The notes beneath the pieces were generated by a model. It worked only from the letters and a program-made list of their open reading frames with translations, made no database searches and was not told the origin of the DNA. Positions 1 through 64,000 of a stretch of DNA of 64,000 nt are shown one piece after another. This stretch comes from Akkermansiaceae bacterium (GTDB taxonomy: Bacteria > Verrucomicrobiota > Verrucomicrobiia > Verrucomicrobiales > Akkermansiaceae): assembly GCA_905181965.1 (NCBI GenBank), contig CAJIZY010000006.1:1-64000 (forward strand). Reading direction: 5' to 3'. Numbering within the stretch: position 1 is the stretch's first letter; every line of letters begins with the position of its first letter. Both the position numbers and the translations under genes were made by a program.

Positions 1-1
1 A

Positions 2-652
2 CTCGAGCAGGATCAAAACCTTGAGGCTGGGATTCAGGCTATGGAGATGGCTTTCCGGATGCAGTTCTCAGTGCCGGAAGTCTTCGACGTTGCAAAGGAG
101 AGTGAGGAAACCCGGAAACTTTATGGGGAGAGCGAATTTGCCAAAGGCTGCCTCATCGCTCGACGCCTAGTCGAGGAGGGCGTGCGCGTCGTTCAGCTCT
201 CACATTCTATCGATGGATACGATATTGCTTGGGACACCGGTCACGGTGATATCGTTGGTGGGCATGCGAAGCTTGCGAAAGCATGCGATCAGGGAATCGC
301 GGCCTTGCTGAAAGATCTAGAAGGACGCGGTTTACTCGATGAGACGCTTGTCGTCTGGGGTGGAGAATTCGGGCGTGCGCCCACTTCCGAAGGAAAAAAA
401 GGCCGCGACCACGACCATTACGGCTACACGACTTGGATGGCGGGCGGGGGAGTTAAGAAAGGCTTTAGCTACGGTGCTACCGATGAGTTTGGACTATCAG
501 CCGTCGAGGACCGCGTCCATGTCCACGACATGAACGCGACGATTCTCCACCTCATGGGCCTCGATCACAAGAAGCTTACCTATCGCTATTCTGGGCGTGA
601 TTATCGCCTCACCGACGTCCACGGCAACGTGGTCCACGACTTGATTGCGTGA
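2..652 (+). CDS. DUF1501 family protein, 3' part (5' end outside window)
   Basis: The frame is open from base 2 through the first in-frame Met at 41, so this is the C-terminal part of a longer gene. DUF1501 proteins belong to the alkaline-phosphatase/sulfatase-like fold and in PVC bacteria are normally Tat-exported and paired with a PSD1 cytochrome/DUF1549/DUF1553 partner; their biochemical role is not established. Visible hallmarks are the GHGDIVGGH segment, the [10 protein letters not shown] motif, the [16 protein letters not shown] block and the terminal [10 protein letters not shown] segment, all aligning with the complete DUF1501 protein at 18385-19812. The partner gene would be expected upstream of the window. 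It ends with TGA, one of many ordinary TGA stops in this window. The family call is firm; substrate unknown. Confidence 0.9.
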
Positions 653-861
653 CCGAAGAGCCCTTAATAGGGCGGGATGAGCTGCTTTGTTGATTAGAAA
701 ATTCGGAAGTCGCTCAAAAAAACGGATTCGACGAAGGCGTCCTTTTTGACTTATTCGAGACCAGTTTTATCATGAGAATAGCTTTCATTCATTTGGGATT
801 CATCTTCATCCCTTAATCTTCTTAGGCAGGAGATATTAAAAAATCACACGCTATCAATCCC

Positions 862-3800
862 ATGTTTTCCATTCGTCAAAAGAGGAAGATCTTAAAAAAC
901 CACATCCTCGGGTTTATTGGTTTTTTGAGTGTCCAAAATTCGGTCGCGCAGCAGCACATCATCGGGTGGCAGACCTTTGAAAATAGTAGATCTGGAAATA
1001 ATAATTCCGGAATTCAAGACGATACCCCTGATTCGAACTCCACTTATGATCCCACTCCGATGGGGTCGAGTTTGGGGAATCTTTATTTAACAGGGAGTAT
1101 CGGAGGAAACGCCTCAGCAGAGGGATGGGGAGGGCTAGGCCAGGCGACAAATAAAGACTTTCTGAATGGAGGGACATTTGGAGCGTCTCTGGCCATCACT
1201 AGCGCCACTCTGGCGGATGGATCTCCTGGAGTTCGGATTGGTCCTTTTGGGAATCCGCCGCCTAATGGCGAAGTCAATAAGGGTACGAGTTCTTGGAAGT
1301 TTGCGGACTCCGGTAATGTGAACCAATTAAAAGGAGATTTCTCGATTACAAATCATAGTGATTATCATTTTGAGTTGGGCGCGATTCATTTCGATGCACG
1401 TGGACTTGCTAATCCTGCGACTTCTCCAGATAAATTAGAGCTCCGTTATTTGGCAGAGCCTGGTGAGTTGATCAATGCGACAAGCGACTCTGAGGTAGCT
1501 GATCTAACCTTGCTTTACACCAACAGTTGGATTGCTCGAGGAGTTGAAAATGTTTCGTTGGTCTTAGAGCCGGTAATCGGTTCAGTAAGTCGAATTCCTC
1601 CGGGTGAGAAGGCTTCGTTTCGCTTCGTTTGGTCGGGAGACGCAGGGGGAGGAAATGTGCAGATCGACAACGTTGCTTTCTCGGGTGTTTTCAAAGATCA
1701 GAATAACGGGTTTGTTTCAATAGACCCGACAGCTAATCCGCGGCCTATCCCAGAGGGGCCAAATATCATCGTGATGATTCCTGACGACCAGCGATGGGAC
1801 GCGACGAGTTTCATGCAGGATTCTATTGAATCCAGGGGAAGGGTTGCTCGGTTTCCTTGGTTGTCCAACCCGGTAAAACAATACACCCAATTTAGACAGG
1901 CTTTCGCAAGAGGGGGTTCATTTTGACAATGGCTACGGTGTCTACTCTTTGTGCTCTCCTGCGCGCGCTACCATGCTGACGGGTCAGTATCCTCATAAGC
2001 ACGGTATTACCAATAATAATACCGACTTTCCTAGCGACGTAGTCACCTATGCGAACTTGCTACAAGCCGCAGGTTATACGACGGGTTACTTCGGTAAATG
2101 GCATATGGGCACGCAAGTCGATCGTCCAGGCTTCGACACCGCCGTGTCATTCGAAGGTCAAGGAACCTACTTTAATACAGAATTCTTTGATGAGTCGGGT
2201 CGCTCGCTTTTCACTTCATCGGAGAGTGATTGGGTCGATGATGTTTCGACAGAGCAGGCCAAAAAATTTATTACGGCCCAACATGCGGCTGGGCGTCCGT
2301 CGTTGACAGTCCTTGGCTTCAAAACGCCTCATCAACCTTGGACCCCGCCGGCACGTAATCGTGGACTGTTTTCCTCTGATACTGCGGTAGCGGTTCCGAA
2401 TCTCTCGGTTCCTCCGCCATTTGCCCCAAGAGCGAACGGGGGATCCAGTCAGAGTCAACTCCGTGACTACATGCGAACCGTAGTGGGGATTGATCAAAAT
2501 GTAGGTGATATTCTGGCGCACCTCGATGATTTGCAAATCGCGGATAATACGGCCGTGATCTTTATCAGCGATAATGGATTTTTTAGAGGAGAGCATCGGT
2601 TAGGTGACAAACGTTCGGCTTATGAAGAAAGTTTGAGAATTCCTTTGATGATTCGCTATCCCGCCGGTCAATCGAAACCACTTGCCGTGGATCCAATTGC
2701 CCTAAATGTTGATATTGCACCGACAATCCTTGAGCTGGCTGGAGTGCCGGTTCCCGAGAGTATGCAGGGTCGTAGCCTCGTCCCCTTAATGACTGGATCT
2801 ACACCAAGTGATTGGCGTGATTCTTTTATCTTTTCATACAATATCGATCCGGAGTTTCCAGCTGCGGCGGTTGTTCCTCATCTTGGATTGCGGCGGGCCG
2901 ATGGGCTCAAGCTGGTCAACTATTCCGACGATAGTAGTTGGAATGAGCTTTATGATGCGAGTCGTGATGGAGATCCTTATGAAATCAACAATCTCTATTC
3001 TTTGCCGGAGCGAGCAGATGATTTGGCAGCTATGAAGAGAGAGCTGTTGCAAACGACGGAGCGCTTGGGCTTCATGAAAGCATCTGGATTTTCGATGAAA
3101 CCGCAGGGTGCGTCTTGGAGTGTCCAAGGTGCTGACGCTTCGCTGTTTGAGATCGAGACTTCTTCGGATCTTATCGATTGGAAGGTGGTAGGAACCTTTG
3201 AAGGAGGAGGGGCGCCGACGAGGTTGAGCCTTCCCGTTCCTGGGTTTTCCAGCAGCGAGGTAATTGAAGGCAATGCTGGTGACTATGTCCTCGCCGAAGG
3301 CTCTCCGGTTACAGCGATTCGTGGCTTTGAAACTTTAAGAGTGGGTTCAATTCCCTCCGCTGGTGGAAGAGATGCAGTGCTCATCTTTGAATTGCCGGTT
3401 CTTAAAAATGGAATGGAGATTGCTCTGGCTGAACTAGAATTACACGTCGTGCGCACTTTCGCCCAGTGGGATGCTGATTTGTGGGTGCTTGGGGTTAAGG
3501 ATGATACAACTCCCATTCTTGAATACAGCGAGACTCCGACGGGCAATCCAGCTGTTTTGAAATTGGAAGATACGATCTTCGACTACTCGACAAGTAATAG
3601 CGGGGAGGTCGTAACCTCAAATCGGCTGAGCGGAATCACCCAATATCTGCAAAAGTTTTATGAAGAAAATTCCAGCTATGCGGGTGGAAAATATCTTTTC
3701 CTGCGGGTCAATTCTACTGCTGATATTGGTGTGAATGATCAGCGCTATACAATCACGGCGGCCGAAAATCCAAATATTGAGAGCCGGCCTAAACTAAATC

Positions 3801-3874
3801 TGTTTTATCGCCCGTTAGGAAGCTCGCCGAGAAAGCAAAGCTTTCGTGTCCGTTATGGTAGAATTGGACCGTAG
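862..3874 (+). pseudogene. Formylglycine sulfatase with long N-terminal domain, interrupted by a +1 frame change
   Basis: Two reading frames together encode one secreted sulfatase. Frame one (862-1926) has a signal peptide ending near NSVAQ, about 250 residues of beta-rich domain, then the sulfatase start (GPNIIVMIPDDQR, with the metal-binding DD). The second frame takes over near 1921 and gives DNGYGVYSLCSPARATMLTG, containing the C-S-P-A-R motif whose Cys is matured to formylglycine, then GKWHMG, KTPHQPW and the late metal site ISDNG. A C-terminal region carries an SSDLIDW segment and a beta-sandwich. Proteins of this class hydrolyse sulfate esters, often of algal polysaccharides. The frame change lies at TTT TGA C preceded by AGAGGGGG (1909-1927), so programmed +1 frameshifting is possible; a one-base T-run insertion is the simpler explanation. 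Typed as pseudogene only because the frame is broken; it may be functional. Confidence 0.8.
1909..1927 (+). promoter_or_regulatory. Possible programmed +1 frameshift site (prfB-like)
   Basis: The sequence is a Shine-Dalgarno-like AGAGGGGG (1909-1916), four bases, then TTT TGA C (1921-1927). Slipping +1 lets the P-site tRNA re-pair with TTT and continue with GAC AAT GGC, which restores the sulfatase frame just before its catalytic motif. E. coli prfB uses AGGGGG, three bases, CTT TGA C. The spacing here is one base longer, and no comparative evidence is available, so this is a hypothesis. Confidence 0.35.
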
Positions 3875-3980
3875 AATTAGGAACCTTGAACAAACTTATT
3901 AGGGGTTCGTTCTTCAATCGCTCAAGAAAAGATCGCCTAGCTTGAAGATTACGCTCGGCTCGCTGAGTATAGTATTCGAA

Positions 3981-4340
3981 ATGGCAAAGAACCCTAACAA
4001 TCTCATTATCCGTCACCAAGATGAGGCAGCCAAGGAACGGAGTGCTTGTGGACATCGCTATCGCCTCCTCAGTGAGGGTGATGAAGGCGTGGCAGCTTGG
4101 GCTCACGCGGTTGATATTGACGGAGCTAAAACTCACTACCACAAAATCTCAACCGAGCTTTACTATGTCCTCGAGGGCGAGGGTAAAGTCTTGCTTGATG
4201 GGAAGGAACAGGAAGTAAGGCCAGGGACGATGGTCCATATCCCTCCAGGCGTGGTGCATGGGGCTGTTGGGAAAATGCGGGTGCTTGTGGTCGGAATCCC
4301 GGATATTGATGATTCCGATGTTTTCTATGTTGATGAGTAA
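3981..4340 (+). CDS. Small single-domain cupin protein
   Basis: The product is a protein of about 119 residues from the ATG at 3981; an upstream ATG at 3942 in the same frame would add 13 residues unlike the cupin fold. The cupin core is clear: motif 1 includes KTHYHKISTELYYVLEGEG with the metal-binding His-x-His and Glu, and motif 2 includes PGTMVHIPPGVVHGA with the distal His. Cupins of this type bind a divalent metal and serve as small isomerases, dioxygenases or sugar-binding proteins; the substrate cannot be read from sequence. No signal peptide is seen, so it is probably cytoplasmic, unusual among its exported neighbours. It lies 35 bp before the PVC haem protein gene and may be co-transcribed with it. 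Confidence 0.85.
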   Translation: MAKNPNNLIIRHQDEAAKERSACGHRYRLLSEGDEGVAAWAHAVDIDGAKTHYHKISTELYYVLEGEGKVLLDGKEQEVRPGTMVHIPPGVVHGAVGKMRVLVVGIPDIDDSDVFYVDE

Positions 4341-4374
4341 AATGCCTGTTTCCAATCGTAGTCCTTTTATCCAA

Positions 4375-7300
4375 ATGAAATCGTTCTTTTTTATTCTCCC
4401 CATTTTTTTGGCGACAGCTCTCTTCGCCGAAGTCGATAAAGATGCGCTCCCCGAAGTGGAAGATGGATTCGAAGTCGATTTTTTCGTCCGAGAACCCCAC
4501 ATCATCAATCCGTCTTCTCTGTGTTTTGACAAACACGGACGACTCTATGTGGGTGCTGGACCACAATACCGGCAGCCCAAGGAAGATTCCCCAACCGACT
4601 ATATCAAAATCCTTATTGATGAGGATGGCGATGGGCTTGCAGAGAAAGTGAAGACCTTTGCTGAGGGGCTGAATTGTGTCCAGTCGATGGCTTGGAAGGG
4701 TGACGAATTATGGGTTGCTAATGCGCCCGAGATTACAGTGTTGCGTGACACCGACGGCGATGATGTTGCCGACGAATACCAGATCATTTTCACTGGTCTC
4801 AACAAACTCACGAAACCCTGAACAGTTTTATCTGGGGGCCGGACGGTTGGCTTTATTTTACGATGGGTAACACCTGGGTGAAGCCGAACGCGCCTAAACC
4901 AATCCGCGACCTGATGGGAATTAAGTCCGACGACAAGACGGAGTATCCGCTCAGTAAGGTTTACACTAAGGACACCTACAAGAAGAGCTATCATCCCATC
5001 AATAAGGATGAAAAAGAGGGTGGGATTTTCCGGTGCCGGGCTGGCGGCCACGACCTCGAACTCTATGCGCGGGGGATGCGTAATCCTTGGGACATGTGTA
5101 TGGACAGTGGGTTTAACTGGCTCGCCACCGACAACGATCCGGGGCCGCCGGCCGACCGTATTTTTATGCCGATTCGTCATGGCCATTACTCAATGCGTCA
5201 TCCATGGAAATTTGATTGGATGGGCAAGCATCCAGCTGTTGCCCCATCATCTGATCTTTTTCCCAGTGTCAGTGGTTCGGGGACTGGCGTTGTGTTTTAC
5301 ACTTCAGAGCACTTTCCAGAGGAATATCGTAACCGCCATCTGATCGCTGATTGGACGAATAACTGTATCTTTCTCTACAAACCGAAATGGAAGGGGGCCT
5401 TGCAAGTTCCTGCCGAGAAAAAAAGGAAGATCATTGATGGTGGGGTGACCCAAGCTGGGGATTTGGGCTACAAGGGGGCGAAAGGTCGGAGCTTGTTCCG
5501 TCCGACTGATATCGAAGTCGGTCCTGATGGAGCGCTGTATATCGCGGGTTGGGGTTCAGTTTACGGCACCGAGTATGTTTCCAAGGAAAAGTGGACTGCG
5601 GAAGAGAGCGCAAAGTATCAGGGACGGGTGTTCCGCTTGCGTCATGAGAGGCCATTGATTGCGCAGTCGAAATGGAACACTGCGAAACGTAAAAAAGAGA
5701 TTAAGACATGGAGCTTTGGAGAGCTGATAGAGGACATTGGTCACCAAGTACACGTCTGGCGAGTCAACGCGCAGGACGAGTTGGTTCGGCGTGGAGATTT
5801 GGTGCGCTCGGAACTGATTAAAACGATTGAATCCAACGCTCTGACCGAAACTCAGGCGACCTGGAGTCTTTGGGCTCTTGGCCACATCGAGAATGGTCGG
5901 AATGCTAATCATGCTGAGATCATAAGAATTGCTCTTAAAAGTGGTGATCTCAACCTCCGTATTCAGGCCACGCGAGTGCTCGGCGAGAATAAAGTGAACA
6001 AAGCGGTGCCGATTTTAATCAAGCTTCTCACTGACGATGAGTCGCGGATTCGAACTGCTGCGATGCAGTCGCTCGATCGCATTGGCTGGGGTGGGCACAG
6101 CAAGACCATTGTTGATGCCATTGCACCGGAAAGCGAGCGGATTGCATTCTACACCGATTGGCAGGTGATGCGTCGGCAATTGCCCGAGAATGAACGTCGC
6201 AAAATGCTCGCAGACGACCGAGAGGGCATTCGCCGTATGGCGGCACTGGGGCTGATGGAGGAAGGTGACCGGGATTTGCAGCAAAGGGCATTGTCATTTT
6301 TGGAGGGTTCGGAGTCAGGCTTTGGGTCGGGGTTGACGATTAGAGCGTCTCAGCGCAATTTTCGGGACTCCACAAAGGTGATCTTTGAAACTAAGACCCC
6401 GTTCCAAATCCGTTTCACTTCGGATGGTTCCAGTCCGACCAACACTTCACCCAAGGCGCCCAAAGAGATCACGGTATCTGATGAGATGACCATTAAGGCG
6501 GCCATTTTTGATGGGAAGCGAAGGGTCTCAGAGATTGAATCGATTACGGTCTACAAGATTACCGAATCGGAATGGAAGGATCGTTTGTTCGTCGAGGGGA
6601 TCGGTGGGAAAGGGTTCGCGAAATCCTACCGGGCAAATCTTGATGGCTTGCAGCGCGGTGTCCTAGTGTATGCCGACCGTCAGTACACTTTTACCGGGAT
6701 CCCGGACGCTCTCGCGGGAGCAACTCATCTCCGCACCCACAACGACGATAAGGCCAATCGTGATGCGGAATTTCTTCGCTTTCAAACCAATCTGCCGGCC
6801 GTTCTTTATCTTGCATACGATGGACGAACGGCCCCGCCAAAGGCTCTTGTCGCAGGGATGGAGAAAACCGACATGATGCTAAAGATTAGTAATGGCGAAT
6901 CGTTTCCGGTTTATCGGCGATCAGTTAAGGCTGGAGAGGTAGTGCTTGGCGGGAACAAGGTCGGAGGTTCTGGGGGTGAATCAATGTATCAGGTCTTTCT
7001 CTCCAAAGCAGGGGCCAAGAAAACGACTATCGCTGGGGCAAAGGAAGCGCTTCCCAAGGCCGACCTGAAGCATGGGAAGGAGCTATTTTTTGGAAGGGGA
7101 ACTTGTTTCGCCTGTCACAAGGTGGGAAATCGGGGCGTCGCTATTGGACCCGATTTGATGGGGATCGGAAAACGGCGCGATATGGATTATGTCATCCAAT
7201 CAACGCTTGAGCCCGATGCCTACATCGTGGAAGGTTTCCAGCAAACGAGTCTGGAAATGAAGGACGGACGCGTTTTATTCGGCATGATTGGCGAGGAGAC

Positions 7301-7472
7301 CGCGCTGAGTATGAAGCTTGTGCTGTTGACTGGAGAGCAAATTGTGGTGAAGCCCGACGAAGTCAAGAAGCGCGTTGATGCCAAGAATTCTATTATGCCC
7401 GCCAGTTTCTCGAATACCTTGAGCGGGCAGGATGTGGCAGACATCTCGGCTTGGATTATGAGTTTGAAGTGA
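4375..7472 (+). pseudogene. PVC-type dehydrogenase/haem-binding CxxCH protein, one frameshift near 4805
   Basis: Translation from the ATG at 4375 gives a good signal peptide (MKSFFFILPIFLATALFA) and a glucose/sorbosone-dehydrogenase-like beta-propeller with DEDGDG calcium-type loops. This frame stops at 4821, but the other frame carries on immediately with THETLNSFIWGPDGWLY, a conserved propeller segment, to 7472. One base appears missing within 4801-4815. Domains in order: propeller to about residue 440, HEAT repeats, a chitobiase-like C-terminal sandwich, a beta-domain, and a cytochrome c domain with GTCFACHKVG (CxxCH). Such proteins are periplasmic and thought to oxidise sugars and pass electrons to cytochromes. 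I see no standard -1 slippery heptamer, so an indel (error or mutation) is most likely. Confidence 0.8.
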
Positions 7473-7520
7473 ATTGATCTGATAGGAGAAATCTCGCGTT
7501 TTAAGTAAAAGAACTTTGCT

Positions 7521-9066
7521 ATGAAGTTTTCAAAGATCTTCGCTAGTTTCCTCGCGGCTCATTTGCTGGCTGGGACCGCCCGATGTGATGACTGGGGGCA
7601 AGCTGCTGGTCCGAATGGCAATTTTATCGTCGAGGGGAACGCTCCTTTCGAAGTTTCAGCAGTATCGCAAGACGAAGGCTGTCTGTGTGGCGCGTCCCTC
7701 TCCCGAATACCGGGCAGGGGAGCGTCGTTGTTTCGGGCAAGGGCCGCGCTCTTTGTCGCCTCGCATGCTCCCGACGGACGGCGATGCCGAAACCGGTTCG
7801 CTTCATCATCGGACAGTGTTTCGATGCCGCGACCGGCAGAGAGCTCTGGCGCAGTGTGAGCTCCCCGGCTGGACCCGGGACACCGATCTCTCCAGTCTCT
7901 TCAGCGACAACACCGCTGCCTCAGCCGGTGACCGACGGCGAGCGGGTTTGCTTCACCAATGTCGGAGGGTCGATGAAGTGCTTCGACCTCGACGGCAAGG
8001 AGCTCTGGTCAGAAGAACCTGGGTGCCCTTTGGGAGGCATCACTCCCGCCAGCACGAGCCTATTCTGCACGACGGCAAAGTCATCGTGGTTCGCGTCAAG
8101 CCATCTAATCTCGATCCGAAAGTCACTACCAAGGCGGGGGCCAAACCACTCGGCCGGGACCGTGCTTACTGGACCTGGTTGCATGCCTACGACATGAAAA
8201 CCGGCGAGCTGGCATGGACCGGAGAATCCGGAACGAGCATCCACACCACTCCCCTCCTCGGAAAAAGCACCAAGACCATCCTCACCGCGCGCGGCGGCGG
8301 ACATCAGCCGCCGGAAGAACCGTACGGGATTTCTTTACTCAATGCCGCGGATGGAAAAACGATCTGGGATCTTCCGCTGAAAGGCTACGTCTCACATCAA
8401 AACGGAGTTTCCAATTCTGACCTAACCGCGCAGTTTGTTGGCAACAATCATTTCACGATCGGTCTCAAAACCGGCAAGATCCGCAACAAGGTTTCCGTCT
8501 TGGAGGGCGTGCAGATCTGCCGTCAGGTCGACGGAAAATACCAAATCGAATTCGGTCAAAAACTGAAAGCCTTTAAAAAGCCCTTCACTTACCAAACCAA
8601 TCTTTTAGTCGGTGACTATCACTACTTCCGCTCCTTTAGCGGGTTTCGCATCGGGCGCGTGAACGTGAAAACGGGCAAGGTGGAATACCTCGAAGTCCCC
8701 GTGCAAGTCGTGCGGGGAAAAAAGGCCCAAGACAAACTACTCTGGAACAAAGCCCTTCCCAACGACATGCGCAACGCGAAGGGCTTTCTTGCCACCAACG
8801 ACAAACGCAATGCCGGCAGCGGCTGGGGACATTGTTCCGCAGCCAGTCCGATCGTCGTTGGGGAAAAGCTCTACCTGCCCACCATGATCGGGATGGTGTA
8901 TGTCTTAAAATGGAACGCGCCGATTCTCGATGAAAAAGCCCTCGTCTCAACCAGCGACCTCGGGCCGGCGGGCAAGACCTGGTCCCTCTCGAGTTTGTCT
9001 TTCAGCAATGGAAGGATCTACGCGAGGACGATGAAGGAACTCATCTGTATCGGACGTGTTGATTGA
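7521..9066 (+). pseudogene. PQQ-like beta-propeller protein, heavily frameshifted in its N-terminal third
   Basis: A signal peptide (MKFSKIFASFLAAHLLAGTARC) and the start of a propeller are readable from 7521. Between about 7665 and 8015 the homologous protein jumps frame at least six times: VWRVPLPNTGQG in one frame, ALFVASHAP in another, CFDAATGRELW in another, DTDLSSLFSDNT in another, then VTDGERVCFTNVGG and GKELW. From about 8015 to the TGA at 9066 the frame is clean, with repeats such as WTWLHAYDMKTGELAW. PQQ-like (YVTN-type) propellers in this phylum are exported proteins; many lack a known substrate. The related intact gene is at 14411-15853. So many shifts in 350 bp suggest true decay or a badly sequenced patch. 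The segment also looks richer in G and C than its neighbours. Confidence 0.75.
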
Positions 9067-9131
9067 CCGGCATGCGTAGGCAGCCCGCCTTTGATCTTGT
9101 GAGTTTATCCGGTGGTCTCTAGAGTGCCTGG

Positions 9132-10013
9132 ATGAATCAATTTCCAAGGCGACTGTTCGGTTTATTCGCAATTACGATGGCACTTACCCCTAATCTCATG
9201 GCAGAAGATAACAAACTGGGTCTGACTCTTCGGTCACGATCCAAAGAAGCGCCAAAGAGAGCGGCTGAGACGAAAGCCAAGTGGGAGACCGGAAAGACGG
9301 CCTTGATCATCTGTGACATGTGGGACGATCATTGGTGTGAATCCGCAGCGAGGCGGGTGGGGGAGTTGGCCGGGCCCATGAATAAAATGATCAAAGCGGC
9401 GCGGGAAAAAGGAATCTTTATCATCCATGCTCCCAGCAGCGTGGTCTCGTTTTACGAAAATACCCCTCAACGCAAGCTTGCCAAAGCCGCACCCTTTTCA
9501 AAAACACCCTTCCCGCTTAGCGTGAAAGAACGTTGGGGCACCAACTGGTGTTGGCCCGATCCAAAATTCGAGGGCGTGCTGCCGATTGATGATTCGGATA
9601 TGGGTTGCAGTTGCAAAGGGGAGAAATGTGAAATCCGGGAGGCCTGGACCCGACAGATTAAGACGATCGAGATCATGAAGGGTGATGCCATTACTGACAA
9701 CGGGCAGGAAACCTGGAACCTTTTGGCCGAACGAAAAATTGAGAATGTCATCCTGTGTGGAGTGCACCTTAACATGTGTGTTTTGGGCCGGCCCTTTGGG
9801 ATTCGGCAAATGGTGAAGCTCGGAAAAAATGTCGCTCTGATGCGTGACATGACAGATACAATGTACAACCCGGAGCGACCTCCGGGCGTCGATCATTTTA
9901 CCGGAACGGACCTCGTCATCCAACACATCGAGCAACATTGGTGCCCCTCGTTTACAAGTGGGGATCTGGTGGGCGGAGAAGCTTTTAAGTTCAAGGAAGA
10001 CAAAAGAAAGTAA
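9132..10013 (+). CDS. Secreted isochorismatase-like cysteine hydrolase
   Basis: The 293-residue protein begins with a signal sequence ending near PNLMA, so it should act outside the cytoplasm, which is uncommon for this fold. The isochorismatase-like core shows ALIICDMWDDHW (catalytic Asp near residue 62) and VILCGVHLNMCVLGR with the nucleophile Cys near residue 216, preceded by a cis-peptide-type Gly-Val segment. Members hydrolyse amides or enol ethers (nicotinamide, carbamoyl compounds, isochorismate). An insert rich in Cys (MGCSCKGEKCEIRE, residues 157-170) is an unusual addition and could be a metal or disulfide site. The gene follows the decayed PQQ gene by 65 bp and converges with the DUF1080 gene, with only 3 bp between the stops. 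The substrate is unknown. Confidence 0.85.
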   Translation: MNQFPRRLFGLFAITMALTPNLMAEDNKLGLTLRSRSKEAPKRAAETKAKWETGKTALIICDMWDDHWCESAARRVGELAGPMNKMIKAAREKGIFIIHAPSSVVSFYENTPQRKLAKAAPFSKTPFPLSVKERWGTNWCWPDPKFEGVLPIDDSDMGCSCKGEKCEIREAWTRQIKTIEIMKGDAITDNGQETWNLLAERKIENVILCGVHLNMCVLGRPFGIRQMVKLGKNVALMRDMTDTMYNPERPPGVDHFTGTDLVIQHIEQHWCPSFTSGDLVGGEAFKFKEDKRK

Positions 10014-10016
10014 GTA

Positions 10017-10730
10017 TTACCCCTTCTTCAGGAAGAGATCTTTAAACTCTACGATCATTCCCTTGTCGTGGAGTTGGAGGCCGATGAACCCTTCCTTGAG
10101 TTGCTGACCTTCCAGCTTGTCGGTGAATTCTGAAGATAGTTTCCCGTTGATGAAGAATTGGAAGTGATTCCCTTTTGCGACGATTCGGCAGGAGTTCCAG
10201 CCGCCTTTTTTGATCTCAGACACGGCTATGGCATTTTCAATTTTTTCATGATGCCCTTTGCCATTCTTATCGATGGTGAGGCTTGCCCCCCTTGGGCAGG
10301 GAAACTCTTTCCTTGTTCCTTTTCCAAAGTGGAAATCCCATGCGCCCAGAATCCCATCACCAATCCCAACATGACCGAGGTCGGCGTGGTATCCTTCAAA
10401 GTCACGTTTTCCGGTCTTGTCCACCCGTGCCCGTGTTTCCAACCCCGTATTTCCCTTGGTTGGAAGCCGGTAGTTGAATTTCAACTCGAAGTCCTTTAGG
10501 GATTCATCGCCTGAGTAGATTAGGTAGACCTGACGATTCTCCTTACCCTCTCCCCGAATTACCCCGTTCTTGACCGACCAGGCGAGCGCTTTGCCCTTTG
10601 GTGCTTCTCGCCAGCCCTCCAGTGATTTGCCGTCGAAAATGGAAGTGAAACCATTGTTTGTTTCGTCTCCTGCCAGGAGCCAGGACCCGAGAGCTAAAAA
10701 TGTGATGATGAGGGTTTGGATGAGCTTCAT
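10017..10730 (-). CDS. Secreted DUF1080 (3-keto-disaccharide hydrolase fold) protein
   Basis: The 237-residue protein has a signal peptide (MKLIQTLIITFLALGSWLLAG) followed by one DUF1080 jelly-roll domain. Diagnostic pieces are FTSIFDGKSLEGWRE near the N-terminus, the DFELKFNYRLPTKGNTGLETRA segment, WNSCRIVAKGNHFQFFINGK, and the terminal GFIGLQLHDKGMIVEFKDLFLK. DUF1080 domains are concanavalin-like; some members hydrolyse 3-keto-disaccharides, others probably only bind glycans. It is transcribed in the same direction as the SGNH hydrolase upstream but separated from it by 397 bp, so it may have its own promoter. Three DUF1080 proteins lie in this window (also 13349 and 58959), and they are clearly divergent from one another. 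Confidence 0.88.
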   Translation of the reverse strand: MKLIQTLIITFLALGSWLLAGDETNNGFTSIFDGKSLEGWREAPKGKALAWSVKNGVIRGEGKENRQVYLIYSGDESLKDFELKFNYRLPTKGNTGLETRARVDKTGKRDFEGYHADLGHVGIGDGILGAWDFHFGKGTRKEFPCPRGASLTIDKNGKGHHEKIENAIAVSEIKKGGWNSCRIVAKGNHFQFFINGKLSSEFTDKLEGQQLKEGFIGLQLHDKGMIVEFKDLFLKKG

Positions 10731-11127
10731 ATGGGTGGGTGGTGTTTTTAGTGTGATTCAATAATCGATAGATGAGAATTTCTCCGCCTGGAGATCTATT
10801 TCGTAGAGGAGGAGGGACGCATGGTCGATGTTAAGCCCAAGGGCTTTCTTGTGGATCCGAGTGAGTCAGTCTTGTCTCTGATTTCAATTTCAATGCCACC
10901 TTCTTTGTACAGGCCCCGTTCAAGATCGATATCGCCTACGAACCTCATGATCGTTCTATTTTTCATTCGTATTTTCGAGATCATAGAGATTTTTTCGCAA
11001 AGGTCGATCTCGCATTGGATTGGCTCCAGGGTGAGAGCGGACCGGTGATCAGAAGACGGAGTCTAATGAAATATGGAAAAGAAATTTTATTGTCTGCCTA
11101 TTTGATTCCATCGGTAGTCCCATGATT
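10731..11127. other. 397-bp spacer, mostly without a recognisable gene
   Basis: The spacer lies between two minus-strand genes. No ORF with a start codon and coding-like composition fills it. The plus strand holds an open stretch without an ATG start (10865-11125, listed separately) that looks like a gene remnant. The promoter of the DUF1080 gene should lie at the low-coordinate end, but no confident -35/-10 pair was identified. Confidence 0.5.
10865..11125 (+). pseudogene. Possible remnant of an unidentified gene
   Basis: This frame is open for 86 codons between TGA at 10862 and TGA at 11123. The translation looks protein-like, for example ATFFVQAPFKIDIAYEPHDR and FFAKVDLALDWLQGESG, and ends SAYLIPSVVP. 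It has no start codon of its own, and another frame just upstream (MVDVKPKGFLVDPSE from 10821) could be its displaced N-terminus after a frameshift. I do not recognise the family. It may also be chance. Confidence 0.22.
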
Positions 11128-12264
11128 CTATTCGAGGATCGTTTTAATCATCGGCTGGATCGCTTCGGCCATTTTCATGAAGCCGAGATCGGTTGGGTGG
11201 ACGCCGTCGACGGTGCACTCGTGGGCATGTTCGCCGAGGAGGGAGCCACCGTTGAGGAAATGGATGTTCTTGTCACCGGCGGCTTGCCGGGCTCTCACAA
11301 AATCGGACTGGAATTTTGCTCTGCCCCGGACTGTTTCAAGTTGGGAGCGGCTGTTCAATTCGCCTGCGTAACGGATTTTGGACATGATCAGAATGGGGAC
11401 GTCTTTGTCGTCTGCGCGAAGAACATCAACAAAAGGGGCGAGCGTTTTTCGGATCGTCTCTCCGGCGTTCGCTTCGTAGTCGAGAATGATGAGCTTTTTA
11501 TGATCAATTTGATTGATGAGTTTGGCGAGGGCCGGCTCGCCTTTGCCGTTTCCGGAGAAACCGAGATTGACGAATTCCTGATTGATCCGTCGGCTGAGAA
11601 TATTGGGGTATGCCATGCCTGGGCGTGAGGCACATCCACCCTGGGTGATGGAGGTTCCGTAAACGACGATTCGCCCATTGTTGGCATAGGGAAGGGGAGG
11701 GGTAATGGTTGCGCCCGCCATTACTCCGATTTCGACTGATTCGACTCCGTTGTAGAGCGGGAAGTTCAAGGTGAAGTGACGGTTCCCTTTTGAGGCACTA
11801 AAGAGAGTGACTTCATAGTCCTTGGCCGTCGCGCTGAATCTCGAGGTGGCGAGGTAGCGTTGTTTGAACGGTCCCCCAACGTAGAGATCGAACCCGCTCT
11901 GTCCGGTCGCGGGCATGTGGTACATCCCGGAAGGCTGCTTCAGTTTAACCCGGAGAAGAATTTTTGCGCTGTCCGACTGGAACTGGATCTGACCGCCTGC
12001 GGTTGAATTGGCGAGGATATTAACGGCTATGCGGATCGGCCATTTCGGTTTCAGGGGTAACCTACGGTAGACCTTGTCTTCGTCAATCCACGGGAAACCA
12101 ACGAGACGGAAGGGCGCGGCGCGTGGGTCGAACCAAGCGATTCCTTTCGAGTCGGCCTTTTCCAAAGTCATGTTTGGATCGAGCTTTTCGATATCGATTT
12201 TCTGGGCCCGGAGGACCGGGTTGAGCATGAAAAGAGAAAGAGCGAAAAAGAGAAAAGCGTTCAT
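11128..12264 (-). CDS. Secreted two-domain SGNH/GDSL hydrolase
   Basis: The start was placed at 12264, where MNAFLFFALSLFMLNPVLRAQ forms a signal peptide; a longer ORF reaches 12372 but overlaps the upstream hydrolase gene and lacks signal character there. Residues 30-190 form an N-terminal beta-sandwich. The hydrolase domain begins at RIVVYGTSITQGG with the nucleophile Ser near residue 205, followed by an NLGFSGNGKGE block (Gly/Asn oxyanion residues) and DGVHPTDLGF near the C-terminus with the catalytic Asp and His. This two-domain architecture occurs in PVC and Bacteroidetes carbohydrate esterases that remove acetyl groups. The gene follows the alpha/beta hydrolase at 12345-13106 on the same strand by about 80 bp, so the two are probably co-transcribed. 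Confidence 0.87.
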   Translation of the reverse strand: MNAFLFFALSLFMLNPVLRAQKIDIEKLDPNMTLEKADSKGIAWFDPRAAPFRLVGFPWIDEDKVYRRLPLKPKWPIRIAVNILANSTAGGQIQFQSDSAKILLRVKLKQPSGMYHMPATGQSGFDLYVGGPFKQRYLATSRFSATAKDYEVTLFSASKGNRHFTLNFPLYNGVESVEIGVMAGATITPPLPYANNGRIVVYGTSITQGGCASRPGMAYPNILSRRINQEFVNLGFSGNGKGEPALAKLINQIDHKKLIILDYEANAGETIRKTLAPFVDVLRADDKDVPILIMSKIRYAGELNSRSQLETVRGRAKFQSDFVRARQAAGDKNIHFLNGGSLLGEHAHECTVDGVHPTDLGFMKMAEAIQPMIKTILE

Positions 12265-12344
12265 GAGGTTCGACGCTGCAATCCGCAGTACTTGATGGCT
12301 AGAAACATCTTTTAATTTAAGAAAAATCAAGAAGCCGAAGTGAT

Positions 12345-13106
12345 TTACTTTTTTTGCTGCGAGAACATCCAATCGGCGAATTTAGGATCGGCAGCAGGGA
12401 CTCTTCCCGCGCCATGACCTTCTTCGGGGAGAATGATGAGCTGAGCTTTTGTTCCTCCTGCTTTTTTAATGGCTTTCATGACCATTTCGCCTCGGTCGGC
12501 TGGGACGACACGATCTTTTTTTCCGTAGTAGGCCTTCATAGGAATTTTGGCGAGGTTCTTTCCCCATTCATCAAGTTCCGGAGTCACATCTTTTGGTCCC
12601 CCTGATCCTAGTCCTCCGACCATCGGAGCGATCGCTGCAAAATGATCAGGTGAATTGGCGGCCCAGACGAAGGTGCCATATCCACCCATGCTGTTGCCGG
12701 TCAGGTAGATCCGCTTTTCGTCGACCGGGAGGATTTTTTTCAGATGTTCAAGAAGAAGGTCAAGATCGGCTGGAATCCAGCCGCCTCGTTTTTTCTGATC
12801 GCGCGCCCTTTTCATGGCTTGAGGTACGATGCAGAGGCACTTGTGGCCCGCCTGCTTGATGGTTTCAAGAAGGCGACGTGGCTGTCGCTCCACTTTACGG
12901 ATTTCATCTCCGACCCCTCCGGCCCCGTGGAGGTAGATCAGGAGGGGGATCTTTTTATCTTCCGTAGCTTGGCTCTTACCAAAAATCAGAAATTGTGGAT
13001 TTAGAGAGGTGGTTTTCTTGGCAAGGTCTTCGGGGAGTTCGGCGACCTCAACTTGGCTCCAGAGAGGAGAAACGAGAAATGGAATAGCGATAAAAAAGAA
13101 CTTCAT
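12345..13106 (-). CDS. Secreted alpha/beta hydrolase (PHB-depolymerase/prolyl-oligopeptidase-like)
   Basis: The protein has 253 residues with a signal peptide (MKFFFIAIPFLVSPLWSQ). The alpha/beta-hydrolase fold is shown by LIYLHGAGGVG (oxyanion segment near residue 60), the nucleophile elbow LTGNSMGGYG with Ser near 139, the acid in YYGKKDRVVP and the His in LPEEGHGAG. These features match the secreted dienelactone-hydrolase/PHB-depolymerase-like esterases common beside DUF1080 and SGNH genes in this phylum. It is the first gene of a short minus-strand unit with the SGNH hydrolase. The substrate is unknown; an acyl- or feruloyl-type ester on a glycan is plausible. Confidence 0.85.
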   Translation of the reverse strand: MKFFFIAIPFLVSPLWSQVEVAELPEDLAKKTTSLNPQFLIFGKSQATEDKKIPLLIYLHGAGGVGDEIRKVERQPRRLLETIKQAGHKCLCIVPQAMKRARDQKKRGGWIPADLDLLLEHLKKILPVDEKRIYLTGNSMGGYGTFVWAANSPDHFAAIAPMVGGLGSGGPKDVTPELDEWGKNLAKIPMKAYYGKKDRVVPADRGEMVMKAIKKAGGTKAQLIILPEEGHGAGRVPAADPKFADWMFSQQKK

Positions 13107-13348
13107 GGAGTTAAAGGGGGTTATAAATATGTGCGAAGAGTGGAGAGGGTTTTAGGAATGTTTTGCAGTTCTCTATTCTCGTCAAATTCGAGAGTCACAA
13201 AACCCCGACGTTTTGATAGCTGAAGGATACGGCTAATTCGCTCAAAATCTGTCGAGTGGGTTTGGGATCTCTTTTGAGTGGTTAATAAATCCCCTAAGTG
13301 ATTCGAAGTAGGATCTAAAGTTGACCCTTTGGGGATTGAAATCATAAG

Positions 13349-14239
13349 ATGCAGGCCATGCCAAAAAGCAAATCTTCCCTGACAGATCTATTCCGAATCG
13401 CAACTCCTGCGGCAGTGCTCGCGCTTACTGCGGTTACCCCTTCGCTTCTTGCTGAGGAGGATATGACCAAGCCTGAGATTAAGGTTGAGAAAAAGAAGGA
13501 CGCGGTTGGGAGAGAGGCCGTTTATATGTATATCGACGGGGTCAAGGTTCATGAAACTGATACGACGAAACAGCCGCTTCCTCCGGTTGTTTCGCCAGGC
13601 AACGTGCTTGGGGCTCCTCCATCAGACGCGGTCGTGCTTTTCGATGGAAGCGCGGAGTCTTTCAGTGCCAATTGGACTGATACGAAAGGTGACACCAGTA
13701 AATGGAAGGTCGCTGATGGCGCTATGGAATCAGTGCGCGGTGCTGGCTATGTGCAATCGGAAAAAAAGTTTGGTTCATGCCAATTTCATATCGAGTGGGC
13801 TTCTCCTTCAAAAGTGCAAGGCAGTGGCCAAGGGCGAGGCAATAGCGGGGTTTTCTTGATGGGAACTTACGAGATTCAGGTTCTTGATAGCTACCAAAAC
13901 CAGACCTACGCTGATGGGCAAGCCGGAGCGCTTTATGGTCGATCCAAGCCACTCGTGAATGCTTCCCGCAAGCCCGGTGAGTGGCAGAGTTACGATATCA
14001 TTTATCATCGCCCACTTTTTGATAAAGGGGGCAAGGTCACGCGTCGTGCCACCTTCACCGTGTTACATAACGGGGTCCTCATCCAAGATCATACCGTATT
14101 GAGTGGTGGAACTGGATGGCGTGGGCCGCATGCCGCTTCCGATTATCAAGCTCATCCTGACAAGATGCCTATTTCAATGCAGGACCATGGGAATCCTGTC
14201 CGTTTCCGTAACATTTGGGTGCGCCCTCTTAAGGACTGA
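13349..14239 (+). CDS. Secreted DUF1080 protein
   Basis: Start candidates are ATG 13349 and ATG 13358; MPKSKSSLTDLFRIATP from the second gives the more typical basic N-region of a signal peptide ending at SLLAEE. A 60-residue linker with IKVEKKKDAVGREAVYMYIDG precedes the DUF1080 jelly roll (from AVVLFDGSAESF onward). Core pieces are FGSCQFHIEWASPS, RGNSGVFLMGTYEIQVLDS and KMPISMQDHGNPVRFRNIWVRPL. This is the subtype that keeps the NSGVFL and QVLDSY motifs, as in putative 3-keto-disaccharide hydrolases. It is divergent from the hydrolase gene at 12345-13106 and stands 171 bp before the PQQ-propeller gene. Confidence 0.88.
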   Translation: MQAMPKSKSSLTDLFRIATPAAVLALTAVTPSLLAEEDMTKPEIKVEKKKDAVGREAVYMYIDGVKVHETDTTKQPLPPVVSPGNVLGAPPSDAVVLFDGSAESFSANWTDTKGDTSKWKVADGAMESVRGAGYVQSEKKFGSCQFHIEWASPSKVQGSGQGRGNSGVFLMGTYEIQVLDSYQNQTYADGQAGALYGRSKPLVNASRKPGEWQSYDIIYHRPLFDKGGKVTRRATFTVLHNGVLIQDHTVLSGGTGWRGPHAASDYQAHPDKMPISMQDHGNPVRFRNIWVRPLKD

Positions 14240-14410
14240 TTTTCTGGATTTGTTGGCCTCACTTTTAAGGCTGTCCGGTGATCTTGATCCGGAAGCTAAT
14301 GGTCAGGTGATCTCCTGATCCGGCGACTGGCTTGAGCGTAATAATTTAAAACCGTCGCGTCTTATTTACGACTTTTACAAAGGAGCTCCTTCGGCTTACT
14401 TTGCTGAGTC

Positions 14411-15853
14411 ATGAAGTCAAAATATCTCCCGTTTGCGGTCCTGAGCACTTTTATCCTTCTTTTTGGGATCTTACCTGCTTCAGGGCGCACATGGACCGAT
14501 GTCAAAACTGGGCGCACTTTAGAGGGTGCTTTTGTTAAGACGAGTGAGGGTAAGGTTTCGGTGAGGCGCTCTAATAGGACGGTGATCCAAATTGATCTGA
14601 AACTCTTGTCGAAAGCGGATCAGGATTTTGTCGCAGCTCAAGGAAAGGCCGGAGGAAAAGCGAGCTGGACGACTTTTCGAGGGGCATCGAGGACTGATCA
14701 TTCGCCTGATGAGGGATTGCTGGAAACATGGCCCAAAGAAGGCCCAGAGCTTCTTTGGGAGTACCGGGATTGCGGGAAGGGATATAGTGGTCCAGCCATC
14801 GTTGGCGGGAAGATCTACTACACGGGATCATTTGAGGGACAGGCTAAGATCATTTGTTTGAACGAAGAAGATGGGGAAGAACTCTGGACTTCGGATCTAG
14901 GTGAAGATCCCGCGAAAGGTTACTCAACCGGTTGGGGGAGTGGTCCGCGAGGAACTCCGACCGTAAGTGATGGGGTGGTTTATGCAATTAGTGCTAATGG
15001 ATCTCTGATGGCGGTCGATGCGGCTGATGGGAAGAAGGTCTGGAGCAAAGAGCTGGTTGGCGATTTTGGGGGTAAAGTCCCGCCATGGGGTTACTCCGAG
15101 TCTGCTCTTGTGGATGGCGATCGTCTCATTATCACTCCCGGAGGGAAAGATGGTGCGATTGCAGCTCTCGATAAAAAAACCGGGAAGACAATTTGGCGGA
15201 GTAAGGAACTCACGGATCGAGCCGAGTATTCTTCTGTGATCATCGCGGAGGTGAATGGGAAGAAACAATACGTTCAGCTCTTCATGAAAACTTTGGCGGG
15301 GGTCGATGCTGGAACCGGAAAGTTGCTCTGGACTTCCAAGTGGCCAAAGGGAAGGACCGCTGTGATCCCCACTCCGATTTATCAGGATGGGAAAGTTTAC
15401 ATGACGTCCGGTTACGGAGCTGGCTGTAAATTGGTGGATATCTCTGGTGCCGAGGCTAAGGATATTTGGGAAAACAAAGAGATGAAGAACCACCACGGCG
15501 GAGTCGTTTTAGTGGATGGTTATCTGTATGGCTTTTCGGACGGAAGAGGATTGATTTGTCAGGATTTTAAGACGGGGGAAAGAAAGTGGAACAAGAGCGG
15601 CGAAGGAATTCAAAAAGGCGCAGTCCACTACGCAGATGGAATGCTCTATTGTGTAAATGAATCTGACGGTTCGGTCTTTCTCGCTGTCGCGACTCCGGAT
15701 GGGTTTAGTGAAAAGGGGCGTTTCCCGATGCCCAAAGTCACGAAGCTCCGAGAAGGAACAAATGGTAAGGTCTGGACCCATCCAGTTGTGTTGGATGGAA
15801 AGCTTTATTTAAGGGATCAGGATTTGGTCTTCTGCTTCGATGTGAGTCAGTAG
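14411..15853 (+). CDS. SHD1-PQQ beta-propeller secreted protein
   Basis: The 480-residue protein has a signal peptide (to about SGRTW), an SHD1-like domain (RTWTDVKTGRTLEGAFVK ... LLSKADQDFVAAQ, residues 25-77), then a PQQ-like eight-bladed propeller. Blades show repeated AxDxxxGKxxW patterns: LNEEDGEELW, VDAADGKKVW, LDKKTGKTIW, VDAGTGKLLW and QDFKTGERKW. The W docking motifs are intact, unlike in the broken relative at 7521-9066. Proteins of this type are periplasmic; some are true quinoproteins, others are structural, and no enzymatic residues are evident. An AGGAG ribosome-binding site lies before the start. It converges with the esterase gene 7 bp away. Confidence 0.88.
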   Translation: MKSKYLPFAVLSTFILLFGILPASGRTWTDVKTGRTLEGAFVKTSEGKVSVRRSNRTVIQIDLKLLSKADQDFVAAQGKAGGKASWTTFRGASRTDHSPDEGLLETWPKEGPELLWEYRDCGKGYSGPAIVGGKIYYTGSFEGQAKIICLNEEDGEELWTSDLGEDPAKGYSTGWGSGPRGTPTVSDGVVYAISANGSLMAVDAADGKKVWSKELVGDFGGKVPPWGYSESALVDGDRLIITPGGKDGAIAALDKKTGKTIWRSKELTDRAEYSSVIIAEVNGKKQYVQLFMKTLAGVDAGTGKLLWTSKWPKGRTAVIPTPIYQDGKVYMTSGYGAGCKLVDISGAEAKDIWENKEMKNHHGGVVLVDGYLYGFSDGRGLICQDFKTGERKWNKSGEGIQKGAVHYADGMLYCVNESDGSVFLAVATPDGFSEKGRFPMPKVTKLREGTNGKVWTHPVVLDGKLYLRDQDLVFCFDVSQ

Positions 15854-15860
15854 ACTTTTT

Positions 15861-16979
15861 CTATTTTTTCTTTTGGTAACCGTGCCAAACCCACTCGATG
15901 GCATGTGGGAGAAACTGGGTCTTGGCGTTGCCAATCCCATGGCCTGAGTTTTGGCAGAAGAGATATTGGTAATCATAGCCTTTAGCTTTTAGAACTTTGG
16001 CCATGCGATGGTTGGCCTCAACCCAGTCATGCATATCATCGCGCATCACATTGGGATTGAGCAGATCATAGTCGCCCACTGCAAGGAAGAGGCGAATGGG
16101 CTTCTTTTGAGTATTAGGAATGATCTTATCATGGAAGTCCCAGGCTCCACCTGGAGTTTTTGGGTCAAAGGGCCATTGTTGGTTCACAAATGTTCCGGAG
16201 GTGGTGAGCACCCGGTGGTAGAGATCGGTTCGATACCACGCCATAATAAGAGCGGCTGATCCACCTGAGCTGCTTCCCATGACGGCACGTGCGTCGGGAT
16301 CTTTTGTGAGTTTAACAGCACAGTTTTTTTCTACTCGAGGAAGGACTTCGGTTTCGATGTATTCAGCAAAGACTCCCGACATCGTATCATATTCTTTACC
16401 TCTCTGATGTCCCTGAGCGTCGCCACCACCATTAGCGATTTGGATCACGACCATGGGAGGAATACGCTCCTGAGCAATGAGATTGTCGAAGATGTTAGAG
16501 AAAGTTTGGTTGGGTTTTCCTTTCGGTCCGTCATGACAAACCATGAACGGAGCAACGCTGCCCGCTTTGTACTGAGCTGGTATATAAACCGTGATTTTTC
16601 GGGAGTAGTCGATTTCGTGCGTCTCGACGATCAAGGTTTTGAAGTTCTTGGGATCAACTTTCCCAAATTCTTTACGAGCAATTCCTGGGTTAAGTAGTTT
16701 TGTGGTTTTGGAGTCAATGTTGAACTGGCTCACTTTCCCTTTGGGAACGTCTTTGTTCGCTTTGCGTTCGGGGGCAGCTTTGTAAACTGGGCCGATGAGA
16801 TAATTACCTACGGTATCAACTGGCGGGTTGACCTGAGCTTTATTATCGAGGCGAATAAAGGTGGGAGCGCCGGGGGCATCAAAGGCGCGGACTGGTGGCT
16901 TCGGCCTCTTAGCAGAAGAGCTCTGGATGACGAAAATGGTCCCGAGAGCAAGGACTGTAGTGGATTTTATAAGGTTCAT
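15861..16979 (-). CDS. Secreted esterase (Fes/esterase-D-like alpha/beta hydrolase)
   Basis: The 372-residue protein has a signal peptide (MNLIKSTTVLALGTIFVIQSSSA). The catalytic domain begins near residue 115 with ETHEIDYSRKITVYIP, followed by VAPFMVCHDGPKG, the nucleophile elbow AVMGSSSGGSAAL (Ser near 237), an acid in LAVGDYDLLN and the His in NSGHGIGN. This matches the putative-esterase family that includes feruloyl and enterochelin esterases. In Verrucomicrobia such proteins often accompany glycan-degradation genes, where they remove ester decorations. The stop converges with the PQQ gene at 15853. Substrate not determinable from sequence. Confidence 0.87.
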   Translation of the reverse strand: MNLIKSTTVLALGTIFVIQSSSAKRPKPPVRAFDAPGAPTFIRLDNKAQVNPPVDTVGNYLIGPVYKAAPERKANKDVPKGKVSQFNIDSKTTKLLNPGIARKEFGKVDPKNFKTLIVETHEIDYSRKITVYIPAQYKAGSVAPFMVCHDGPKGKPNQTFSNIFDNLIAQERIPPMVVIQIANGGGDAQGHQRGKEYDTMSGVFAEYIETEVLPRVEKNCAVKLTKDPDARAVMGSSSGGSAALIMAWYRTDLYHRVLTTSGTFVNQQWPFDPKTPGGAWDFHDKIIPNTQKKPIRLFLAVGDYDLLNPNVMRDDMHDWVEANHRMAKVLKAKGYDYQYLFCQNSGHGIGNAKTQFLPHAIEWVWHGYQKKK

Positions 16980-17234
16980 ATTTTGAATGAGAAAGCTGTT
17001 TAGTTTAAAGTATGAGAGCTGGAGGAATAAGTCACTACGAGTTAATACCCGTTTTCGCTTAGAGTCGCAATCTTACATCAAGCGGTTTGCCAGGAAGGTC
17101 AGACTTTAGGCTTTTTGCTCTCAGCTTATTTGAAGGTTGGATTTGACTAAGCTTGATAGGATTCTCAGCGTTGAGAGCTAAATGAATTTGACTCATGGTG
17201 GGAGAATCGTCATAGTAATTCCTACCTTTCCATT

Positions 17235-18269
17235 ATGCAGCCTTCTGTCCCTCAATCACTTGCCTTCTCTCTTTTCCTTTTGCCCATAGTGAGCTATGGG
17301 CAAATTTCAGATGATTTTAACGAGGGCGATGATGAACGTTGGGCACCGCTAAACCCGCTCGATATCTTTGCGGTCACGAATTATCTTCTCGATGGCGAAA
17401 GTTATTATATGAGTTCTGGACCTTCGCCCGACCCAGATGCTCTAGGCCAAGCCCGGATTGGGGCAATGCGAAGGGACGCCAATTACTCCGCATTTCGAGT
17501 CGCGGTTGATTTAGCGCCATTTGATCCCGCAATCGAGCAAGACGTAGGGCTTTTAGCTCGAATCACAACTGCGGGTCTCGGAACGACAAGTGGTTATGCT
17601 GCAACGATTGATACTGATGAAAGCCGAATTTATATTGCTAGGATTGATTTAGAGCAGCCCTCCATATTGGGTGAAGCTGATTCTCCTCTTGATCCTGAAA
17701 AGAATTACCGGCTTGTCTTTCATGGATATGAGGGGCGATTTTTGGCCGAGGTCTTTGACGTGACTAATCTAACAACACCTCTTTTTTTCGCGGAGGGTGA
17801 AGATGACACCTACCCAAGTGGACCTGCAGGACTTTTTGGTGCCGCAGGCCAGCCTGATGGTAATATTGCTTTTGGTTTTGATAATTATGAATCGGATGAT
17901 CGGCCTGATGTTGACCAAGACGGAATGCCTGATCCGATTGAGGCTACGTTTTTTGGCAATTTAGATCAGACAGGAGATGCTGATTTCGATGGCGACGGCC
18001 GGGATAATGCTCAGGAAATTGAGGATGGGACCGATCCCACAGCGAAAGATTCTTCGGTGAAAGTGATCTCAATTGATGTTTCGGTAGATCGGTTATCCGT
18101 CGAATTTAAAACTTTGGTGGGGAGGAACTATCGACTTGAGACAAGTGTGGATTTGATGAATTGGGTCGTCGATACCGAAGCAGAATTTGAAGATGAGGAA
18201 GATGGAATCGCCAAATTTTTGACATCTCGAGGGGACGGCCGAAAGTTTGTGCGGGTCGTGGAACCGTGA
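17235..18269 (+). CDS. Secreted surface protein with calcium repeats
   Basis: The 344-residue protein has a signal peptide ending near SYGQ. Residues 22-220 form a LamG-like beta-sandwich (ISDDFNEGDDERWAPL ... GLLARITTAGLGTTSGY ... FGFDNYESDD). Then come thrombospondin-type-3-like calcium loops, DVDQDGMPDPIEATFFG and DADFDGDGRDNAQEIEDGTDP. The C-terminal 70 residues contain YRLETSVDLMNW, a module shared with other exported proteins in the window. No catalytic residues are seen, so adhesion or glycan binding is the likely role. The gene stands alone, with a hairpin directly after its TGA. Confidence 0.7.
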   Translation: MQPSVPQSLAFSLFLLPIVSYGQISDDFNEGDDERWAPLNPLDIFAVTNYLLDGESYYMSSGPSPDPDALGQARIGAMRRDANYSAFRVAVDLAPFDPAIEQDVGLLARITTAGLGTTSGYAATIDTDESRIYIARIDLEQPSILGEADSPLDPEKNYRLVFHGYEGRFLAEVFDVTNLTTPLFFAEGEDDTYPSGPAGLFGAAGQPDGNIAFGFDNYESDDRPDVDQDGMPDPIEATFFGNLDQTGDADFDGDGRDNAQEIEDGTDPTAKDSSVKVISIDVSVDRLSVEFKTLVGRNYRLETSVDLMNWVVDTEAEFEDEEDGIAKFLTSRGDGRKFVRVVEP

Positions 18270-18273
18270 AATC

Positions 18274-18290
18274 GCCCTAAATTCTAGGGC
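18274..18290 (+). terminator. Hairpin after the calcium-repeat protein gene
   Basis: GCCCTA, five-base loop, TAGGGC begins four bases after the TGA at 18267-18269. It has a perfect 6-bp stem but no clear U-run, so it may terminate weakly or act as a 3'-end stabiliser. Confidence 0.4.
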
Positions 18291-18384
18291 AAAGAATTAG
18301 CAACGTTGACTGGGTGATTTTTCGTATTCGTCGTTCCGAGTTACGGACTAAATAGAATCTCCCGTGGAGTTCTGGCCCTAATCC

Positions 18385-19812
18385 TTAGGCTAGAATCGGT
18401 TTAATAACGTTTCCGCCGACATCGGTGAGGCGAAAGCGGCGGCCATTGTGGGTATAGGTGAGCTTCTCGTGGTCGAAGCCGAGTTGGTGAAGGATCGTGG
18501 CGTGGATGTCGTTGACATGTGCTCGGTCGACGGCGGCGTGGTGGCCGATGTCGTCTGATTCTCCATAACTGACGCCTCCTTTAATTCCGCCGCCCGCCAT
18601 CCAGGTCGTGAAACAATGCGGGTTATGATCACGACCAGGTTTTTGCGATTTCTGGGAAAGCGGAAGTCTGCCGAACTCGCCGCCCCAGATGACGAGGGTG
18701 TCTTTTAAGAGACCGCGTTGTTCGAGGTCGGTGAGTAGTCCGGCAATGGGCGTATCGGTCTCGCCAGCGAATTGGCTGTGGTTGCCTTGGATGTCGTTGT
18801 GGCCATCCCAACTCCGCTGGTTGGCCATACCGCCGGAGTAGATTTGAACGAAGCGGACACCTCGTTCTACCATGCGGCGGGCAGTGAGACATTGGCGAGC
18901 GACGTGGTCGCAGCGTTTTTCGCCGATTCCATAAAGTTTTTTGATGTGCTCGGGCTCTTGTTCAATGTCGAAAGCCTTCGGAGCAGCGGTCTGCATTCGG
19001 TAGGCGAGTTCGAAACTTTTGATGCGTGCCTCTAATTCGGCATCTCCAGGCCGGGTTTCGAGATGTCCACCGTTGAGCTTTTTAAGGAGAGCGAGCTGTC
19101 GAGTTTGTTGAGCATCATTCATATGAGCCGGGCGATTGAGATTGTCAATTGGATCACCCTTGGGCTTGAGCCACGTCCCTTGATAAACGCTGGGAAGGAA
19201 GCCTGCTCCCCAGTTAGCGGCGGCTCCTTTAGGGAGACCACGATTGAGAGGGTCGGACATGACAACGAACGAGGGAAGGTCGCGGCTCTCACTGCCGAGG
19301 CCATAAGTGACCCAGGAACCGAGGCAAGGATTTCCCATCCGAGGGAGGCCGGAGTTCATCATGAAGAGGGCCGGGCTGTGGTTGTTCGACTCGGTGTAGC
19401 CGGAGTGGATGAAAGCCATTTTATCAACGTGTTCACCAAGCTTGGGAAAAATGGATGAGACCATTTTGCCACACTGCCCGCGTGGGGTGAATTCAAAGGG
19501 TGACTTCATAAGAGGCCCGACCGCGTTGGCAAAGAAACCGGTGTTTTTATCGAAGCCCTTGAGCTCCTTACCATCCATCTTTTCAAGCTCTGGTTTGTAG
19601 TCCCAAGTATCTACCTGGCTGGGCCCTCCGTTGATGAAAAGCCAGATGACAGATTTAGCCTTCCCTGGGAAGTGGGCGACTTTGGGAGCGAGGGGATCGT
19701 TTGTGCCAAGGAGTCGAGAGTCTGCAAGGAGCGAAGCGAGACCGAGGCCTCCGAAGCCGGCTCCGGCCTTTTGTAACCAATGACGTCGGGTGTGAAAATC
19801 GGTGGGGTTCAT
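18385..19812 (-). CDS. DUF1501 family protein, Tat-exported
   Basis: The 475-residue protein starts with a twin-arginine signal (HTRRHWLQKAGAGFGGLGLASLL). The alkaline-phosphatase-like DUF1501 domain shows SVIWLFINGGPSQVDTWDYKP near the N-terminus, HSGYTESNNHSPALFMMNSG, the LVIWGGEFGR motif, [16 protein letters not shown] and RLTDVGGNVIKP at the end. It starts within the last codons of the PSD1 protein gene (ATGA overlap at 19809-19812), the standard PVC arrangement, so the two are translationally coupled and likely function together. The pair is thought to act in the periplasm in degradation of complex glycans, but no activity is proven. Confidence 0.93.
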   Translation of the reverse strand: MNPTDFHTRRHWLQKAGAGFGGLGLASLLADSRLLGTNDPLAPKVAHFPGKAKSVIWLFINGGPSQVDTWDYKPELEKMDGKELKGFDKNTGFFANAVGPLMKSPFEFTPRGQCGKMVSSIFPKLGEHVDKMAFIHSGYTESNNHSPALFMMNSGLPRMGNPCLGSWVTYGLGSESRDLPSFVVMSDPLNRGLPKGAAANWGAGFLPSVYQGTWLKPKGDPIDNLNRPAHMNDAQQTRQLALLKKLNGGHLETRPGDAELEARIKSFELAYRMQTAAPKAFDIEQEPEHIKKLYGIGEKRCDHVARQCLTARRMVERGVRFVQIYSGGMANQRSWDGHNDIQGNHSQFAGETDTPIAGLLTDLEQRGLLKDTLVIWGGEFGRLPLSQKSQKPGRDHNPHCFTTWMAGGGIKGGVSYGESDDIGHHAAVDRAHVNDIHATILHQLGFDHEKLTYTHNGRRFRLTDVGGNVIKPILA

Positions 19813-22800
19813 GGGAGGTAGATGAATTCGTTAAGGCTAAGCATAACCTGACAGAGGTCGGCGAGTGCGAGTTGAACGGCGTTTTTATCTTTGGAGTAAG
19901 AGGTCGATTGGGAGTCAAAGAAGGCGCGACTATTGGTGAGGTCGGTCGGGGTTGGTTCGCGGGTGAGAGTTCGAAGATAGAGTTGGCGAATAGCCTCGTC
20001 GGGTTGGTTGGCGTCTAGGTTTTCGGCAAGCCCGCGAGCCCATTTGACAAGCTGTGGGTTGTTCATGAAGAGAAGAGCTTGGGGTGCGATGGTGGTGCTA
20101 GGTCGGCTGCCCTGACTGACAAGGGGCTCGGGTTGATCAAAGACCTGCATGATAGGAATGAGGCGGCTTCGTTTGATCATAAAGTAGATACTGCGTCGGC
20201 GATGACTTTCATCGAGAGTTCCTGGTCCAAACATGGTGGTGTCAAGCTGGCCGGAGGCTGCGAGGATGGAGTCACGGATCACTTCTGCTTCGAGGCGCCG
20301 TGGGGTAAAGCGCCAGAGAAATTTGTTGGTGGGATCAATAGCGTTTTTTTCTGCGGAGGGTTCGCTGCTCTGGAGCCAAGTCGCGCTGAGGAGAATCTCC
20401 CTATGAATGGCTTTGATGTTCCAGCCACTGGTGATGAGTCTTTGGGCGAGAAAATCTAGAAGTTTGGGATGAGTTGGGAGTGCTCCTTGTAGTCCGAAGT
20501 CATTCGGAGTGGCGACGATCCCTTGTCCGAAGTGATGGTGCCAGAGTCTATTAACAGCGACACGGGCGAGAAGGTGGCCTGCTCCATTTTTCGGGTCGGT
20601 AATCCAATTAGCGAGACTACGCCGGCGATAGCTGGTGCGAGTCCAGTCAACAGGTCGTTCTTCTTTCCAATGATCTCCAGATTTACCGTTTCTCATGAGG
20701 ACCTGAAGGTAGTTTGGATCAGCAATTCCCTTCTTTTGCTTAGGATCGCCGCGGCTAAGAAAGTGGGTCTGGGGATAAAAGTGAGGGAAACCACGGCCGT
20801 CGGCATGGTGCTTGGTCGGACTGAATCCTTCGCTGGTCACTTGGACTTTTGTGTTCAAGGGTTGGGGTTTGGAAGTCAGCGATTTGTTGACGGCTTCATT
20901 AAGTTGGTTCCACTGAGGGTCGGTTTTTGCGAAGAGGGGAAAGAGGGTTAGGCGTTGCTGTTTGGTGAGGTTTCCCGCGCGGAGTCCTTTTAGGGCTTGA
21001 TCAAGGAGGGGATTTTCCCCGCTACCGACTTTGACGGGCGGTGATGGTTTATCGCTGATGGAAACGCGGAACCGGCCCAGGCTGTGTTGGGTGTTGGTGG
21101 AGAAATTGAGGGTGAGTTCGAGTGTTTCGTCGCTGGCGAGTTGGAGTGGTTTGGCCAACTCAAAAACGGCGGCTTGGTCTTTGCCGATGCCTCCGACGTC
21201 GACGGCCCAGCCGCTGTTGTTTGGGTCGCTATCGATGGAAGAAGCGACAGAGAGGTTAGTTTTGTTTTGTTGGTGGGTGGCTTTGGCGGAGGTGAACTTG
21301 ACCTCTTGTTTTTTTGATCCGGATTTGGAAGTGAAGAGTTTGAGATCGCTGAGAGCGAAGTTGCCGTTGTTGGCGCGGCCGGGGCCGTTTTGTTTCATGG
21401 AGGGGTGGGTCAGGGCTTCGATTCTGAGGAAGCGAAGTTCTCCTGCGCCGGGTTGGTATTTGAGGGTGTAAATTTCCTTGGCCGGAGCTTTTCCTGAAGC
21501 TAGAATGGCCCCATCAGTCTGCGGGGTGAGAGTGGTGGCAGCTTGATCGGAGGTTGTTTTGACGACGTTCAGGGTTTTCCAGTCGCTGGTCGCGAGTTTT
21601 TCGGGTGTCTTGCTCTTGAGCCACTGTTGGAAGGCTTTAGTTGTATCAGGAAGGTTTTCGTAGGTTGTGAGAGCTTCTTGGAGGGATTGGTGGGAAGATT
21701 GCCATTTCGTAAGTGAAGCAATGTAAGTGTCGGAGTTGAGCGGGATGTCGACCTCGCTGCGGATTGTCGAAGTGAAGACTGATACGAATTGGTAATAGTC
21801 TTTGACCGGTATTGGATCGAATTTGTGATCGTGGCATCTTGCGCAACCAATGGTGAGGCCAAGCATGGCGGTACCGGTCGTAGCGGCCATATCATCGAGT
21901 TCGTCATAGCGAGCACTCTCGAATTCCTTTTCGGTGAGCTGGGTCGGAAAGACTCCGGCGCCCATAAACCCGGTGGCCATCATAGCGAGAGGGTTGGATG
22001 GTGCGATTTCGTCGCCGGCCAGTTGCCAGCGGATGAATTGATCCCAAGGCATATTGGAGTTAAGGGCCTTGATGACAAAGTCGCGGTAGTGGTAGGCAAA
22101 CTTACGGTCGTAGTCTTGCTCGAATCCATGGCTTTCGGCAAAGCGAGCAGCATCGAGCCAGTGGCGTGCCCAGCGCTCTCCGTAATGAGGGCTAGCAAGA
22201 AGTTCGTCGATAAGTTCGGCATGTGGTTTTGAAAGGGCTTCTTTCAGTTGTTGCGGGCTAGGTGGAAGTCCTATGACTGATAAGTAAGCGCGGCGAATCC
22301 GGACTGAATCTGAGGCCTGTGGGTTTGGAGTAAGATTTTTCTCAGCTAGTTTGGCGAAGGTGAAGTGGTCAAGGTTGTTCTTGATTTGAGAGTGGCTAAT
22401 GACGGGCGGTTTTGGGTCTGCTAGGGATTTGAATGACCAAAACTCACGATCACTTGGGGTGACTTGCATGGCGGTGGATTGGTCGCCTTTCTTCTCAAGT
22501 AAGGGTTTGTCGTAGGGAGCTCCAAGAGCGATCCATTTTTGAAAGTCGGCGACAATGGAGTCGGGGAGCTTGGCCTTTTTGGGAGGCATTTCCGGTTCCT
22601 CTTCGTGGCGAATGAGGCTGAGAAGATAGCTTTTCTCAGGTTTCTCGAGGTTAATGGCGGCCTCAGTTTCCCCCCCTTCAAGAAGAAGTTCGCGAGTTGA
22701 AATATCGAGTCCAGAGCGGACCTTTTCGTCCCCGTGGCATTTCAGGCAATTTTCAATGAGAGTCGGCCGGATCGTTTTTTTGAAGAGATCCGTCCCGGCC

Positions 22801-22892
22801 TTCATCCGTCCTGCATGGTTGGGCGGAATAGAGTCTGCGTAAGAGGAGACAATGAGGAGAATGAAGGTGAGGCTGTTGACCAGTTTCTGCAT
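19809..22892 (-). CDS. PSD1 / planctomycete-type cytochrome c, DUF1549 and DUF1553 protein
   Basis: The 1027-residue protein begins with a signal peptide (MQKLVNSLTFILLIVSSYADS). Domains in order: planctomycete cytochrome c with LIENCLKCHGDEKVRSGLD (CxxCH) and the MPPKKAKL segment; DUF1549 with RIRRAYLSVIGLPPSP, GERWARHWLDAARFAESHG and a second haem motif IGCARCHDHKFDPI; a central carbohydrate-binding-like sandwich; and DUF1553 with RRSLANWITDPKNGAG, VNRLWHHHFGQGIV and IKAIHREILLSATW. Known members are large periplasmic proteins expanded in Planctomycetes and Verrucomicrobia. It overlaps the DUF1501 gene by 4 bp. The middle region may give substrate specificity. Function in glycan catabolism is inference. 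Confidence 0.93.
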   Translation of the reverse strand: MQKLVNSLTFILLIVSSYADSIPPNHAGRMKAGTDLFKKTIRPTLIENCLKCHGDEKVRSGLDISTRELLLEGGETEAAINLEKPEKSYLLSLIRHEEEPEMPPKKAKLPDSIVADFQKWIALGAPYDKPLLEKKGDQSTAMQVTPSDREFWSFKSLADPKPPVISHSQIKNNLDHFTFAKLAEKNLTPNPQASDSVRIRRAYLSVIGLPPSPQQLKEALSKPHAELIDELLASPHYGERWARHWLDAARFAESHGFEQDYDRKFAYHYRDFVIKALNSNMPWDQFIRWQLAGDEIAPSNPLAMMATGFMGAGVFPTQLTEKEFESARYDELDDMAATTGTAMLGLTIGCARCHDHKFDPIPVKDYYQFVSVFTSTIRSEVDIPLNSDTYIASLTKWQSSHQSLQEALTTYENLPDTTKAFQQWLKSKTPEKLATSDWKTLNVVKTTSDQAATTLTPQTDGAILASGKAPAKEIYTLKYQPGAGELRFLRIEALTHPSMKQNGPGRANNGNFALSDLKLFTSKSGSKKQEVKFTSAKATHQQNKTNLSVASSIDSDPNNSGWAVDVGGIGKDQAAVFELAKPLQLASDETLELTLNFSTNTQHSLGRFRVSISDKPSPPVKVGSGENPLLDQALKGLRAGNLTKQQRLTLFPLFAKTDPQWNQLNEAVNKSLTSKPQPLNTKVQVTSEGFSPTKHHADGRGFPHFYPQTHFLSRGDPKQKKGIADPNYLQVLMRNGKSGDHWKEERPVDWTRTSYRRRSLANWITDPKNGAGHLLARVAVNRLWHHHFGQGIVATPNDFGLQGALPTHPKLLDFLAQRLITSGWNIKAIHREILLSATWLQSSEPSAEKNAIDPTNKFLWRFTPRRLEAEVIRDSILAASGQLDTTMFGPGTLDESHRRRSIYFMIKRSRLIPIMQVFDQPEPLVSQGSRPSTTIAPQALLFMNNPQLVKWARGLAENLDANQPDEAIRQLYLRTLTREPTPTDLTNSRAFFDSQSTSYSKDKNAVQLALADLCQVMLSLNEFIYLP

Positions 22893-23007
22893 ACCTCCGT
22901 AATCTTCTCATAGGTCTTAGGGGATCGGACAGACTGAATTTCAACTTCTTTGTCGCATAGAGAATGGACCTTGTTATTTGATCGGAGGGATGGTGTCCTT
23001 GTGATCA

Positions 23008-24558
23008 ATGAAATGCTTTTCGTTGGTCGTATTTGAAAGGAGTTTCATCATCTTAGGGGCTATTTTGACGCTATGGCCGCAAATTTCTTGTGGTCATGGG
23101 ACGGTGATTAGTCCAGCTAGCCGGGTGTATCGGATCTTCCAAGAGGGGCCGGATTCGGCGACTAGTCCTTCGGCGGTAGCGGCCCTCGCGGTGGCGGGAA
23201 GCAATCAATATTACACTTGGAATCAAATCTCTCAGAACGTGCCCAACTACGCTGCTGCGGTATTCAATGATTCTTATGCCGCGGTGATTCCGGACGGCCA
23301 ACTTGCAAGCGGGGGGAATATTGGGCAATCGAGCTTCGATTTTTCGGGGCTCGATCTGGTCAGTGATACTTGGCATTGGCCGGCAGCACCGGTCGCAGCG
23401 GGACCGCTCAAAATTAACTGGTTGGCGACTGCGACCCATGACCCCTCTTATTTCAAGGTGTGGATTACCAAAGATGATTACGATCACCGTGCGCCATTGA
23501 GCTGGGATAAAATGGAATTTCTTGGACAGGTGGCCCACACCAAGAGCGGGAAAGAGTATACTCTTCCTGTGACACTACCTGCACGAACGGGGAGGCATGT
23601 TCTTTACGTGGCCTGGCAACGGATCGACCCGGTTGGCGAGGTGTTCTTTTCTACCTCTGATATTATTTTTTCAAACGACCCGGTCGATCCTGATGCAGAT
23701 CCGGTAGTGTCGATCGAAAGTGCCATAGTGAATGAGGGTGATGGCACCGCGACGGTCAATCTTAGTCTCTCCAAGGAGGTCCCTGTTGGAAGGACCGCCA
23801 GGGTTAGCTACGCTACTTCCAATGTTACTGCGGAAGCGGGCAGTGATTATACCTCTGCCGTGGGCATAGTGGAATTTGGGGCGGGAGAGGACCGTGGAAT
23901 TTTGACGATCCCGATTACCGATGACGCGGTGATGGAAGAGCGGGAAGTGTTCTCGATATCATTAACCAACCCAGTTGATCTTTCGATTGGGGTTTCGCTT
24001 GCGACGGTGACGGTCGAAGATGATGACAACAAAGTGGGCGGGAGCACAGAGTGGGAACTACGAGACGATTGGGATAGCGGCTTCAATGGTTGGGTGACTC
24101 TTAAAAACAACAGAAACCAACCCCTCGAAGCTCCGGTTCTAACCTTCAGTTTTCCCGACGATGAGAGGGCAGTAGTGGTTTGGGGTGGGCCTAACCTTGC
24201 TGAACTTGGTGGAGGAAGCTATCGGGTGACGGGGCTACGGAGCATTCCGGCGGGAGGAAGTATTCGGATCGACCTTGGAGTTCAAAATACCTATACAGAG
24301 GCGAAGCGAGAACCTGAGAATATTCGTCTCAACGGATTGTTGGTTGGGGTGTTTCAGCCCAAGATGTTTCTTTCGCGTGGTGAATTGCGATTTGAGTCCT
24401 TTGCAGGTTTGAGTTATCAGATGCAGATATCGGTAGACTTGCAAAGGTGGGAGGACTCTGGTGAGCCCATTGAAGGAACCGGTAGAGAGATGGCCATTCG
24501 TGATTTTTCAAATGCTGAAAAACAGCGCCAATTTTACCGGGTGAAGCTTCTACAATAA
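23008..24558 (+). CDS. AA10 lytic polysaccharide monooxygenase with Calx-beta and CBM2-like domains
   Basis: After a signal peptide the mature protein begins with His30 in HGTVISPASR, the signature N-terminus of AA10 copper monooxygenases. The second copper ligand is His144 in LATATHDPSYFKVWITK, and the C-terminal part of the domain has VFFSTSDIIF, with the axial aromatic. Such enzymes oxidatively cleave crystalline chitin or cellulose. A Calx-beta domain follows (VSIESAIVNEGDGTATVNL to VTVEDDDN), then a CBM2-like domain (WELRDDWDSGFNGWVTLKNN) and a C-terminal module with SVDLQRW. The CBM2-like domain suggests binding to cellulose or chitin. The gene is monocistronic and divergent from the PSD1 pair. 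The order AA10-Calx-beta-CBM is unusual. Activity is inferred from the histidine brace. Confidence 0.88.
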   Translation: MKCFSLVVFERSFIILGAILTLWPQISCGHGTVISPASRVYRIFQEGPDSATSPSAVAALAVAGSNQYYTWNQISQNVPNYAAAVFNDSYAAVIPDGQLASGGNIGQSSFDFSGLDLVSDTWHWPAAPVAAGPLKINWLATATHDPSYFKVWITKDDYDHRAPLSWDKMEFLGQVAHTKSGKEYTLPVTLPARTGRHVLYVAWQRIDPVGEVFFSTSDIIFSNDPVDPDADPVVSIESAIVNEGDGTATVNLSLSKEVPVGRTARVSYATSNVTAEAGSDYTSAVGIVEFGAGEDRGILTIPITDDAVMEEREVFSISLTNPVDLSIGVSLATVTVEDDDNKVGGSTEWELRDDWDSGFNGWVTLKNNRNQPLEAPVLTFSFPDDERAVVVWGGPNLAELGGGSYRVTGLRSIPAGGSIRIDLGVQNTYTEAKREPENIRLNGLLVGVFQPKMFLSRGELRFESFAGLSYQMQISVDLQRWEDSGEPIEGTGREMAIRDFSNAEKQRQFYRVKLLQ

Positions 24559-24597
24559 TTCTCCTTCGTTCGCTAGAATGCCCATTTTCGGAGAATT
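24557..24597. terminator. Inverted repeat between convergent LPMO and CotH genes
   Basis: AATTCTCC (24557-24564) and GGAGAATT (24590-24597) form an 8-bp perfect stem around a long loop, overlapping the stop of the LPMO gene. It could stop transcription from both sides, but the loop is long and no strong U-run follows. Confidence 0.3.
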
Positions 24598-24631
24598 CGC
24601 TTGCTACGTTTTGGAGCGAAACAGCCATTGT

Positions 24632-27600
24632 TTACTGCAGGGTGACGCGGAGGCGAAGAAATTGTTTGGTGGCGAGAGAATTGACAGCCTGAAATGAAAG
24701 AGTGGATGTTCCATCACCATTATCGATAGCCTGATTAATTTGGTTGGTGTGGCTGGGACCACTTTGCCAGTTTTCGAGGTCGGAGGATACCTCGACAAGG
24801 TATCGAAGGGGGTTACTGCCATTGCGAACACGAAAGGTGAGAGTGGCGCGTTGATCAATAGTCGAAAGGGCTGGCCGAGGATTTTCGGTGGTAAGGTCGG
24901 CACCAAAAGCATACGCTAAGAAGTTGGTCAGATCAGAGTTTTTAAAAGAATCGAGAGCATTGGCTTCTCCTTGATTACCAAGCCAGTCTTCAAAGGGGGT
25001 GTCTGATTCGTCAAGCCCCGGAGTTCCAGTGCTGGCGAAGCTGCTACGCCAATTGGAGGCAAGAGCGTGGTCGGAACCGATCGTGGGAGCAAGAAGGGTA
25101 AGTGATGAGCCCGAACCATCGGAGCTGGTTGGCCATGGGGTAGAATCGGAGTAGACAAAATCGCGAATTGCATCGCCGGCACCAAAAGAAAGCTTTAACC
25201 GCTCCCCGCTATTGCTGAGCTTATTATTGGAGTCCCATTCTCCGATTATTGGAAGCCCTTTGCCGTAGCGGAATTCGAAAGCAGGAATGCTGCGCACAAC
25301 GAGGATGATTTCGTCAGGAGCAAGCTTGGATTGGCTGGCATTGAGGAAGTCAAAATCAACTCCTTTGGTGAAGCGGATATCGGAGAGATCGAGCGGGGTT
25401 GTGCCAACGTTTTTGAGCTCGAGATATTCGAAGAGGTCGTCGTTATCAAATCCAGCGGCGATCTCGGCGGGGGTTGGATCGGTGGGATGATACATGACCT
25501 CGGTGATGACGAGGCTATTGAGGTAGTTTGAAATGTCGGGTAGCGTGGTGGTGAACTCGGCGGGGGCAGACCAATGGCTCCAGCGTCCGGTATCGTCTTG
25601 GTGTCGGACACGAGCCCTGTAAGTGGAACCCGATTTGATAGCTGTGGTGGGTAGGTTGATGACGTTGGAGAATTTAGTGAGTTCACCGGATTCCCAGGAC
25701 GCGTCGATTTCAAGATCGCCGGGTTGATCGATGCGGGCGAGGCGCCATTCGAGAGCGCCGAATGTTCCATTACCTTGGGGGTCTGAGAATGAGGTGGTAT
25801 GGAAAGAGATGGCGTTGGTGGGGAATCCGGGAGCGCCGTTGTAGCTTAGGACTGGAGTCGCAGGGATTCGAGAGGCTTCGCCATTTTCGCCCTGATGAAT
25901 GTCGAGCCAAGCGTCGCGACCCTGGGTCCGGAGAGACCGTTGTCCCTTGCTTGAGGCATGACGGAGCCATTTCCGCCGGGCCACGAACCGCCGGTGAAGG
26001 CGAAGTTTTTCATGTCCTGAATGTAGCCGTCGAGCGAGTTGATGCCCGGGCCGCTGAGAGGTGGTTATAGTTCCCGGCATCTGAGGGGCTCCCTTCCATC
26101 GGTTGAAGTCGGCGGGGACAAGAGGAGCGATAATGGAGGCGAAGTCATCGATCACTTGGTTAATTTGATCTTCCTGCCAGAGGAGGTCACGCATTTCACG
26201 AACAGTGTTGTAGTAGGCAGGCCAGAAGGGTAGGATTAGAGGAGTTGTCGCTTCCTCCTCCGCTGGCATTAAAAAGCGCATTGTAACGACATCATGCCCG
26301 CTGTTGTAGGTAGGTCCCCAGGTGGAATCAGTGTCCCAGGGGAGGATCCAAAGTTTACCAAAATTATTATTGGCGGGAAGATAGTTGGGCTCGAAGTAGT
26401 AGACCATGTTCTTGTTCGCAGAGGGCCAGTAATCGTAGTGGCGGAGAGCTTCGACCATGGCATGATAGGCGTAGTAATTCTCTAGGTTAACGTGGGCGTC
26501 GATGTATGCGGGGGAATCATTGCCATCGAGGTTTCTTTCGATGGTGTTGTGGTCGCTCCATTAAAGGGTGCGAATTTGGACTGGTAGCGTTGTTGTTGTT
26601 GCCAGTCCTTGGTTTGGTTGATGAGTTTGTAGAGGTTGCCTTTTTTGAGGTCGTGTTCCTCGAGGAAGCGGACGTCGTAGGTTTCGGAAACAAAGTAGGT
26701 GCCTTGGTAGTCGCCGCGCCATTGGTCGGGGGCTTCGGCGGCGTCATCGACAACGCGCCACTGAATGAAGAGTGGGTTGGCGGCGGGGATGCCCATTTTT
26801 TGGAAGAGGTGGTAGTTGACCGCTTCGTTGAGTCCGAAGGTCATTGTGCCGCGATTGGAGTTGCTTTTTCCGAGGGTGAGCGTGCGCCAGGGCTGGTCGA
26901 ATTTTTGACCGTTCTGGTCGCGGGCTTCGAGGTAGTCGCCATCGTTGAAGCGGACGCGCATGGAACGTTTCCCCCGGCCTTGGTAGCGGCCGTTGGCACC
27001 GCGGAGGCGGAAGCGTATGTTGTCGTAGACCTTTGCCGTCGTAGACCATGGTGGCATTCCAATTGTAGAGGAAGCGGGCCGAGGTTCCTTGATTGATTTG
27101 GTCGCTACTGTTGTAGGCGACGGCTTCCGTGTAGTCTTCTTTTCGAATGATGAGGTGGTAGACGGGGATGGTATTGGCCATGGTGTTGGCATCGATGCTC
27201 TGGTAGGCAGGGACTCCATTGTAAACAAAGTAGGCGAAGTTACGCGAGGGATCGTCTTGATAGGGAACTCGGGCGGAATTGTTAGCTGAATCTGTCACGG
27301 TGATCCGGTAGCGGATGAGGTGACGATGGCCGAAGGCGGGAATGATGGCGGAGAAGAAATCGTCGCCCGCGATAGTATCACCGTTAGAGCCGTCATCGAG
27401 CATCGGCACTGTAATCCAGTTGTTTTCGTAAGCAGGGTTTTCTAACCTGGGTTGGGAAGTGTTGATATTATTACCGATAATCGGAAGGGGGAGCTGGGAT
27501 GGAACGTAGTCTCCAGGAGCGATAAGCTGATACTCGAGAGAGACAGAAGCAACGCCATCAGGGTCGGTTATTTGAGCTGAGATAACGACGGGATCGGACG

Positions 27601-30235
27601 AAGTAGGTTCTACTGGAGTATGATTGACCTTACGGATATTAGGGGCAGCGTTTGAAGCGGAACTGACATTAGGAGCGCCGGGGGTGGGCTGGGCGAGGGC
27701 GTCTTCTGCGGAGGGGCGGATGATTTGCAAATCGAAGCCGAGATCGCTGCTGCTGGCAGTGGCATTGAATAGATGGATGGCGATCGTGTTATTGCCTTCT
27801 ACGAGAAAGGAGCCGGCATTGGGGATCAGTTTTTTGTCGAAAGCGCCTTCGCTACCGGTGCCGGTTGCGGTGTCATCGATGGTAGGATTTTCGTTTTCGT
27901 CAAAGCGGAAGCGGTCGACTTCGGTGCCATTGATCCAGATGATAAAGCCATCGTCAGCCGTGTAATTAAGAAGGAGTTGGGAGGGGATTTCGCCTGGGGC
28001 GATTGTGAAAGTATTGCGCAAGAAAATGGAGTTGAAGTTGGAACGCATATTTGGAACGACGGTGTTTAAGGTGACGCCGTTAACTACTCCGTAACCGATG
28101 GGAAGTTGAGTGTTGGTGTTCCAGGAGGTGTCTTCAGTAAATGCGGGAGTGCGCCAGGCGGAGGTGGGGATCGAGGCCTCGGTTTCCCCAGGTCGCCAGG
28201 TCCAGCCGGTGGAGGAGAAGTCAAGGAGGCTCGCTTCGGGCAGAGCGCTTTGGGGGATGGAGGCTCGCCAAGAGCTGCCGAGGGAATTGTTGAGGGAAGG
28301 ATTGATTAGTTCGATGGAGGCTCCGCTGCCATCTGACGCGACTGGCCAAGGGAAGCCGACTTTGTAATCGACTTCATCAACTATGGTGTCTGAGATATCG
28401 CGAAGGCGGATGGTCTCGCCGGCAGAATCGAGATTGCCAGAGAAGGGGCCGAGGGCGGTGACGCCAAGGGTGGATTGGAGGACGGCGGGGTCTTCTGCAA
28501 TCACAAGGTAGCCGCCGGCGTCGATCGTGGTATTGGCAGGGAAAGTGAAATTGACAGCGCTACTGAGTCGCCAACTAGAAAGGTCGACAGAAGAAGAAGA
28601 GGGATTGTGAAGTTCAATGAATTCTTGGGCGATATGGTTATCTGGTGGATTGGCGTAGATTTCGTTAATAACGATCGTCTGTGCGATCTTAATAGCACGA
28701 AGAGTGAAATCTTCTTCAAAAGAGAGACCCACTTGGTCAGTAGCGCGGAGGCGAATGCTAAATATCTTATCGGCTTCTCCTGAGAAATCGGCAGCGGTGC
28801 GGAGTTGATTTCCTACAATCGTAAAGAGATTATTGTGGGTGTCTCCTTTGCCAGGTGTAAGTGAATAGGTGTGAGAGTCGTTGAGGTTAGGATCGGTCGT
28901 CGAGAGCGCTGCGAGATAGTTGCCTATTGGAAGATCCGTCGAGAAGTCGAGGGAGCTTAATGAAATCGCATTCGGTGGGCTGGGGGCTTGATCGACCGTG
29001 ATCGTAACTTTAGCGGGTGGAGATTCGTATTTGCCATCGTTTGATTTATAGGTGAAAGCGTCGAGCCCTGTAAAATTTGGGAAAGGAGTGTAAGTGAGAT
29101 TTGGCGGGGTGCCGCTAAGAGTCCCGTTAGTGGTCTGACTGATTACGATGAAGCTGAGCTCGGGTTTTGGGTGGAGGTTAGAATCAACGCCGCTAAGAGT
29201 AATCGAGAGCGAGGTGCTTGCAATTGTCTGAAGGGATTGCTCGTTTGCGGTGGGAATACCTGGATGAACTTTAATTTCTAAAGTTCGCGACTGGATCATT
29301 TCTGGAGAGTTGGTATCCCACGCTTTCAGAGTGTAAGATTGAGTGGAAACAATTCCTCCACTATCTCCAACGGTGATCGGAATATCTCCGGCGGGGTTAG
29401 AAGAAGTATGGACAATCGCGTTAGCAGAATTTCGAATCTCTAGTGCAAGTGATCCCGTAAGATTTGAGGTTGCGATATCCCAAGAAAGGAAGGCTGATTC
29501 TCCCTCTTGTCTTTGTTCGTGGGAGGTAGCGAAAGAATTGATTGAAAACCCTTCTCCTAGAGTGTTGTTGGGTCCGGCTTCGGAACTAGCGGCGACTTCG
29601 AGAGGGGTGAGTTCGCCTTCATAGATACGGAATTCGTTGACGGATCCGGTCATTCCCGGGTCACCCCAGCTAGTGGCACCGATGGCTTCGAAGTTGGTGT
29701 TAACGTTGGCGAGGTCGTTGGTGTTTATATCGCTGAGTTTTTGGACGCCGTCTATCCAGGTGTTGAGATTGCCGTCAGGTGAGACGGTAATTACGAGGTG
29801 GTGCTCTTCGTTTTGATTGACTTGTTCTCCTAGGAGCTTTGCTCCATCGCGGTCGACTCCGGTTTGTTGTCCATTCCCTCGGGTATGTGTGAAGGCGAGT
29901 TCTTGCCCGGCGGCGTTATTGCCAAATTGGAAGAGCTTACCCCAGGTGCCGGTACCAGTATCGGTATACCAGGTTTCGATGGTTACGCCGGTCGTCCCGA
30001 AGTTTCCGCCAATATCGACGGGGTTGGTGAAGGTCATTCGGTTGGCATCGATAGACGAGCCGAGACCTCTGAGAGTTAGTTTTCCCGAGGAAATGGTCGC
30101 TCCGCCTTCGAGAATGCCGGTGTTGCCACCGGCCGAGTCAGTCGCATCAGTATCGAACGAATAGCGATGAGCAAGGGTGGCAGCCTGGGATAGCGAAAGA
30201 AGGGAGAAAAAGAAAAAAAGCGACTTCATATTCAA
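24632..30235 (-). pseudogene. Giant CotH-kinase/LamG/lamin-tail surface protein with four frame changes
   Basis: Read from 30235 downwards: signal peptide, LamG domain (residues 20-220), Ig/cadherin-like repeats, a lamin-tail domain (INEIYANPPDNHIAQEFIELHNP), a PA14-like sandwich, then a CotH domain (RFRLRGANGRYQGRGKRSMR, YFVSETYDVRFLEEHDL, WILPWDTDSTWGPTYNSG), a second lamin tail (LVITEVMYHPTDPTPAE) and a C-terminal VEVSSDLENW module. Frame changes occur near 27035 (one extra A), near 26525 (one base lost), and near 26065 and 25925 (a compensating pair). CotH proteins are atypical kinases that phosphorylate spore-coat proteins in Bacillus; in Verrucomicrobia they are exported with lamin-tail domains and of unknown role. 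The conserved residues survive on both sides of each shift, favouring sequencing indels or very recent decay. Confidence 0.8.
29590..30178 (-). repeat. LamG-encoding duplicate, copy 1
   Basis: This segment is nearly identical at DNA level to 31634-32218; long runs such as the one around 29857-30060 match 31901-32104 with only scattered differences. It encodes the N-terminal LamG domain of the CotH protein. The identity is much higher than between the rest of the two genes. Confidence 0.85.
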
Positions 30236-30308
30236 AGAATACTACAGAACCTAGAAAACTTCTGGGATCTATAAATAGTGATGGTGATGATCGGGTAAGA
30301 TCAATGCC

Positions 30309-32291
30309 CTATTGATTTGTGATATCCTTGATACGGTAGAAAAGTCGCTTTCCAAGGGCTGTAGGATCGGTAAAGGTTGAGAGCTCGGAGGTCGCAACGA
30401 ATTCATCGTCAATATCTAGCCAAAGAGGCGAGTCGGCAGAAAGGAGTTCGGGGGAACGGTCAATACGGTATCTCCGGCCGACTATAGAATTGAAGGTAAT
30501 GATCACGGAATTATTGCTTGGATTCCTCGTGATGCTCGTGATCGCGAATTCCTTTTCACCCGGCAGGAAGTCAGGACCAGCGGCTAAGTTAACCGTAACA
30601 TCATCCTCGGTCAGAGTGCCTTCCCAAATTCGAAATTCATTGACGCTGCCGAAGTGGCCGGGATCACCCCAAGCGGTTGAACCGATCGATTCCGTATTAG
30701 TGACGATATTACTCACTGGGTTGGTTGGCAGTTCGCTAATCTCTTTGGTGCCGTCGATCCAAAGATTAGTTGTGCCGTCGGGTTCAACACTGACAACGAG
30801 GTGGTGTTCTTCATCGAGAGAAAGGCGATCACCAGTGCCAAAAGGGATTGATGAAATTTCTTTGGCGCCGTTTCTATCGAGGCCGGGAGCTTGATCATTA
30901 CCCCCTCGCTCGTTGGTCCAAGCAATTTCCTGTCCTGCACTACTTGTGCCGAAGGTAAAGAGCTTCCCCCAAATCGCTGTGCCAGAGTCTGTATACCAAG
31001 TTTCAATCGTAAAACCGCTACCGCTGAAGTTGGAACCGAGGTCGACCGGGGAGGTAAACCCCATGCTAGATGCGGTAGGGCCGGTGCCGACCCCGTCGAG
31101 TTGTAGTTGGTTGTCAGATACGGACGCCGTTTCACGAAGGACTCCAGTATTCCCACCGACTGAATCGGTAAGTTCTTCCCCAGTATTAAAGGACCATCGG
31201 TGAGCTAAAGTCGGAGTAGCTGAACTCGGGTCATTGGCATCGTTGGGGTCAGAGTTGTTCTTGATTTCAACGTTATCGAAATAAAAGTCGCCATCGGAAT
31301 CCTTACTAAGTGGGTTAGTAAGATGAACTAAGATTTCATCACCATCGGTGAGTGAGTCGTTATCTGAGTCTTTCAACAGAGGGTCTGTCTTTTCTTCATT
31401 TATTTCACGACCATCGTTTAGGTCATCCTCGTCTGTATCTGCTTTGTTTGGGTTAAGATTAAGGTTGAAGGTAAATTCTTCTAGGTTCGTGAGATTGTCT
31501 GAGTCGGGGTCATCGTTGGCGCCTTGGGAGAGATTATTCTCACCGAACCATTTTTCTTCCCAAGTGTCGGGGAGTCCATCGCCATCAGAATCGGAGACGA
31601 CAAAGAGTTCCTCGGGGCCGGCTTCGGTACTAGCGGCGACTTCGAGAGAGGTGAGTTCGCCTTCATAGATACGGAATTCATTGACGGAGCCGGTCATTCC
31701 TGGGTCACCCCAGCTAGTGGCGCCGATGGCTTCGAAGTCAGTGCTAACGTTGGCGAGCTCGTTGGTGTCTAGGTCGATGAGTTTTTGGACGCCGTCTATC
31801 CAGGTGTTGAGATTGCCGTCAGGTGAGACGGTAATTACGAGGTGGTGCTCTTCGTTTTGATTGACTTGCTCTCCTAGGAGTTTGGCCCCATCGCGGTCGA
31901 CTCCGGTTTGTTGTCCATTCCCTCGGGTATGTGTGAAGGCGAGTTCTTGTCCAGCGGCGTTATTGCCAAATTGGAAGAGCTTACCCCAGGTGCCGGTACC
32001 AGTATCGGTATACCACGTTTCGATGGTTACGCCGGTCGTCCCGAAGTTTCCGCCAATATCGACGGGGTTGGTGAAGGTCATTCGGTTGGCATCGATAGAC
32101 GAGCCGAGACCTGTGAGAGTTAATTGTCCCGAGGAAATGGTCGCTCCGCCTTCGAGAATGCCGGTGTTGCCGCCGACCGAGTCAGTCGTATCAGCATCGA
32201 AGGAATAGCGGTGGGAAAGAGTGGCATCTTGCGCAGGCAAAAAAGGCGCTAGGAAAAGGATAAAACTAAAGAGTTGGATGATGTTTTTCAT
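30309..32291 (-). CDS. Secreted protein with two LamG domains and calcium repeats
   Basis: The 660-residue protein has a signal peptide (to about FLPAQ). The first LamG-like domain (residues 25-225) is almost identical to that of the CotH protein and of the PEP-CTERM protein. A run of thrombospondin-type-3 calcium loops follows (DSDGDGLPDTWEEKWFG, DPDSDNLTNLEEF, DTDEDDLNDGREINEEKTDP, DSDNDSLTDGDEI, DSDGDFYFDNVEI), then a second, divergent LamG domain (residues 358-575) and a C-terminal YRIDRSPELL module. LamG domains bind carbohydrates or act as adhesins; no enzyme motif is present. It lies between the other two LamG genes, all on the minus strand, and probably arose by tandem duplication. 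Confidence 0.85.
   Translation of the reverse strand: MKNIIQLFSFILFLAPFLPAQDATLSHRYSFDADTTDSVGGNTGILEGGATISSGQLTLTGLGSSIDANRMTFTNPVDIGGNFGTTGVTIETWYTDTGTGTWGKLFQFGNNAAGQELAFTHTRGNGQQTGVDRDGAKLLGEQVNQNEEHHLVITVSPDGNLNTWIDGVQKLIDLDTNELANVSTDFEAIGATSWGDPGMTGSVNEFRIYEGELTSLEVAASTEAGPEELFVVSDSDGDGLPDTWEEKWFGENNLSQGANDDPDSDNLTNLEEFTFNLNLNPNKADTDEDDLNDGREINEEKTDPLLKDSDNDSLTDGDEILVHLTNPLSKDSDGDFYFDNVEIKNNSDPNDANDPSSATPTLAHRWSFNTGEELTDSVGGNTGVLRETASVSDNQLQLDGVGTGPTASSMGFTSPVDLGSNFSGSGFTIETWYTDSGTAIWGKLFTFGTSSAGQEIAWTNERGGNDQAPGLDRNGAKEISSIPFGTGDRLSLDEEHHLVVSVEPDGTTNLWIDGTKEISELPTNPVSNIVTNTESIGSTAWGDPGHFGSVNEFRIWEGTLTEDDVTVNLAAGPDFLPGEKEFAITSITRNPSNNSVIITFNSIVGRRYRIDRSPELLSADSPLWLDIDDEFVATSELSTFTDPTALGKRLFYRIKDITNQ
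31634..32218 (-). repeat. LamG-encoding duplicate, copy 2
   Basis: This is the partner of the copy at 29590-30178, offset by about 2044 bp, in the same orientation. It encodes the first LamG domain of the double-LamG protein. A third, more diverged copy is at about 32640-33215 in the PEP-CTERM protein gene. Confidence 0.85.
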
Positions 32292-32464
32292 GGAATGAGA
32301 ACAAAGTTTTTTTGGGGGTTATTGGGTTTTTGAAGAGTAAGAATAAGCTTCCCCAATTCGAGATTCAACGATGAAAGCTATTTTCGAATAAGCTAAAAAA
32401 ACTGATTTAGCCTGTAAGTTAATGGCTGGGGCTAATTTGCGCCAACATGAAAGATTTCGTGTAA

Positions 32465-32494
32465 AAGGCCCGCTCCAAGAAGGAGGCGGGCCTT
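32465..32494 (-). terminator. Rho-independent terminator of the PEP-CTERM LamG gene
   Basis: AAGGCCCGC (32465-32473) and GCGGGCCTT (32486-32494) form a 9-bp GC-rich stem around a 12-base loop. On the minus strand the stem is followed by TTTT, the U-tract expected of an intrinsic terminator, about 28 bases after the stop of the LamG gene. Confidence 0.8.
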
Positions 32495-32521
32495 GGAAAG
32501 AATTAAAGGTGATATCCTCCT

Positions 32522-33268
32522 TTAGGCCCGTCGACGACGTAAGACGAGAAGGCCCCCAGCAATGGTAAGCAGAAGACCACTAGGTTCCGGGATCGTATTA
32601 TTAGGTCCAGATGCAAAGTTAGTTGCAACTTCGGTCGCACTGAGTTCGCCAGACCAGATTCGGAATTCGTCGACCGAGCCGTTCATACCAGGATCGCCCC
32701 AACTTGTGGCACCGATCGCTTCGAAGGTAGTATTGATACTGGATAGATCGTTGGTGTCGACATCAGTGAGTTTTTGGTTTCCGTCGATCCAAGTGTTGAG
32801 ATTGCCATCTGGGGATACGGTGATCGCAAGATGGTGTTGAGCGTTTTGTGAGATTTGTTCTCCAAAGAGTTTTGCTCCATCGCGATCGACGCCGGTTTGT
32901 TGTCCATTTCCTCGAGTAAAGGTAAAGGCAAGTTCTTGTCCTGCGGCATTATTGCCAAATTGGAAAAGCTTACCCCAAGTGCCGGTTCCGCCGTCGGTGT
33001 ACCACGACTCGATGGTCACGCCAGTTGTCCCGAAATTTCCACCAATATCAACGGGATTGGTAAACGTCATTCGGTTGGCCGCGGTGCTAGCACCAAGACC
33101 TGTTAGACTCAGTTTTCCAGACGAGACAGTTGCTCCGCCTTCTAAAACACCGGTGTTGCCACCGACTGAGTCTGTCGTATCAGTATCGAAGGAATATCGA
33201 TGAGCGAGTGTAGCGCCATTGGCGACCCCGACCACGATCGCAGAGGTTAGAATGAAAGTTGTTTTCAT
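32522..33268 (-). CDS. LamG protein with PEP-CTERM sorting signal
   Basis: The 248-residue protein has a signal peptide (MKTTFILTSAIVVGVANGA), one LamG domain (residues 20-220) close in sequence to the two neighbours, and a C-terminal PEP-CTERM signal: PEPSGLLLTIAGGLLVLRRRRA, i.e. Pro-Glu-Pro, a hydrophobic helix and a poly-Arg end. PEP-CTERM proteins are processed by exosortase and exposed in the cell envelope or exopolysaccharide. It is the minimal version of the family and may resemble the ancestor of the tandem set. It is divergent from the CRTAC1 gene and has a strong intrinsic terminator. Confidence 0.9.
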   Translation of the reverse strand: MKTTFILTSAIVVGVANGATLAHRYSFDTDTTDSVGGNTGVLEGGATVSSGKLSLTGLGASTAANRMTFTNPVDIGGNFGTTGVTIESWYTDGGTGTWGKLFQFGNNAAGQELAFTFTRGNGQQTGVDRDGAKLFGEQISQNAQHHLAITVSPDGNLNTWIDGNQKLTDVDTNDLSSINTTFEAIGATSWGDPGMNGSVDEFRIWSGELSATEVATNFASGPNNTIPEPSGLLLTIAGGLLVLRRRRA

Positions 33269-33623
33269 AATTTATTTCAGTTTGCTTGTTTAACCTTTGA
33301 ACAATAATCCAATTCGCACTGGAGTGTAAATCCAAAGTTTAGATAGTTTTGTGCCGTATATGGAAGGTTTCGGGATCTTGGAGCGCTCAAATTTGTTATC
33401 CTAACGTTACCAAAGTGCTACTAATAGTTGAACTGCTCTAAGGCCCTTGTTTTTAAACATAAGTTTTTGAGTAGTTTTGGATCCCTTAGAAGATTAGGTA
33501 TTCGTTACTTGGAGGGATATTGCTCAAATTGGCCTGTGTCCGTTTTCATTTGGTCATTTTTTTTTTGCAAAGTAAGCTTGGTCTAGACGAGAAAGTAGAT
33601 TTAAAGATGAGAGGTTTTTAGTT
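33269..33623. other. 355-bp divergent intergenic region
   Basis: AT-rich spacer between the PEP-CTERM LamG gene (minus) and the CRTAC1-A gene (plus). It must hold both promoters. A T-run lies near 33549-33558, and a GAGAGG ribosome-binding site is seen 9 bases before the ATG at 33624. No ORF, tRNA or clear promoter consensus was recognised. Confidence 0.55.
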
Positions 33624-36536
33624 ATGATAATTTTTCGGCTATCTTGGGCGGCGAGTATCGCGGTGATTGTTTCGTGTGGTGAGAGGAGTCAACCAAAGAG
33701 CGAACAGGAGACAAGGGATCAGCAGATTTCAGCCGAAGAGGCTTATGCTAAGATGGTGAAGACAGAGGAAGTGATAGCGGAGTTGGTTGGGCCCGTGAAT
33801 CGGTTAAAGCGGGCCGTGGCAAATCTGAAAGTTGGCTGGAATGAAAAGCTTTTTATCAAGGGAGCTAGGTTTAAGGCGATTGCCGATTTGAAATTTTCAC
33901 AGGGGGAGTTCCCCGGGGTCGAGATGGGTGAGTTTTCTCTTGGGAAAGAAGAGCTGGAACTGAGAGGAGAGCGCGAAATTTGGAAGGCCTTATTTGAAAG
34001 GGTGTGGAGATTAGAAAAAATTAGTTTTGGAACTTTGGAGGGAGCTTTTGGTAAAGCGGGAGATTTTCATACGAAGCTAAAGGTGACTTTGCGCGGTACC
34101 ACAGCTGAAGGAAAGCTGGGGGCATGGAATGGGAAATTGGGGATTTGGTGGGTCAAGAGAGAGGGAGAGTGGCTAATCCGTCTAATCGAAAATCTGGAGT
34201 TGAAAGAGATGGTTTGTGAAAAACCGTTTTTTTCAGATGTTTTAGATCGAGTTCTAAGGTCACCCGAGGATTTGGAGAGAGCGCAGCATTCGGTCCATGA
34301 CCAGTATGTTCGAGATGTGTTTTTTACAGGTGGAACAAAATTTTCATACCCGCGACACTATTGGAACTATATCGCAACTTGGGATTCGTTGGATCAGCAC
34401 ACTTCGGTATCAGTTGTAGATGTCGATGAGGATGGGTGGGATGATTTTTATGTAACGGCCCGGTGGGGTCGCAACCAGTTATGGAGAAATCGAGGTGATG
34501 GGACCTTTGAGGATGTTGCGCAAAAAGTAGGCTTGGACCTGGATGGAGTGTGTAATTGTTCTCTGTTTGCGGATTTTGATAATGACGGAGACAAAGACGT
34601 CTTCATCGGGAGAAGTTTGGAGCGAGGGCGGTTTTTCATAAATGTAGGTGGAGTGTTTGTTGATCGAACGGAGGAGAATGTAATTGGAGGAATGCCTTAT
34701 TGGAGTTCAGCAATGTCATCAGCCGACGTGAATGGAGATGGATTGTTGGATCTATATTTGGCGACATATCGATTGCCGATTTCTCGGCCTCGAAATATTT
34801 TAGCGACCGAATTTTTGACACCGGAGGAACAAGTCGAATGGAAACGGAGGAGGGGGCAGGACCATCCGGTTTTTCGTTTGACCGGGCCGCCGAATGTTCT
34901 GCTGATCAATCAGGGGAATGGGAGGTTTTCAAGATCACTAAAAGCTGGAGGAGCAGACTTATGGTTGTCGAGTTTCCAGGGCACGTGGTCAGACTATGAC
35001 AATGATGGCGATCCGGATTTATTTGTGGCTAATGATTATGCGCCAGATTATGTTTTTCGAAATGAGGAAGGACGGTTGGTAGATGTTACGGACGAAGTGG
35101 CAGGAAATGAATTACAGGGTTTTGGAATGGGGGTATCCTTAGGAGACTATGACAATGATGGGTTTCTCGATCCTTACTTCACTTACATGTATTCCAAGGC
35201 TGGGAGTCGAATTACCAAAATGTTCGATGGTTTAGAGAACCGAATGTATGAGGGGGTCAAAGGAAATAAGTTGTTGCGGAATACGGGGGCCAAATTCCAA
35301 CCCGTAAATTGTGAGGTGTCTCAGGCCGGATGGTCGTGGGGTGGGCAGTTTGCTGACTTCGATAATGATGGTTTTTTAGATCTTTATGTTGCGAATGGTC
35401 TCTATACGCCGCCTTCAGGGACTGAAACTGAAGTTGACTTGTGAAGTAGTTTATGGCGCGCGGTCGTGCGTTCGGATAGTAATCTCAGTAAACAGTTTTC
35501 CGAAGAAGGAGTTGATGTAAGGCAGTATGGAGTGATGCCGGGGGTAATTGACACAAGTAAGAAGGTTGATGGTAATCCAGTCCTGAGGAGTCACTCATTT
35601 AGTGGAAAAGAAAGTAACAGTGTTTTCTGGAATCAAGGGGGGGAGGCATTCAAGGATATTTCGGGAGTGACTGGCTTAGACAGTTTAGCGGATGGGAGAG
35701 CATTTGCGTTTTTTGATTTTGACCGGGACGGGCGGAACGACGTCATTTTGACAAATACGAACGAGCCACAGCTGCAGTTGTTCAGAAATGAAATAGAAGA
35801 ACTAGGCAACGCGATCCGGGTAAAGTTGATTGGAGGTAATTTAACGGCTCAGGTGTCTGAGGAATGGAGTTCTAGAGATGGAATTGGAGCCCATGTGTTA
35901 GTCGAGATTGGCGGAAAGACCCTGCGTCGTGAACTGCGGGCAGGCGATGGTTTTGCAGCGCAAAATAGTGAGACCTTACTAATTGGTATTGGAAATGCGG
36001 CCCACGCGGATGAGGTGACGGTGCTTTGGCCTTCAGGAAAAAAGAGCGAAGTAGGAATGGTGAAAGCGGGGGATTTGGTAACGATTGATGAAAGAGTTGA
36101 TGAGGTCGAAGTTCTTAAAATTGCGAGATCGGTTATTCCCGAAAGAGTTGTTTCGCCAAAGCTGGATCGTTTAGATTTAGCAGTCGAAGAGGAGTTAAAT
36201 GTTGTGGTGACCTTGGCAACCTGGTGTCCAGTTTGCCAAGGGGAAATAGAGCATTTAAAGTGGCTTTCGAAGAAGGTGGAGGGGCTGGGGCTCTATGCCT
36301 TCCCGATAGATGAAAAGGAGGGTGAGGAAGAGTGGCGAAAGTTTGAGGTGGCCTTTAAACCACCGTATAAGATTTTACATGAAGTAAATAAGAGGGGTGA
36401 AGTGGAAGCTCTTATGGAGAAGAATTTCGGTGAAACCCCGTTACCTTCGAGTTTTATTTTGGACAAAGAAGGAAGAATTTTGAAGGCGATGAAAGGCACT
36501 CCAACGTTATCGGATTTAAGGTCATTTACTCGGTAA
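33624..36536 (+). CDS. CRTAC1-A: putative selenocysteine-containing CRTAC1/ASPIC-UnbV lipoprotein with C-terminal thioredoxin domain
   Basis: Read through the in-frame TGA at 35442-35444 the product has 970 residues with Sec607. The frame is identical on both sides and no other stop intervenes. A lipobox (VIVSC, Cys18) gives an exported lipoprotein. After a helical region come FG-GAP/calcium loops (VDVDEDGWDDFYV, FDNDGDKDVFIG, DVNGDGLLDLYLA, YDNDGDPDLFVAN, DFDNDGFLDLYVANG), then VDL-Sec-SSLWRAVV, further loops and the ASPIC/UnbV domain (DGIGAHVLVEIGGKTLRRELRAGDGFAAQN). The end is thioredoxin/TlpA-like with ATWCPVCQ (Cys868, Cys871). The Sec site aligns exactly with that of the paralogue at 36526-38853. 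A hairpin with GGUC loop begins 13 bases after the TGA. The function is unknown; the Trx domain and Sec suggest thiol or oxidant chemistry. Alternatives are a nonsense mutation or a stop. Confidence 0.82.
35442..35470 (+). promoter_or_regulatory. Putative SECIS element, UGA plus GGUC hairpin (CRTAC1-A)
   Basis: UGA at 35442-35444. CGCGC (35457-35461), loop GGTC (35462-35465) and GTGCG (35466-35470) form a 5-bp stem with one G-U pair; two further G-U pairs could extend it. The loop begins 17 nt after the UGA, compared with 18 nt and the same GGUC loop in E. coli fdhF. The hairpin lies inside the coding sequence, as bacterial SECIS elements do. Confidence 0.72.
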
Positions 36537-38853
36537 TCGAAATGACCGTTTCCGAGCCGGTTGGTTTATAATTGGTAATTTTTCCTGACGGCCAATGGAC
36601 AGTGAGTTTCTCAAGACTGTCCTTGGGTGGGACAGTAATAAAGATCGATGGCGAATTTTGTGAAGATAGGCCTTGCCCCAGAGTTTTTTGAAAAGCGCGT
36701 TTGGTTTTTGAAGTGTGGGCAATAATAATGGAGCCAGCGGCATCGCGGTTACTTTTTGTGCCGGTGAGATTGAGGCGCACGAGACGACCTTTTTCGTTAT
36801 TGCCGATTTCGGAGAATCGATTGCGGAAAATACGAAGGCGTGGGGATGAGGTGCTAGCAAGGGCAATATCGAGCCAGCCATCGTTGTCGTAGTCGAAGAG
36901 CGCGAAAGAGCGTGAATCTTCGCTGGCATCAATTCCACTGATGAGGGAGTGGTCCTTGAAGCTACCGTTCTGAGAGATGAGGAGGCGGTTACGCTCATTT
37001 CCGCTTAGCGAGTTGCTACGGTATGCGGGACCCGATGGGGAAGTTTGTTTGACGCGGAGTTGAAAATTTAGAAGCGGTGATTGCCAGGCACTAGATTGAC
37101 GAAACTTTTCCGATTGTGTTGGATCAGTGAGCACGACCGTGCTCCAGAAGCAACTTCACAAATCTAGATTAGTCGCAACTGTTTTTGGGGCTGAGTAATA
37201 GCCGCAGGGAACATAAAGATCGAGATGGCTATCGTTATTAAAGTCTGCGAATTGGCCCCCAAATGACCAGCCGGTACGGGTTTCATCAGCATCAGGGGCG
37301 GCGACTTGCCGAAAAATTCCGTTGTCGTTCTCATAAAGGAAGTTACCCCGAGCGGACACTTTAATACGAGGATCGACCTCTCCAACTAGCTTGATGATAC
37401 GATTACCGGCTTTGGAATACATGTTGGACACGAAAAGGTCGAGATCGCCATCATGATCGTAGTCACCGAGCGAAGTGCCCATCCCAAAGGCCATTTTTCC
37501 ATCAGGAAAAGTTTCTTTAAAGGCTTCCGTGAAGATTGGATTAGGGGAGCCTTTTGGGGTGTCATTTCGGAGGTAAGAATCGGGCGAAAAATCGTTGCAG
37601 ACGTAGAGATCGTCATCGCCATCATTGTCAAAATCTGCCCACGTAGGTTGATAGCTTTTTCGCCAAAGCTTGATCACGTCTCCGCCCGCTCGTTCGAGTC
37701 GACCATTTCCACGGTTCATTAGAAGGATATTTGCGGCACCTCTATCATCGAAATAAGGGTGTGAGCTTTGGGAGAGTTTATTGAGATGCGCTTTATCGGC
37801 AGGTGGGAGGTAATAGTCCATCCACGAGGGGTTCACGTCAGTGCCGGGAGTGTAGGTGGAGAGATAGACATCGAGAAGGCCGTCACGATTGACATCAGTG
37901 GCACAGGCAGACACGACGAAAAATTGCTTGCCGAGGTCGGAGAGGCGTGAGGTGACATTTTCAAAGCGGCCTCCGCTGTTCTGATAATACAGCGTCGGTT
38001 CAAGCGAGCGACAAACAAGAGCATCAGGGTCGCCATCGTTATCAAAGTCGGCAAATAGGATGAAATTAACACAGTAGCCAGGAGTGAGTCCAGATTCGAG
38101 AGTCGTGTCTCTAAATGTTCCGTTACCAAGATTGCGAAAGAGTTGTGGCTCGAGGTATCGGGCTGTGATTAAGAGATCATCGTGTCCGTCAGAGTCGTAA
38201 TCGACAATGCTGACAGAGGGGTACTGGAGGGCGCTTTCCATGTCTGGGATACCCGCGTATTCCCGTTTTGGAAGGATCAATTTTTTTTCAGCGAGGGCCT
38301 GTTCTGTAATTTCGTAATGTTTAGAGCGCTGAGCTTCGTCACGGGAGTAGGAGGAGGGAATAGCCTGTTTAGTGACATCCTGAAAAAGGGCTTGCTCAGA
38401 AGCCAAAGATTGGAAGTCGAGTTGGGACCATTTGATGAGTGATGGGGATTCTTTGGGAGAAAACCAGGTGAGATTTTGTTTGGCTTGGATTCCAATAAGA
38501 GAGCCATCTTCGTTTTTGAGGAGTCCTTCGAACTTAGTTTTTGTGATGAAGTTTTTTTCTTCATAGCTTCCTGAGAGAATACCAAAAGACGCATTGAGCC
38601 AGGTGTAATTTGGAGCGAGGTATGGGCGCCAGGCAGGTGGGATGCGTTCAGCAGGGACGTTTTTTGAGCGGAGATCTTGAGCGAGATTTTTGAGATGAGG
38701 AGTGAGCTTGAGAACCATTTCCTCGGTTTGAACTAGGCGCGTTGCGATTTCGTCTGGCGAGGCTCCAGTCTGATCCTGTAAAGGAGGGCTTGGGCTTTCT
38801 TGGGTTTCTCTGCATGAAGCAAGAATAATGCAAAGGAAGAGTAATAGTTTCAT
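36526..38853 (-). CDS. CRTAC1-B: putative selenocysteine-containing CRTAC1/ASPIC-UnbV lipoprotein
   Basis: Read through the in-frame TGA at 37158-37156 the product has 775 residues with Sec566. A lipobox (IILASC, Cys14) predicts a lipoprotein. FG-GAP/calcium loops are DYDSDGHDDLLI, DFDNDGDPDALVC, DVNRDGLLDVYLS, DFDNDGDDDLYVCND, DYDHDGDLDLFVSN and DFNNDSHLDLYVP. The TGA follows TNLDL and precedes SCFWSTVV, matching DL-Sec-SSLW of paralogue A. The end has an ASPIC/UnbV domain (AAGSIIIAHTSKTKRAFQKTL) but no thioredoxin domain. The start overlaps the end of the AraC-type regulator gene (ATGA, 38850-38853), so both are translationally coupled. The 3' end overlaps that of CRTAC1-A by 11 bp. CRTAC1 is a calcium-binding surface-protein family; the Sec role is inferred. 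A shared nonsense mutation at the same codon in both would be a remarkable coincidence. Confidence 0.83.
37129..37158 (-). promoter_or_regulatory. Putative SECIS element, UGA plus perfect GGUC hairpin (CRTAC1-B)
   Basis: On the minus strand the UGA (37158-37156) is followed by 11 bases, then GAGCAC (37144-37139), loop GGTC (37138-37135) and GTGCTC (37134-37129). All 6 base pairs are Watson-Crick. The loop begins 17 nt after the UGA, the same spacing as in CRTAC1-A and one base different from E. coli fdhF, with an identical loop sequence. The stem sequence differs from that of paralogue A while pairing is kept, which suggests compensatory change. Confidence 0.8.
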
Positions 38854-40040
38854 CGGAGGCTGTGATTTTTACGGAAGGCTCCTGGGGTAAATCCAGTTGC
38901 TGCTTTAAAAGTTTTAGCGAAATGTTGGCGGCTGCTGAACCCAGAAAGTTGGGCTACATAATCAATCGTGTATTCCGGGTTGCCGAGAAGGCGCTTCGCC
39001 ATACTTATCCTAGTCTCGACGATCGTAGCGTGGATAGAACGCCCCGTGAATTGACGGAAACGTCTTTGGAGTTCGCGTTTCGATAAAGAAACGTTTTTGA
39101 CAACATCATCGACTCCGATGAGGCTGCCAGCATTACGGTTGATGAAACGGGCGGCTAGGGCAACTGCGGGGTCATTAATTGCGAGCTCGCTGGAAGAGCC
39201 TCGCACAACGAGTTTGGTTGGAGGAATAAAGATGGGGTCATCTTTGGGGGCTTTACCTTCAAGAAGCTGGTTGAGAAGACGAGCTGATCGATAACCGATC
39301 TCGTAATGAGAGGCATCGATACTGGAAAGAGTGGGATTACAGATGTTGCAGCTAACGGAATCGTTATTCACACCAACGAAGGCAATATTTTCTGGGATGG
39401 TTATACCAATTTGTTTCGCAGTTTCGATGAGGATGGGAGCAATGTGGTCACAAGAAACGAAAATCCCAATGGGGAGGGGAAGAGAGCGGAGCCAGGAGAG
39501 CGTCAATTTTTTATAAATGGCGCTCTTTGAAAAATGTAATTTGGGGACGGAGAAGGTGGATGTTTTACAACCAAGTTTTGCAGTGGCGTTCTTAAAGTGA
39601 TCTCCCCTGAGGTCGGACCAACGAGTGTTTTCGATACCGCAGAATCCAAAATTGGTGAAGCCCTGTTCCCGAAGATGTTTGAAAGCGAGCTGAGCGATGC
39701 CGGCATCGTCGGTATGAACGAGGGGAATCGAACTGTCGGAGTGATCGCCTAAGATATCGACAACGGGAATTCCTTTTTCAACAAGGGCTTTAGCCCGAGA
39801 AAGAGAGTGGGTATCGTAGAGCCGGGTGATGACCCCATCGACCGGCATGTTTGGATCAAGAGGCTCAATATGAGACGGACCAGAGTTGTCTTCGTGGAGA
39901 GACCAGCTCCCGGCGTTGTGGTGAACATCCCAGCGATTAATCTCGCTTACAAACTTTGAGATGCCCAGTAGCATGTCACGTCCTGGGGCGATCGCAGTTT
40001 CGATTTCGAGTAGAATCCGCTTACGATGTTGTGATTTCAC
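38850..40040 (-). CDS. AraC-family transcription regulator with LacI/XylR-like sensor domain
   Basis: The 396-residue protein starts with GTG at 40040. Residues 1-270 form a periplasmic-binding-protein-like sensor (RILLEIETAIAPGRDMLLGIS, VDGVITRLYDTHS, LGDHSDSSIPLVHTDDAGIAQLAFKHLREQGF, IGIFVSCDHIAPIL). Residues 285-395 carry the AraC DNA-binding domain with SLSKRELQRRFRQFTGRSIHATI and YVAQLSGFSSRQHFAKTFKAATGFTPGAFRK. This is the XylR-type architecture, in which a sugar bound to the sensor switches the activator, common in Verrucomicrobia. It overlaps the CRTAC1-B gene by 4 bp, so the regulator probably controls its own operon. The ligand is unknown. Confidence 0.93.
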   Translation of the reverse strand: MKSQHRKRILLEIETAIAPGRDMLLGISKFVSEINRWDVHHNAGSWSLHEDNSGPSHIEPLDPNMPVDGVITRLYDTHSLSRAKALVEKGIPVVDILGDHSDSSIPLVHTDDAGIAQLAFKHLREQGFTNFGFCGIENTRWSDLRGDHFKNATAKLGCKTSTFSVPKLHFSKSAIYKKLTLSWLRSLPLPIGIFVSCDHIAPILIETAKQIGITIPENIAFVGVNNDSVSCNICNPTLSSIDASHYEIGYRSARLLNQLLEGKAPKDDPIFIPPTKLVVRGSSSELAINDPAVALAARFINRNAGSLIGVDDVVKNVSLSKRELQRRFRQFTGRSIHATIVETRISMAKRLLGNPEYTIDYVAQLSGFSSRQHFAKTFKAATGFTPGAFRKNHSLR

Positions 40041-40380
40041 GCTAAAATTAAGAGGGTCATTGGTAGATTCTATCTAACCATTAAATAAAGAAAAATAGAG
40101 AAGATTAAAAGTAAAGGGGAGGGAAAAGGACTTTTTTTGGAAGCTATTGCGCCAGGAATTAAGGTCTTGGGTTGAAAAAAATGCACTCAGGGTAAGGGAA
40201 TCAGACGACACTTTCTCTGACAATAGAATTGAAGCGAGATCGAATGGCTCACGCTCTTGGCGCTTCCTAAAGTGTGCCGAGCGGCCAGCGCATGAAAAGG
40301 AAATCGCTAAGAGTGAAATAAAAAAATGGTCGAAGAGTATGTCTGAATTGTTACACTATCTCGTTAACTCACAAGAATCC
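40041..40380. other. 340-bp divergent intergenic region
   Basis: Spacer between the AraC-type regulator (minus) and the DUF3500 gene (plus). It holds the imperfect palindrome at 40061-40080. The frame of the DUF3500 gene is open upstream of its ATG to 40147, but the sequence there has no coding quality. No RNA gene was recognised. Confidence 0.5.
40061..40080 (-). promoter_or_regulatory. Possible operator upstream of the AraC-type regulator
   Basis: TGGTAGATTCTATCTAACCA is an imperfect inverted repeat (TGGTAGA against TCTAACCA, one extra base) 21 to 40 bp upstream of the regulator's GTG start. Autoregulating AraC and LacI-sensor proteins often bind such sites. Only the symmetry supports the call. 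Confidence 0.3.
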
Positions 40381-41371
40381 ATGAAGCCAAAAACTCCCTC
40401 CCTCTCTGTTGATCGTCGTTCTTTTCTCCGCCAATCGTCTGTTGCCGCGGCAGGACTGGGATTCGGAACGATTCCTATTATTGGAATTGAAAAAGAAAAA
40501 AAGAAGCCAATAAGCCAAACAGGTTCGGTAGACCTTTTATGATTCTCTCAGCGAGGAGCAGAAGACGGCGATGTGCTTTCCTTATGATCACAAGCTTCGC
40601 TTGAAGATTGAAAATAATTGGCTGATTACGAAGACACTCGTTGAGCATTATAACAAAGATCAACAAGCGATGATCAAGGAGATCTTCATGGGGATTCATA
40701 GTGAGGAGTATGCTGAAAAAGTTTACGATCAGGTCGAATGGGACAGTGGCCTTGATGGTTTTGAGGGCGGGTCATCGGTGGCAATCTTTGGGACGCCGGG
40801 GACTGGAAAATTTGAGTTTGTTTTGACTGGGCGTCATTGCACGCGTCGTTGTGATGGAGATTCGAATGAAGGAACTGCTTTTGGCGGACCTTTGTTTTAT
40901 GGGCATGCAGCCGATGGCTTTAATGAGAAGCCGAATCATAAGGATAATGCCTATTGGTATCAGGCGGTTCGTGCGAACGAGGTGTATCAAATGCTTGATG
41001 GCAAGCAGCGTCAATCAGCGCTCTGTGGAAAGAGTCGCGGTGAAAAAGGTCGGGCTACCGTGAAGTTGACTGGAAAGAAAAAGGGACTTGATGGTATCCG
41101 TGTTGGCGATATGAGCGGGGATCAAAAAGGGCACGTTCGTAAAGTGCTTGGCGATCTTATGGCACCTTTCCGCGAAAAGGATTCCAAGGAGGCGCTGAAG
41201 TTGGTCGAAGCTGGAGGCTTGGATAATATTCACATGGCTTTCTACAAAGAGGAAAATATCGGGAAGGATGAGATTTGGGATGTCTGGCAGTTGGAGGGCC
41301 CAAACATGCTTTGTTACTTCCGGGGTAAACCGCACGTTCATGCCTGGATGCATATCAAGAAGCCGGTATGA
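40381..41371 (+). pseudogene. Tat-exported DUF3500 family protein with one frameshift near 40545
   Basis: The ATG at 40381 starts a twin-arginine signal (VDRRSFLRQSSVAAAGLGFG). Frame one stops at 40542 (TTA TGA); the DUF3500 domain continues in the next frame from LSEEQKTAMCFPYDHKLRL to the TGA at 41371. Dropping one T of the TTTT run at 40536-40539 yields SVDLYDSLSEEQ and joins the frames. Conserved features are HCTRRCDGDSNEGTAFGGPLFYGH and the end YFRGKPHVHAWMHI. DUF3500 has no established activity. The last bases overlap the start of the following metalloprotein gene (ATGA, 41368-41371), so the genes are coupled. The TGA at 40540 is not a Sec candidate: the frame after it does not encode the protein. 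Confidence 0.8.
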
Positions 41372-42918
41372 TCCGGGGCTTGGTCTTCGCTGGGCTTTTG
41401 GCAGCTCATACGGTGTCCGGGCATGAGTTGACTGGGCACACTGTTTTACTTCAGCCGATCGTGTTGACTGACGATGCGGGCGATGGTGCGGCCAAGGCCA
41501 CCTTGCCGGAGGAGTTGATTGATTTGCCGTTTCGTCGATGGGATCTCGATTTTCAGATTCTTGAACCAGTCGAATGGTCGCGCCGCGCATTTAGGGATGG
41601 TGAGATTGACGTCGACGTGATCGTGAAGGCGGCGAGGGAAGAGGGTGTTTTTCGGCAGCCGCGGCGAATTGCAAATATGTTTTTCGCACGCAAGATCAAC
41701 GGGAGAGCAGCCCCAAATGGTCTTGGACAGGAGCCCGGATGGGTCACTTTTATTGCGCAGGGTGGTGATCCCCCGCTTGGGCAAGATGCCTTTGTGGTAG
41801 TACACGAGGTGACCCACAATTTGGGACTGTCTCATACTGTTGATGATGCCGAGGTGCCATCAGATATTCCTAATGTGATGGGTGATGGGGACTTTTTGGA
41901 TCGCATCCGGGAAGATGGAATCACAAGGCATCAAGCTGCGACTATTTTAAAAAGCCCCTTGGTTCGCGAGACAGTAAAGTGCCTTGAGGTAGAGGAGGGA
42001 CGGCGAGCATATCTCGGGGAGAGTTTTGAAGATTATTATACGGAACTCAACCGGCGCGAAGTTGAGGCGATGACTAGGAATGCGGTGGGGAAAGATTTGA
42101 AAGGTGAGGCTTTGGAAAAAGAAGCGCGGGAGAGGTTTGGAAATGCTGTGATGGGTTTTACTCCGGAAGAACGGGAAGTTCTTCTCTGGATGGTCGGGGA
42201 GTATCGCAAGCTATTGGTGGAAGATTTTCCGCTTCTAGCCAACCAACCATGGCAGGTGGTTAAGGTGAAGAGCGATCATTGTGGGGGATTTTGCCATACT
42301 CGTGGCTTGTCTGTGGTGATTGCTGAGGGTGCGCTTAATCGCATGGTGAACGACTATCGCCGGCACGGCAAAAGTAAGACGGCGCTTGCGGGAGCAGGAA
42401 CGATTATTGTTCACGAACAAATCCATGTGCTTCAGCGGTGTTTCCCTCGAAAGTTTTCCGGTCTTTATACTGGGGCTTACGGATTAGTTGACGGAAAGGT
42501 GGGGCACGATGAGTGGGTGGCGCGCAACGAAATTCAGAATCCCGATGGACTGGAAGGAAACCGCTGGATCGTGGATTACGAGGGGAATTATTATTGGCTA
42601 AAGACAATTCTCGATGAGAAGGATGATCCGGCGATGATGCCCGCCTCCTTCCAGGAAGCGATCATGCCTCTTCGAAAAACTGGCGAGACCTATCGGGTGA
42701 TTTGGAAAAAAGGAGGAAAGAAGCCTCAGCTCGTTAATCCAAATCTGATTAGGGACTGGAAAAAGCAGTTCCCAATCCGTGCCGGACACGATCACCCGAA
42801 TGAGATTTTTGCCTATCTTTTTCAGGCCGAGTTGACCCGGAAAATTATGGGGGAGGAACCCTCTGGTGACCCAATGACAAAGAAGACGATGGCGTGGGCC
42901 CGGAAGGAATTGAGGTGA
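41368..42918 (+). CDS. Secreted putative zinc metalloprotein with two HExxH motifs
   Basis: The 516-residue protein has a signal peptide (MIRGLVFAGLLAAHTVSG). The N-terminal half has a metzincin-like zinc signature HEVTHNLGLSH at residues 146-156, i.e. HExxHxxGxxH, with IPNVMGDGDF soon after resembling a Met-turn. The C-terminal half has a second HExxH in IIVHEQIHVLQRCFP (349-353). The C-terminal part also has conserved HCGGFCHTRG and IRAGHDHPNEIFAYLF. The first motif fits a metzincin protease; the second resembles zinc-binding motifs of other gluzincin-like proteins. It starts inside the DUF3500 stop (ATGA overlap). The two proteins are likely partners. Two catalytic centres in one protein are unusual; one may be structural. 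Confidence 0.72.
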   Translation: MIRGLVFAGLLAAHTVSGHELTGHTVLLQPIVLTDDAGDGAAKATLPEELIDLPFRRWDLDFQILEPVEWSRRAFRDGEIDVDVIVKAAREEGVFRQPRRIANMFFARKINGRAAPNGLGQEPGWVTFIAQGGDPPLGQDAFVVVHEVTHNLGLSHTVDDAEVPSDIPNVMGDGDFLDRIREDGITRHQAATILKSPLVRETVKCLEVEEGRRAYLGESFEDYYTELNRREVEAMTRNAVGKDLKGEALEKEARERFGNAVMGFTPEEREVLLWMVGEYRKLLVEDFPLLANQPWQVVKVKSDHCGGFCHTRGLSVVIAEGALNRMVNDYRRHGKSKTALAGAGTIIVHEQIHVLQRCFPRKFSGLYTGAYGLVDGKVGHDEWVARNEIQNPDGLEGNRWIVDYEGNYYWLKTILDEKDDPAMMPASFQEAIMPLRKTGETYRVIWKKGGKKPQLVNPNLIRDWKKQFPIRAGHDHPNEIFAYLFQAELTRKIMGEEPSGDPMTKKTMAWARKELR

Positions 42919-42930
42919 TCTGGTCGGCGT

Positions 42931-45900
42931 CTATTTTACAATCATGACACCTTTCATGATAGTCCAGTGCCCGGGGTAAGAGCAGAGAAAAGGATATTCC
43001 CCAGGCTTTTTGGGAGCCATGAAGCGAAGCGTCTGAACTGTATCTTTCTTCAGGAGTTTGGTTGCGTGGAGGATACGTTTGTCGTTTGGAATGAAGCCCT
43101 TTTTTGCGGCTTCGGGATCGGCCGCCATACGATTGGCGGCCTCACCGATTTCTTGGATGGAGGTGCCTTGGTCGAGGATGAGTAGGTTGTGCTCCGTAAC
43201 GTCTGGGTTTGAGAAGTGAAGACGAACCGGTTTTCCTGCTTCCACGTTAAATTTATCTTTGGTGAAGAGCAGTCGCTCGGGGATGCAGGAAATATCAATC
43301 GTTTGAAGGCTTTTTTGTGCGTCAAAAGAAGCTTCGTTAGCGTTTTTTGTTTTAGGTTCCAGCCTGTTTAGTTTTTTGAAATCCGCGAGGGCCTTTGTGA
43401 TGGTGGGGGCGTGTTGCGAATCCTGCCAGTGAGGTTTCAGAGCTGAGGAATTAAGAGCGGTGCTGATCGCGTAGGCGAGGTGGGTGTCGGCTTCTTGTTC
43501 GAATATTGGCGCAAGGGTATTGATGATTGAGGACGGAGTGATTGAAGAATCCGCCCGGTTGCTATGGGAGGGGACCAGATAGGAAGCACAGAGGACGGCT
43601 TCGCGGCGGACATGTTGGGAAGGATGGGAAATGCCGTAATGCAGAAGGCCTAGTGATTTCGAGGGTGGAAGCTCGGGAGCCCAGAAACGGAGAGGACCAA
43701 AGGCGGTAGCGGCTACGAGGTGGTTGTCGGAGCGGATGAGTTTTTCCAAGAGCTCTACGTTGGGTTGGTCGAAGGCTTGGTGGAGCCAGAGAGACTCGAG
43801 AAGATGTAGGGGGGTCTTTTGTTTTTTTGTCCAAGCTAAAAGCGGGCTGAGCACTTCTTTAGAAGACTTACTCCGGAGTTCACGCTTTGCCCAGTAGCGG
43901 GTTCGGTAGTGGGGGGACTTCAGATGGTCGAGGAGTTCGGTGATGGAGGCTTTGGCGATCTTGGGCGCGGAATCGAGTTTGGCTTTCTTGGGGATAATGC
44001 GCCAGATACGGCCTGCTTTGCGGTCGCGGCGGGGATCACGAAGAGAGTATTGGGCGTGGCCCTTGACGGGGTTATACCAATCGCAAATGTAGGCCGCGCC
44101 GCGCGGGCCGAAGCGGAAGTCGACTGGGATGAAGGAGAGATTGGTGGAGAAGATAAGGTCAAATTGATATTTTTCGGAAAAGTGGGCGGGTTCTTCATTC
44201 CAGTGGTGGAACTCGACGCGGTTGGTTGGTTTGTAGCGAACTTTGATGAAGCCACCCTGCATCTCCTTGGGCCAGAAGTCGTGGGAGACGAAGTCTTGTC
44301 CGCAGACTCCGGAGTAGGCTTGCATCCCTCTGGCGCCCGGATGTTGGCTGGGGTAATCGGGATTTGTGGCGTGGAAGGTGGAGGCGAAGACGGGGTGAGA
44401 CGCGACGTGATTTCCGTAGGGGTCGAAGGTCACACCCCAAGGATTCGTGTTTGGGTAGGCTCCGAAGGCGGTGAGCCTTTTTGTGGAAGGGTGGTAGAGG
44501 AACCAGGAGGAGTTTTTGGCGCGGATGGGGCCGTAAGCGGTTTCGGTTTGGGAGTTGTGGAAGATTGATTCGCGGAAGAGAAGGTCTCCTCCGGGAGTCC
44601 AGGTGAAATCGTGAAGGGCGTGGTGCGAGTCCTCGCAACCGAAGCCGGTGAAGACGACTTCACGATGGTCCATTTTTCCGTCGCCATCGGTATCAGTGAG
44701 ATGGGTGAGGTGGGGTTCTTCGGAGCAGAAAACACCACCATTCCCATCAAGGACAAAAGAGAGGGGGATGTGAAGGTCGTCGGCCCAAGTGGTGCACTTG
44801 TCGGCTTTGCCATCCTGATCGGTGTCTTCCAGGATGATGATCTTATCGCATGGTTTCTGACCGGGATAGATGTGCGGGTAGGTGACGGAGGTGGAGACCC
44901 AGAGGCGGCCGCGTTCGTCCCAGCGCATTTGGATGGGGCAGGCCATTTCAGGGAAGTCTTCCTCGGAAGCAAAGCAATTGACTTCGAAACGTGGATCGAT
45001 TTTGAAGGCCTTTAGTTCATCGGCTGGGGAAAGGAATTTGTTGGCTCCGCGTGACAGGAGGACGTCGTCGAGTTTTGGGAGATTGGAGTCGTCGGGTTTG
45101 ACGAGTTTGCCGGTGGCGACGGTTTTGTGAATGGCAGTGTCACGACTGGCGACCATGAAATCGAAGTTCCGCATAGCGGGGAGGAAGTCGAGGTAGCCAT
45201 AGGATTTGTTGCGCCCGCCGGTGTAGTAGAAGGTGTTGAGAGGGCGGTAGCGGTAGTGAAATTGGGTGGCTTTATCGACGACGAGTTGCCGGAGGCCTTC
45301 GTTGAGAGCGGTGGGGTCTTTTTCGAAAAGAGCCTTGAAAGCGATGTTAGCGAATTGGTGGTGCCCATGGATGTTGTTTTGATGGCCATCAATGGTTCGT
45401 TGATTGAGTTTACCGGCGATGCTGCTGGCCTTGGTGCCATCAAAGACGTTGCAGAAACCGATGGAGTGCTTCTTCGCTCCTTCGGCAAGAGCTTGGGTGT
45501 AAAGTGCAAGGTTTTCGTTGTTTCGATCACCGGCATTAAGGGCAGCGATGTTTTCACTGGCTATGGGAGAAAGAAGGATGATTTTGGGGGCGGTTTTTCC
45601 GTTGTATGCTTGAGATTTGAGGTGGGTGAGGAACTTGTTGAGGCGTTCCTTGAAAGCGGGGAGGCCTTCTTTTCCACCGAAGGATTCATTGTAGCCGTAA
45701 GCTGCAATGATGAGGTCGCTTTTGAAGTAGTGGAGGTGTTGGTCAAGGTCGCCAAAGTTATCGGGACGGGGCATGAGATCGACTTCATCAGCTGGCCACG
45801 CAAGGTTGCGAATGGTGAGCTTATGCTTTGGATGGTGCTGGTGGAGAAGAGTTTCGAGGTGACCGAAGCGTCGTTCGGCATCAAGGAGAAGATTTCCGAT

Positions 45901-47100
45901 GAGAGTAATACGGGACCTAGGGGAGATTTTTAGAGGAAGCTCAGTTTTGGTGGGTTGGATTTTTTCCGGGCGGGGCGAGGTTTTACGATTGATATAGTAT
46001 TTGGCGAGCTCTGGATCTTTGGCAGGCGCTTTACGGTCAGTCTTTGAATTTTTAGCGTCCTTTGCCTTTGCTGCATTTTTCTTACGGCGAGCATCGGTGG
46101 ACGCTGGAGTGCTTTTACCAGGAATTGGGGAATCGAGGTCCTGGTAAACTTCTGGTTTGAGGCCGCGGACGTGGCCGCCGTTCCGGAAGGTGGTGGGCTT
46201 GTATGAGCCCACAAGATCGACGCTCGAGTCGGCTTTGATTTTCTTTTCAAGACCCATGGCCCAGTAGGTTCCATTGATGACAAGTCGGCGGTAATCGGAG
46301 TCTAGGAAATCTTGGGAAGCTCCTTGGGTTGAGTGGAAAACGCGTGCTCTCTTTCCACTCTTGCTAGTGTAGTGGCGGGTCCAGGTTGAGGGCGAAGGTT
46401 TTTTAGTCTCATCGACAGGAGAATCTTTGTTCATGCCGTTGAGGGGCTGGGACTCGGTGAGAACGGTGAAGGTTTGATTAGGTATGCCGGTGTAGGCTCC
46501 AGCAATCGTATGAGCATTGTTACCGACTCCGGTGAGGATCAGATGGTCCTTATTTTTTGAGGTGATTTGAAGGCGGGTAGATTGTTTATGATTGCGTCCG
46601 TAATGGCCAACCCAAGTGTTGCCGAGAATTTGGTGGCCGAAGCCGCGATCGAAGTCTTTGCCTTTGTATTGAAAATCGTAATGGGAATATTTTTGGCCTT
46701 TGGGAATCTTGAAGGCATGAGACGAGGTGCGGAGTCCAACGACAGGGCCACCGCGCTGGAGGTATTCGTCAATGTGAATCATTTGCTCGTCAGGAAGATC
46801 GAGGAAGCGTGTGAAGATGAACATGAGGTCGGCCTCTTTAAGAACTTCGAGACCTTTGATATTGGAAGCTCCGGCGGTAATTTCCCCCTTGTCGTTGACT
46901 CCGAAAAGAACAGTGGTTTTAAAGCCGTGATATTTAGTGAGGATGCGAGCAAGGGCGGGGCAGGTTTCCTCGGTGCGATACTCGTGGTCAGAGGCGACGA
47001 AGACGATGTGCTTTCCTTTGCCGGGGCCGGAAGATCCTTCGTAAACGACTGGATTTGCCAGCGCGATTGAAAATGAGAGGAGAGAGGAGAGAGCGATCAG
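42931..47100 (-). CDS. Five-domain ThuA / SGNH / PVC dehydrogenase / HEAT / cupredoxin protein
   Basis: The protein is about 1390 residues. No ATG is in frame; the frame is open upstream of the first Met (46824) and gives a signal peptide (LSSLLSFSIALANPVV), so a CTG near 47100 or another non-AUG start is likely. Domains: ThuA-like (FVASDHEYRTEETCPALARIL, VGHYGRNHKQ), a Lys-rich linker, an SGNH-like domain (ITLIGNLLLDAERRFGHLE, HGHHQFANIAF), the PVC-type dehydrogenase propeller (QMRWDERGRLWVSTS, CTTWADDLHIPLSFVLDGNG), HEAT-like repeats and a cupredoxin end with HNLLIL and FLCSYPGHWTIMKG (Cu ligands His, Cys, His, Met). Such PVC proteins end in either cytochrome c or cupredoxin; here the electron acceptor is a blue copper domain. 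It is divergent from the esterase gene at 47187. Substrate unknown. Confidence 0.85.
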   Translation of the reverse strand: MIALSSLLSFSIALANPVVYEGSSGPGKGKHIVFVASDHEYRTEETCPALARILTKYHGFKTTVLFGVNDKGEITAGASNIKGLEVLKEADLMFIFTRFLDLPDEQMIHIDEYLQRGGPVVGLRTSSHAFKIPKGQKYSHYDFQYKGKDFDRGFGHQILGNTWVGHYGRNHKQSTRLQITSKNKDHLILTGVGNNAHTIAGAYTGIPNQTFTVLTESQPLNGMNKDSPVDETKKPSPSTWTRHYTSKSGKRARVFHSTQGASQDFLDSDYRRLVINGTYWAMGLEKKIKADSSVDLVGSYKPTTFRNGGHVRGLKPEVYQDLDSPIPGKSTPASTDARRKKNAAKAKDAKNSKTDRKAPAKDPELAKYYINRKTSPRPEKIQPTKTELPLKISPRSRITLIGNLLLDAERRFGHLETLLHQHHPKHKLTIRNLAWPADEVDLMPRPDNFGDLDQHLHYFKSDLIIAAYGYNESFGGKEGLPAFKERLNKFLTHLKSQAYNGKTAPKIILLSPIASENIAALNAGDRNNENLALYTQALAEGAKKHSIGFCNVFDGTKASSIAGKLNQRTIDGHQNNIHGHHQFANIAFKALFEKDPTALNEGLRQLVVDKATQFHYRYRPLNTFYYTGGRNKSYGYLDFLPAMRNFDFMVASRDTAIHKTVATGKLVKPDDSNLPKLDDVLLSRGANKFLSPADELKAFKIDPRFEVNCFASEEDFPEMACPIQMRWDERGRLWVSTSVTYPHIYPGQKPCDKIIILEDTDQDGKADKCTTWADDLHIPLSFVLDGNGGVFCSEEPHLTHLTDTDGDGKMDHREVVFTGFGCEDSHHALHDFTWTPGGDLLFRESIFHNSQTETAYGPIRAKNSSWFLYHPSTKRLTAFGAYPNTNPWGVTFDPYGNHVASHPVFASTFHATNPDYPSQHPGARGMQAYSGVCGQDFVSHDFWPKEMQGGFIKVRYKPTNRVEFHHWNEEPAHFSEKYQFDLIFSTNLSFIPVDFRFGPRGAAYICDWYNPVKGHAQYSLRDPRRDRKAGRIWRIIPKKAKLDSAPKIAKASITELLDHLKSPHYRTRYWAKRELRSKSSKEVLSPLLAWTKKQKTPLHLLESLWLHQAFDQPNVELLEKLIRSDNHLVAATAFGPLRFWAPELPPSKSLGLLHYGISHPSQHVRREAVLCASYLVPSHSNRADSSITPSSIINTLAPIFEQEADTHLAYAISTALNSSALKPHWQDSQHAPTITKALADFKKLNRLEPKTKNANEASFDAQKSLQTIDISCIPERLLFTKDKFNVEAGKPVRLHFSNPDVTEHNLLILDQGTSIQEIGEAANRMAADPEAAKKGFIPNDKRILHATKLLKKDTVQTLRFMAPKKPGEYPFLCSYPGHWTIMKGVMIVK

Positions 47101-47186
47101 GAGAGAGACGTTAGAGATTGGAGGAAAAATGACAAGTTGAGGTTGTCGGATTGACGTGGGGTAGGCGGAGAATGCATATTGGGATA

Positions 47187-48422
47187 ATGAAATTTCAGGT
47201 GATTCTCATGATGGTGATGATGGTGATGAGTTTCGGACGCGAGGGGAAGGAAGGAGACAAGGATGTCAATTATGACGAGGCTAAGGTTCCGGCTTATGAT
47301 TTACCCGAGCTTTTGGTGACTGCAGAGGGGAGGCGAATCACGACAGCGGAAGAGTGGTATTCCTTGAGAAGACCTCAGATCATGTCGCTCTTCAGTAATC
47401 TGGTTTATGGGCGGGTCCCAGAGCCGTCCACACCGATAAAGCTGACCTTCCGGGAGGTAAAGAAGGACGAGGCTTTTATGAGGGGGAAGGCAACGCGGAA
47501 GGATGTCGAAATCCAAATCAAAACGGAGAAGGGAGCGAAAACGATGAGGATTTTACTTTTTGTCCCGAATGGGGTGACGAAACCGGTGCCGGCAATTATG
47601 AAGCACAGCTTCAACAATACCCGGTCGGGGGATTTTGACGTGGGATTCCTGAGGAGCGATCGGTTGAAAAATGGTTGGCCGCTGGGGAAGATTTTGGATG
47701 CGGGTTTTGCCTTTTGTGCGGTTTATCACGAAGATTTAGTGAGGCACAACGAGGTGGAATTCAGGGATAGTATCCATCGGCTATTTTATCCTGAAGGCCA
47801 GAGTTTTCCAAAAGCTCATGAGTGGGGTGTACTTTCGGCCTGTGCTTGGGGAGGGATGCGTGCCTTAGATTATTTGGAAGCTGATACTGAGATTGATGCA
47901 GAACGGGTGGCAATCATGGGGCACTCCAAGATGGGCAAAACGGCCTTGTGGACGGCGGCGCAGGATCAACGATTTGCGATGGCGATCTCGGCTCAGTCGG
48001 GATGCGCTGGGGCTGCTTTATGGAGAAGGAAATCAGGCGAGACCTTGAAGAAAATGGTGACTCGTTTTCCTTATTGGTTGTGTCGTAATGCTCAAAAGTT
48101 CGTCGAGCAGGAAGATGATCTCCCGGTGGATCAGCATATGTTGTTGGCATGTATCGCACCGCGCCCGGTTTATGTGCACAGTGGGGTGAAGGACACGTGG
48201 GCTGATGGACGGGGAGAATATTTATCTGCCTATCATGCGAGTGAGGTCTATCGCTTACTTGGAAAAAAAGGTCTGGAGAGTGAGAAATCGCCAGAGGTTG
48301 GGAAAGCGGTGATGGATGGTGAGGTAGGGTATCACATTCGGAACGGCGGGCATTCGATTGAAGGGGGCGACTGGGAAAAGTTTATCCAGTTTGCTTCCAA
48401 ACATTTGAAGAAGGAGAATTGA
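47187..48422 (+). CDS. Glucuronoyl esterase-like CE15 hydrolase
   Basis: The start was taken at ATG 47187 (MKFQVILMMVMMVMSFGREG), which gives a signal peptide; an upstream ATG at 47151 adds 12 residues with no signal character. The serine-hydrolase elbow is VAIMGHSKMGKTAL (the GHSxxGK form of bacterial CE15), followed by AISAQSGCAGAALWRRKSGE and a C-terminal HIRNGGHSIEGGDW with the catalytic His. The N-terminal part has NTRSG and HEWGVLSACAWGGMRALDYL, also typical. CE15 enzymes cleave ester links between lignin alcohols and 4-O-methylglucuronic acid of glucuronoxylan; bacterial members are broader. It is divergent from the multidomain gene. The family assignment is good; the substrate is inferred. 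Confidence 0.88.
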   Translation: MKFQVILMMVMMVMSFGREGKEGDKDVNYDEAKVPAYDLPELLVTAEGRRITTAEEWYSLRRPQIMSLFSNLVYGRVPEPSTPIKLTFREVKKDEAFMRGKATRKDVEIQIKTEKGAKTMRILLFVPNGVTKPVPAIMKHSFNNTRSGDFDVGFLRSDRLKNGWPLGKILDAGFAFCAVYHEDLVRHNEVEFRDSIHRLFYPEGQSFPKAHEWGVLSACAWGGMRALDYLEADTEIDAERVAIMGHSKMGKTALWTAAQDQRFAMAISAQSGCAGAALWRRKSGETLKKMVTRFPYWLCRNAQKFVEQEDDLPVDQHMLLACIAPRPVYVHSGVKDTWADGRGEYLSAYHASEVYRLLGKKGLESEKSPEVGKAVMDGEVGYHIRNGGHSIEGGDWEKFIQFASKHLKKEN

Positions 48423-48483
48423 TTCGGTGGGCGATTACTTATTTCTGGGCAGGCAACCCAGAGCTATTTTTCTTCAAGAAAAC

Positions 48484-49737
48484 TTACTCTTTAATGGCTT
48501 GGTAGACGATGGGTTTTAGGAGGCGTTCGAGATTCCAGTTGTAGGGAAGGGTTTGCTCCATGGTGACGACCACGAGTTTGTCTTTAGGAGAAATCCAGTA
48601 GTGGGTAGATGCCATGCCACCCCACCCGTATTCGCCAATTGCTGCGTCTTTGGCCCAGCGTTTGTCAGGGGCGATACGAACGGAAAACCCGAGGCCGAAT
48701 CCGGTGCCATAGCGTTGCTCCCCGAGGGAGATGGAAGCGATCTCGTCCGGGAGTTGGTTGGTGGTCATGAGCTTGACGGTGTCAGCCTTGAGGTATCGTT
48801 TGCCTTGGAAGTTACCGCCATTCGCAATCATCTGAAGAAAGCGTGCATAGTCGTTGATCGTAGAGACTAGACCCCCACCGCCAGAGAGGTTTGCGGGTTT
48901 TTTGAGGAAGGGAGAAGCCTTCCCGGGTTCGGAGTTTGTGAGGAAAAATCCTTTTGTCTGGTAGACATCAGCGAGACGGTTTGCTTTTTCCGCGGGAACG
49001 TAGAAGCCGGTATCCGACATGCCGAGAGGCGCGAAGAACCTTTGCTGAAGGAATGCGTCGAAGGTTTGACCAGAAGCAACTTCGATGACGCGACCGAGGA
49101 TATCGGTATTGATGCCGTAGTGCCACCTCGTTCCAGGTTGAAAGAGGAGGGGGGCGCCACAAATGGAACGAGACATTTCAGCGAGTGTTTTGTCACGGTC
49201 AAGCGGCTGGAAACGCCCGTAGTAGCGATCTACAGGGTGCCCGCCCCAGCCATAGGAGAAGCCGGCGGTGTGGCGAAGGAGGTCGCGAATCGTGGGCATT
49301 GGTTTTGCAGGGGTAGGGTCGCCTCTTCTCTGCCAAACATTTAGAAGTGCAAATTCCGGAAGAAATCTCGTGATGGGGTCGTCAAGGTTGAGTTTTTTTT
49401 CTTCATAAAGCATGAGGGCAGCCGCTGACGTGATGGCTTTAGTCATCGAGTAGATACGGAAGATAGTATCTTTTTTCATCGGAACTTTGGCGGCCCGGTT
49501 GGCATGGCCGAATTGTTTTTGATAGACAATTTTCCCCTCGCGCAAAATCAAAACGGACCCACCGGCGAGCTTCTTTTTCTCGATGAGTTCTTCGAGCGCT
49601 GGATCGATTTTCGCGAGAACTTCTGGCGACATGCCAACTTCCTCTGGAGTGCTGACGGGAAGCGCCTTGATTTTTGTTTCCTTTGCAGCAACTGGGAGGC
49701 AGAGGAAAAAGAGGGGGAGGAGAATGATTTTGATCAT
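48484..49737 (-). CDS. Class C beta-lactamase-like serine hydrolase (EstB/PBP type)
   Basis: The start was placed at ATG 49737, giving a signal peptide (MIKIILLPLFFLCLPVAA); the longer frame to 49803 has a poor N-terminus. The fold is shown by SMTK (Ser97-xx-Lys100, catalytic), HYGINTDILGRVIEVASG (the Tyr-x-Asn-like second motif), DLLRHTAGFSYGWGG and GEYGWGGMASTHYW with the third-motif position. Members include EstB esterases, D-aminopeptidases and penicillin-binding proteins; the YGWGGMAST segment is typical of the esterase-like branch. It is therefore not necessarily a beta-lactamase. It is divergent from the SASA protein gene. Confidence 0.87.
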   Translation of the reverse strand: MIKIILLPLFFLCLPVAAKETKIKALPVSTPEEVGMSPEVLAKIDPALEELIEKKKLAGGSVLILREGKIVYQKQFGHANRAAKVPMKKDTIFRIYSMTKAITSAAALMLYEEKKLNLDDPITRFLPEFALLNVWQRRGDPTPAKPMPTIRDLLRHTAGFSYGWGGHPVDRYYGRFQPLDRDKTLAEMSRSICGAPLLFQPGTRWHYGINTDILGRVIEVASGQTFDAFLQQRFFAPLGMSDTGFYVPAEKANRLADVYQTKGFFLTNSEPGKASPFLKKPANLSGGGGLVSTINDYARFLQMIANGGNFQGKRYLKADTVKLMTTNQLPDEIASISLGEQRYGTGFGLGFSVRIAPDKRWAKDAAIGEYGWGGMASTHYWISPKDKLVVVTMEQTLPYNWNLERLLKPIVYQAIKE

Positions 49738-50002
49738 TTTTTGGGGTTTTGGAACAAATTGGATGAGGTCTTTAGACCAGTTTTTCACGATTCGGCAAGT
49801 CACGAATTGAGGAAGAATAAAGCAGTGAGGATTTTTGAACCAAAATCCCCAATACTATTGAGGAGATACTTTCCTTTGGGGTGGAGAATCCCGTTTTGTG
49901 AATCCAAGGTAAGAGAGTTTAGTGGGTTGATTTTAAGAGGATCTTCGCAATTTTTTTCCTTTAAGCTTAATCTGGAGTTACTTTGCTGAGAGGGTACGCA
50001 TT

Positions 50003-52009
50003 ATGAAATTTGGGGCTATTCTTTTAGGGGTTTTAAGCAGTGTCGCTTCTTTGTGTGCTGGAGCTGCTGGGTTTATTTTGAGTTCACCTTTAGATTATCA
50101 GGTCTTCCAGCGAAGTGATCAAAGCTCAGGTGTTTTAATTATTAGCGGGCAGCTTAGTGAACCTGCATCCAAGCCAACGAAAATTCAGGTTAAGTTTGGA
50201 CCTCTTCAACGGGCCCAGAGTGATGGGGGCGTTTCTACCTTAGGGGTGGTCCAAAAGGGTGAATCTCAGTTTAGCTTTCCGTCACGGCATTTGGCAGGCG
50301 GTTGGCATCGCTTGAATGTCCAAGCTGTGGTAGGTGCGACAATCGTGGGGCAAGTGGTTGTTGAACATGTTGGAATCGGTGAAATCTTCGTGATCGCCGG
50401 GCAATCAAACTCGGCGAATCACGGGGAGGAAAAACAAAAGGTAAACAGTCAAAAGGTCTCTACTTTTGATGGGAAATCTTGGCGGATTGCTGATGACCCG
50501 CAGCCGGGCGCTAGTGGTCGGGGAGGAAGTTTTATTCCACCATTTGCCAACGAGTTAGTGAGAAAATTCAAGGTTCCCGTGGGGATTGTTTCGACTGGGG
50601 TTGGGGCGACGAGTGTGCGCGAATGGTTGCCGGAAGGGGAGCGGTTCCCGAATCCTCCCACCATTATGAATAAGGTTGTCTCTCATCCTCGGGGTGGTTG
50701 GATGAGCAAAGGTGAAGTCTACCGTAAATTGATCTCAAGAGGACAGTCTTTGGGACGAAACGGTTTTCGAGCAGTGCTGTGGCATCAGGGTGAATCCGAT
50801 GCCAATCAAAAGGACGGAAGCCGGACCTTGTCAGGTCAATTGTATCAGGAGTATCTTGGTAAACTGATCAAAGCGACCCGGAAGGATCTCAGCTGGGAGT
50901 GTCCTTGGTTTGTGGCTCAGGCAAGTTATCATACACCCGAAGACCCCGGGTCAGAAGATATTCGTGCGGCGCAAAGGGCTCTTTGGAAATCAGGACTCGC
51001 CTTGGAGGGTCCAGATACTGATGAGTTGACGGGAGAGAATCGCGATCACGATGGGAACGGAGTGCATTTCAGTGGCAAGGGTTTACGAGCTCACGGTAGG
51101 GCTTGGGCTAATAAAGTGGGGCCTTGGTTGTCACAAGAGCTTCAGAAAAAAAAGGCCGTGGTCTTTGTTCTTGCAGGTCAATCAAACATGCAGGGCCAGG
51201 GGGTAGTTTCAATGGACCATGAGAAGCATTACAATGCCGGAAAGGGTAACTTGGTGTGGTCGATGGAACATTCGCAGAGTAAGAACAAGATGAAGCACCT
51301 TCGCGATGATCAAGGTAATTGGATTGGCCCCCGGAACGTAAGAATCAGATATAAGCAGAAAGACCAGATCCGGAGTGGCCCGTTAACAGTCGGATACACA
51401 GGTTACGGTGGCTCTAGTCATATAGGGCCCGAGTTACAATTTGGCCATGTGGTTGGGGAATATTTTAAAGATCGTGAAGTTCATCTCATCAAAACCGCGT
51501 GGGGAGGTAAGAGTCTGTTCAAGGATTTTAGGCCACCAAGTTCGAAGGGTGAGACCGGTAAGTATTACACCAAGATGGTTGATGAGATTCGAGCTGGTCT
51601 TGCTGATTTTGGGCCCGGTGCCTATGAGCTTGGAGGATTTGTCTGGATGCAGGGTTGGAACGATATGGTCTCACAAGAGGCAACAGCAGAGTATTCCAAA
51701 AATCTCGTTAACTTTGTCGCAGATCTAAGGAAGGAATTTTCACTCAGAAATTTACCTTTCGTTGTCGGTGAACTTGGAAATGGAGGAGAAGCTAAACCTA
51801 ATTCTGGTATGGCAAAATTTCGCGAGGCGCAAAATGAAGGGGTAAAAAAAATTGAGAAGACGTGGTTTGTAAGCACGAAGGAGTTTGCGCGTCCACCGGA
51901 GCTTTCGCCGAATATTGGCCATGGCCACCATTGGTATGGGAATGCTGAGAGTTATTTTTTGATTGGTGATGCCTTAGGGCGCGAGATGATCAGAGCGCTG
52001 AATCGCTAG
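50003..52009 (+). CDS. Secreted protein with two sialate O-acetylesterase (SASA) domains
   Basis: The 668-residue protein has a signal peptide (MKFGAILLGVLSSVASLCAG). A beta-sandwich (residues 25-125) is followed by two SGNH-type SASA domains. The first has GEIFVIAGQSNSAN (Ser135), VLWHQGESDA, and DHDGNGVHFSGKGLRAHG with the His. The second has VVFVLAGQSNMQGQG near residue 394, YGGSSHIGPELQFGH, GGFVWMQGWNDM and HHWYGNAESYFLIGDALG. These enzymes remove acetyl groups from carbohydrates. Two full active sites in one chain suggest action on two decorations or avidity. Overlapping neighbours are absent; the next gene starts 43 bp downstream. No SD consensus stands out. Confidence 0.88.
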   Translation: MKFGAILLGVLSSVASLCAGAAGFILSSPLDYQVFQRSDQSSGVLIISGQLSEPASKPTKIQVKFGPLQRAQSDGGVSTLGVVQKGESQFSFPSRHLAGGWHRLNVQAVVGATIVGQVVVEHVGIGEIFVIAGQSNSANHGEEKQKVNSQKVSTFDGKSWRIADDPQPGASGRGGSFIPPFANELVRKFKVPVGIVSTGVGATSVREWLPEGERFPNPPTIMNKVVSHPRGGWMSKGEVYRKLISRGQSLGRNGFRAVLWHQGESDANQKDGSRTLSGQLYQEYLGKLIKATRKDLSWECPWFVAQASYHTPEDPGSEDIRAAQRALWKSGLALEGPDTDELTGENRDHDGNGVHFSGKGLRAHGRAWANKVGPWLSQELQKKKAVVFVLAGQSNMQGQGVVSMDHEKHYNAGKGNLVWSMEHSQSKNKMKHLRDDQGNWIGPRNVRIRYKQKDQIRSGPLTVGYTGYGGSSHIGPELQFGHVVGEYFKDREVHLIKTAWGGKSLFKDFRPPSSKGETGKYYTKMVDEIRAGLADFGPGAYELGGFVWMQGWNDMVSQEATAEYSKNLVNFVADLRKEFSLRNLPFVVGELGNGGEAKPNSGMAKFREAQNEGVKKIEKTWFVSTKEFARPPELSPNIGHGHHWYGNAESYFLIGDALGREMIRALNR

Positions 52010-52052
52010 GGTTTGCCTTGCTCATCTGGCGTCAGTGGACAAGGTCTTTGTA

Positions 52053-52745
52053 ATGAAACCCTACGTGAAGCTTGCCGAGTCCACCATGCCGGACGGCACG
52101 ATCTATTCGCTCCACAAGCACGACGGGAAAATTTATCTTAAGTATAACGGGTTTGAGTTGATGAGTACTGCACTCACTTACTCTGAACAAATGCTGGCTG
52201 ATTACGGATGCCAGGCTTTGAAAGAAGGGAAGGGATCGAGGCCCTCTCATCCTAAAATTTTGATTGGTGGGCTTGGCTTGGGCTTCACCTTGAAGCGAAC
52301 TTTGGAGCTGATAGGGAGCCCTGCGACAGTTGATGTTGCAGAGCTGATGCCTCCGCTTATCGAGTGGAACCGGACTCACCTTGTGGAGCACAATGGACCA
52401 CTCTTGGAAGATCCTCGGACCCACATTATTCAGGGTGATCTTTACAATATCATTTCCGACACAAATCCGGGTTTTTACGACTCACTTCTCCTTGATATCG
52501 ATAACACACCGGATGATCTCATCACATCTGGTAACTCACGCCTCTACTCGCCGGGGTTCCTTGATCAGTTGCGTAACGTTCTCACCGCGAAAGGATGTCT
52601 CTCTTATTGGCTGTCCGAGCCCGCTCCTCGATTTAAGAAGCTATTAATCAAGGCCGGTTTTCAGGTCGAGGAGTTTGCCTCTAAGCCTCATGAAAAGTCA
52701 AAGCGATCCCGCCATTGTATCTTGCTGGCCCGGAAGCGCCGCTAA
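52053..52745 (+). CDS. Spermidine-synthase-like SAM-dependent enzyme
   Basis: ATG 52053 was preferred to GTG 52035, because it gives a compact start (MKPYVKLAESTMPDGT). The Rossmann core shows PKILIGGLGLGFTLKRTLEL (glycine-rich SAM site), VDVAELMPPLIEWNRTHL (acidic residue binding the ribose), and FYDSLLLDIDNTPDDLI. It resembles spermidine synthase-like methyltransferases, a group widely spread in bacteria, but the catalytic Asp and gatekeeper residues of true SpeE cannot be confirmed. No export signal, so it is cytoplasmic. It precedes the MsrB-MsrA gene by 54 bp, and co-transcription is possible. Confidence 0.8.
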   Translation: MKPYVKLAESTMPDGTIYSLHKHDGKIYLKYNGFELMSTALTYSEQMLADYGCQALKEGKGSRPSHPKILIGGLGLGFTLKRTLELIGSPATVDVAELMPPLIEWNRTHLVEHNGPLLEDPRTHIIQGDLYNIISDTNPGFYDSLLLDIDNTPDDLITSGNSRLYSPGFLDQLRNVLTAKGCLSYWLSEPAPRFKKLLIKAGFQVEEFASKPHEKSKRSRHCILLARKRR

Positions 52746-52799
52746 TCTTGCATTTTCCCGGGAATAGGATTTCTTCCCAAGAATCTAATCAGAACAAAC

Positions 52800-53777
52800 A
52801 TGTTAACTTGGAACGATATCGTTAAATTTGCGACGGATGGAAATGCTGATCCCGACTGTGAGGTTCGGAATTCGGAAGACGAATGGCGTAAGCAACTTAC
52901 GCCGGAGCAATTTCACGTCACCCGGCAACACGGAACCGAACGCCCTTTCAGCTCCGGGATGTGTGAGTTATTTGAGCCGGGTAAGTATGCCTGTGTTTGC
53001 TGCGATGCCTTATTATTTGATGCTGGTAAGAAATTTGACAGCGGGACTGGTTGGCCTTCTTTTACGCAACCTGCGACGGAAAATGCGATCTCCTATCATG
53101 GAGATAATACGATGGGAATGGCGCGCATCGAAACTTTGTGTAATAGCTGTGAGGCACATCTCGGACATGTTTTCCCAGATGGCCCGGCGCCAGGTGGTCT
53201 TCGTTACTGCATGAATGCGGTCGCTCTCAAGAAGGTCGAAGAGATCGATGCCGTCGCGACTTTTGGTGGTGGGTGCTATTGGTGTACTGAAGCCGTTTTT
53301 CGGAGTGTGAAAGGCGTGAGTGCGGTTAGAAGTGGTTTTAGTGACGGTGAAGCAGCTGACCCGACTTACAAAGAGGTTTGCACAGGAGAGACAGGTTACG
53401 CCGAAGTCATTCAAATTAATTATGATCCCAAGGTAGTGAGCTACGGGGAACTCTTGCGTATTCATATGGGAACCCACGACCCGACTACGCTAAACGCACA
53501 GGGTGCTGATATGGGAACCCAATACCGCAGTATTATTCTTTACCGGAGCAATCAGGAACGGCAGATCGCTGAGGATCTTTTGGAGGAAATTTCTGACACC
53601 TTTGATTCTGACATTGTGACAGTAGTGAAGGATTTTGATAGGTTCTACCCTGCTCCTGAAGAGCATGATGACTATTACAATCGTAATCCCAATCAGGGTT
53701 ATTGTCAGGCGGTGATCTCTCCTAAAATCGCCAAATTTCGAAGGACTTTCCAATACCTTCTCTCACCTGAAAAATGA
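52800..53777 (+). CDS. msrBA: MsrB-MsrA bifunctional methionine sulfoxide reductase
   Basis: The 325-residue protein joins MsrB (residues 30-145) and MsrA (150-320), the reverse of the common MsrA-MsrB order. MsrB features are RPFSSGMCELFEPGKYACVCCDALL with the zinc Cys pair 65/68, GWPSFTQP, the second zinc pair in CNSCEAHLGHVF, and the catalytic Cys137 in RYCMNAVAL. MsrA features are FGGGCYWCTEAVF (nucleophile Cys159), ETGYAEVIQINYDP and GADMGTQYRSIILY. The two parts repair the R and S sulfoxides of Met. No signal peptide is seen, so it acts in the cytoplasm. Both active sites are Cys, not Sec, although MsrA is one of the known Sec-containing families. Its electron donor would be thioredoxin. 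Confidence 0.93.
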   Translation: MLTWNDIVKFATDGNADPDCEVRNSEDEWRKQLTPEQFHVTRQHGTERPFSSGMCELFEPGKYACVCCDALLFDAGKKFDSGTGWPSFTQPATENAISYHGDNTMGMARIETLCNSCEAHLGHVFPDGPAPGGLRYCMNAVALKKVEEIDAVATFGGGCYWCTEAVFRSVKGVSAVRSGFSDGEAADPTYKEVCTGETGYAEVIQINYDPKVVSYGELLRIHMGTHDPTTLNAQGADMGTQYRSIILYRSNQERQIAEDLLEEISDTFDSDIVTVVKDFDRFYPAPEEHDDYYNRNPNQGYCQAVISPKIAKFRRTFQYLLSPEK

Positions 53778-53915
53778 ATCATTCGCTCTGATCTATTTTC
53801 GCTGACGTTACATTTTCAGTTTTTTGTTATTGGAGCTAGCAAAGCAGCGCAGGATACACGGGCTTACTGAGATTAATTTACTTAATCGACAGATCAGGAG
53901 GTCCAGTGTTTTCTG

Positions 53916-54638
53916 CTAAGCTCCGTCGATGATATTCAGGGCGATCAATTGCTGGGTAGCGGTGCCGGAAAAATCTCGGTTTGCAGCTGGAGAAGCTGGG
54001 GATGGGTGCAGGATCTTTCCGAGTTGCTGATGGTCCTCTTTGACAGAGGCAAGTTGTTTCTCAGCGAAAGCTCCAACGCCAATAAGTTTTTCCGGCTGTA
54101 GGATTTCAATGATTCGGGCGAGCGATTCACGGCAGGATTTTTCAACCGGCTCCATACAATTGTTTGGAAGTTTGTCCGGTGTGAGATTAGCTCCGGTTTC
54201 CTTCATCCAAACAAGGGGGCAAAAGTTTGCGACGAAGTGGTTTTCAAAAAAGGCATCGGCTGAATCAAAGAGTTCGGAGAAGAGTCCCCATAGACGACGG
54301 CCGGAAACTTCGGAGCGTTCACAGTTGAAGCCGGTGATCGGGCGCTTTGGATGTTCGAGGTCGGGTTTTTCAACCGATCCGGAGATACCCATCCAATCTC
54401 TGACGTGGGAGATCTCGCCAAAGGGGACGCCGGTCTGAGCCATTCCATAAGGTCCCGGATTCATGCCTAGGAAAAGAACCTTCTTGGTTCCGCTTCCGAA
54501 GTTTTTCAAGTAGTCGCAATGACGATCCCAAGCATATTCGAGTGGGTTATAAGTGTAAGCGACGGGATCTGGAAATTTCAGGCCACGCAGGTCGTTGCGG
54601 AGATCATCAGCAGCGGTAATAAGGGGATGTTTGCTCAT
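53916..54638 (-). CDS. SMUG1-like uracil-DNA glycosylase
   Basis: The start at 54638 gives MSKHPLITAADDLRNDL; a longer frame to 54665 is not needed. The active-site segment is LGMNPGPYGMAQTGVPFG, the SMUG1 motif with the Asn that activates water and the Tyr pocket, and the late DNA-wedge motif HPSPASPAANRDF. SMUG1 removes uracil and 5-hydroxymethyluracil in base-excision repair and is cytoplasmic. The ATG overlaps the stop of the DUF3293 gene (54635-54638, ATGA). It is the third gene of a tight operon DUF2237-DUF3293-SMUG1. Close to the family's usual length of around 240 residues. Confidence 0.92.
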   Translation of the reverse strand: MSKHPLITAADDLRNDLRGLKFPDPVAYTYNPLEYAWDRHCDYLKNFGSGTKKVLFLGMNPGPYGMAQTGVPFGEISHVRDWMGISGSVEKPDLEHPKRPITGFNCERSEVSGRRLWGLFSELFDSADAFFENHFVANFCPLVWMKETGANLTPDKLPNNCMEPVEKSCRESLARIIEILQPEKLIGVGAFAEKQLASVKEDHQQLGKILHPSPASPAANRDFSGTATQQLIALNIIDGA

Positions 54639-55021
54639 GAAGTGGGTGCTTGGAGTTCCGACCATTTTCCGACCATTTCATCGGATTCGATTTCCTTGCA
54701 GTCAACAAGGACGACTTGATCGTCGCAGATTTTGTAAATGGCGTCTTGTCGGAATTCCTTACCCAGCGTGATGGCTTCGACGCGGGAACACCCCACTCCG
54801 AAACCAGCCTCGGCATGGTCTTCGCATCGACCAATGACGGGGAAGAAGCTCCATTTTGAAGCTTTGATGGCTTCGAGAAGGAGGGTGTTGTTTTCGTCGT
54901 TTTTTTCATCGGGCGTAACCTCTCCGGAAGGATTGTGTGCGGTGATGATAAAGAAGTGATCGGGAGAGATCGCTTGCTCAAGCTCCGTGACAAATTGAGT
55001 TTGATGATACTCTTCCTTCAT
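54635..55021 (-). CDS. DUF3293 protein
   Basis: This 128-residue soluble protein starts at 55021 (MKEEYHQTQFVTEL) and is of the DUF3293 type, with HFFIITAHNPSGE near the N-terminus, FFPVIGRCEDHAEAGFGVGC in the middle and ITLGKEFRQDAIYKICDDQVVLVDC near the end. No function is established. It overlaps its upstream neighbour DUF2237 by one base (TAATG) and its downstream neighbour SMUG1 by four, so it is in one operon with them. A role in stress or nucleic-acid repair is only suggested by this context. Confidence 0.82.
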   Translation of the reverse strand: MKEEYHQTQFVTELEQAISPDHFFIITAHNPSGEVTPDEKNDENNTLLLEAIKASKWSFFPVIGRCEDHAEAGFGVGCSRVEAITLGKEFRQDAIYKICDDQVVLVDCKEIESDEMVGKWSELQAPTS

Positions 55022-55380
55022 TAGACCGAGTGTTTTCTGAGGTCCAAAAGATCAACGAATTCCAGGGCGACTACCGAGGTGGCATTAAGATCGACTTTTG
55101 GGGCGCAGCCGTGGTCGAAGGCCTCCTTCCAGCGAAGAACGCAAAGACACCATTGATCGCCAGTTTTGAGGCCGGGGAAGGAGAACTCAGGTCGTGCAGT
55201 CATGAGATCATTTCCCTGCTTGCGGCTGAATTCTAGAAATTCCTGTGTCATCACCGCGCAAACACAATGAAGGCCACGATCGCCTGCACCAGTTCGGCAG
55301 CAACCATCACGAAAGAAGCCGGTCATGGGATTGGTCGAACAGGTTGCAAGGTCTTCTCCGAGGACGTTGAGGTGTGACAT
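55021..55380 (-). CDS. DUF2237 protein
   Basis: The start was placed at ATG 55380, giving MSHLNVLGEDLATCS and 119 residues, the usual DUF2237 length; the longer frame to 55443 adds an unlikely extension. Hallmarks are CSTNPMTGFFRDGCCRTGAGDRG, HCVCAVMTQEFLEFSRKQGNDL and the C-terminal GDQWCLCVLRWKEAF. The family is small and cytoplasmic, with many conserved Cys (at least seven here) but no assigned reaction. The gene leads the operon DUF2237-DUF3293-SMUG1 and is divergent from the thioredoxin-like gene 93 bp away. Confidence 0.88.
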   Translation of the reverse strand: MSHLNVLGEDLATCSTNPMTGFFRDGCCRTGAGDRGLHCVCAVMTQEFLEFSRKQGNDLMTARPEFSFPGLKTGDQWCLCVLRWKEAFDHGCAPKVDLNATSVVALEFVDLLDLRKHSV

Positions 55381-55473
55381 GGGATGACTTTGGGACGAGT
55401 GTTGCCATCTGGCAAGGAGAGTGACCTCGATATTGGCTGGCAAGGGCGATACTTTCGAGATTATAAGCTAGAG

Positions 55474-56631
55474 ATGCGCAATTTGTTTCAGATGATGTTG
55501 ATTGGTTTAGCTGTTCTGGGGGCTCAAGCAGATGAGGTTGTGGTCAAAGAAATTACCCCCTCAAAAGTAGAGTCGAGATGGCTCGAAATTGATTGGAAGA
55601 CTGATCTCTGGGAAGCCCGAAAAGAGGCTGCTCGGACGGGTAAGCCTATTTATCTTTGGGAGATGGACGGGCATCCCCTTGGCTGTGTTTGAAACAACGG
55701 GGTGGCTGACAGGTTGTTGGTCTTTGCAAATTCCGAGGTGCAGAAGCTTCTTAAGGAAAATTTTGTTACGGTAGCTGCTGATGATTGGTATCAGAGACGG
55801 CGAAAGGATAAAGTGGGGGAGTATTTCGCTAAGGTGGTAGATCAAAGTCCACGAAAAGGTGTTCACACCAAACAGGGGCATTACATTTTTACGGCGACTG
55901 GAAAGTTGCTGGGTTTTAATAACAACCGCGGACCTGAAAAACGTTTAGCGATGATGAAGGATGCTTTATTAAAGTGGGATAAGCTTCCCAAAGACGTAAG
56001 GCCGGTCGATATCCCAGAACATGGGAAAAACGATCAGGGGTTCTATCGTGAATTACCTAAAGACGGGCAGATTGTGAAAGTTTACACTCGGTGTTTGGAG
56101 GAAAGAAATGGGCGGTTGCAAAAGCTTGCTGAGAATAAAATAGGAAATCTATCAGCGGTTGATCACCTTTGGTTACAGCATTCGGAAGTGAAGAAACTTG
56201 GGAAGCTGATTGTCTCAGGCGGCGGACAAATCTCGGACGGGCTTTCCCTTCGAATCGCGAAGTTCCATCTCCGTGACAACACGAGGGGAGAACCTCGTGA
56301 TTGGAAAAAGGATGAACTTAAAGAATGGTCTTTGAAGGTGGACGGAAAAGGAAAAGTGAGTGGGAACTTTCTTATCAGCTCGTCTGATGGGGAAATGGGC
56401 TATGAGGGGAAGATTAAGGGTTCGATTTCAGTAGATACCGGGCGGCTGACCAAGTTCGACTTTTTAGTGCTTGGAAAGCATTGGGGGCATAGCAAATACA
56501 CTCAAGGTGCTCGACCTGGAAAGACCCCGATGGGGCAGGTCTTCCGCTTATCGGATGGAAAGAGAGCGAGTGACCGGATTCCTCCGCAAGGAATTCGGTG
56601 GGCTCCGGGATATTGGAATCCGGAAACTTAG
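55474..56631 (+). CDS. Putative selenocysteine-containing thioredoxin-like secreted protein (CxU motif)
   Basis: The start is ATG 55474 (signal peptide to about LGAQA). Read through the in-frame TGA at 55690-55692 it has 385 residues with Sec73. The frame is the same on both sides with no other stop. The N-terminal domain is thioredoxin-like: WKTDLWEARKEAARTGKPIYL, then EMDGHPLGC-Val-Sec-NNG, so Cys71 and Sec73 form a C-x-U site where thioredoxin-like proteins keep their redox motif. VFANSEVQKLLKENFVTVAAD follows. A second region of 200 residues (NRGPEKR to the end) is unidentified, with KFHLRDNTRG and KFDFLVLGKHWGHS. A hairpin with an AGGUU loop begins 11 bases after the TGA. It is adjacent to DUF2237. 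The best explanation is Sec insertion; a nonsense mutation cannot be excluded from sequence alone. Confidence 0.8.
55690..55722 (+). promoter_or_regulatory. Putative SECIS element in the thioredoxin-like gene
   Basis: UGA at 55690-55692. GGCTGAC (55704-55710), loop AGGTT (55711-55715) and GTTGGTC (55716-55722) form a 7-bp stem with three G-U pairs. The GG of the loop comes 19 nt after the UGA, close to the 17 nt of the two CRTAC1 elements and the 18 nt of E. coli fdhF. The loop GGU matches the shared core of the other two. Confidence 0.65.
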
Positions 56632-56683
56632 GCTCCTTATCGGAGGAATTGAGATTTTTCGAGAGCCATCTAGAAAGCTGACT

Positions 56684-58663
56684 TCACACAGAGTCGAGTT
56701 CTGCTTCTAGTTTTTCAATCTGAGTGCTTAGATCTTCCCACTTTGAATAGGCGTTTTCGAGCTTCTGGGAAATGCACTCGTAGGCATTGGTGGTTTCGCG
56801 AAGCTTCTCAGGATCACCCATGACTTCAGGTGACTCAAGGTGGGTGGTGAGTGTTGCTTGCGCAGATTCTAGTTCGGCAATTGTTTTTTCGACGGTCGTG
56901 AATTCGTTCTGCAGAGGCTTGAGAACTTTGTTGCGCCTTTCACGGATAGAGGCATCACGCTTACGGCGCTCTTTTGAGGAAAGTTGAGGTTGGGTTGGTG
57001 TTGAGTGAGATGGGTTAGCGGAGGAGTTTACAACGGGAGTCGTTATGCCACTCTCCTCAGCTTCGATTTTATCTAGGTAGTAGGTGAGATTTCCCGCAAA
57101 CATACGTGGATCGAAACCTTGGCGGAATTCCATCGTTTTTTGAACGATAGGATCGAGAAAATTTCGGTTGTGGGATACGATGAGGAGGGTGCCTGGGTAA
57201 TCGATAAGAGCCTTTTGCAGAATGTCCTGCGACTGCATGTCGAGATGGTTTGTAGGTTCGTCGAGAATCAGGAAGTTTGCGGGGCGGACGAGCATACGGA
57301 CCAGAGCGACCCGTGAACGTTCGCCTCCAGAAAGAACACCGATTTTTTTAAAAACGTCGTCGCCTTTAAAAAGAAAACATCCCAGGACGTCACGAGCAGA
57401 CATATTAGAGCCACGAGTTTGAATTTGTTCGACGGTTTCTAAAACGGTCAGGGTGGGGTCGAGTTCGTCAGCGTGGTTTTGATTGAAGAAGGAGGGGAGA
57501 GTTTTAGGCCCGAGGTTTTGGTCGCCTGTGAAGGGTGCTTCTTCGCCGGTGATCATACGACAAAAAGTCGATTTCCCAGCACCGTTTGGACCAACAATCG
57601 CAATTTTCTCCCCCCGCGTGACCTCAAGATCAAGGTCTTGGAAGACGCTGAGATTGCCGTATCGTTGCGCGGCATTTTCGAGCTTAGCGACAAGGTGGGT
57701 GGAGGCGGGGGGATCAGGAAAGCGGAAAGACATTACCGAGTCTTCAGCGTCGATCTCGATACGCTCGATCTTAGCGAGCTGCTTAATGCGCGATTGGACT
57801 TGCGATGCTTTGTTGGCTTGAGCACGGAAGCGATTGATGAACTGCTCCGTTTTGGCGATCTCGCGATCTTGGTTTACCTTTTGTTTACGGAGGTTATCCT
57901 GACGCTCCTTAAGCTGGGTTTCGTAGGATGAGTAATTACCTGTAAATTCCTCGGCACGGCCGTGGTGGAATGCGATCGTTCGGGTGGTGAGGCCGTCCAT
58001 CATGGAGCGGTCATGAGAGATGAGGATGATTGCGCCCTTGTAGCTGTGGAGGTAGGACTCCATGAAGCGCTGAGCGTTAATATCGAGGTGGTTGGTTGGT
58101 TCGTCGAGAAGAAGGACTTCAGGTTCAGCAAGGAAGAGTTTAGCCATGGCGATGCGCATCTGCCAACCACCAGAGAACTCGCCGCAGTCGCGATCAAAGT
58201 CATCGTGCTTAAAGCCGAGTCCAGTTAGGACGGCTTGAATTTTGGGCCTCATACGTGAGGGGTCATGGCCATCGAGCCGGAGTTCTAGTTCTCCGATCTT
58301 GTTGAGAAGGTCGGAGAAGGGCGCCGAGCGAGGATCAAGCTTCTCGAGTTCGGTGGAGTAGCACTCGATATCATCTTGAATGGCCTTGGTTTCGGCAAAG
58401 GCGGATTCAACTTCATCATAAAGTGAGAAATATTGATTATGGATCCCTTCCTGGGGAAGATAACCGATCCGGTGGTGTTTTGGCTTGGTGATCTCGCCGG
58501 CGTTGGGTTCTAAGACACCGCCTATGCACTTCATGAGGGTAGATTTCCCGGCCCCATTGTGCCCAGCGAAAGCGATGCGCTCCTTTTCTACGATAGAGAA
58601 GGTAAGGTCTTTGAAGATCACACGGGGTCCGAATTCCACGCGGAGGTTTTTGACAGCGAGCAC
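56684..58663 (-). CDS. ABC-F type ATPase
   Basis: The 659-residue protein starts with GTG at 58663 (LAVKNLRVEFG). Two ABC domains are present: Walker A GHNGAGKST and GPNGAGKST, signatures FSGGWQMR and LSGGERSR, and Walker B LLLDEPTNHLD and LILDEPTNHLD. A linker with RQDNLRKQKVNQDRE lies between them, and a C-terminal coiled coil (ERRKRDASIRERRNKV, EKLRETTNAYECISQKLENAY) ends the protein. No membrane segment is present, so it is a soluble ABC-F protein that works on the ribosome; the family includes translation factors and antibiotic-resistance proteins. The C-terminal coiled coil is shared with the Uup/YheS branches. It is the only gene on its transcript as far as can be seen. Confidence 0.93.
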   Translation of the reverse strand: MLAVKNLRVEFGPRVIFKDLTFSIVEKERIAFAGHNGAGKSTLMKCIGGVLEPNAGEITKPKHHRIGYLPQEGIHNQYFSLYDEVESAFAETKAIQDDIECYSTELEKLDPRSAPFSDLLNKIGELELRLDGHDPSRMRPKIQAVLTGLGFKHDDFDRDCGEFSGGWQMRIAMAKLFLAEPEVLLLDEPTNHLDINAQRFMESYLHSYKGAIILISHDRSMMDGLTTRTIAFHHGRAEEFTGNYSSYETQLKERQDNLRKQKVNQDREIAKTEQFINRFRAQANKASQVQSRIKQLAKIERIEIDAEDSVMSFRFPDPPASTHLVAKLENAAQRYGNLSVFQDLDLEVTRGEKIAIVGPNGAGKSTFCRMITGEEAPFTGDQNLGPKTLPSFFNQNHADELDPTLTVLETVEQIQTRGSNMSARDVLGCFLFKGDDVFKKIGVLSGGERSRVALVRMLVRPANFLILDEPTNHLDMQSQDILQKALIDYPGTLLIVSHNRNFLDPIVQKTMEFRQGFDPRMFAGNLTYYLDKIEAEESGITTPVVNSSANPSHSTPTQPQLSSKERRKRDASIRERRNKVLKPLQNEFTTVEKTIAELESAQATLTTHLESPEVMGDPEKLRETTNAYECISQKLENAYSKWEDLSTQIEKLEAELDSV

Positions 58664-58717
58664 GAGGGAGGGTTAGTCGAGTCGGGCGAAATTTAGAATC
58701 AAAAAGCGACGTGGAAA

Positions 58718-58741
58718 TTAAGGGTGAAATTTCACCCTTAA
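58718..58741. promoter_or_regulatory. 24-bp perfect palindrome upstream of the ABC-F gene
   Basis: The halves TTAAGGGTGAAA and TTTCACCCTTAA abut at 58729/58730 with no mismatch. The palindrome lies 55 bp upstream of the GTG start. It could be an operator for a dimeric regulator, or a hairpin (9-bp stem, AAATTT loop) acting as attenuator or terminator. No regulator is identified. Confidence 0.45.
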
Positions 58742-58817
58742 AGCTGTGGATTGATTTAGAGGGAGAGAAACACTTTTGGAGGACTCATCAGCGATAATAA
58801 GCCTGCTGAAGCCTAGT

Positions 58818-58940
58818 ATGGAGATAAAATGGGTGATTTTAGCAATGAGCTTTATGAGCGGAGTAGGGGAACGAAAAACTGCGGGATTCTTCGGGCGGCT
58901 ATTTTTTAGGGAGATAGATGGGTTGGCTTTTACCGTTTAA
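58818..58940 (+). CDS. Possible 40-residue small protein
   Basis: ATG 58818 to TAA 58938-58940 encodes 40 residues beginning MEIKWVILAMSFMSG, which is hydrophobic enough for a short signal or membrane segment, with an FFGRLFFREID middle. There is no convincing ribosome-binding site. A hairpin (58932-58951) with a T-run overlaps its stop, which is why it is listed. It is antisense to nothing and sits between two minus-strand genes. Chance is a real alternative. Confidence 0.22.
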   Translation: MEIKWVILAMSFMSGVGERKTAGFFGRLFFREIDGLAFTV

Positions 58941-58951
58941 AGACGGTTTTT
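58932..58951 (+). terminator. Short hairpin with T-run near the small ORF
   Basis: ACCGT, TTAAAG loop, ACGGT, then TTTT on the plus strand. It overlaps the stop of the possible small ORF and lies just after the stop of the minus-strand DUF1080 gene at 58959, which lacks the U-run on its own strand. Confidence 0.4.
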
Positions 58952-58958
58952 AGTTCCT

Positions 58959-59558
58959 CTACTTAACTAGCTTGATCCTCATTTTTCGGAACTTGATCCA
59001 GCCTGCGTGGCCTTCGGCGCCATAGGTTTGAATGGCGAAGTGGCCTGGAGCGAGGTGCTTTGCGAGGCGTTGAGCATCTTGGTAATCAACAATTTGTTTC
59101 CCATTGAGCCAGACCTGAATATGAGGGCCGAGAGCTTTTATACGCAGTGAATTCCAGACTTTGGGCTTCCGAAATTCATCTTTGGCGTCGCCCTTGTCCA
59201 GCCAGTCATTGAGATAGAGACCCACAGGTTCATCAGCCGCACCTCGCCCGATGTTAACTTGAAGGCGATCACCTCTTTGTTCCGAATGATAGCGGAGATA
59301 GATACCGCTATTATATTTGCCGTGTTCATCAATTTTGAAGTCTAGACTGAGATCGAAGTCTTGATATTTCGCTTTAGAAATCAGGAGGCCAGAGCGCTTG
59401 GGGTCGCCATCCTGACCGCCTGAGAGGGTGCCATCTTGGTAAGACCACTTAGCGCTCCCTTTAGCGGTCCAATCATCTAGGGAGTCGGAGGGAAATAGCG
59501 AGAGCTCTTCAGAGTGAAGAATGGAACCTGAAAAGATGAAAATGAGAAGACGGATCAT
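58959..59558 (-). CDS. Secreted DUF1080 protein
   Basis: The 199-residue protein has a short signal peptide (MIRLLIFIFSGSILHSEE). The DUF1080 jelly roll has DSLDDWTAKGSAKWSYQDG, LISKAKYQDFDLSLDFKID, YNSGIYLRYHSEQRGDRLQVN and the C-terminal HFAIQTYGAEGHAGWIKFRKMRI. It is shorter than the protein at 13349-14239 and more like the stand-alone jelly rolls. A glycan-binding or glycosidic role is assumed for the family. The gene is 117 bp downstream of the Gfo/Idh/MocA gene on the same strand, and co-transcription is likely. Confidence 0.85.
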   Translation of the reverse strand: MIRLLIFIFSGSILHSEELSLFPSDSLDDWTAKGSAKWSYQDGTLSGGQDGDPKRSGLLISKAKYQDFDLSLDFKIDEHGKYNSGIYLRYHSEQRGDRLQVNIGRGAADEPVGLYLNDWLDKGDAKDEFRKPKVWNSLRIKALGPHIQVWLNGKQIVDYQDAQRLAKHLAPGHFAIQTYGAEGHAGWIKFRKMRIKLVK

Positions 59559-59675
59559 TGAAGTGCTAAATTAGGGAATCAGTTGTGAATTTTTTAATGA
59601 AATAGAGAGTTATTATTCGCTAAGGTAAGCTGGGAATTTTTGGATTAGGGTGAAGAGCCTTAACAATTACTATGT

Positions 59676-60647
59676 TTATTTCTGCGCTGCCTTGGCGAGA
59701 ACTTCGTTGATGGTTACGGCTTTGCCTTCCCGGCGTTTACTTTCATCGGCGGCTTCCATAAAAGCGAACAATTCAATGGTCTCAGCTGCTGAAACGGGCG
59801 GCTGCTTTGTCTTGAAAAATCTTATGACCTCGGCAACCAAGGGGGCGTATCCATCATAGGCTCCGACAAGGGTCTCTTCACCCTTCGAGTTTCGAGCGAC
59901 GCCAGAGTAGCCTTTACCTTCTCTGAAGATACCAGTTCGGCCACCTTCCCAAGTGCCCTCAACCTCGATCAACCCCTCGGGGGTCGTTCTGCGAATCACT
60001 GACTGGCATCCAGTTCCCATTACCGTGAAGAGTGACTCACAGCCGTGGACGCCATACCAGAAAAGATCAGGATGGTGAGGTTCGATTTTGGCTGGACTGG
60101 AACAGCGAGCGTAAGTGACTTTTCCAATTGAGCCTCCGCGAACAGCCTGGGTGCTTTTCCCGTATCGAAGCGAGGAGGATGAGAAGATCGGGACTCCGGC
60201 CTTTTTGGCAAGGTGGTAGATTTTCAGAGTGTCACTGAGACTTCCAGCAACGGGTTTGTCTAGAAAGAGGGGTAGGCCTGCCGCAATAACTGGCCTCGCT
60301 TGGGCAAGATGGGGCCGACCGTCGACACTTTCGATCATAACGGCGTCTACTTTTCCGCAGAGTTCTTCAATCGTTTGACAAATCTCTACCCCAAAGTTTT
60401 GCTTCAGAGTTTTGGTGTAACCATCGACTCGTGAGATGCTAGATTTGATATCAGGGCTTCCACCTTTGAATGCTGCGACCACTTTGGCTCCCTTTATGTG
60501 GTCCTTTGCAGTTGCATCATTAATGATCTTCGTGAAAGCCGTGACGTGAGAGGTGTCGAGGCCAATCAGGCCAATCCGGATGGGGTCTTTGGCGATGGCA
60601 GGCGTGAAGACTAAGAGACTGCAAAAGATGATTATGAATTTTTTCAT
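59676..60647 (-). CDS. Exported Gfo/Idh/MocA-type oxidoreductase
   Basis: The 323-residue protein has a signal peptide (MKKFIIIFCSLLVFTPAIA), so it should work outside the cytoplasm, unlike most of its family. The NAD(P)-binding Rossmann site is PIRIGLIGLDTSHV, the EKP-like motif is LFLDKPVAGS (the usual Glu replaced by Asp), and the C-terminal domain has YPLVAE-like region LVAEVIRFFKTKQPPVSAAETIELFAFMEAADES. The family usually oxidises or reduces sugars with NAD(P). In PVC bacteria periplasmic members exist and are often near DUF1080, as here. The D in the EKP motif may affect catalysis. The substrate is unknown. Confidence 0.87.
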   Translation of the reverse strand: MKKFIIIFCSLLVFTPAIAKDPIRIGLIGLDTSHVTAFTKIINDATAKDHIKGAKVVAAFKGGSPDIKSSISRVDGYTKTLKQNFGVEICQTIEELCGKVDAVMIESVDGRPHLAQARPVIAAGLPLFLDKPVAGSLSDTLKIYHLAKKAGVPIFSSSSLRYGKSTQAVRGGSIGKVTYARCSSPAKIEPHHPDLFWYGVHGCESLFTVMGTGCQSVIRRTTPEGLIEVEGTWEGGRTGIFREGKGYSGVARNSKGEETLVGAYDGYAPLVAEVIRFFKTKQPPVSAAETIELFAFMEAADESKRREGKAVTINEVLAKAAQK

Positions 60648-60785
60648 TTGTTGATCACTAAATGGTTAATTTGATGAGGAGTAGATCATAAACATCTATG
60701 CCGTCATCATTATTTTTATTTCTAGGTTAGAGGATAGTTCTGAAAGATCAGATCTTGGTTAGGTAAGAGGAAAGAAATCTTTCTG

Positions 60786-61265
60786 GTGACTATTTTGGCT
60801 TCGCTACTTGTAGCGCTTAGCGATCCATGCGAAACAACCTCAGGATACGGGATGGACGGCATTAACATTTTTCGGCTAATTGGAGTTTGCGGATTGTTGG
60901 TTGCGGCTTGGTGCGTTGAGGTCGTCGGTTTCGCTACCTTTCGGAGCGAAGTGAGCAATGGTCCACCAAAAATGAATGTTGTGGATTTTGATAAAGATTT
61001 TTCTAAAGAGGGTAGTGGTAAACTGCTAATTGGATCTGGTCATGACATTAATTTGCCGTTTGTCTCTCCCAATGAGGCTCAGAAGCGAATAGAGAAGCAT
61101 CAAAGAAACAAATGGCTGGGCTTGCTGGCAGGATTCGCGGGAGCGTTCGGGGTTTTTTCTTTTGCTAATAAGATTTGGGACGATTGGGTAATCTCAATCA
61201 CTTGTGTGATGTTCGGGCCTCTCGGAGTAGCTTGGGGATTGAGAAAATCACATGGGAACGGTTAA
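60786..61265 (+). CDS. Small integral membrane protein of unknown function
   Basis: The frame is 159 residues from GTG 60786; an internal ATG at 60852 (MDGINIFRLIG) is an alternative that keeps the first membrane segment. Hydrophobic stretches are FRLIGVCGLLVAAWCVEVVGF, WLGLLAGFAGAFGVFSFA and WVISITCVMFGPLGVAW, so two or three membrane helices flank a loop (TFRSEVSNGPPKMNVVDFDKDF) and a basic stretch (EAQKRIEKHQRNK). No family is recognised. It is divergent from the Gfo/Idh/MocA gene, and its stop is followed by a hairpin. Confidence 0.6.
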   Translation: MTILASLLVALSDPCETTSGYGMDGINIFRLIGVCGLLVAAWCVEVVGFATFRSEVSNGPPKMNVVDFDKDFSKEGSGKLLIGSGHDINLPFVSPNEAQKRIEKHQRNKWLGLLAGFAGAFGVFSFANKIWDDWVISITCVMFGPLGVAWGLRKSHGNG

Positions 61266-61280
61266 TCTTTAAGGAACGTT

Positions 61281-61300
61281 CGGCTTTCTGCAGAAAGCTG
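61281..61300 (+). terminator. Hairpin after the small membrane protein gene
   Basis: CGGCTTTC, loop TGCA, GAAAGCTG form an 8-bp stem (one G-U) beginning 16 bases after the TAA at 61265. The core GCTTTCTGCAGAAAGC is a perfect palindrome. No strong U-run follows, so termination efficiency is uncertain. Confidence 0.4.
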
Positions 61301-61434
61301 AGATTTCCTAGTAGACGAAGGGAGGCTATTACCTTGCGAGATTCGTGAGATCTGTTGTGATCGATCCAAAACTCCATGCAGAGTTGTCGAAGTAAAACTT
61401 TCGCTTTGTTTGGTCGATCGTTAAAGTTTCCGCC

Positions 61435-63066
61435 ATGCGGATCGTTGTTTTTGTGCTGCTTTTTCTCAGCAGTGGTCTTTCTGGAAAGTTGACGATCAGC
61501 TGGAAGGAGAACTTTTTAAGGATCAACGACGACCGGAATCCGGGCGGGGCACTTGAGGTTTGGTATCTTGAAGCCTACTGCCGTCCGGGATCAACTGATC
61601 GGGAGTGGAATGAGACTGTGATCGATCATAAGACCAAGCTCCTTTCTGCGACTGAAACTGAAATTAAACGCAGACGCATACGGAGCTGATGGCGTGATCA
61701 TTGATCATCTAATTAAAGCTGAGGGAGATAAGGTTTCATTTCGTCTTATTGCTAAGAACCCCACCGGTCAGAAATCTGAGGCCCATTGGGGCCAACCTTG
61801 TATTCGGGTCGGAGAGTTTACGGGGACCCGCAAGGATGCAAACAAGTATGCTTACCTCAAGGACTCATTTGTGTTTCTCAATGAGAAAAAATCTTTCATG
61901 CCCACTGATAACTGGGCGACAAGTGCGCGTTACCTGCCGGGCCAAGTTTGGTGTCCTTGTCACGTTCCCAAAACGGATCTCAACCCGCGCCCGCTTTCAA
62001 TGGACCAACCTTCAAATGGATTGATTGGCTGTATTTCTGCCGATAAAAAATGGTTGATGGCCACGGCTTGGGATCCTTATCAGGAGCTTTTTCAAGGAGT
62101 GATTCGTTGTCTGCATTCGGACTTTCGGATCGGTGGTTTGGAGGTGGGTGAAGAGAAGATAATTCGGGGTGCCATTTATGTAATGGCGAATGACGTTTCG
62201 ACGCTCATAAAACGGTATGAAGAAGATTTCCCAGCTCAGGTTCGACGTCACCGAACTCTCAGCGACCCCGAGGTGGTTGCGGGGGATCCTGTTTCGGGGA
62301 AGCGCGTTTCGATCACGACTCCTGACTATTCGGGGACAAATGTCCACCATACCCTCTATCTTCCAGAGAACTGGAATCCGGATTGGAAGGAAAAGAAGAA
62401 GAGCTACCCATTGATCGTGGAATATTCTGGGAATCGGGCTCCCTCGCTTGGCTCTAGTGGGCGAGTTGAAGATTCGGTTTTGGGGTATGGCTTAAGTAGT
62501 GGTGAGGCGGTTTGGCTAAATTTGCCATTTGTGGATGCGAACGCTCAAATGGTAATAATTGGTGGGGCGATGAAGCCGCAACAACTGCCTACGCCAAGAA
62601 GGTTGTTCCGAAAATTATGGCAGAGTATGGAATCGATCCTGATCGCGTAATTCTTTGTGGGTTTTCACGTGGAGCGATTGCTGTCAACTATATCGGCTTG
62701 CATGATGATGAGATAGCAGCTTTGTGGTCGGGCTTCGTGACGCATGACCATTATGACGGAGTGAAGGAATGGCGGGGCACGAAGTGGGGAGCTCCGCTTC
62801 CGATTTATCGGAAGGCTGCTGCTGAAAGATTTAAAAGAATCAATGGGAGACCAGTTTTAATCTGTCAGAATGGTGGGACCAGCGAGATTCGTAAAGTGAT
62901 AGGTTCGCCCGAAAATGTTTCTTTTTTGGATGTTGATACGAGAGCGATTTTTGGAATCTACCCCACAGAAACAAGAATTCATCCTCACACTGATCGGTGG
63001 CTTTTGAAGCCAAGTGCTCAGCGGAATAAAGTTTTAGACTGGATGGAAAAATGTGGCTTTTTTTAG
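61435..63066 (+). pseudogene. Secreted prolyl-oligopeptidase-like hydrolase with two frameshifts
   Basis: A signal peptide (MRIVVFVLLFLSSGLSG) starts at 61435. The frame changes near 61660 (IK to LNADAYGADGVIIDHLIKAE) and again near 62550 (ANAQ to NGNNWWGDEAATTAY), each by a single base, so the whole chain is readable in three pieces to 63066. The N-terminal half is a beta-rich domain with HWGQPCIRVGEFTGT and QVWCPCHVPKTDLNPRPLS. The catalytic part has ILCGFSRGAIAVNYIGLHDDEI, a G-F-S-R-G nucleophile elbow, and a C-terminal HPHTDRWLLKPSAQR with the His. It resembles prolyl-oligopeptidase or xylan-esterase hydrolases near sulfatases in this phylum. Two indels suggest decay or sequencing error. 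Confidence 0.75.
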
Positions 63067-63125
63067 AACGTGCTAACTTGAAAATTTGAAGGAACTGGGG
63101 CGGGGTTTCTGTTCCTTGTAAATCT

Positions 63126-64000
63126 TTATTTAATCGTGCCAGCTTTGGGTTGCCCAGCGAGTGGAGTGTGCGCTTCATCGATGATAGCGACCATTTCCTT
63201 GACGATTTCCGGTTGGTCTTTTGCCAGGTCTTTCTTCTCGAAGGGGTCATCTGTAAGATTATAAATTTCAAGCGGAGACATGCCTCCGCTCTTCTTGGCT
63301 TGGCGGTAGGCTTTCCAATTTCCTTTGCGAACCGCTTGGGAAAAGATGGTTTGGTTGTCACCTTTGCAGAACTCGAAGTAGAGAAAGTCGTGTTTCTTTT
63401 GTTTCTTCCCCTTTAGAAGAGGAAGGAAGGAAATGCCATCGATGTTTTGGGGGATTGGTTGTTTGGTGAGTTCGGCCATTGTGGGAAGGATATCCCAGAA
63501 GGCACTAATATGATCGGTGGTGTGACCGGGATCGATGATCGCGGGCCAACGGACGAGCATAGGAGTGCGAATGCCGCCTTCATGCATATCTCGTTTCATG
63601 CCACGAAGTGATCCAGTGGAATTCCAGAAGCGAGGATCGTGTCCACCTTCGCGGTGGGCACCGTTGTCGGAAGCGAAGATGATGAGGGTGTTATCGGCAA
63701 TTTCATAGTGATCGAGGAGCGCTAGGATATCACCAATTTGGTTGTCGAGGTTCTCGATCATGGCTCCAAATCCTGCAATGGGATTAACCACCTCAGGAAC
63801 TGTTTCGATACCGTCACCACCGTGGACCCGGTATTTCCCAATAATCTTATCAAACTGCGGGTATTTCTTACGCCACTTAGAATGGAGTTCTTTGGGCGCA
63901 TGCATGGCAGCGTGGGGAACGGCTGTTGGGATGTAGCAAAAGAAAGGTTTTTTGCTTTTTGCATTCGATTCAATGAACTGCATGGCGTGGTTCATGATGA
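63126..64000 (-). CDS. Sulfatase (arylsulfatase A-like), C-terminal part, 5' end outside window
   Basis: The frame is open at the window end, so the N-terminus with the formylglycine Cys motif is missing. The remaining part has FFCYIPTAVPHAAMHAPKEL, IIFASDNGAHREGG (late metal site), GSLRGMKRDMHEGGIRTPMLVRWP and DHISAFWDILPTMAELTK, typical of GALNS/arylsulfatase A-like family S1 sulfatases, ending with PLEIYNLTDDPFEKKDLAKDQPEIV. These hydrolyse sulfate esters of polysaccharides after export. It lies next to the frameshifted hydrolase and converges with it, 59 bp apart. Its 3' end is intact. Confidence 0.9.
   Translation of the reverse strand, partial: IMNHAMQFIESNAKSKKPFFCYIPTAVPHAAMHAPKELHSKWRKKYPQFDKIIGKYRVHGGDGIETVPEVVNPIAGFGAMIENLDNQIGDILALLDHYEIADNTLIIFASDNGAHREGGHDPRFWNSTGSLRGMKRDMHEGGIRTPMLVRWPAIIDPGHTTDHISAFWDILPTMAELTKQPIPQNIDGISFLPLLKGKKQKKHDFLYFEFCKGDNQTIFSQAVRKGNWKAYRQAKKSGGMSPLEIYNLTDDPFEKKDLAKDQPEIVKEMVAIIDEAHTPLAGQPKAGTIK

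Follow-up and report, generated by a model that had tools for sequence, protein, structure and literature searches.

CRTAC1-type propeller proteins with a conserved in-frame UGA: an apparently new family of probable bacterial selenoproteins

Two neighboring genes of an Akkermansiaceae bacterium, both encoding CRTAC1-type proteins, are each interrupted by a single in-frame UGA at the same aligned codon. We conclude that both genes, P0001 and P0002, encode selenoproteins (probability about 0.94), in the absence of selenium or peptide data. An earlier, sequence-only reading of the 64,000-nucleotide stretch of DNA in which they lie (hereafter, the window) had interpreted the site as selenocysteine (Sec), and this interpretation is supported by the presence of SelA, SelB and SelD in the host genome, conservation of the UGA, co-occurrence of the family with SelA and tRNA-Sec, and a covarying hairpin. 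The family appears to be new, as it is not named in a catalogue of 119 selenoprotein families (PMC13188914).

P0001 (970 amino acids; sequence and domain search) occupies positions 33624..36536 on the forward strand and P0002 (775 amino acids) positions 36526..38853 on the reverse strand, so that the two genes are convergent, with an 11-base overlap at their 3' ends. Exactly one TGA, the proposed Sec codon, interrupts each frame: codon 607 of 970 in P0001 (U607; 35442..35444, forward strand) and codon 566 of 775 in P0002 (U566; 37156..37158, reverse strand). Both frames were confirmed at the coordinates given in the sequence-only reading, and the surrounding peptides, EVDLUSSLWRAVVRSD and NLDLUSCFWSTVVLTD, with D-L-U-S-x-x-W-x-x-V-V in common, bear out the shared context Asp-Leu-TGA-Ser-x-[LF]-Trp-x-x-Val-Val that it described. 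The two proteins are 37% identical across P0001 residues 131-821, a match that runs through the TGA. The FG-GAP and ASPIC/UnbV homology noted earlier also holds, with both domains over the Pfam cut-offs in both genes: FG-GAP_3 lies far above its cut-off, and UnbV_ASPIC (cut-off 23.4 bits) scores 55.0 bits in P0001 (residues 753-818; 35880..36077, forward strand) and 25.3 bits in P0002. P0001 consists of a lipoprotein-like start, an N-terminal domain, the FG-GAP propeller, the ASPIC/UnbV domain and a C-terminal thioredoxin-like domain of the DsbE/ResA type with the motif CPVC (residues 851-959; 36174..36500, forward strand). The last is a weak match below curated cut-offs (dsbE, 1.4e-6; AhpC-TSA, 22.7 bits with a cut-off of 26); in P0002, neither the Pfam search nor the predicted model revealed a C-terminal thioredoxin-like domain. 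By eye, the starts of both proteins resemble lipoprotein signals, with a hydrophobic stretch followed by Cys and then by G or R.

Related genes with the UGA are found in many other bacteria. When P0001 was compared with 387 genomes of its phylum, two relatives were detected, both in one genome of another class (G349), each with one TGA, in the peptide DLUSFFWRQVV. A DNA motif pattern run over 84,980 species genomes yielded at least 111 stretches, at least seven of them from the single assembly DLRK. Judging by their titles, the matches come mainly from Verrucomicrobia and Planctomycetes, and those listed also include 15 of Acidobacteria type, 2 of Gemmatimonadetes type, 1 from Myxococcaceae and 1 from Proteobacteria; the position of the UGA does not shift between genomes titled Verrucomicrobia, Planctomycetes and Acidobacteria. 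Propeller motifs surround the UGA in 113 of the 115 frames examined (2 from G349), and 111 of the 113 frames from the DNA-pattern scan are propeller frames that are open on both sides of the UGA within the limits of the stretch. L135 is homologous, but its frame is broken; L062, from a Lachnospiraceae genome, has no propeller motifs and was rejected as a chance match. Altogether, TGA occupies the same codon in 164 distinct segments examined, from several phyla.

The host genome itself contains further copies. A profile search revealed an additional UGA frame at C2:14527-16674, and the pattern search found motifs at C2:16069 (within that frame), C2:74108 and C9:147694, along with P0002; the reversed version of the pattern had 0 matches in this genome, which, together with the three extra motifs, indicates that the pattern is beyond chance. 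At the C9:147694 copy (L232), the frame is broken upstream of the UGA motif. Counting P0001, which the pattern does not match, at least 5 loci of the host genome carry the UGA motif, and these copies resemble Akkermansiaceae and Verrucomicrobiales loci.

The pattern searches presuppose a UGA; we also used a codon-blind profile (A1), built from 53 sequences with UGA read as Cys (64 full-coverage frames were reduced to 51 by identity). Applied to 343 Planctomycetota genomes (the phylum of G388), with about 3 candidates scored per genome, this profile had matches at 1e-80 or better in 91 genomes. Among the 150 matches listed, which are not the full set, 132 contain exactly one TGA, 1 contains three (L208) and 17 contain none, and not one of the 150 has an internal TAA or TAG. 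Of the 133 listed TGA matches, 51 were examined, and in 51 of 51 the TGA is at the aligned site. The residues at this site in the 17 listed matches without TGA are Glu (5), Arg (4), Gln (3), Ala (2), Asp (1), Asn (1) and Cys (1). In the phylum of the window, A1 at 1e-60 matched 9 of 387 genomes, with TGA only in G000 and G349, both SelA-positive; 25 other SelA-positive genomes of that phylum have no such gene at this threshold. In more distant relatives from the same phylum, the site is occupied by Cys in three genes and by Asp in two. Lower-scoring matches keep the UGA in changed peptides, such as DLUMTFVENVGRRS, DGUACLWQAVVSQP, DTUSVFWRHVVASS and EMUSPFWRLVKASG. The prediction that homologues would have either UGA or Cys at this position was thus met only in part: UGA is there in all the TGA matches examined and Cys in L012, L021, L150 and L207, but 16 of the 17 listed non-TGA matches have neither Sec nor Cys. 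This rarity of Cys relatives is unusual for a selenoprotein and argues against common Sec/Cys exchange; we infer that the paralogues with neither residue have lost the redox role.

Downstream of the UGA, the conservation extends to RNA. The proposed bacterial SECIS hairpin of P0001 spans 35455..35472 (forward strand), with the apical loop GGUC 17 nt from the UGA, and that of P0002 spans 37129..37144 (reverse strand), with the sequence GAGCAC-GGUC-GUGCUC. The same spacing of 17 nt between the UGA and an apical loop, GGUCG or GGUC, is found in most segments, and GGUC is present at +16..+30 in 132 of the 164 UGA segments compared with 2 of 23 non-UGA segments. Hairpin classes were chosen by peptide among 148 segments with W at +4 and V at +7. 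In the larger of these classes (132 segments), 93.9% of stem cells are paired and 23 are compensatory, compared with maxima of 88.8% and 6 in shuffled data; when the partners are slid, pairing reaches at most 60.9%, with at most 12 compensatory cells, and one slid version exceeds the true register in further pair types (13 compared with 12). The class that includes P0001 and P0002 (16 segments) is 96.2% paired with 3 compensatory cells, values that shuffles both reach. Compared with each other, the inner stems in P0002 (GAGCAC/GUGCUC) and P0001 (GCGCGC/GUGCGU) show one two-sided change and two one-sided changes.

The mean hairpin energy is -9.5 kcal/mol, compared with -4.9 in synonymous recodings that follow each gene's own codon use. 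In this test, which excluded frames that contained N, had short ends or lacked a propeller motif, 72 of 100 genes reached 0.05 or less, with values of 0.035 for P0001 and 0.04 for P0002. The two Val codons are GTC in 104 of 114 genes and GTG in 108 of 114, even though their third bases were free in the search pattern (the count covers 114 of 117 segments; L046 was too short, and L062 and L135 lack propeller motifs). In relatives with ENVGRRS-like peptides, GGUC lies 21 nt from the UGA and in a different reading frame, with seven-pair stems (six segments). Since the loop and the GTC/GTG usage are kept, and GGUC persists in an altered frame and peptide, it is the RNA that is conserved and not the peptide alone. 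The earlier claim that the hairpins fit bacterial SECIS geometry is correct in itself: this geometry is met in 95 of 100 genes, and in a lax scan of all sub-windows by 160 of 164 UGA segments (154 with the MFE structure). However, 14 of 23 non-UGA segments also pass (10 of 23 with MFE), and the median energy of the best downstream hairpin is -10.9 kcal/mol in UGA segments versus -10.0 in non-UGA segments, so that geometry alone fails as a discriminator. Our case therefore rests on the fixed position of the loop, on covariation and on the comparison with synonymous recodings, from which we conclude that a SECIS-type hairpin is under selection at the RNA level.

The machinery for selenocysteine insertion is largely present in the host assembly (2.64 Mb, completeness 61.6%; the window is in its contig C6). 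SelA (5.7e-124), SelB (1.9e-92) and SelD (2.6e-115) all score over curated cut-offs, and the SelD gene is itself interrupted by an in-frame TGA, whose context, GG-U-ASK, agrees with the UxxK motif that Table 1 of PMC13188914 gives for SelD proteins containing Sec. Of the four sel genes proposed as a check in the sequence-only reading, only selC was not recovered: the search of the host genome with RF01852 (150 of 346 candidates scored) returned only ordinary tRNAs below the gathering score, and ARAGORN found no tRNA-Sec in 20-kb stretches around selA and selB or in 18 kb around selD. Because the assembly is 61.6% complete, this is weak evidence of absence. In the window, ARAGORN detected no tRNA and an Rfam scan at the gathering threshold no RNA family.

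Across genomes, the family goes along with SelA. SelA is over the cut-off in 45 of 49 UGA-bearing genomes (44 of 49 at 1e-40; 4 of 49 have none over the cut-off), hand-chosen from about 82 assemblies, one each; the genome of the chance match L062, added to this set, has no detectable SelA. In the phylum of the window, SelA is found at 1e-40 in 27 of 387 genomes. These two sets differ in kind, and the better test is within a phylum. In Planctomycetota, where 217 of 343 genomes have SelA at 1e-40, it is present in 65 of 70 genomes with a listed TGA match compared with 152 of 273 others (Fisher p 6e-10), and in 78 of 91 genomes with any match compared with 139 of 252 others (p 7e-8), leaving 13 of 91 with a match and no SelA at this threshold. 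Seen from the other side, 65 of the 217 SelA-positive Planctomycetota genomes hold a listed TGA match; the other 152 must either use SelA otherwise or have members below those listed. tRNA-Sec exceeds the gathering score in 43 of 50 selected UGA-bearing genomes and in 0 of 12 controls (11 SelA-negative genomes from the phylum of the window, plus the genome of L062). All 50 are SelA-positive (42 of the 49, G349 and seven from the A1 search), a selection that favors positives; seven of the 49 were left out for having no or only a short SelA match. This search, with 57 candidates scored per genome and stricter filters, found the positive controls in E. coli, Thermus composti and M. jannaschii.

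Could the TGA be a real break, that is, a nonsense mutation or sequencing error in genes that are decaying or mis-assembled? The sources are mostly metagenome assemblies, and damaged copies do exist, namely L232 in the host genome and L135, both with broken frames, and L208 with its three TGA codons. The sequence-only reading had argued that a random nonsense mutation would hardly strike the same codon in two paralogues, and further evidence against a break is the same codon in 164 segments from several phyla, the frame conserved on both sides, the covarying hairpin, and the fact that none of the 150 listed matches contains an internal TAA or TAG. Decay or error is practically refuted by this codon-blind conservation, and we regard it as exceedingly unlikely.

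Two other explanations accept the conserved UGA and dispense with selenium. In one, the UGA would end a first protein and a nearby start would open a second. An in-frame GTG indeed lies 21 bases past the UGA in both P0001 (35466) and P0002 (37134), its presence being due to the conserved Val-Val codons, and in part of the ENVGRRS-type relatives the codon after the UGA is ATG (L214, L216, L225) or GTG (L217). However, L218 and L215, of the same subfamily, have neither ATG nor GTG there, in the large class the next codon is AGT or AGC in 112 of 114 genes, and such programmed reinitiation, which we find very improbable, leaves unexplained the exclusive use of TGA, the association with SelA and tRNA-Sec, and the conserved GGUC loop. 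The other explanation, that UGA is read as a different amino acid (as Trp or by near-cognate readthrough), gains some support from the rarity of Cys at the site in non-UGA relatives. Yet, as the earlier reading had pointed out, UGA is a normal stop in the window, where 15 of the 36 main open frames picked end with TGA, which argues against such recoding; Trp is at the site in 0 of the 17 listed non-TGA matches, and neither the hairpin nor the co-occurrence with the Sec machinery is accounted for. This possibility, too, seems to us highly unlikely.

Returning to the selenoprotein interpretation, the structure of P0002 was predicted from codon 2 onward with Sec as Cys (53 sequences; mean pLDDT 88.9, pTM 0.90). 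Sec is residue 565 of the model, at the start of a helix (564-574). The best PDB match is murine CRTAC1 (9etn; Foldseek E 5.3e-23, TM 0.69 by target length), with a profile match of 7.8e-38. Of the 81 relatives with a complete end, 72 have CxxC in the C-terminal part and 5 stop as early as P0002. The long relatives L035, L036 and L072 contain an AhpC-TSA domain over the cut-off along with TPRs. For P0001, P0002 and these three, no NCBIfam selenoprotein model is over its cut-off (for L036, among the 25 of 32 matches listed), and the sole NCBIfam model over cut-off among the matches listed is a TPR domain in L036.

The mechanism that we propose is inferred in most of its steps. SelB with Sec-tRNA would read the UGA as selenocysteine by decoding at the hairpin, a well-supported step, and both proteins, given the lipobox-like starts seen by eye, would be exported as lipoproteins. 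In the predicted structure, Sec at a helix start in the FG-GAP propeller would be placed in a position that favors a reactive selenolate. Least certain are the steps that follow, in which an extracytoplasmic oxidoreductase would use Sec as its redox-active residue and in most cases restore it through the CxxC of its own C-terminal thioredoxin-like domain (no distances are available), and in which P0002, lacking such a domain, would depend on another protein, perhaps P0001 or a free TlpA. The function, that of an exported redox protein that in most cases has a TlpA-like domain, is accordingly inferred, with no direct data on the redox role or the thioredoxin partnership.

In their decoding signals, these genes resemble the E. 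coli fdhF type, where the UGA is likewise followed by a short hairpin, here with the GGUC or GGUCG loop 17 nt on in most segments. The fdhF hairpin has a GGUC loop. SelA, SelB and SelD in the host genome are a further likeness to SECIS-type bacterial selenoproteins; the difference from the known families lies in the protein family (FG-GAP, ASPIC/UnbV, CRTAC1). With murine CRTAC1, the proteins have in common the FG-GAP propeller and the UnbV_ASPIC domain, but the bacterial ones are probably lipoproteins, have an extra N-terminal domain and the helix bearing the proposed Sec, and in many relatives add a C-terminal thioredoxin-like domain and TPRs. The UGC-containing TlpA family selenoproteins, or ResA-like WAxxUGC proteins (NF041054), share the thioredoxin-like TlpA/ResA domain. 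In the present family, however, the UGA falls within the propeller part, and some 240 to 300 residues separate it from the downstream thioredoxin-like domain, whose motif is CxxC, and the C-terminal domains of L035, L036 and L072 score only 30.7 to 42.8 bits with NF041054 (cut-off 300).

By its own count, Table 1 of PMC13188914 (May 2026) comprises 119 families, none of which is named for FG-GAP, ASPIC/UnbV or CRTAC1. It includes nameless hypothetical families with NCBIfam ids (GOS_B, GOS_C, DG, DW and DF); none of these ids is among the matches listed, and their presence in release 20.0 is unconfirmed. In the accessible portions of PMC12013277, PMC9312934 and PMC4807772, FG-GAP is absent, as are VCBS or ASPIC where sought; for PMC4807772, this covers FG-GAP and ASPIC in the main text, and its Table S9, of Planctomycetes selenoprotein candidates, could hold members of the family. 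So could the groundwater study of Deng et al. (2026, Cell Rep) that is cited in PMC13188914. No Sec-containing CRTAC1 protein was found in the literature searched, which left out the bulk of subscription papers, preprints and supplements.

Gene callers that treat UGA as a stop would split each of these proteins in two, and at least 70 of the 343 sampled Planctomycetota genomes have a listed UGA-containing match. There is, in our estimate, about an even chance that the family is among the largest and most multiplied of bacterial selenoprotein families. Genomes of Planctomycetota, Verrucomicrobiota and Acidobacteriota would then encode several such exported propeller proteins apiece, each carrying Sec on a helix in an integrin-like propeller and the majority equipped with a CxxC domain of their own. 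Together these would make up an uncatalogued cell-surface selenium redox system and a main user of Sec machinery in some of the genomes. For CRTAC1-type proteins, of whose bacterial function we found no account in the papers searched, selenium would provide a handle. The family would enlarge the known bacterial selenoproteomes and would put selenocysteine into a propeller protein, one frequently fused to a thioredoxin-like domain.

In a subfamily of Planctomycetota relatives (loci L214-L218 and L225), the proposed Sec codon lies in the motif DxU....ENVGRRS/ESVGRRS and, despite the differing peptide, is followed by a GGUC-loop hairpin 21 nt 3' of the UGA; in L217, a lax scan picked a different hairpin. 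In L214, L216 and L225, an ATG directly follows the UGA.

The relative L109, a CRTAC1-type gene with the in-frame UGA, shares 56% identity with P0002, and its 4.7 Mb genome encodes SelA. The record is titled as an Akkermansia muciniphila MAG, a name that is probably wrong.

The window's own genome carries an additional UGA-containing CRTAC1-type copy (L232, G000:C9:147694), in which only 151 codons are open in frame upstream of the UGA. Another CRTAC1 relative (L208, G456:C78) contains three in-frame TGAs, one at the codon aligned with the TGA of P0001 and P0002, and the other two shortly downstream.

Within the window, P0001 (33624-36536, +) is divergently oriented to a gene (32522-33268, -) whose product ends, as judged by eye, in an apparent PEP-CTERM tail, PEPSGLLLTIAGGLLVLRRRRA. 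For the 516-aa open frame at 41368-42918 (+), which adjoins a DUF3500 gene, no Pfam match was found at 0.001. The ATG of P0002 (36526-38853, -) overlaps, in the shared sequence ATGA, the TGA stop of an XylR-like regulator gene (38850-40040, -; Pfam domains Peripla_BP_3 and AraC-type HTH), and the regulator and P0002 may therefore be co-transcribed.
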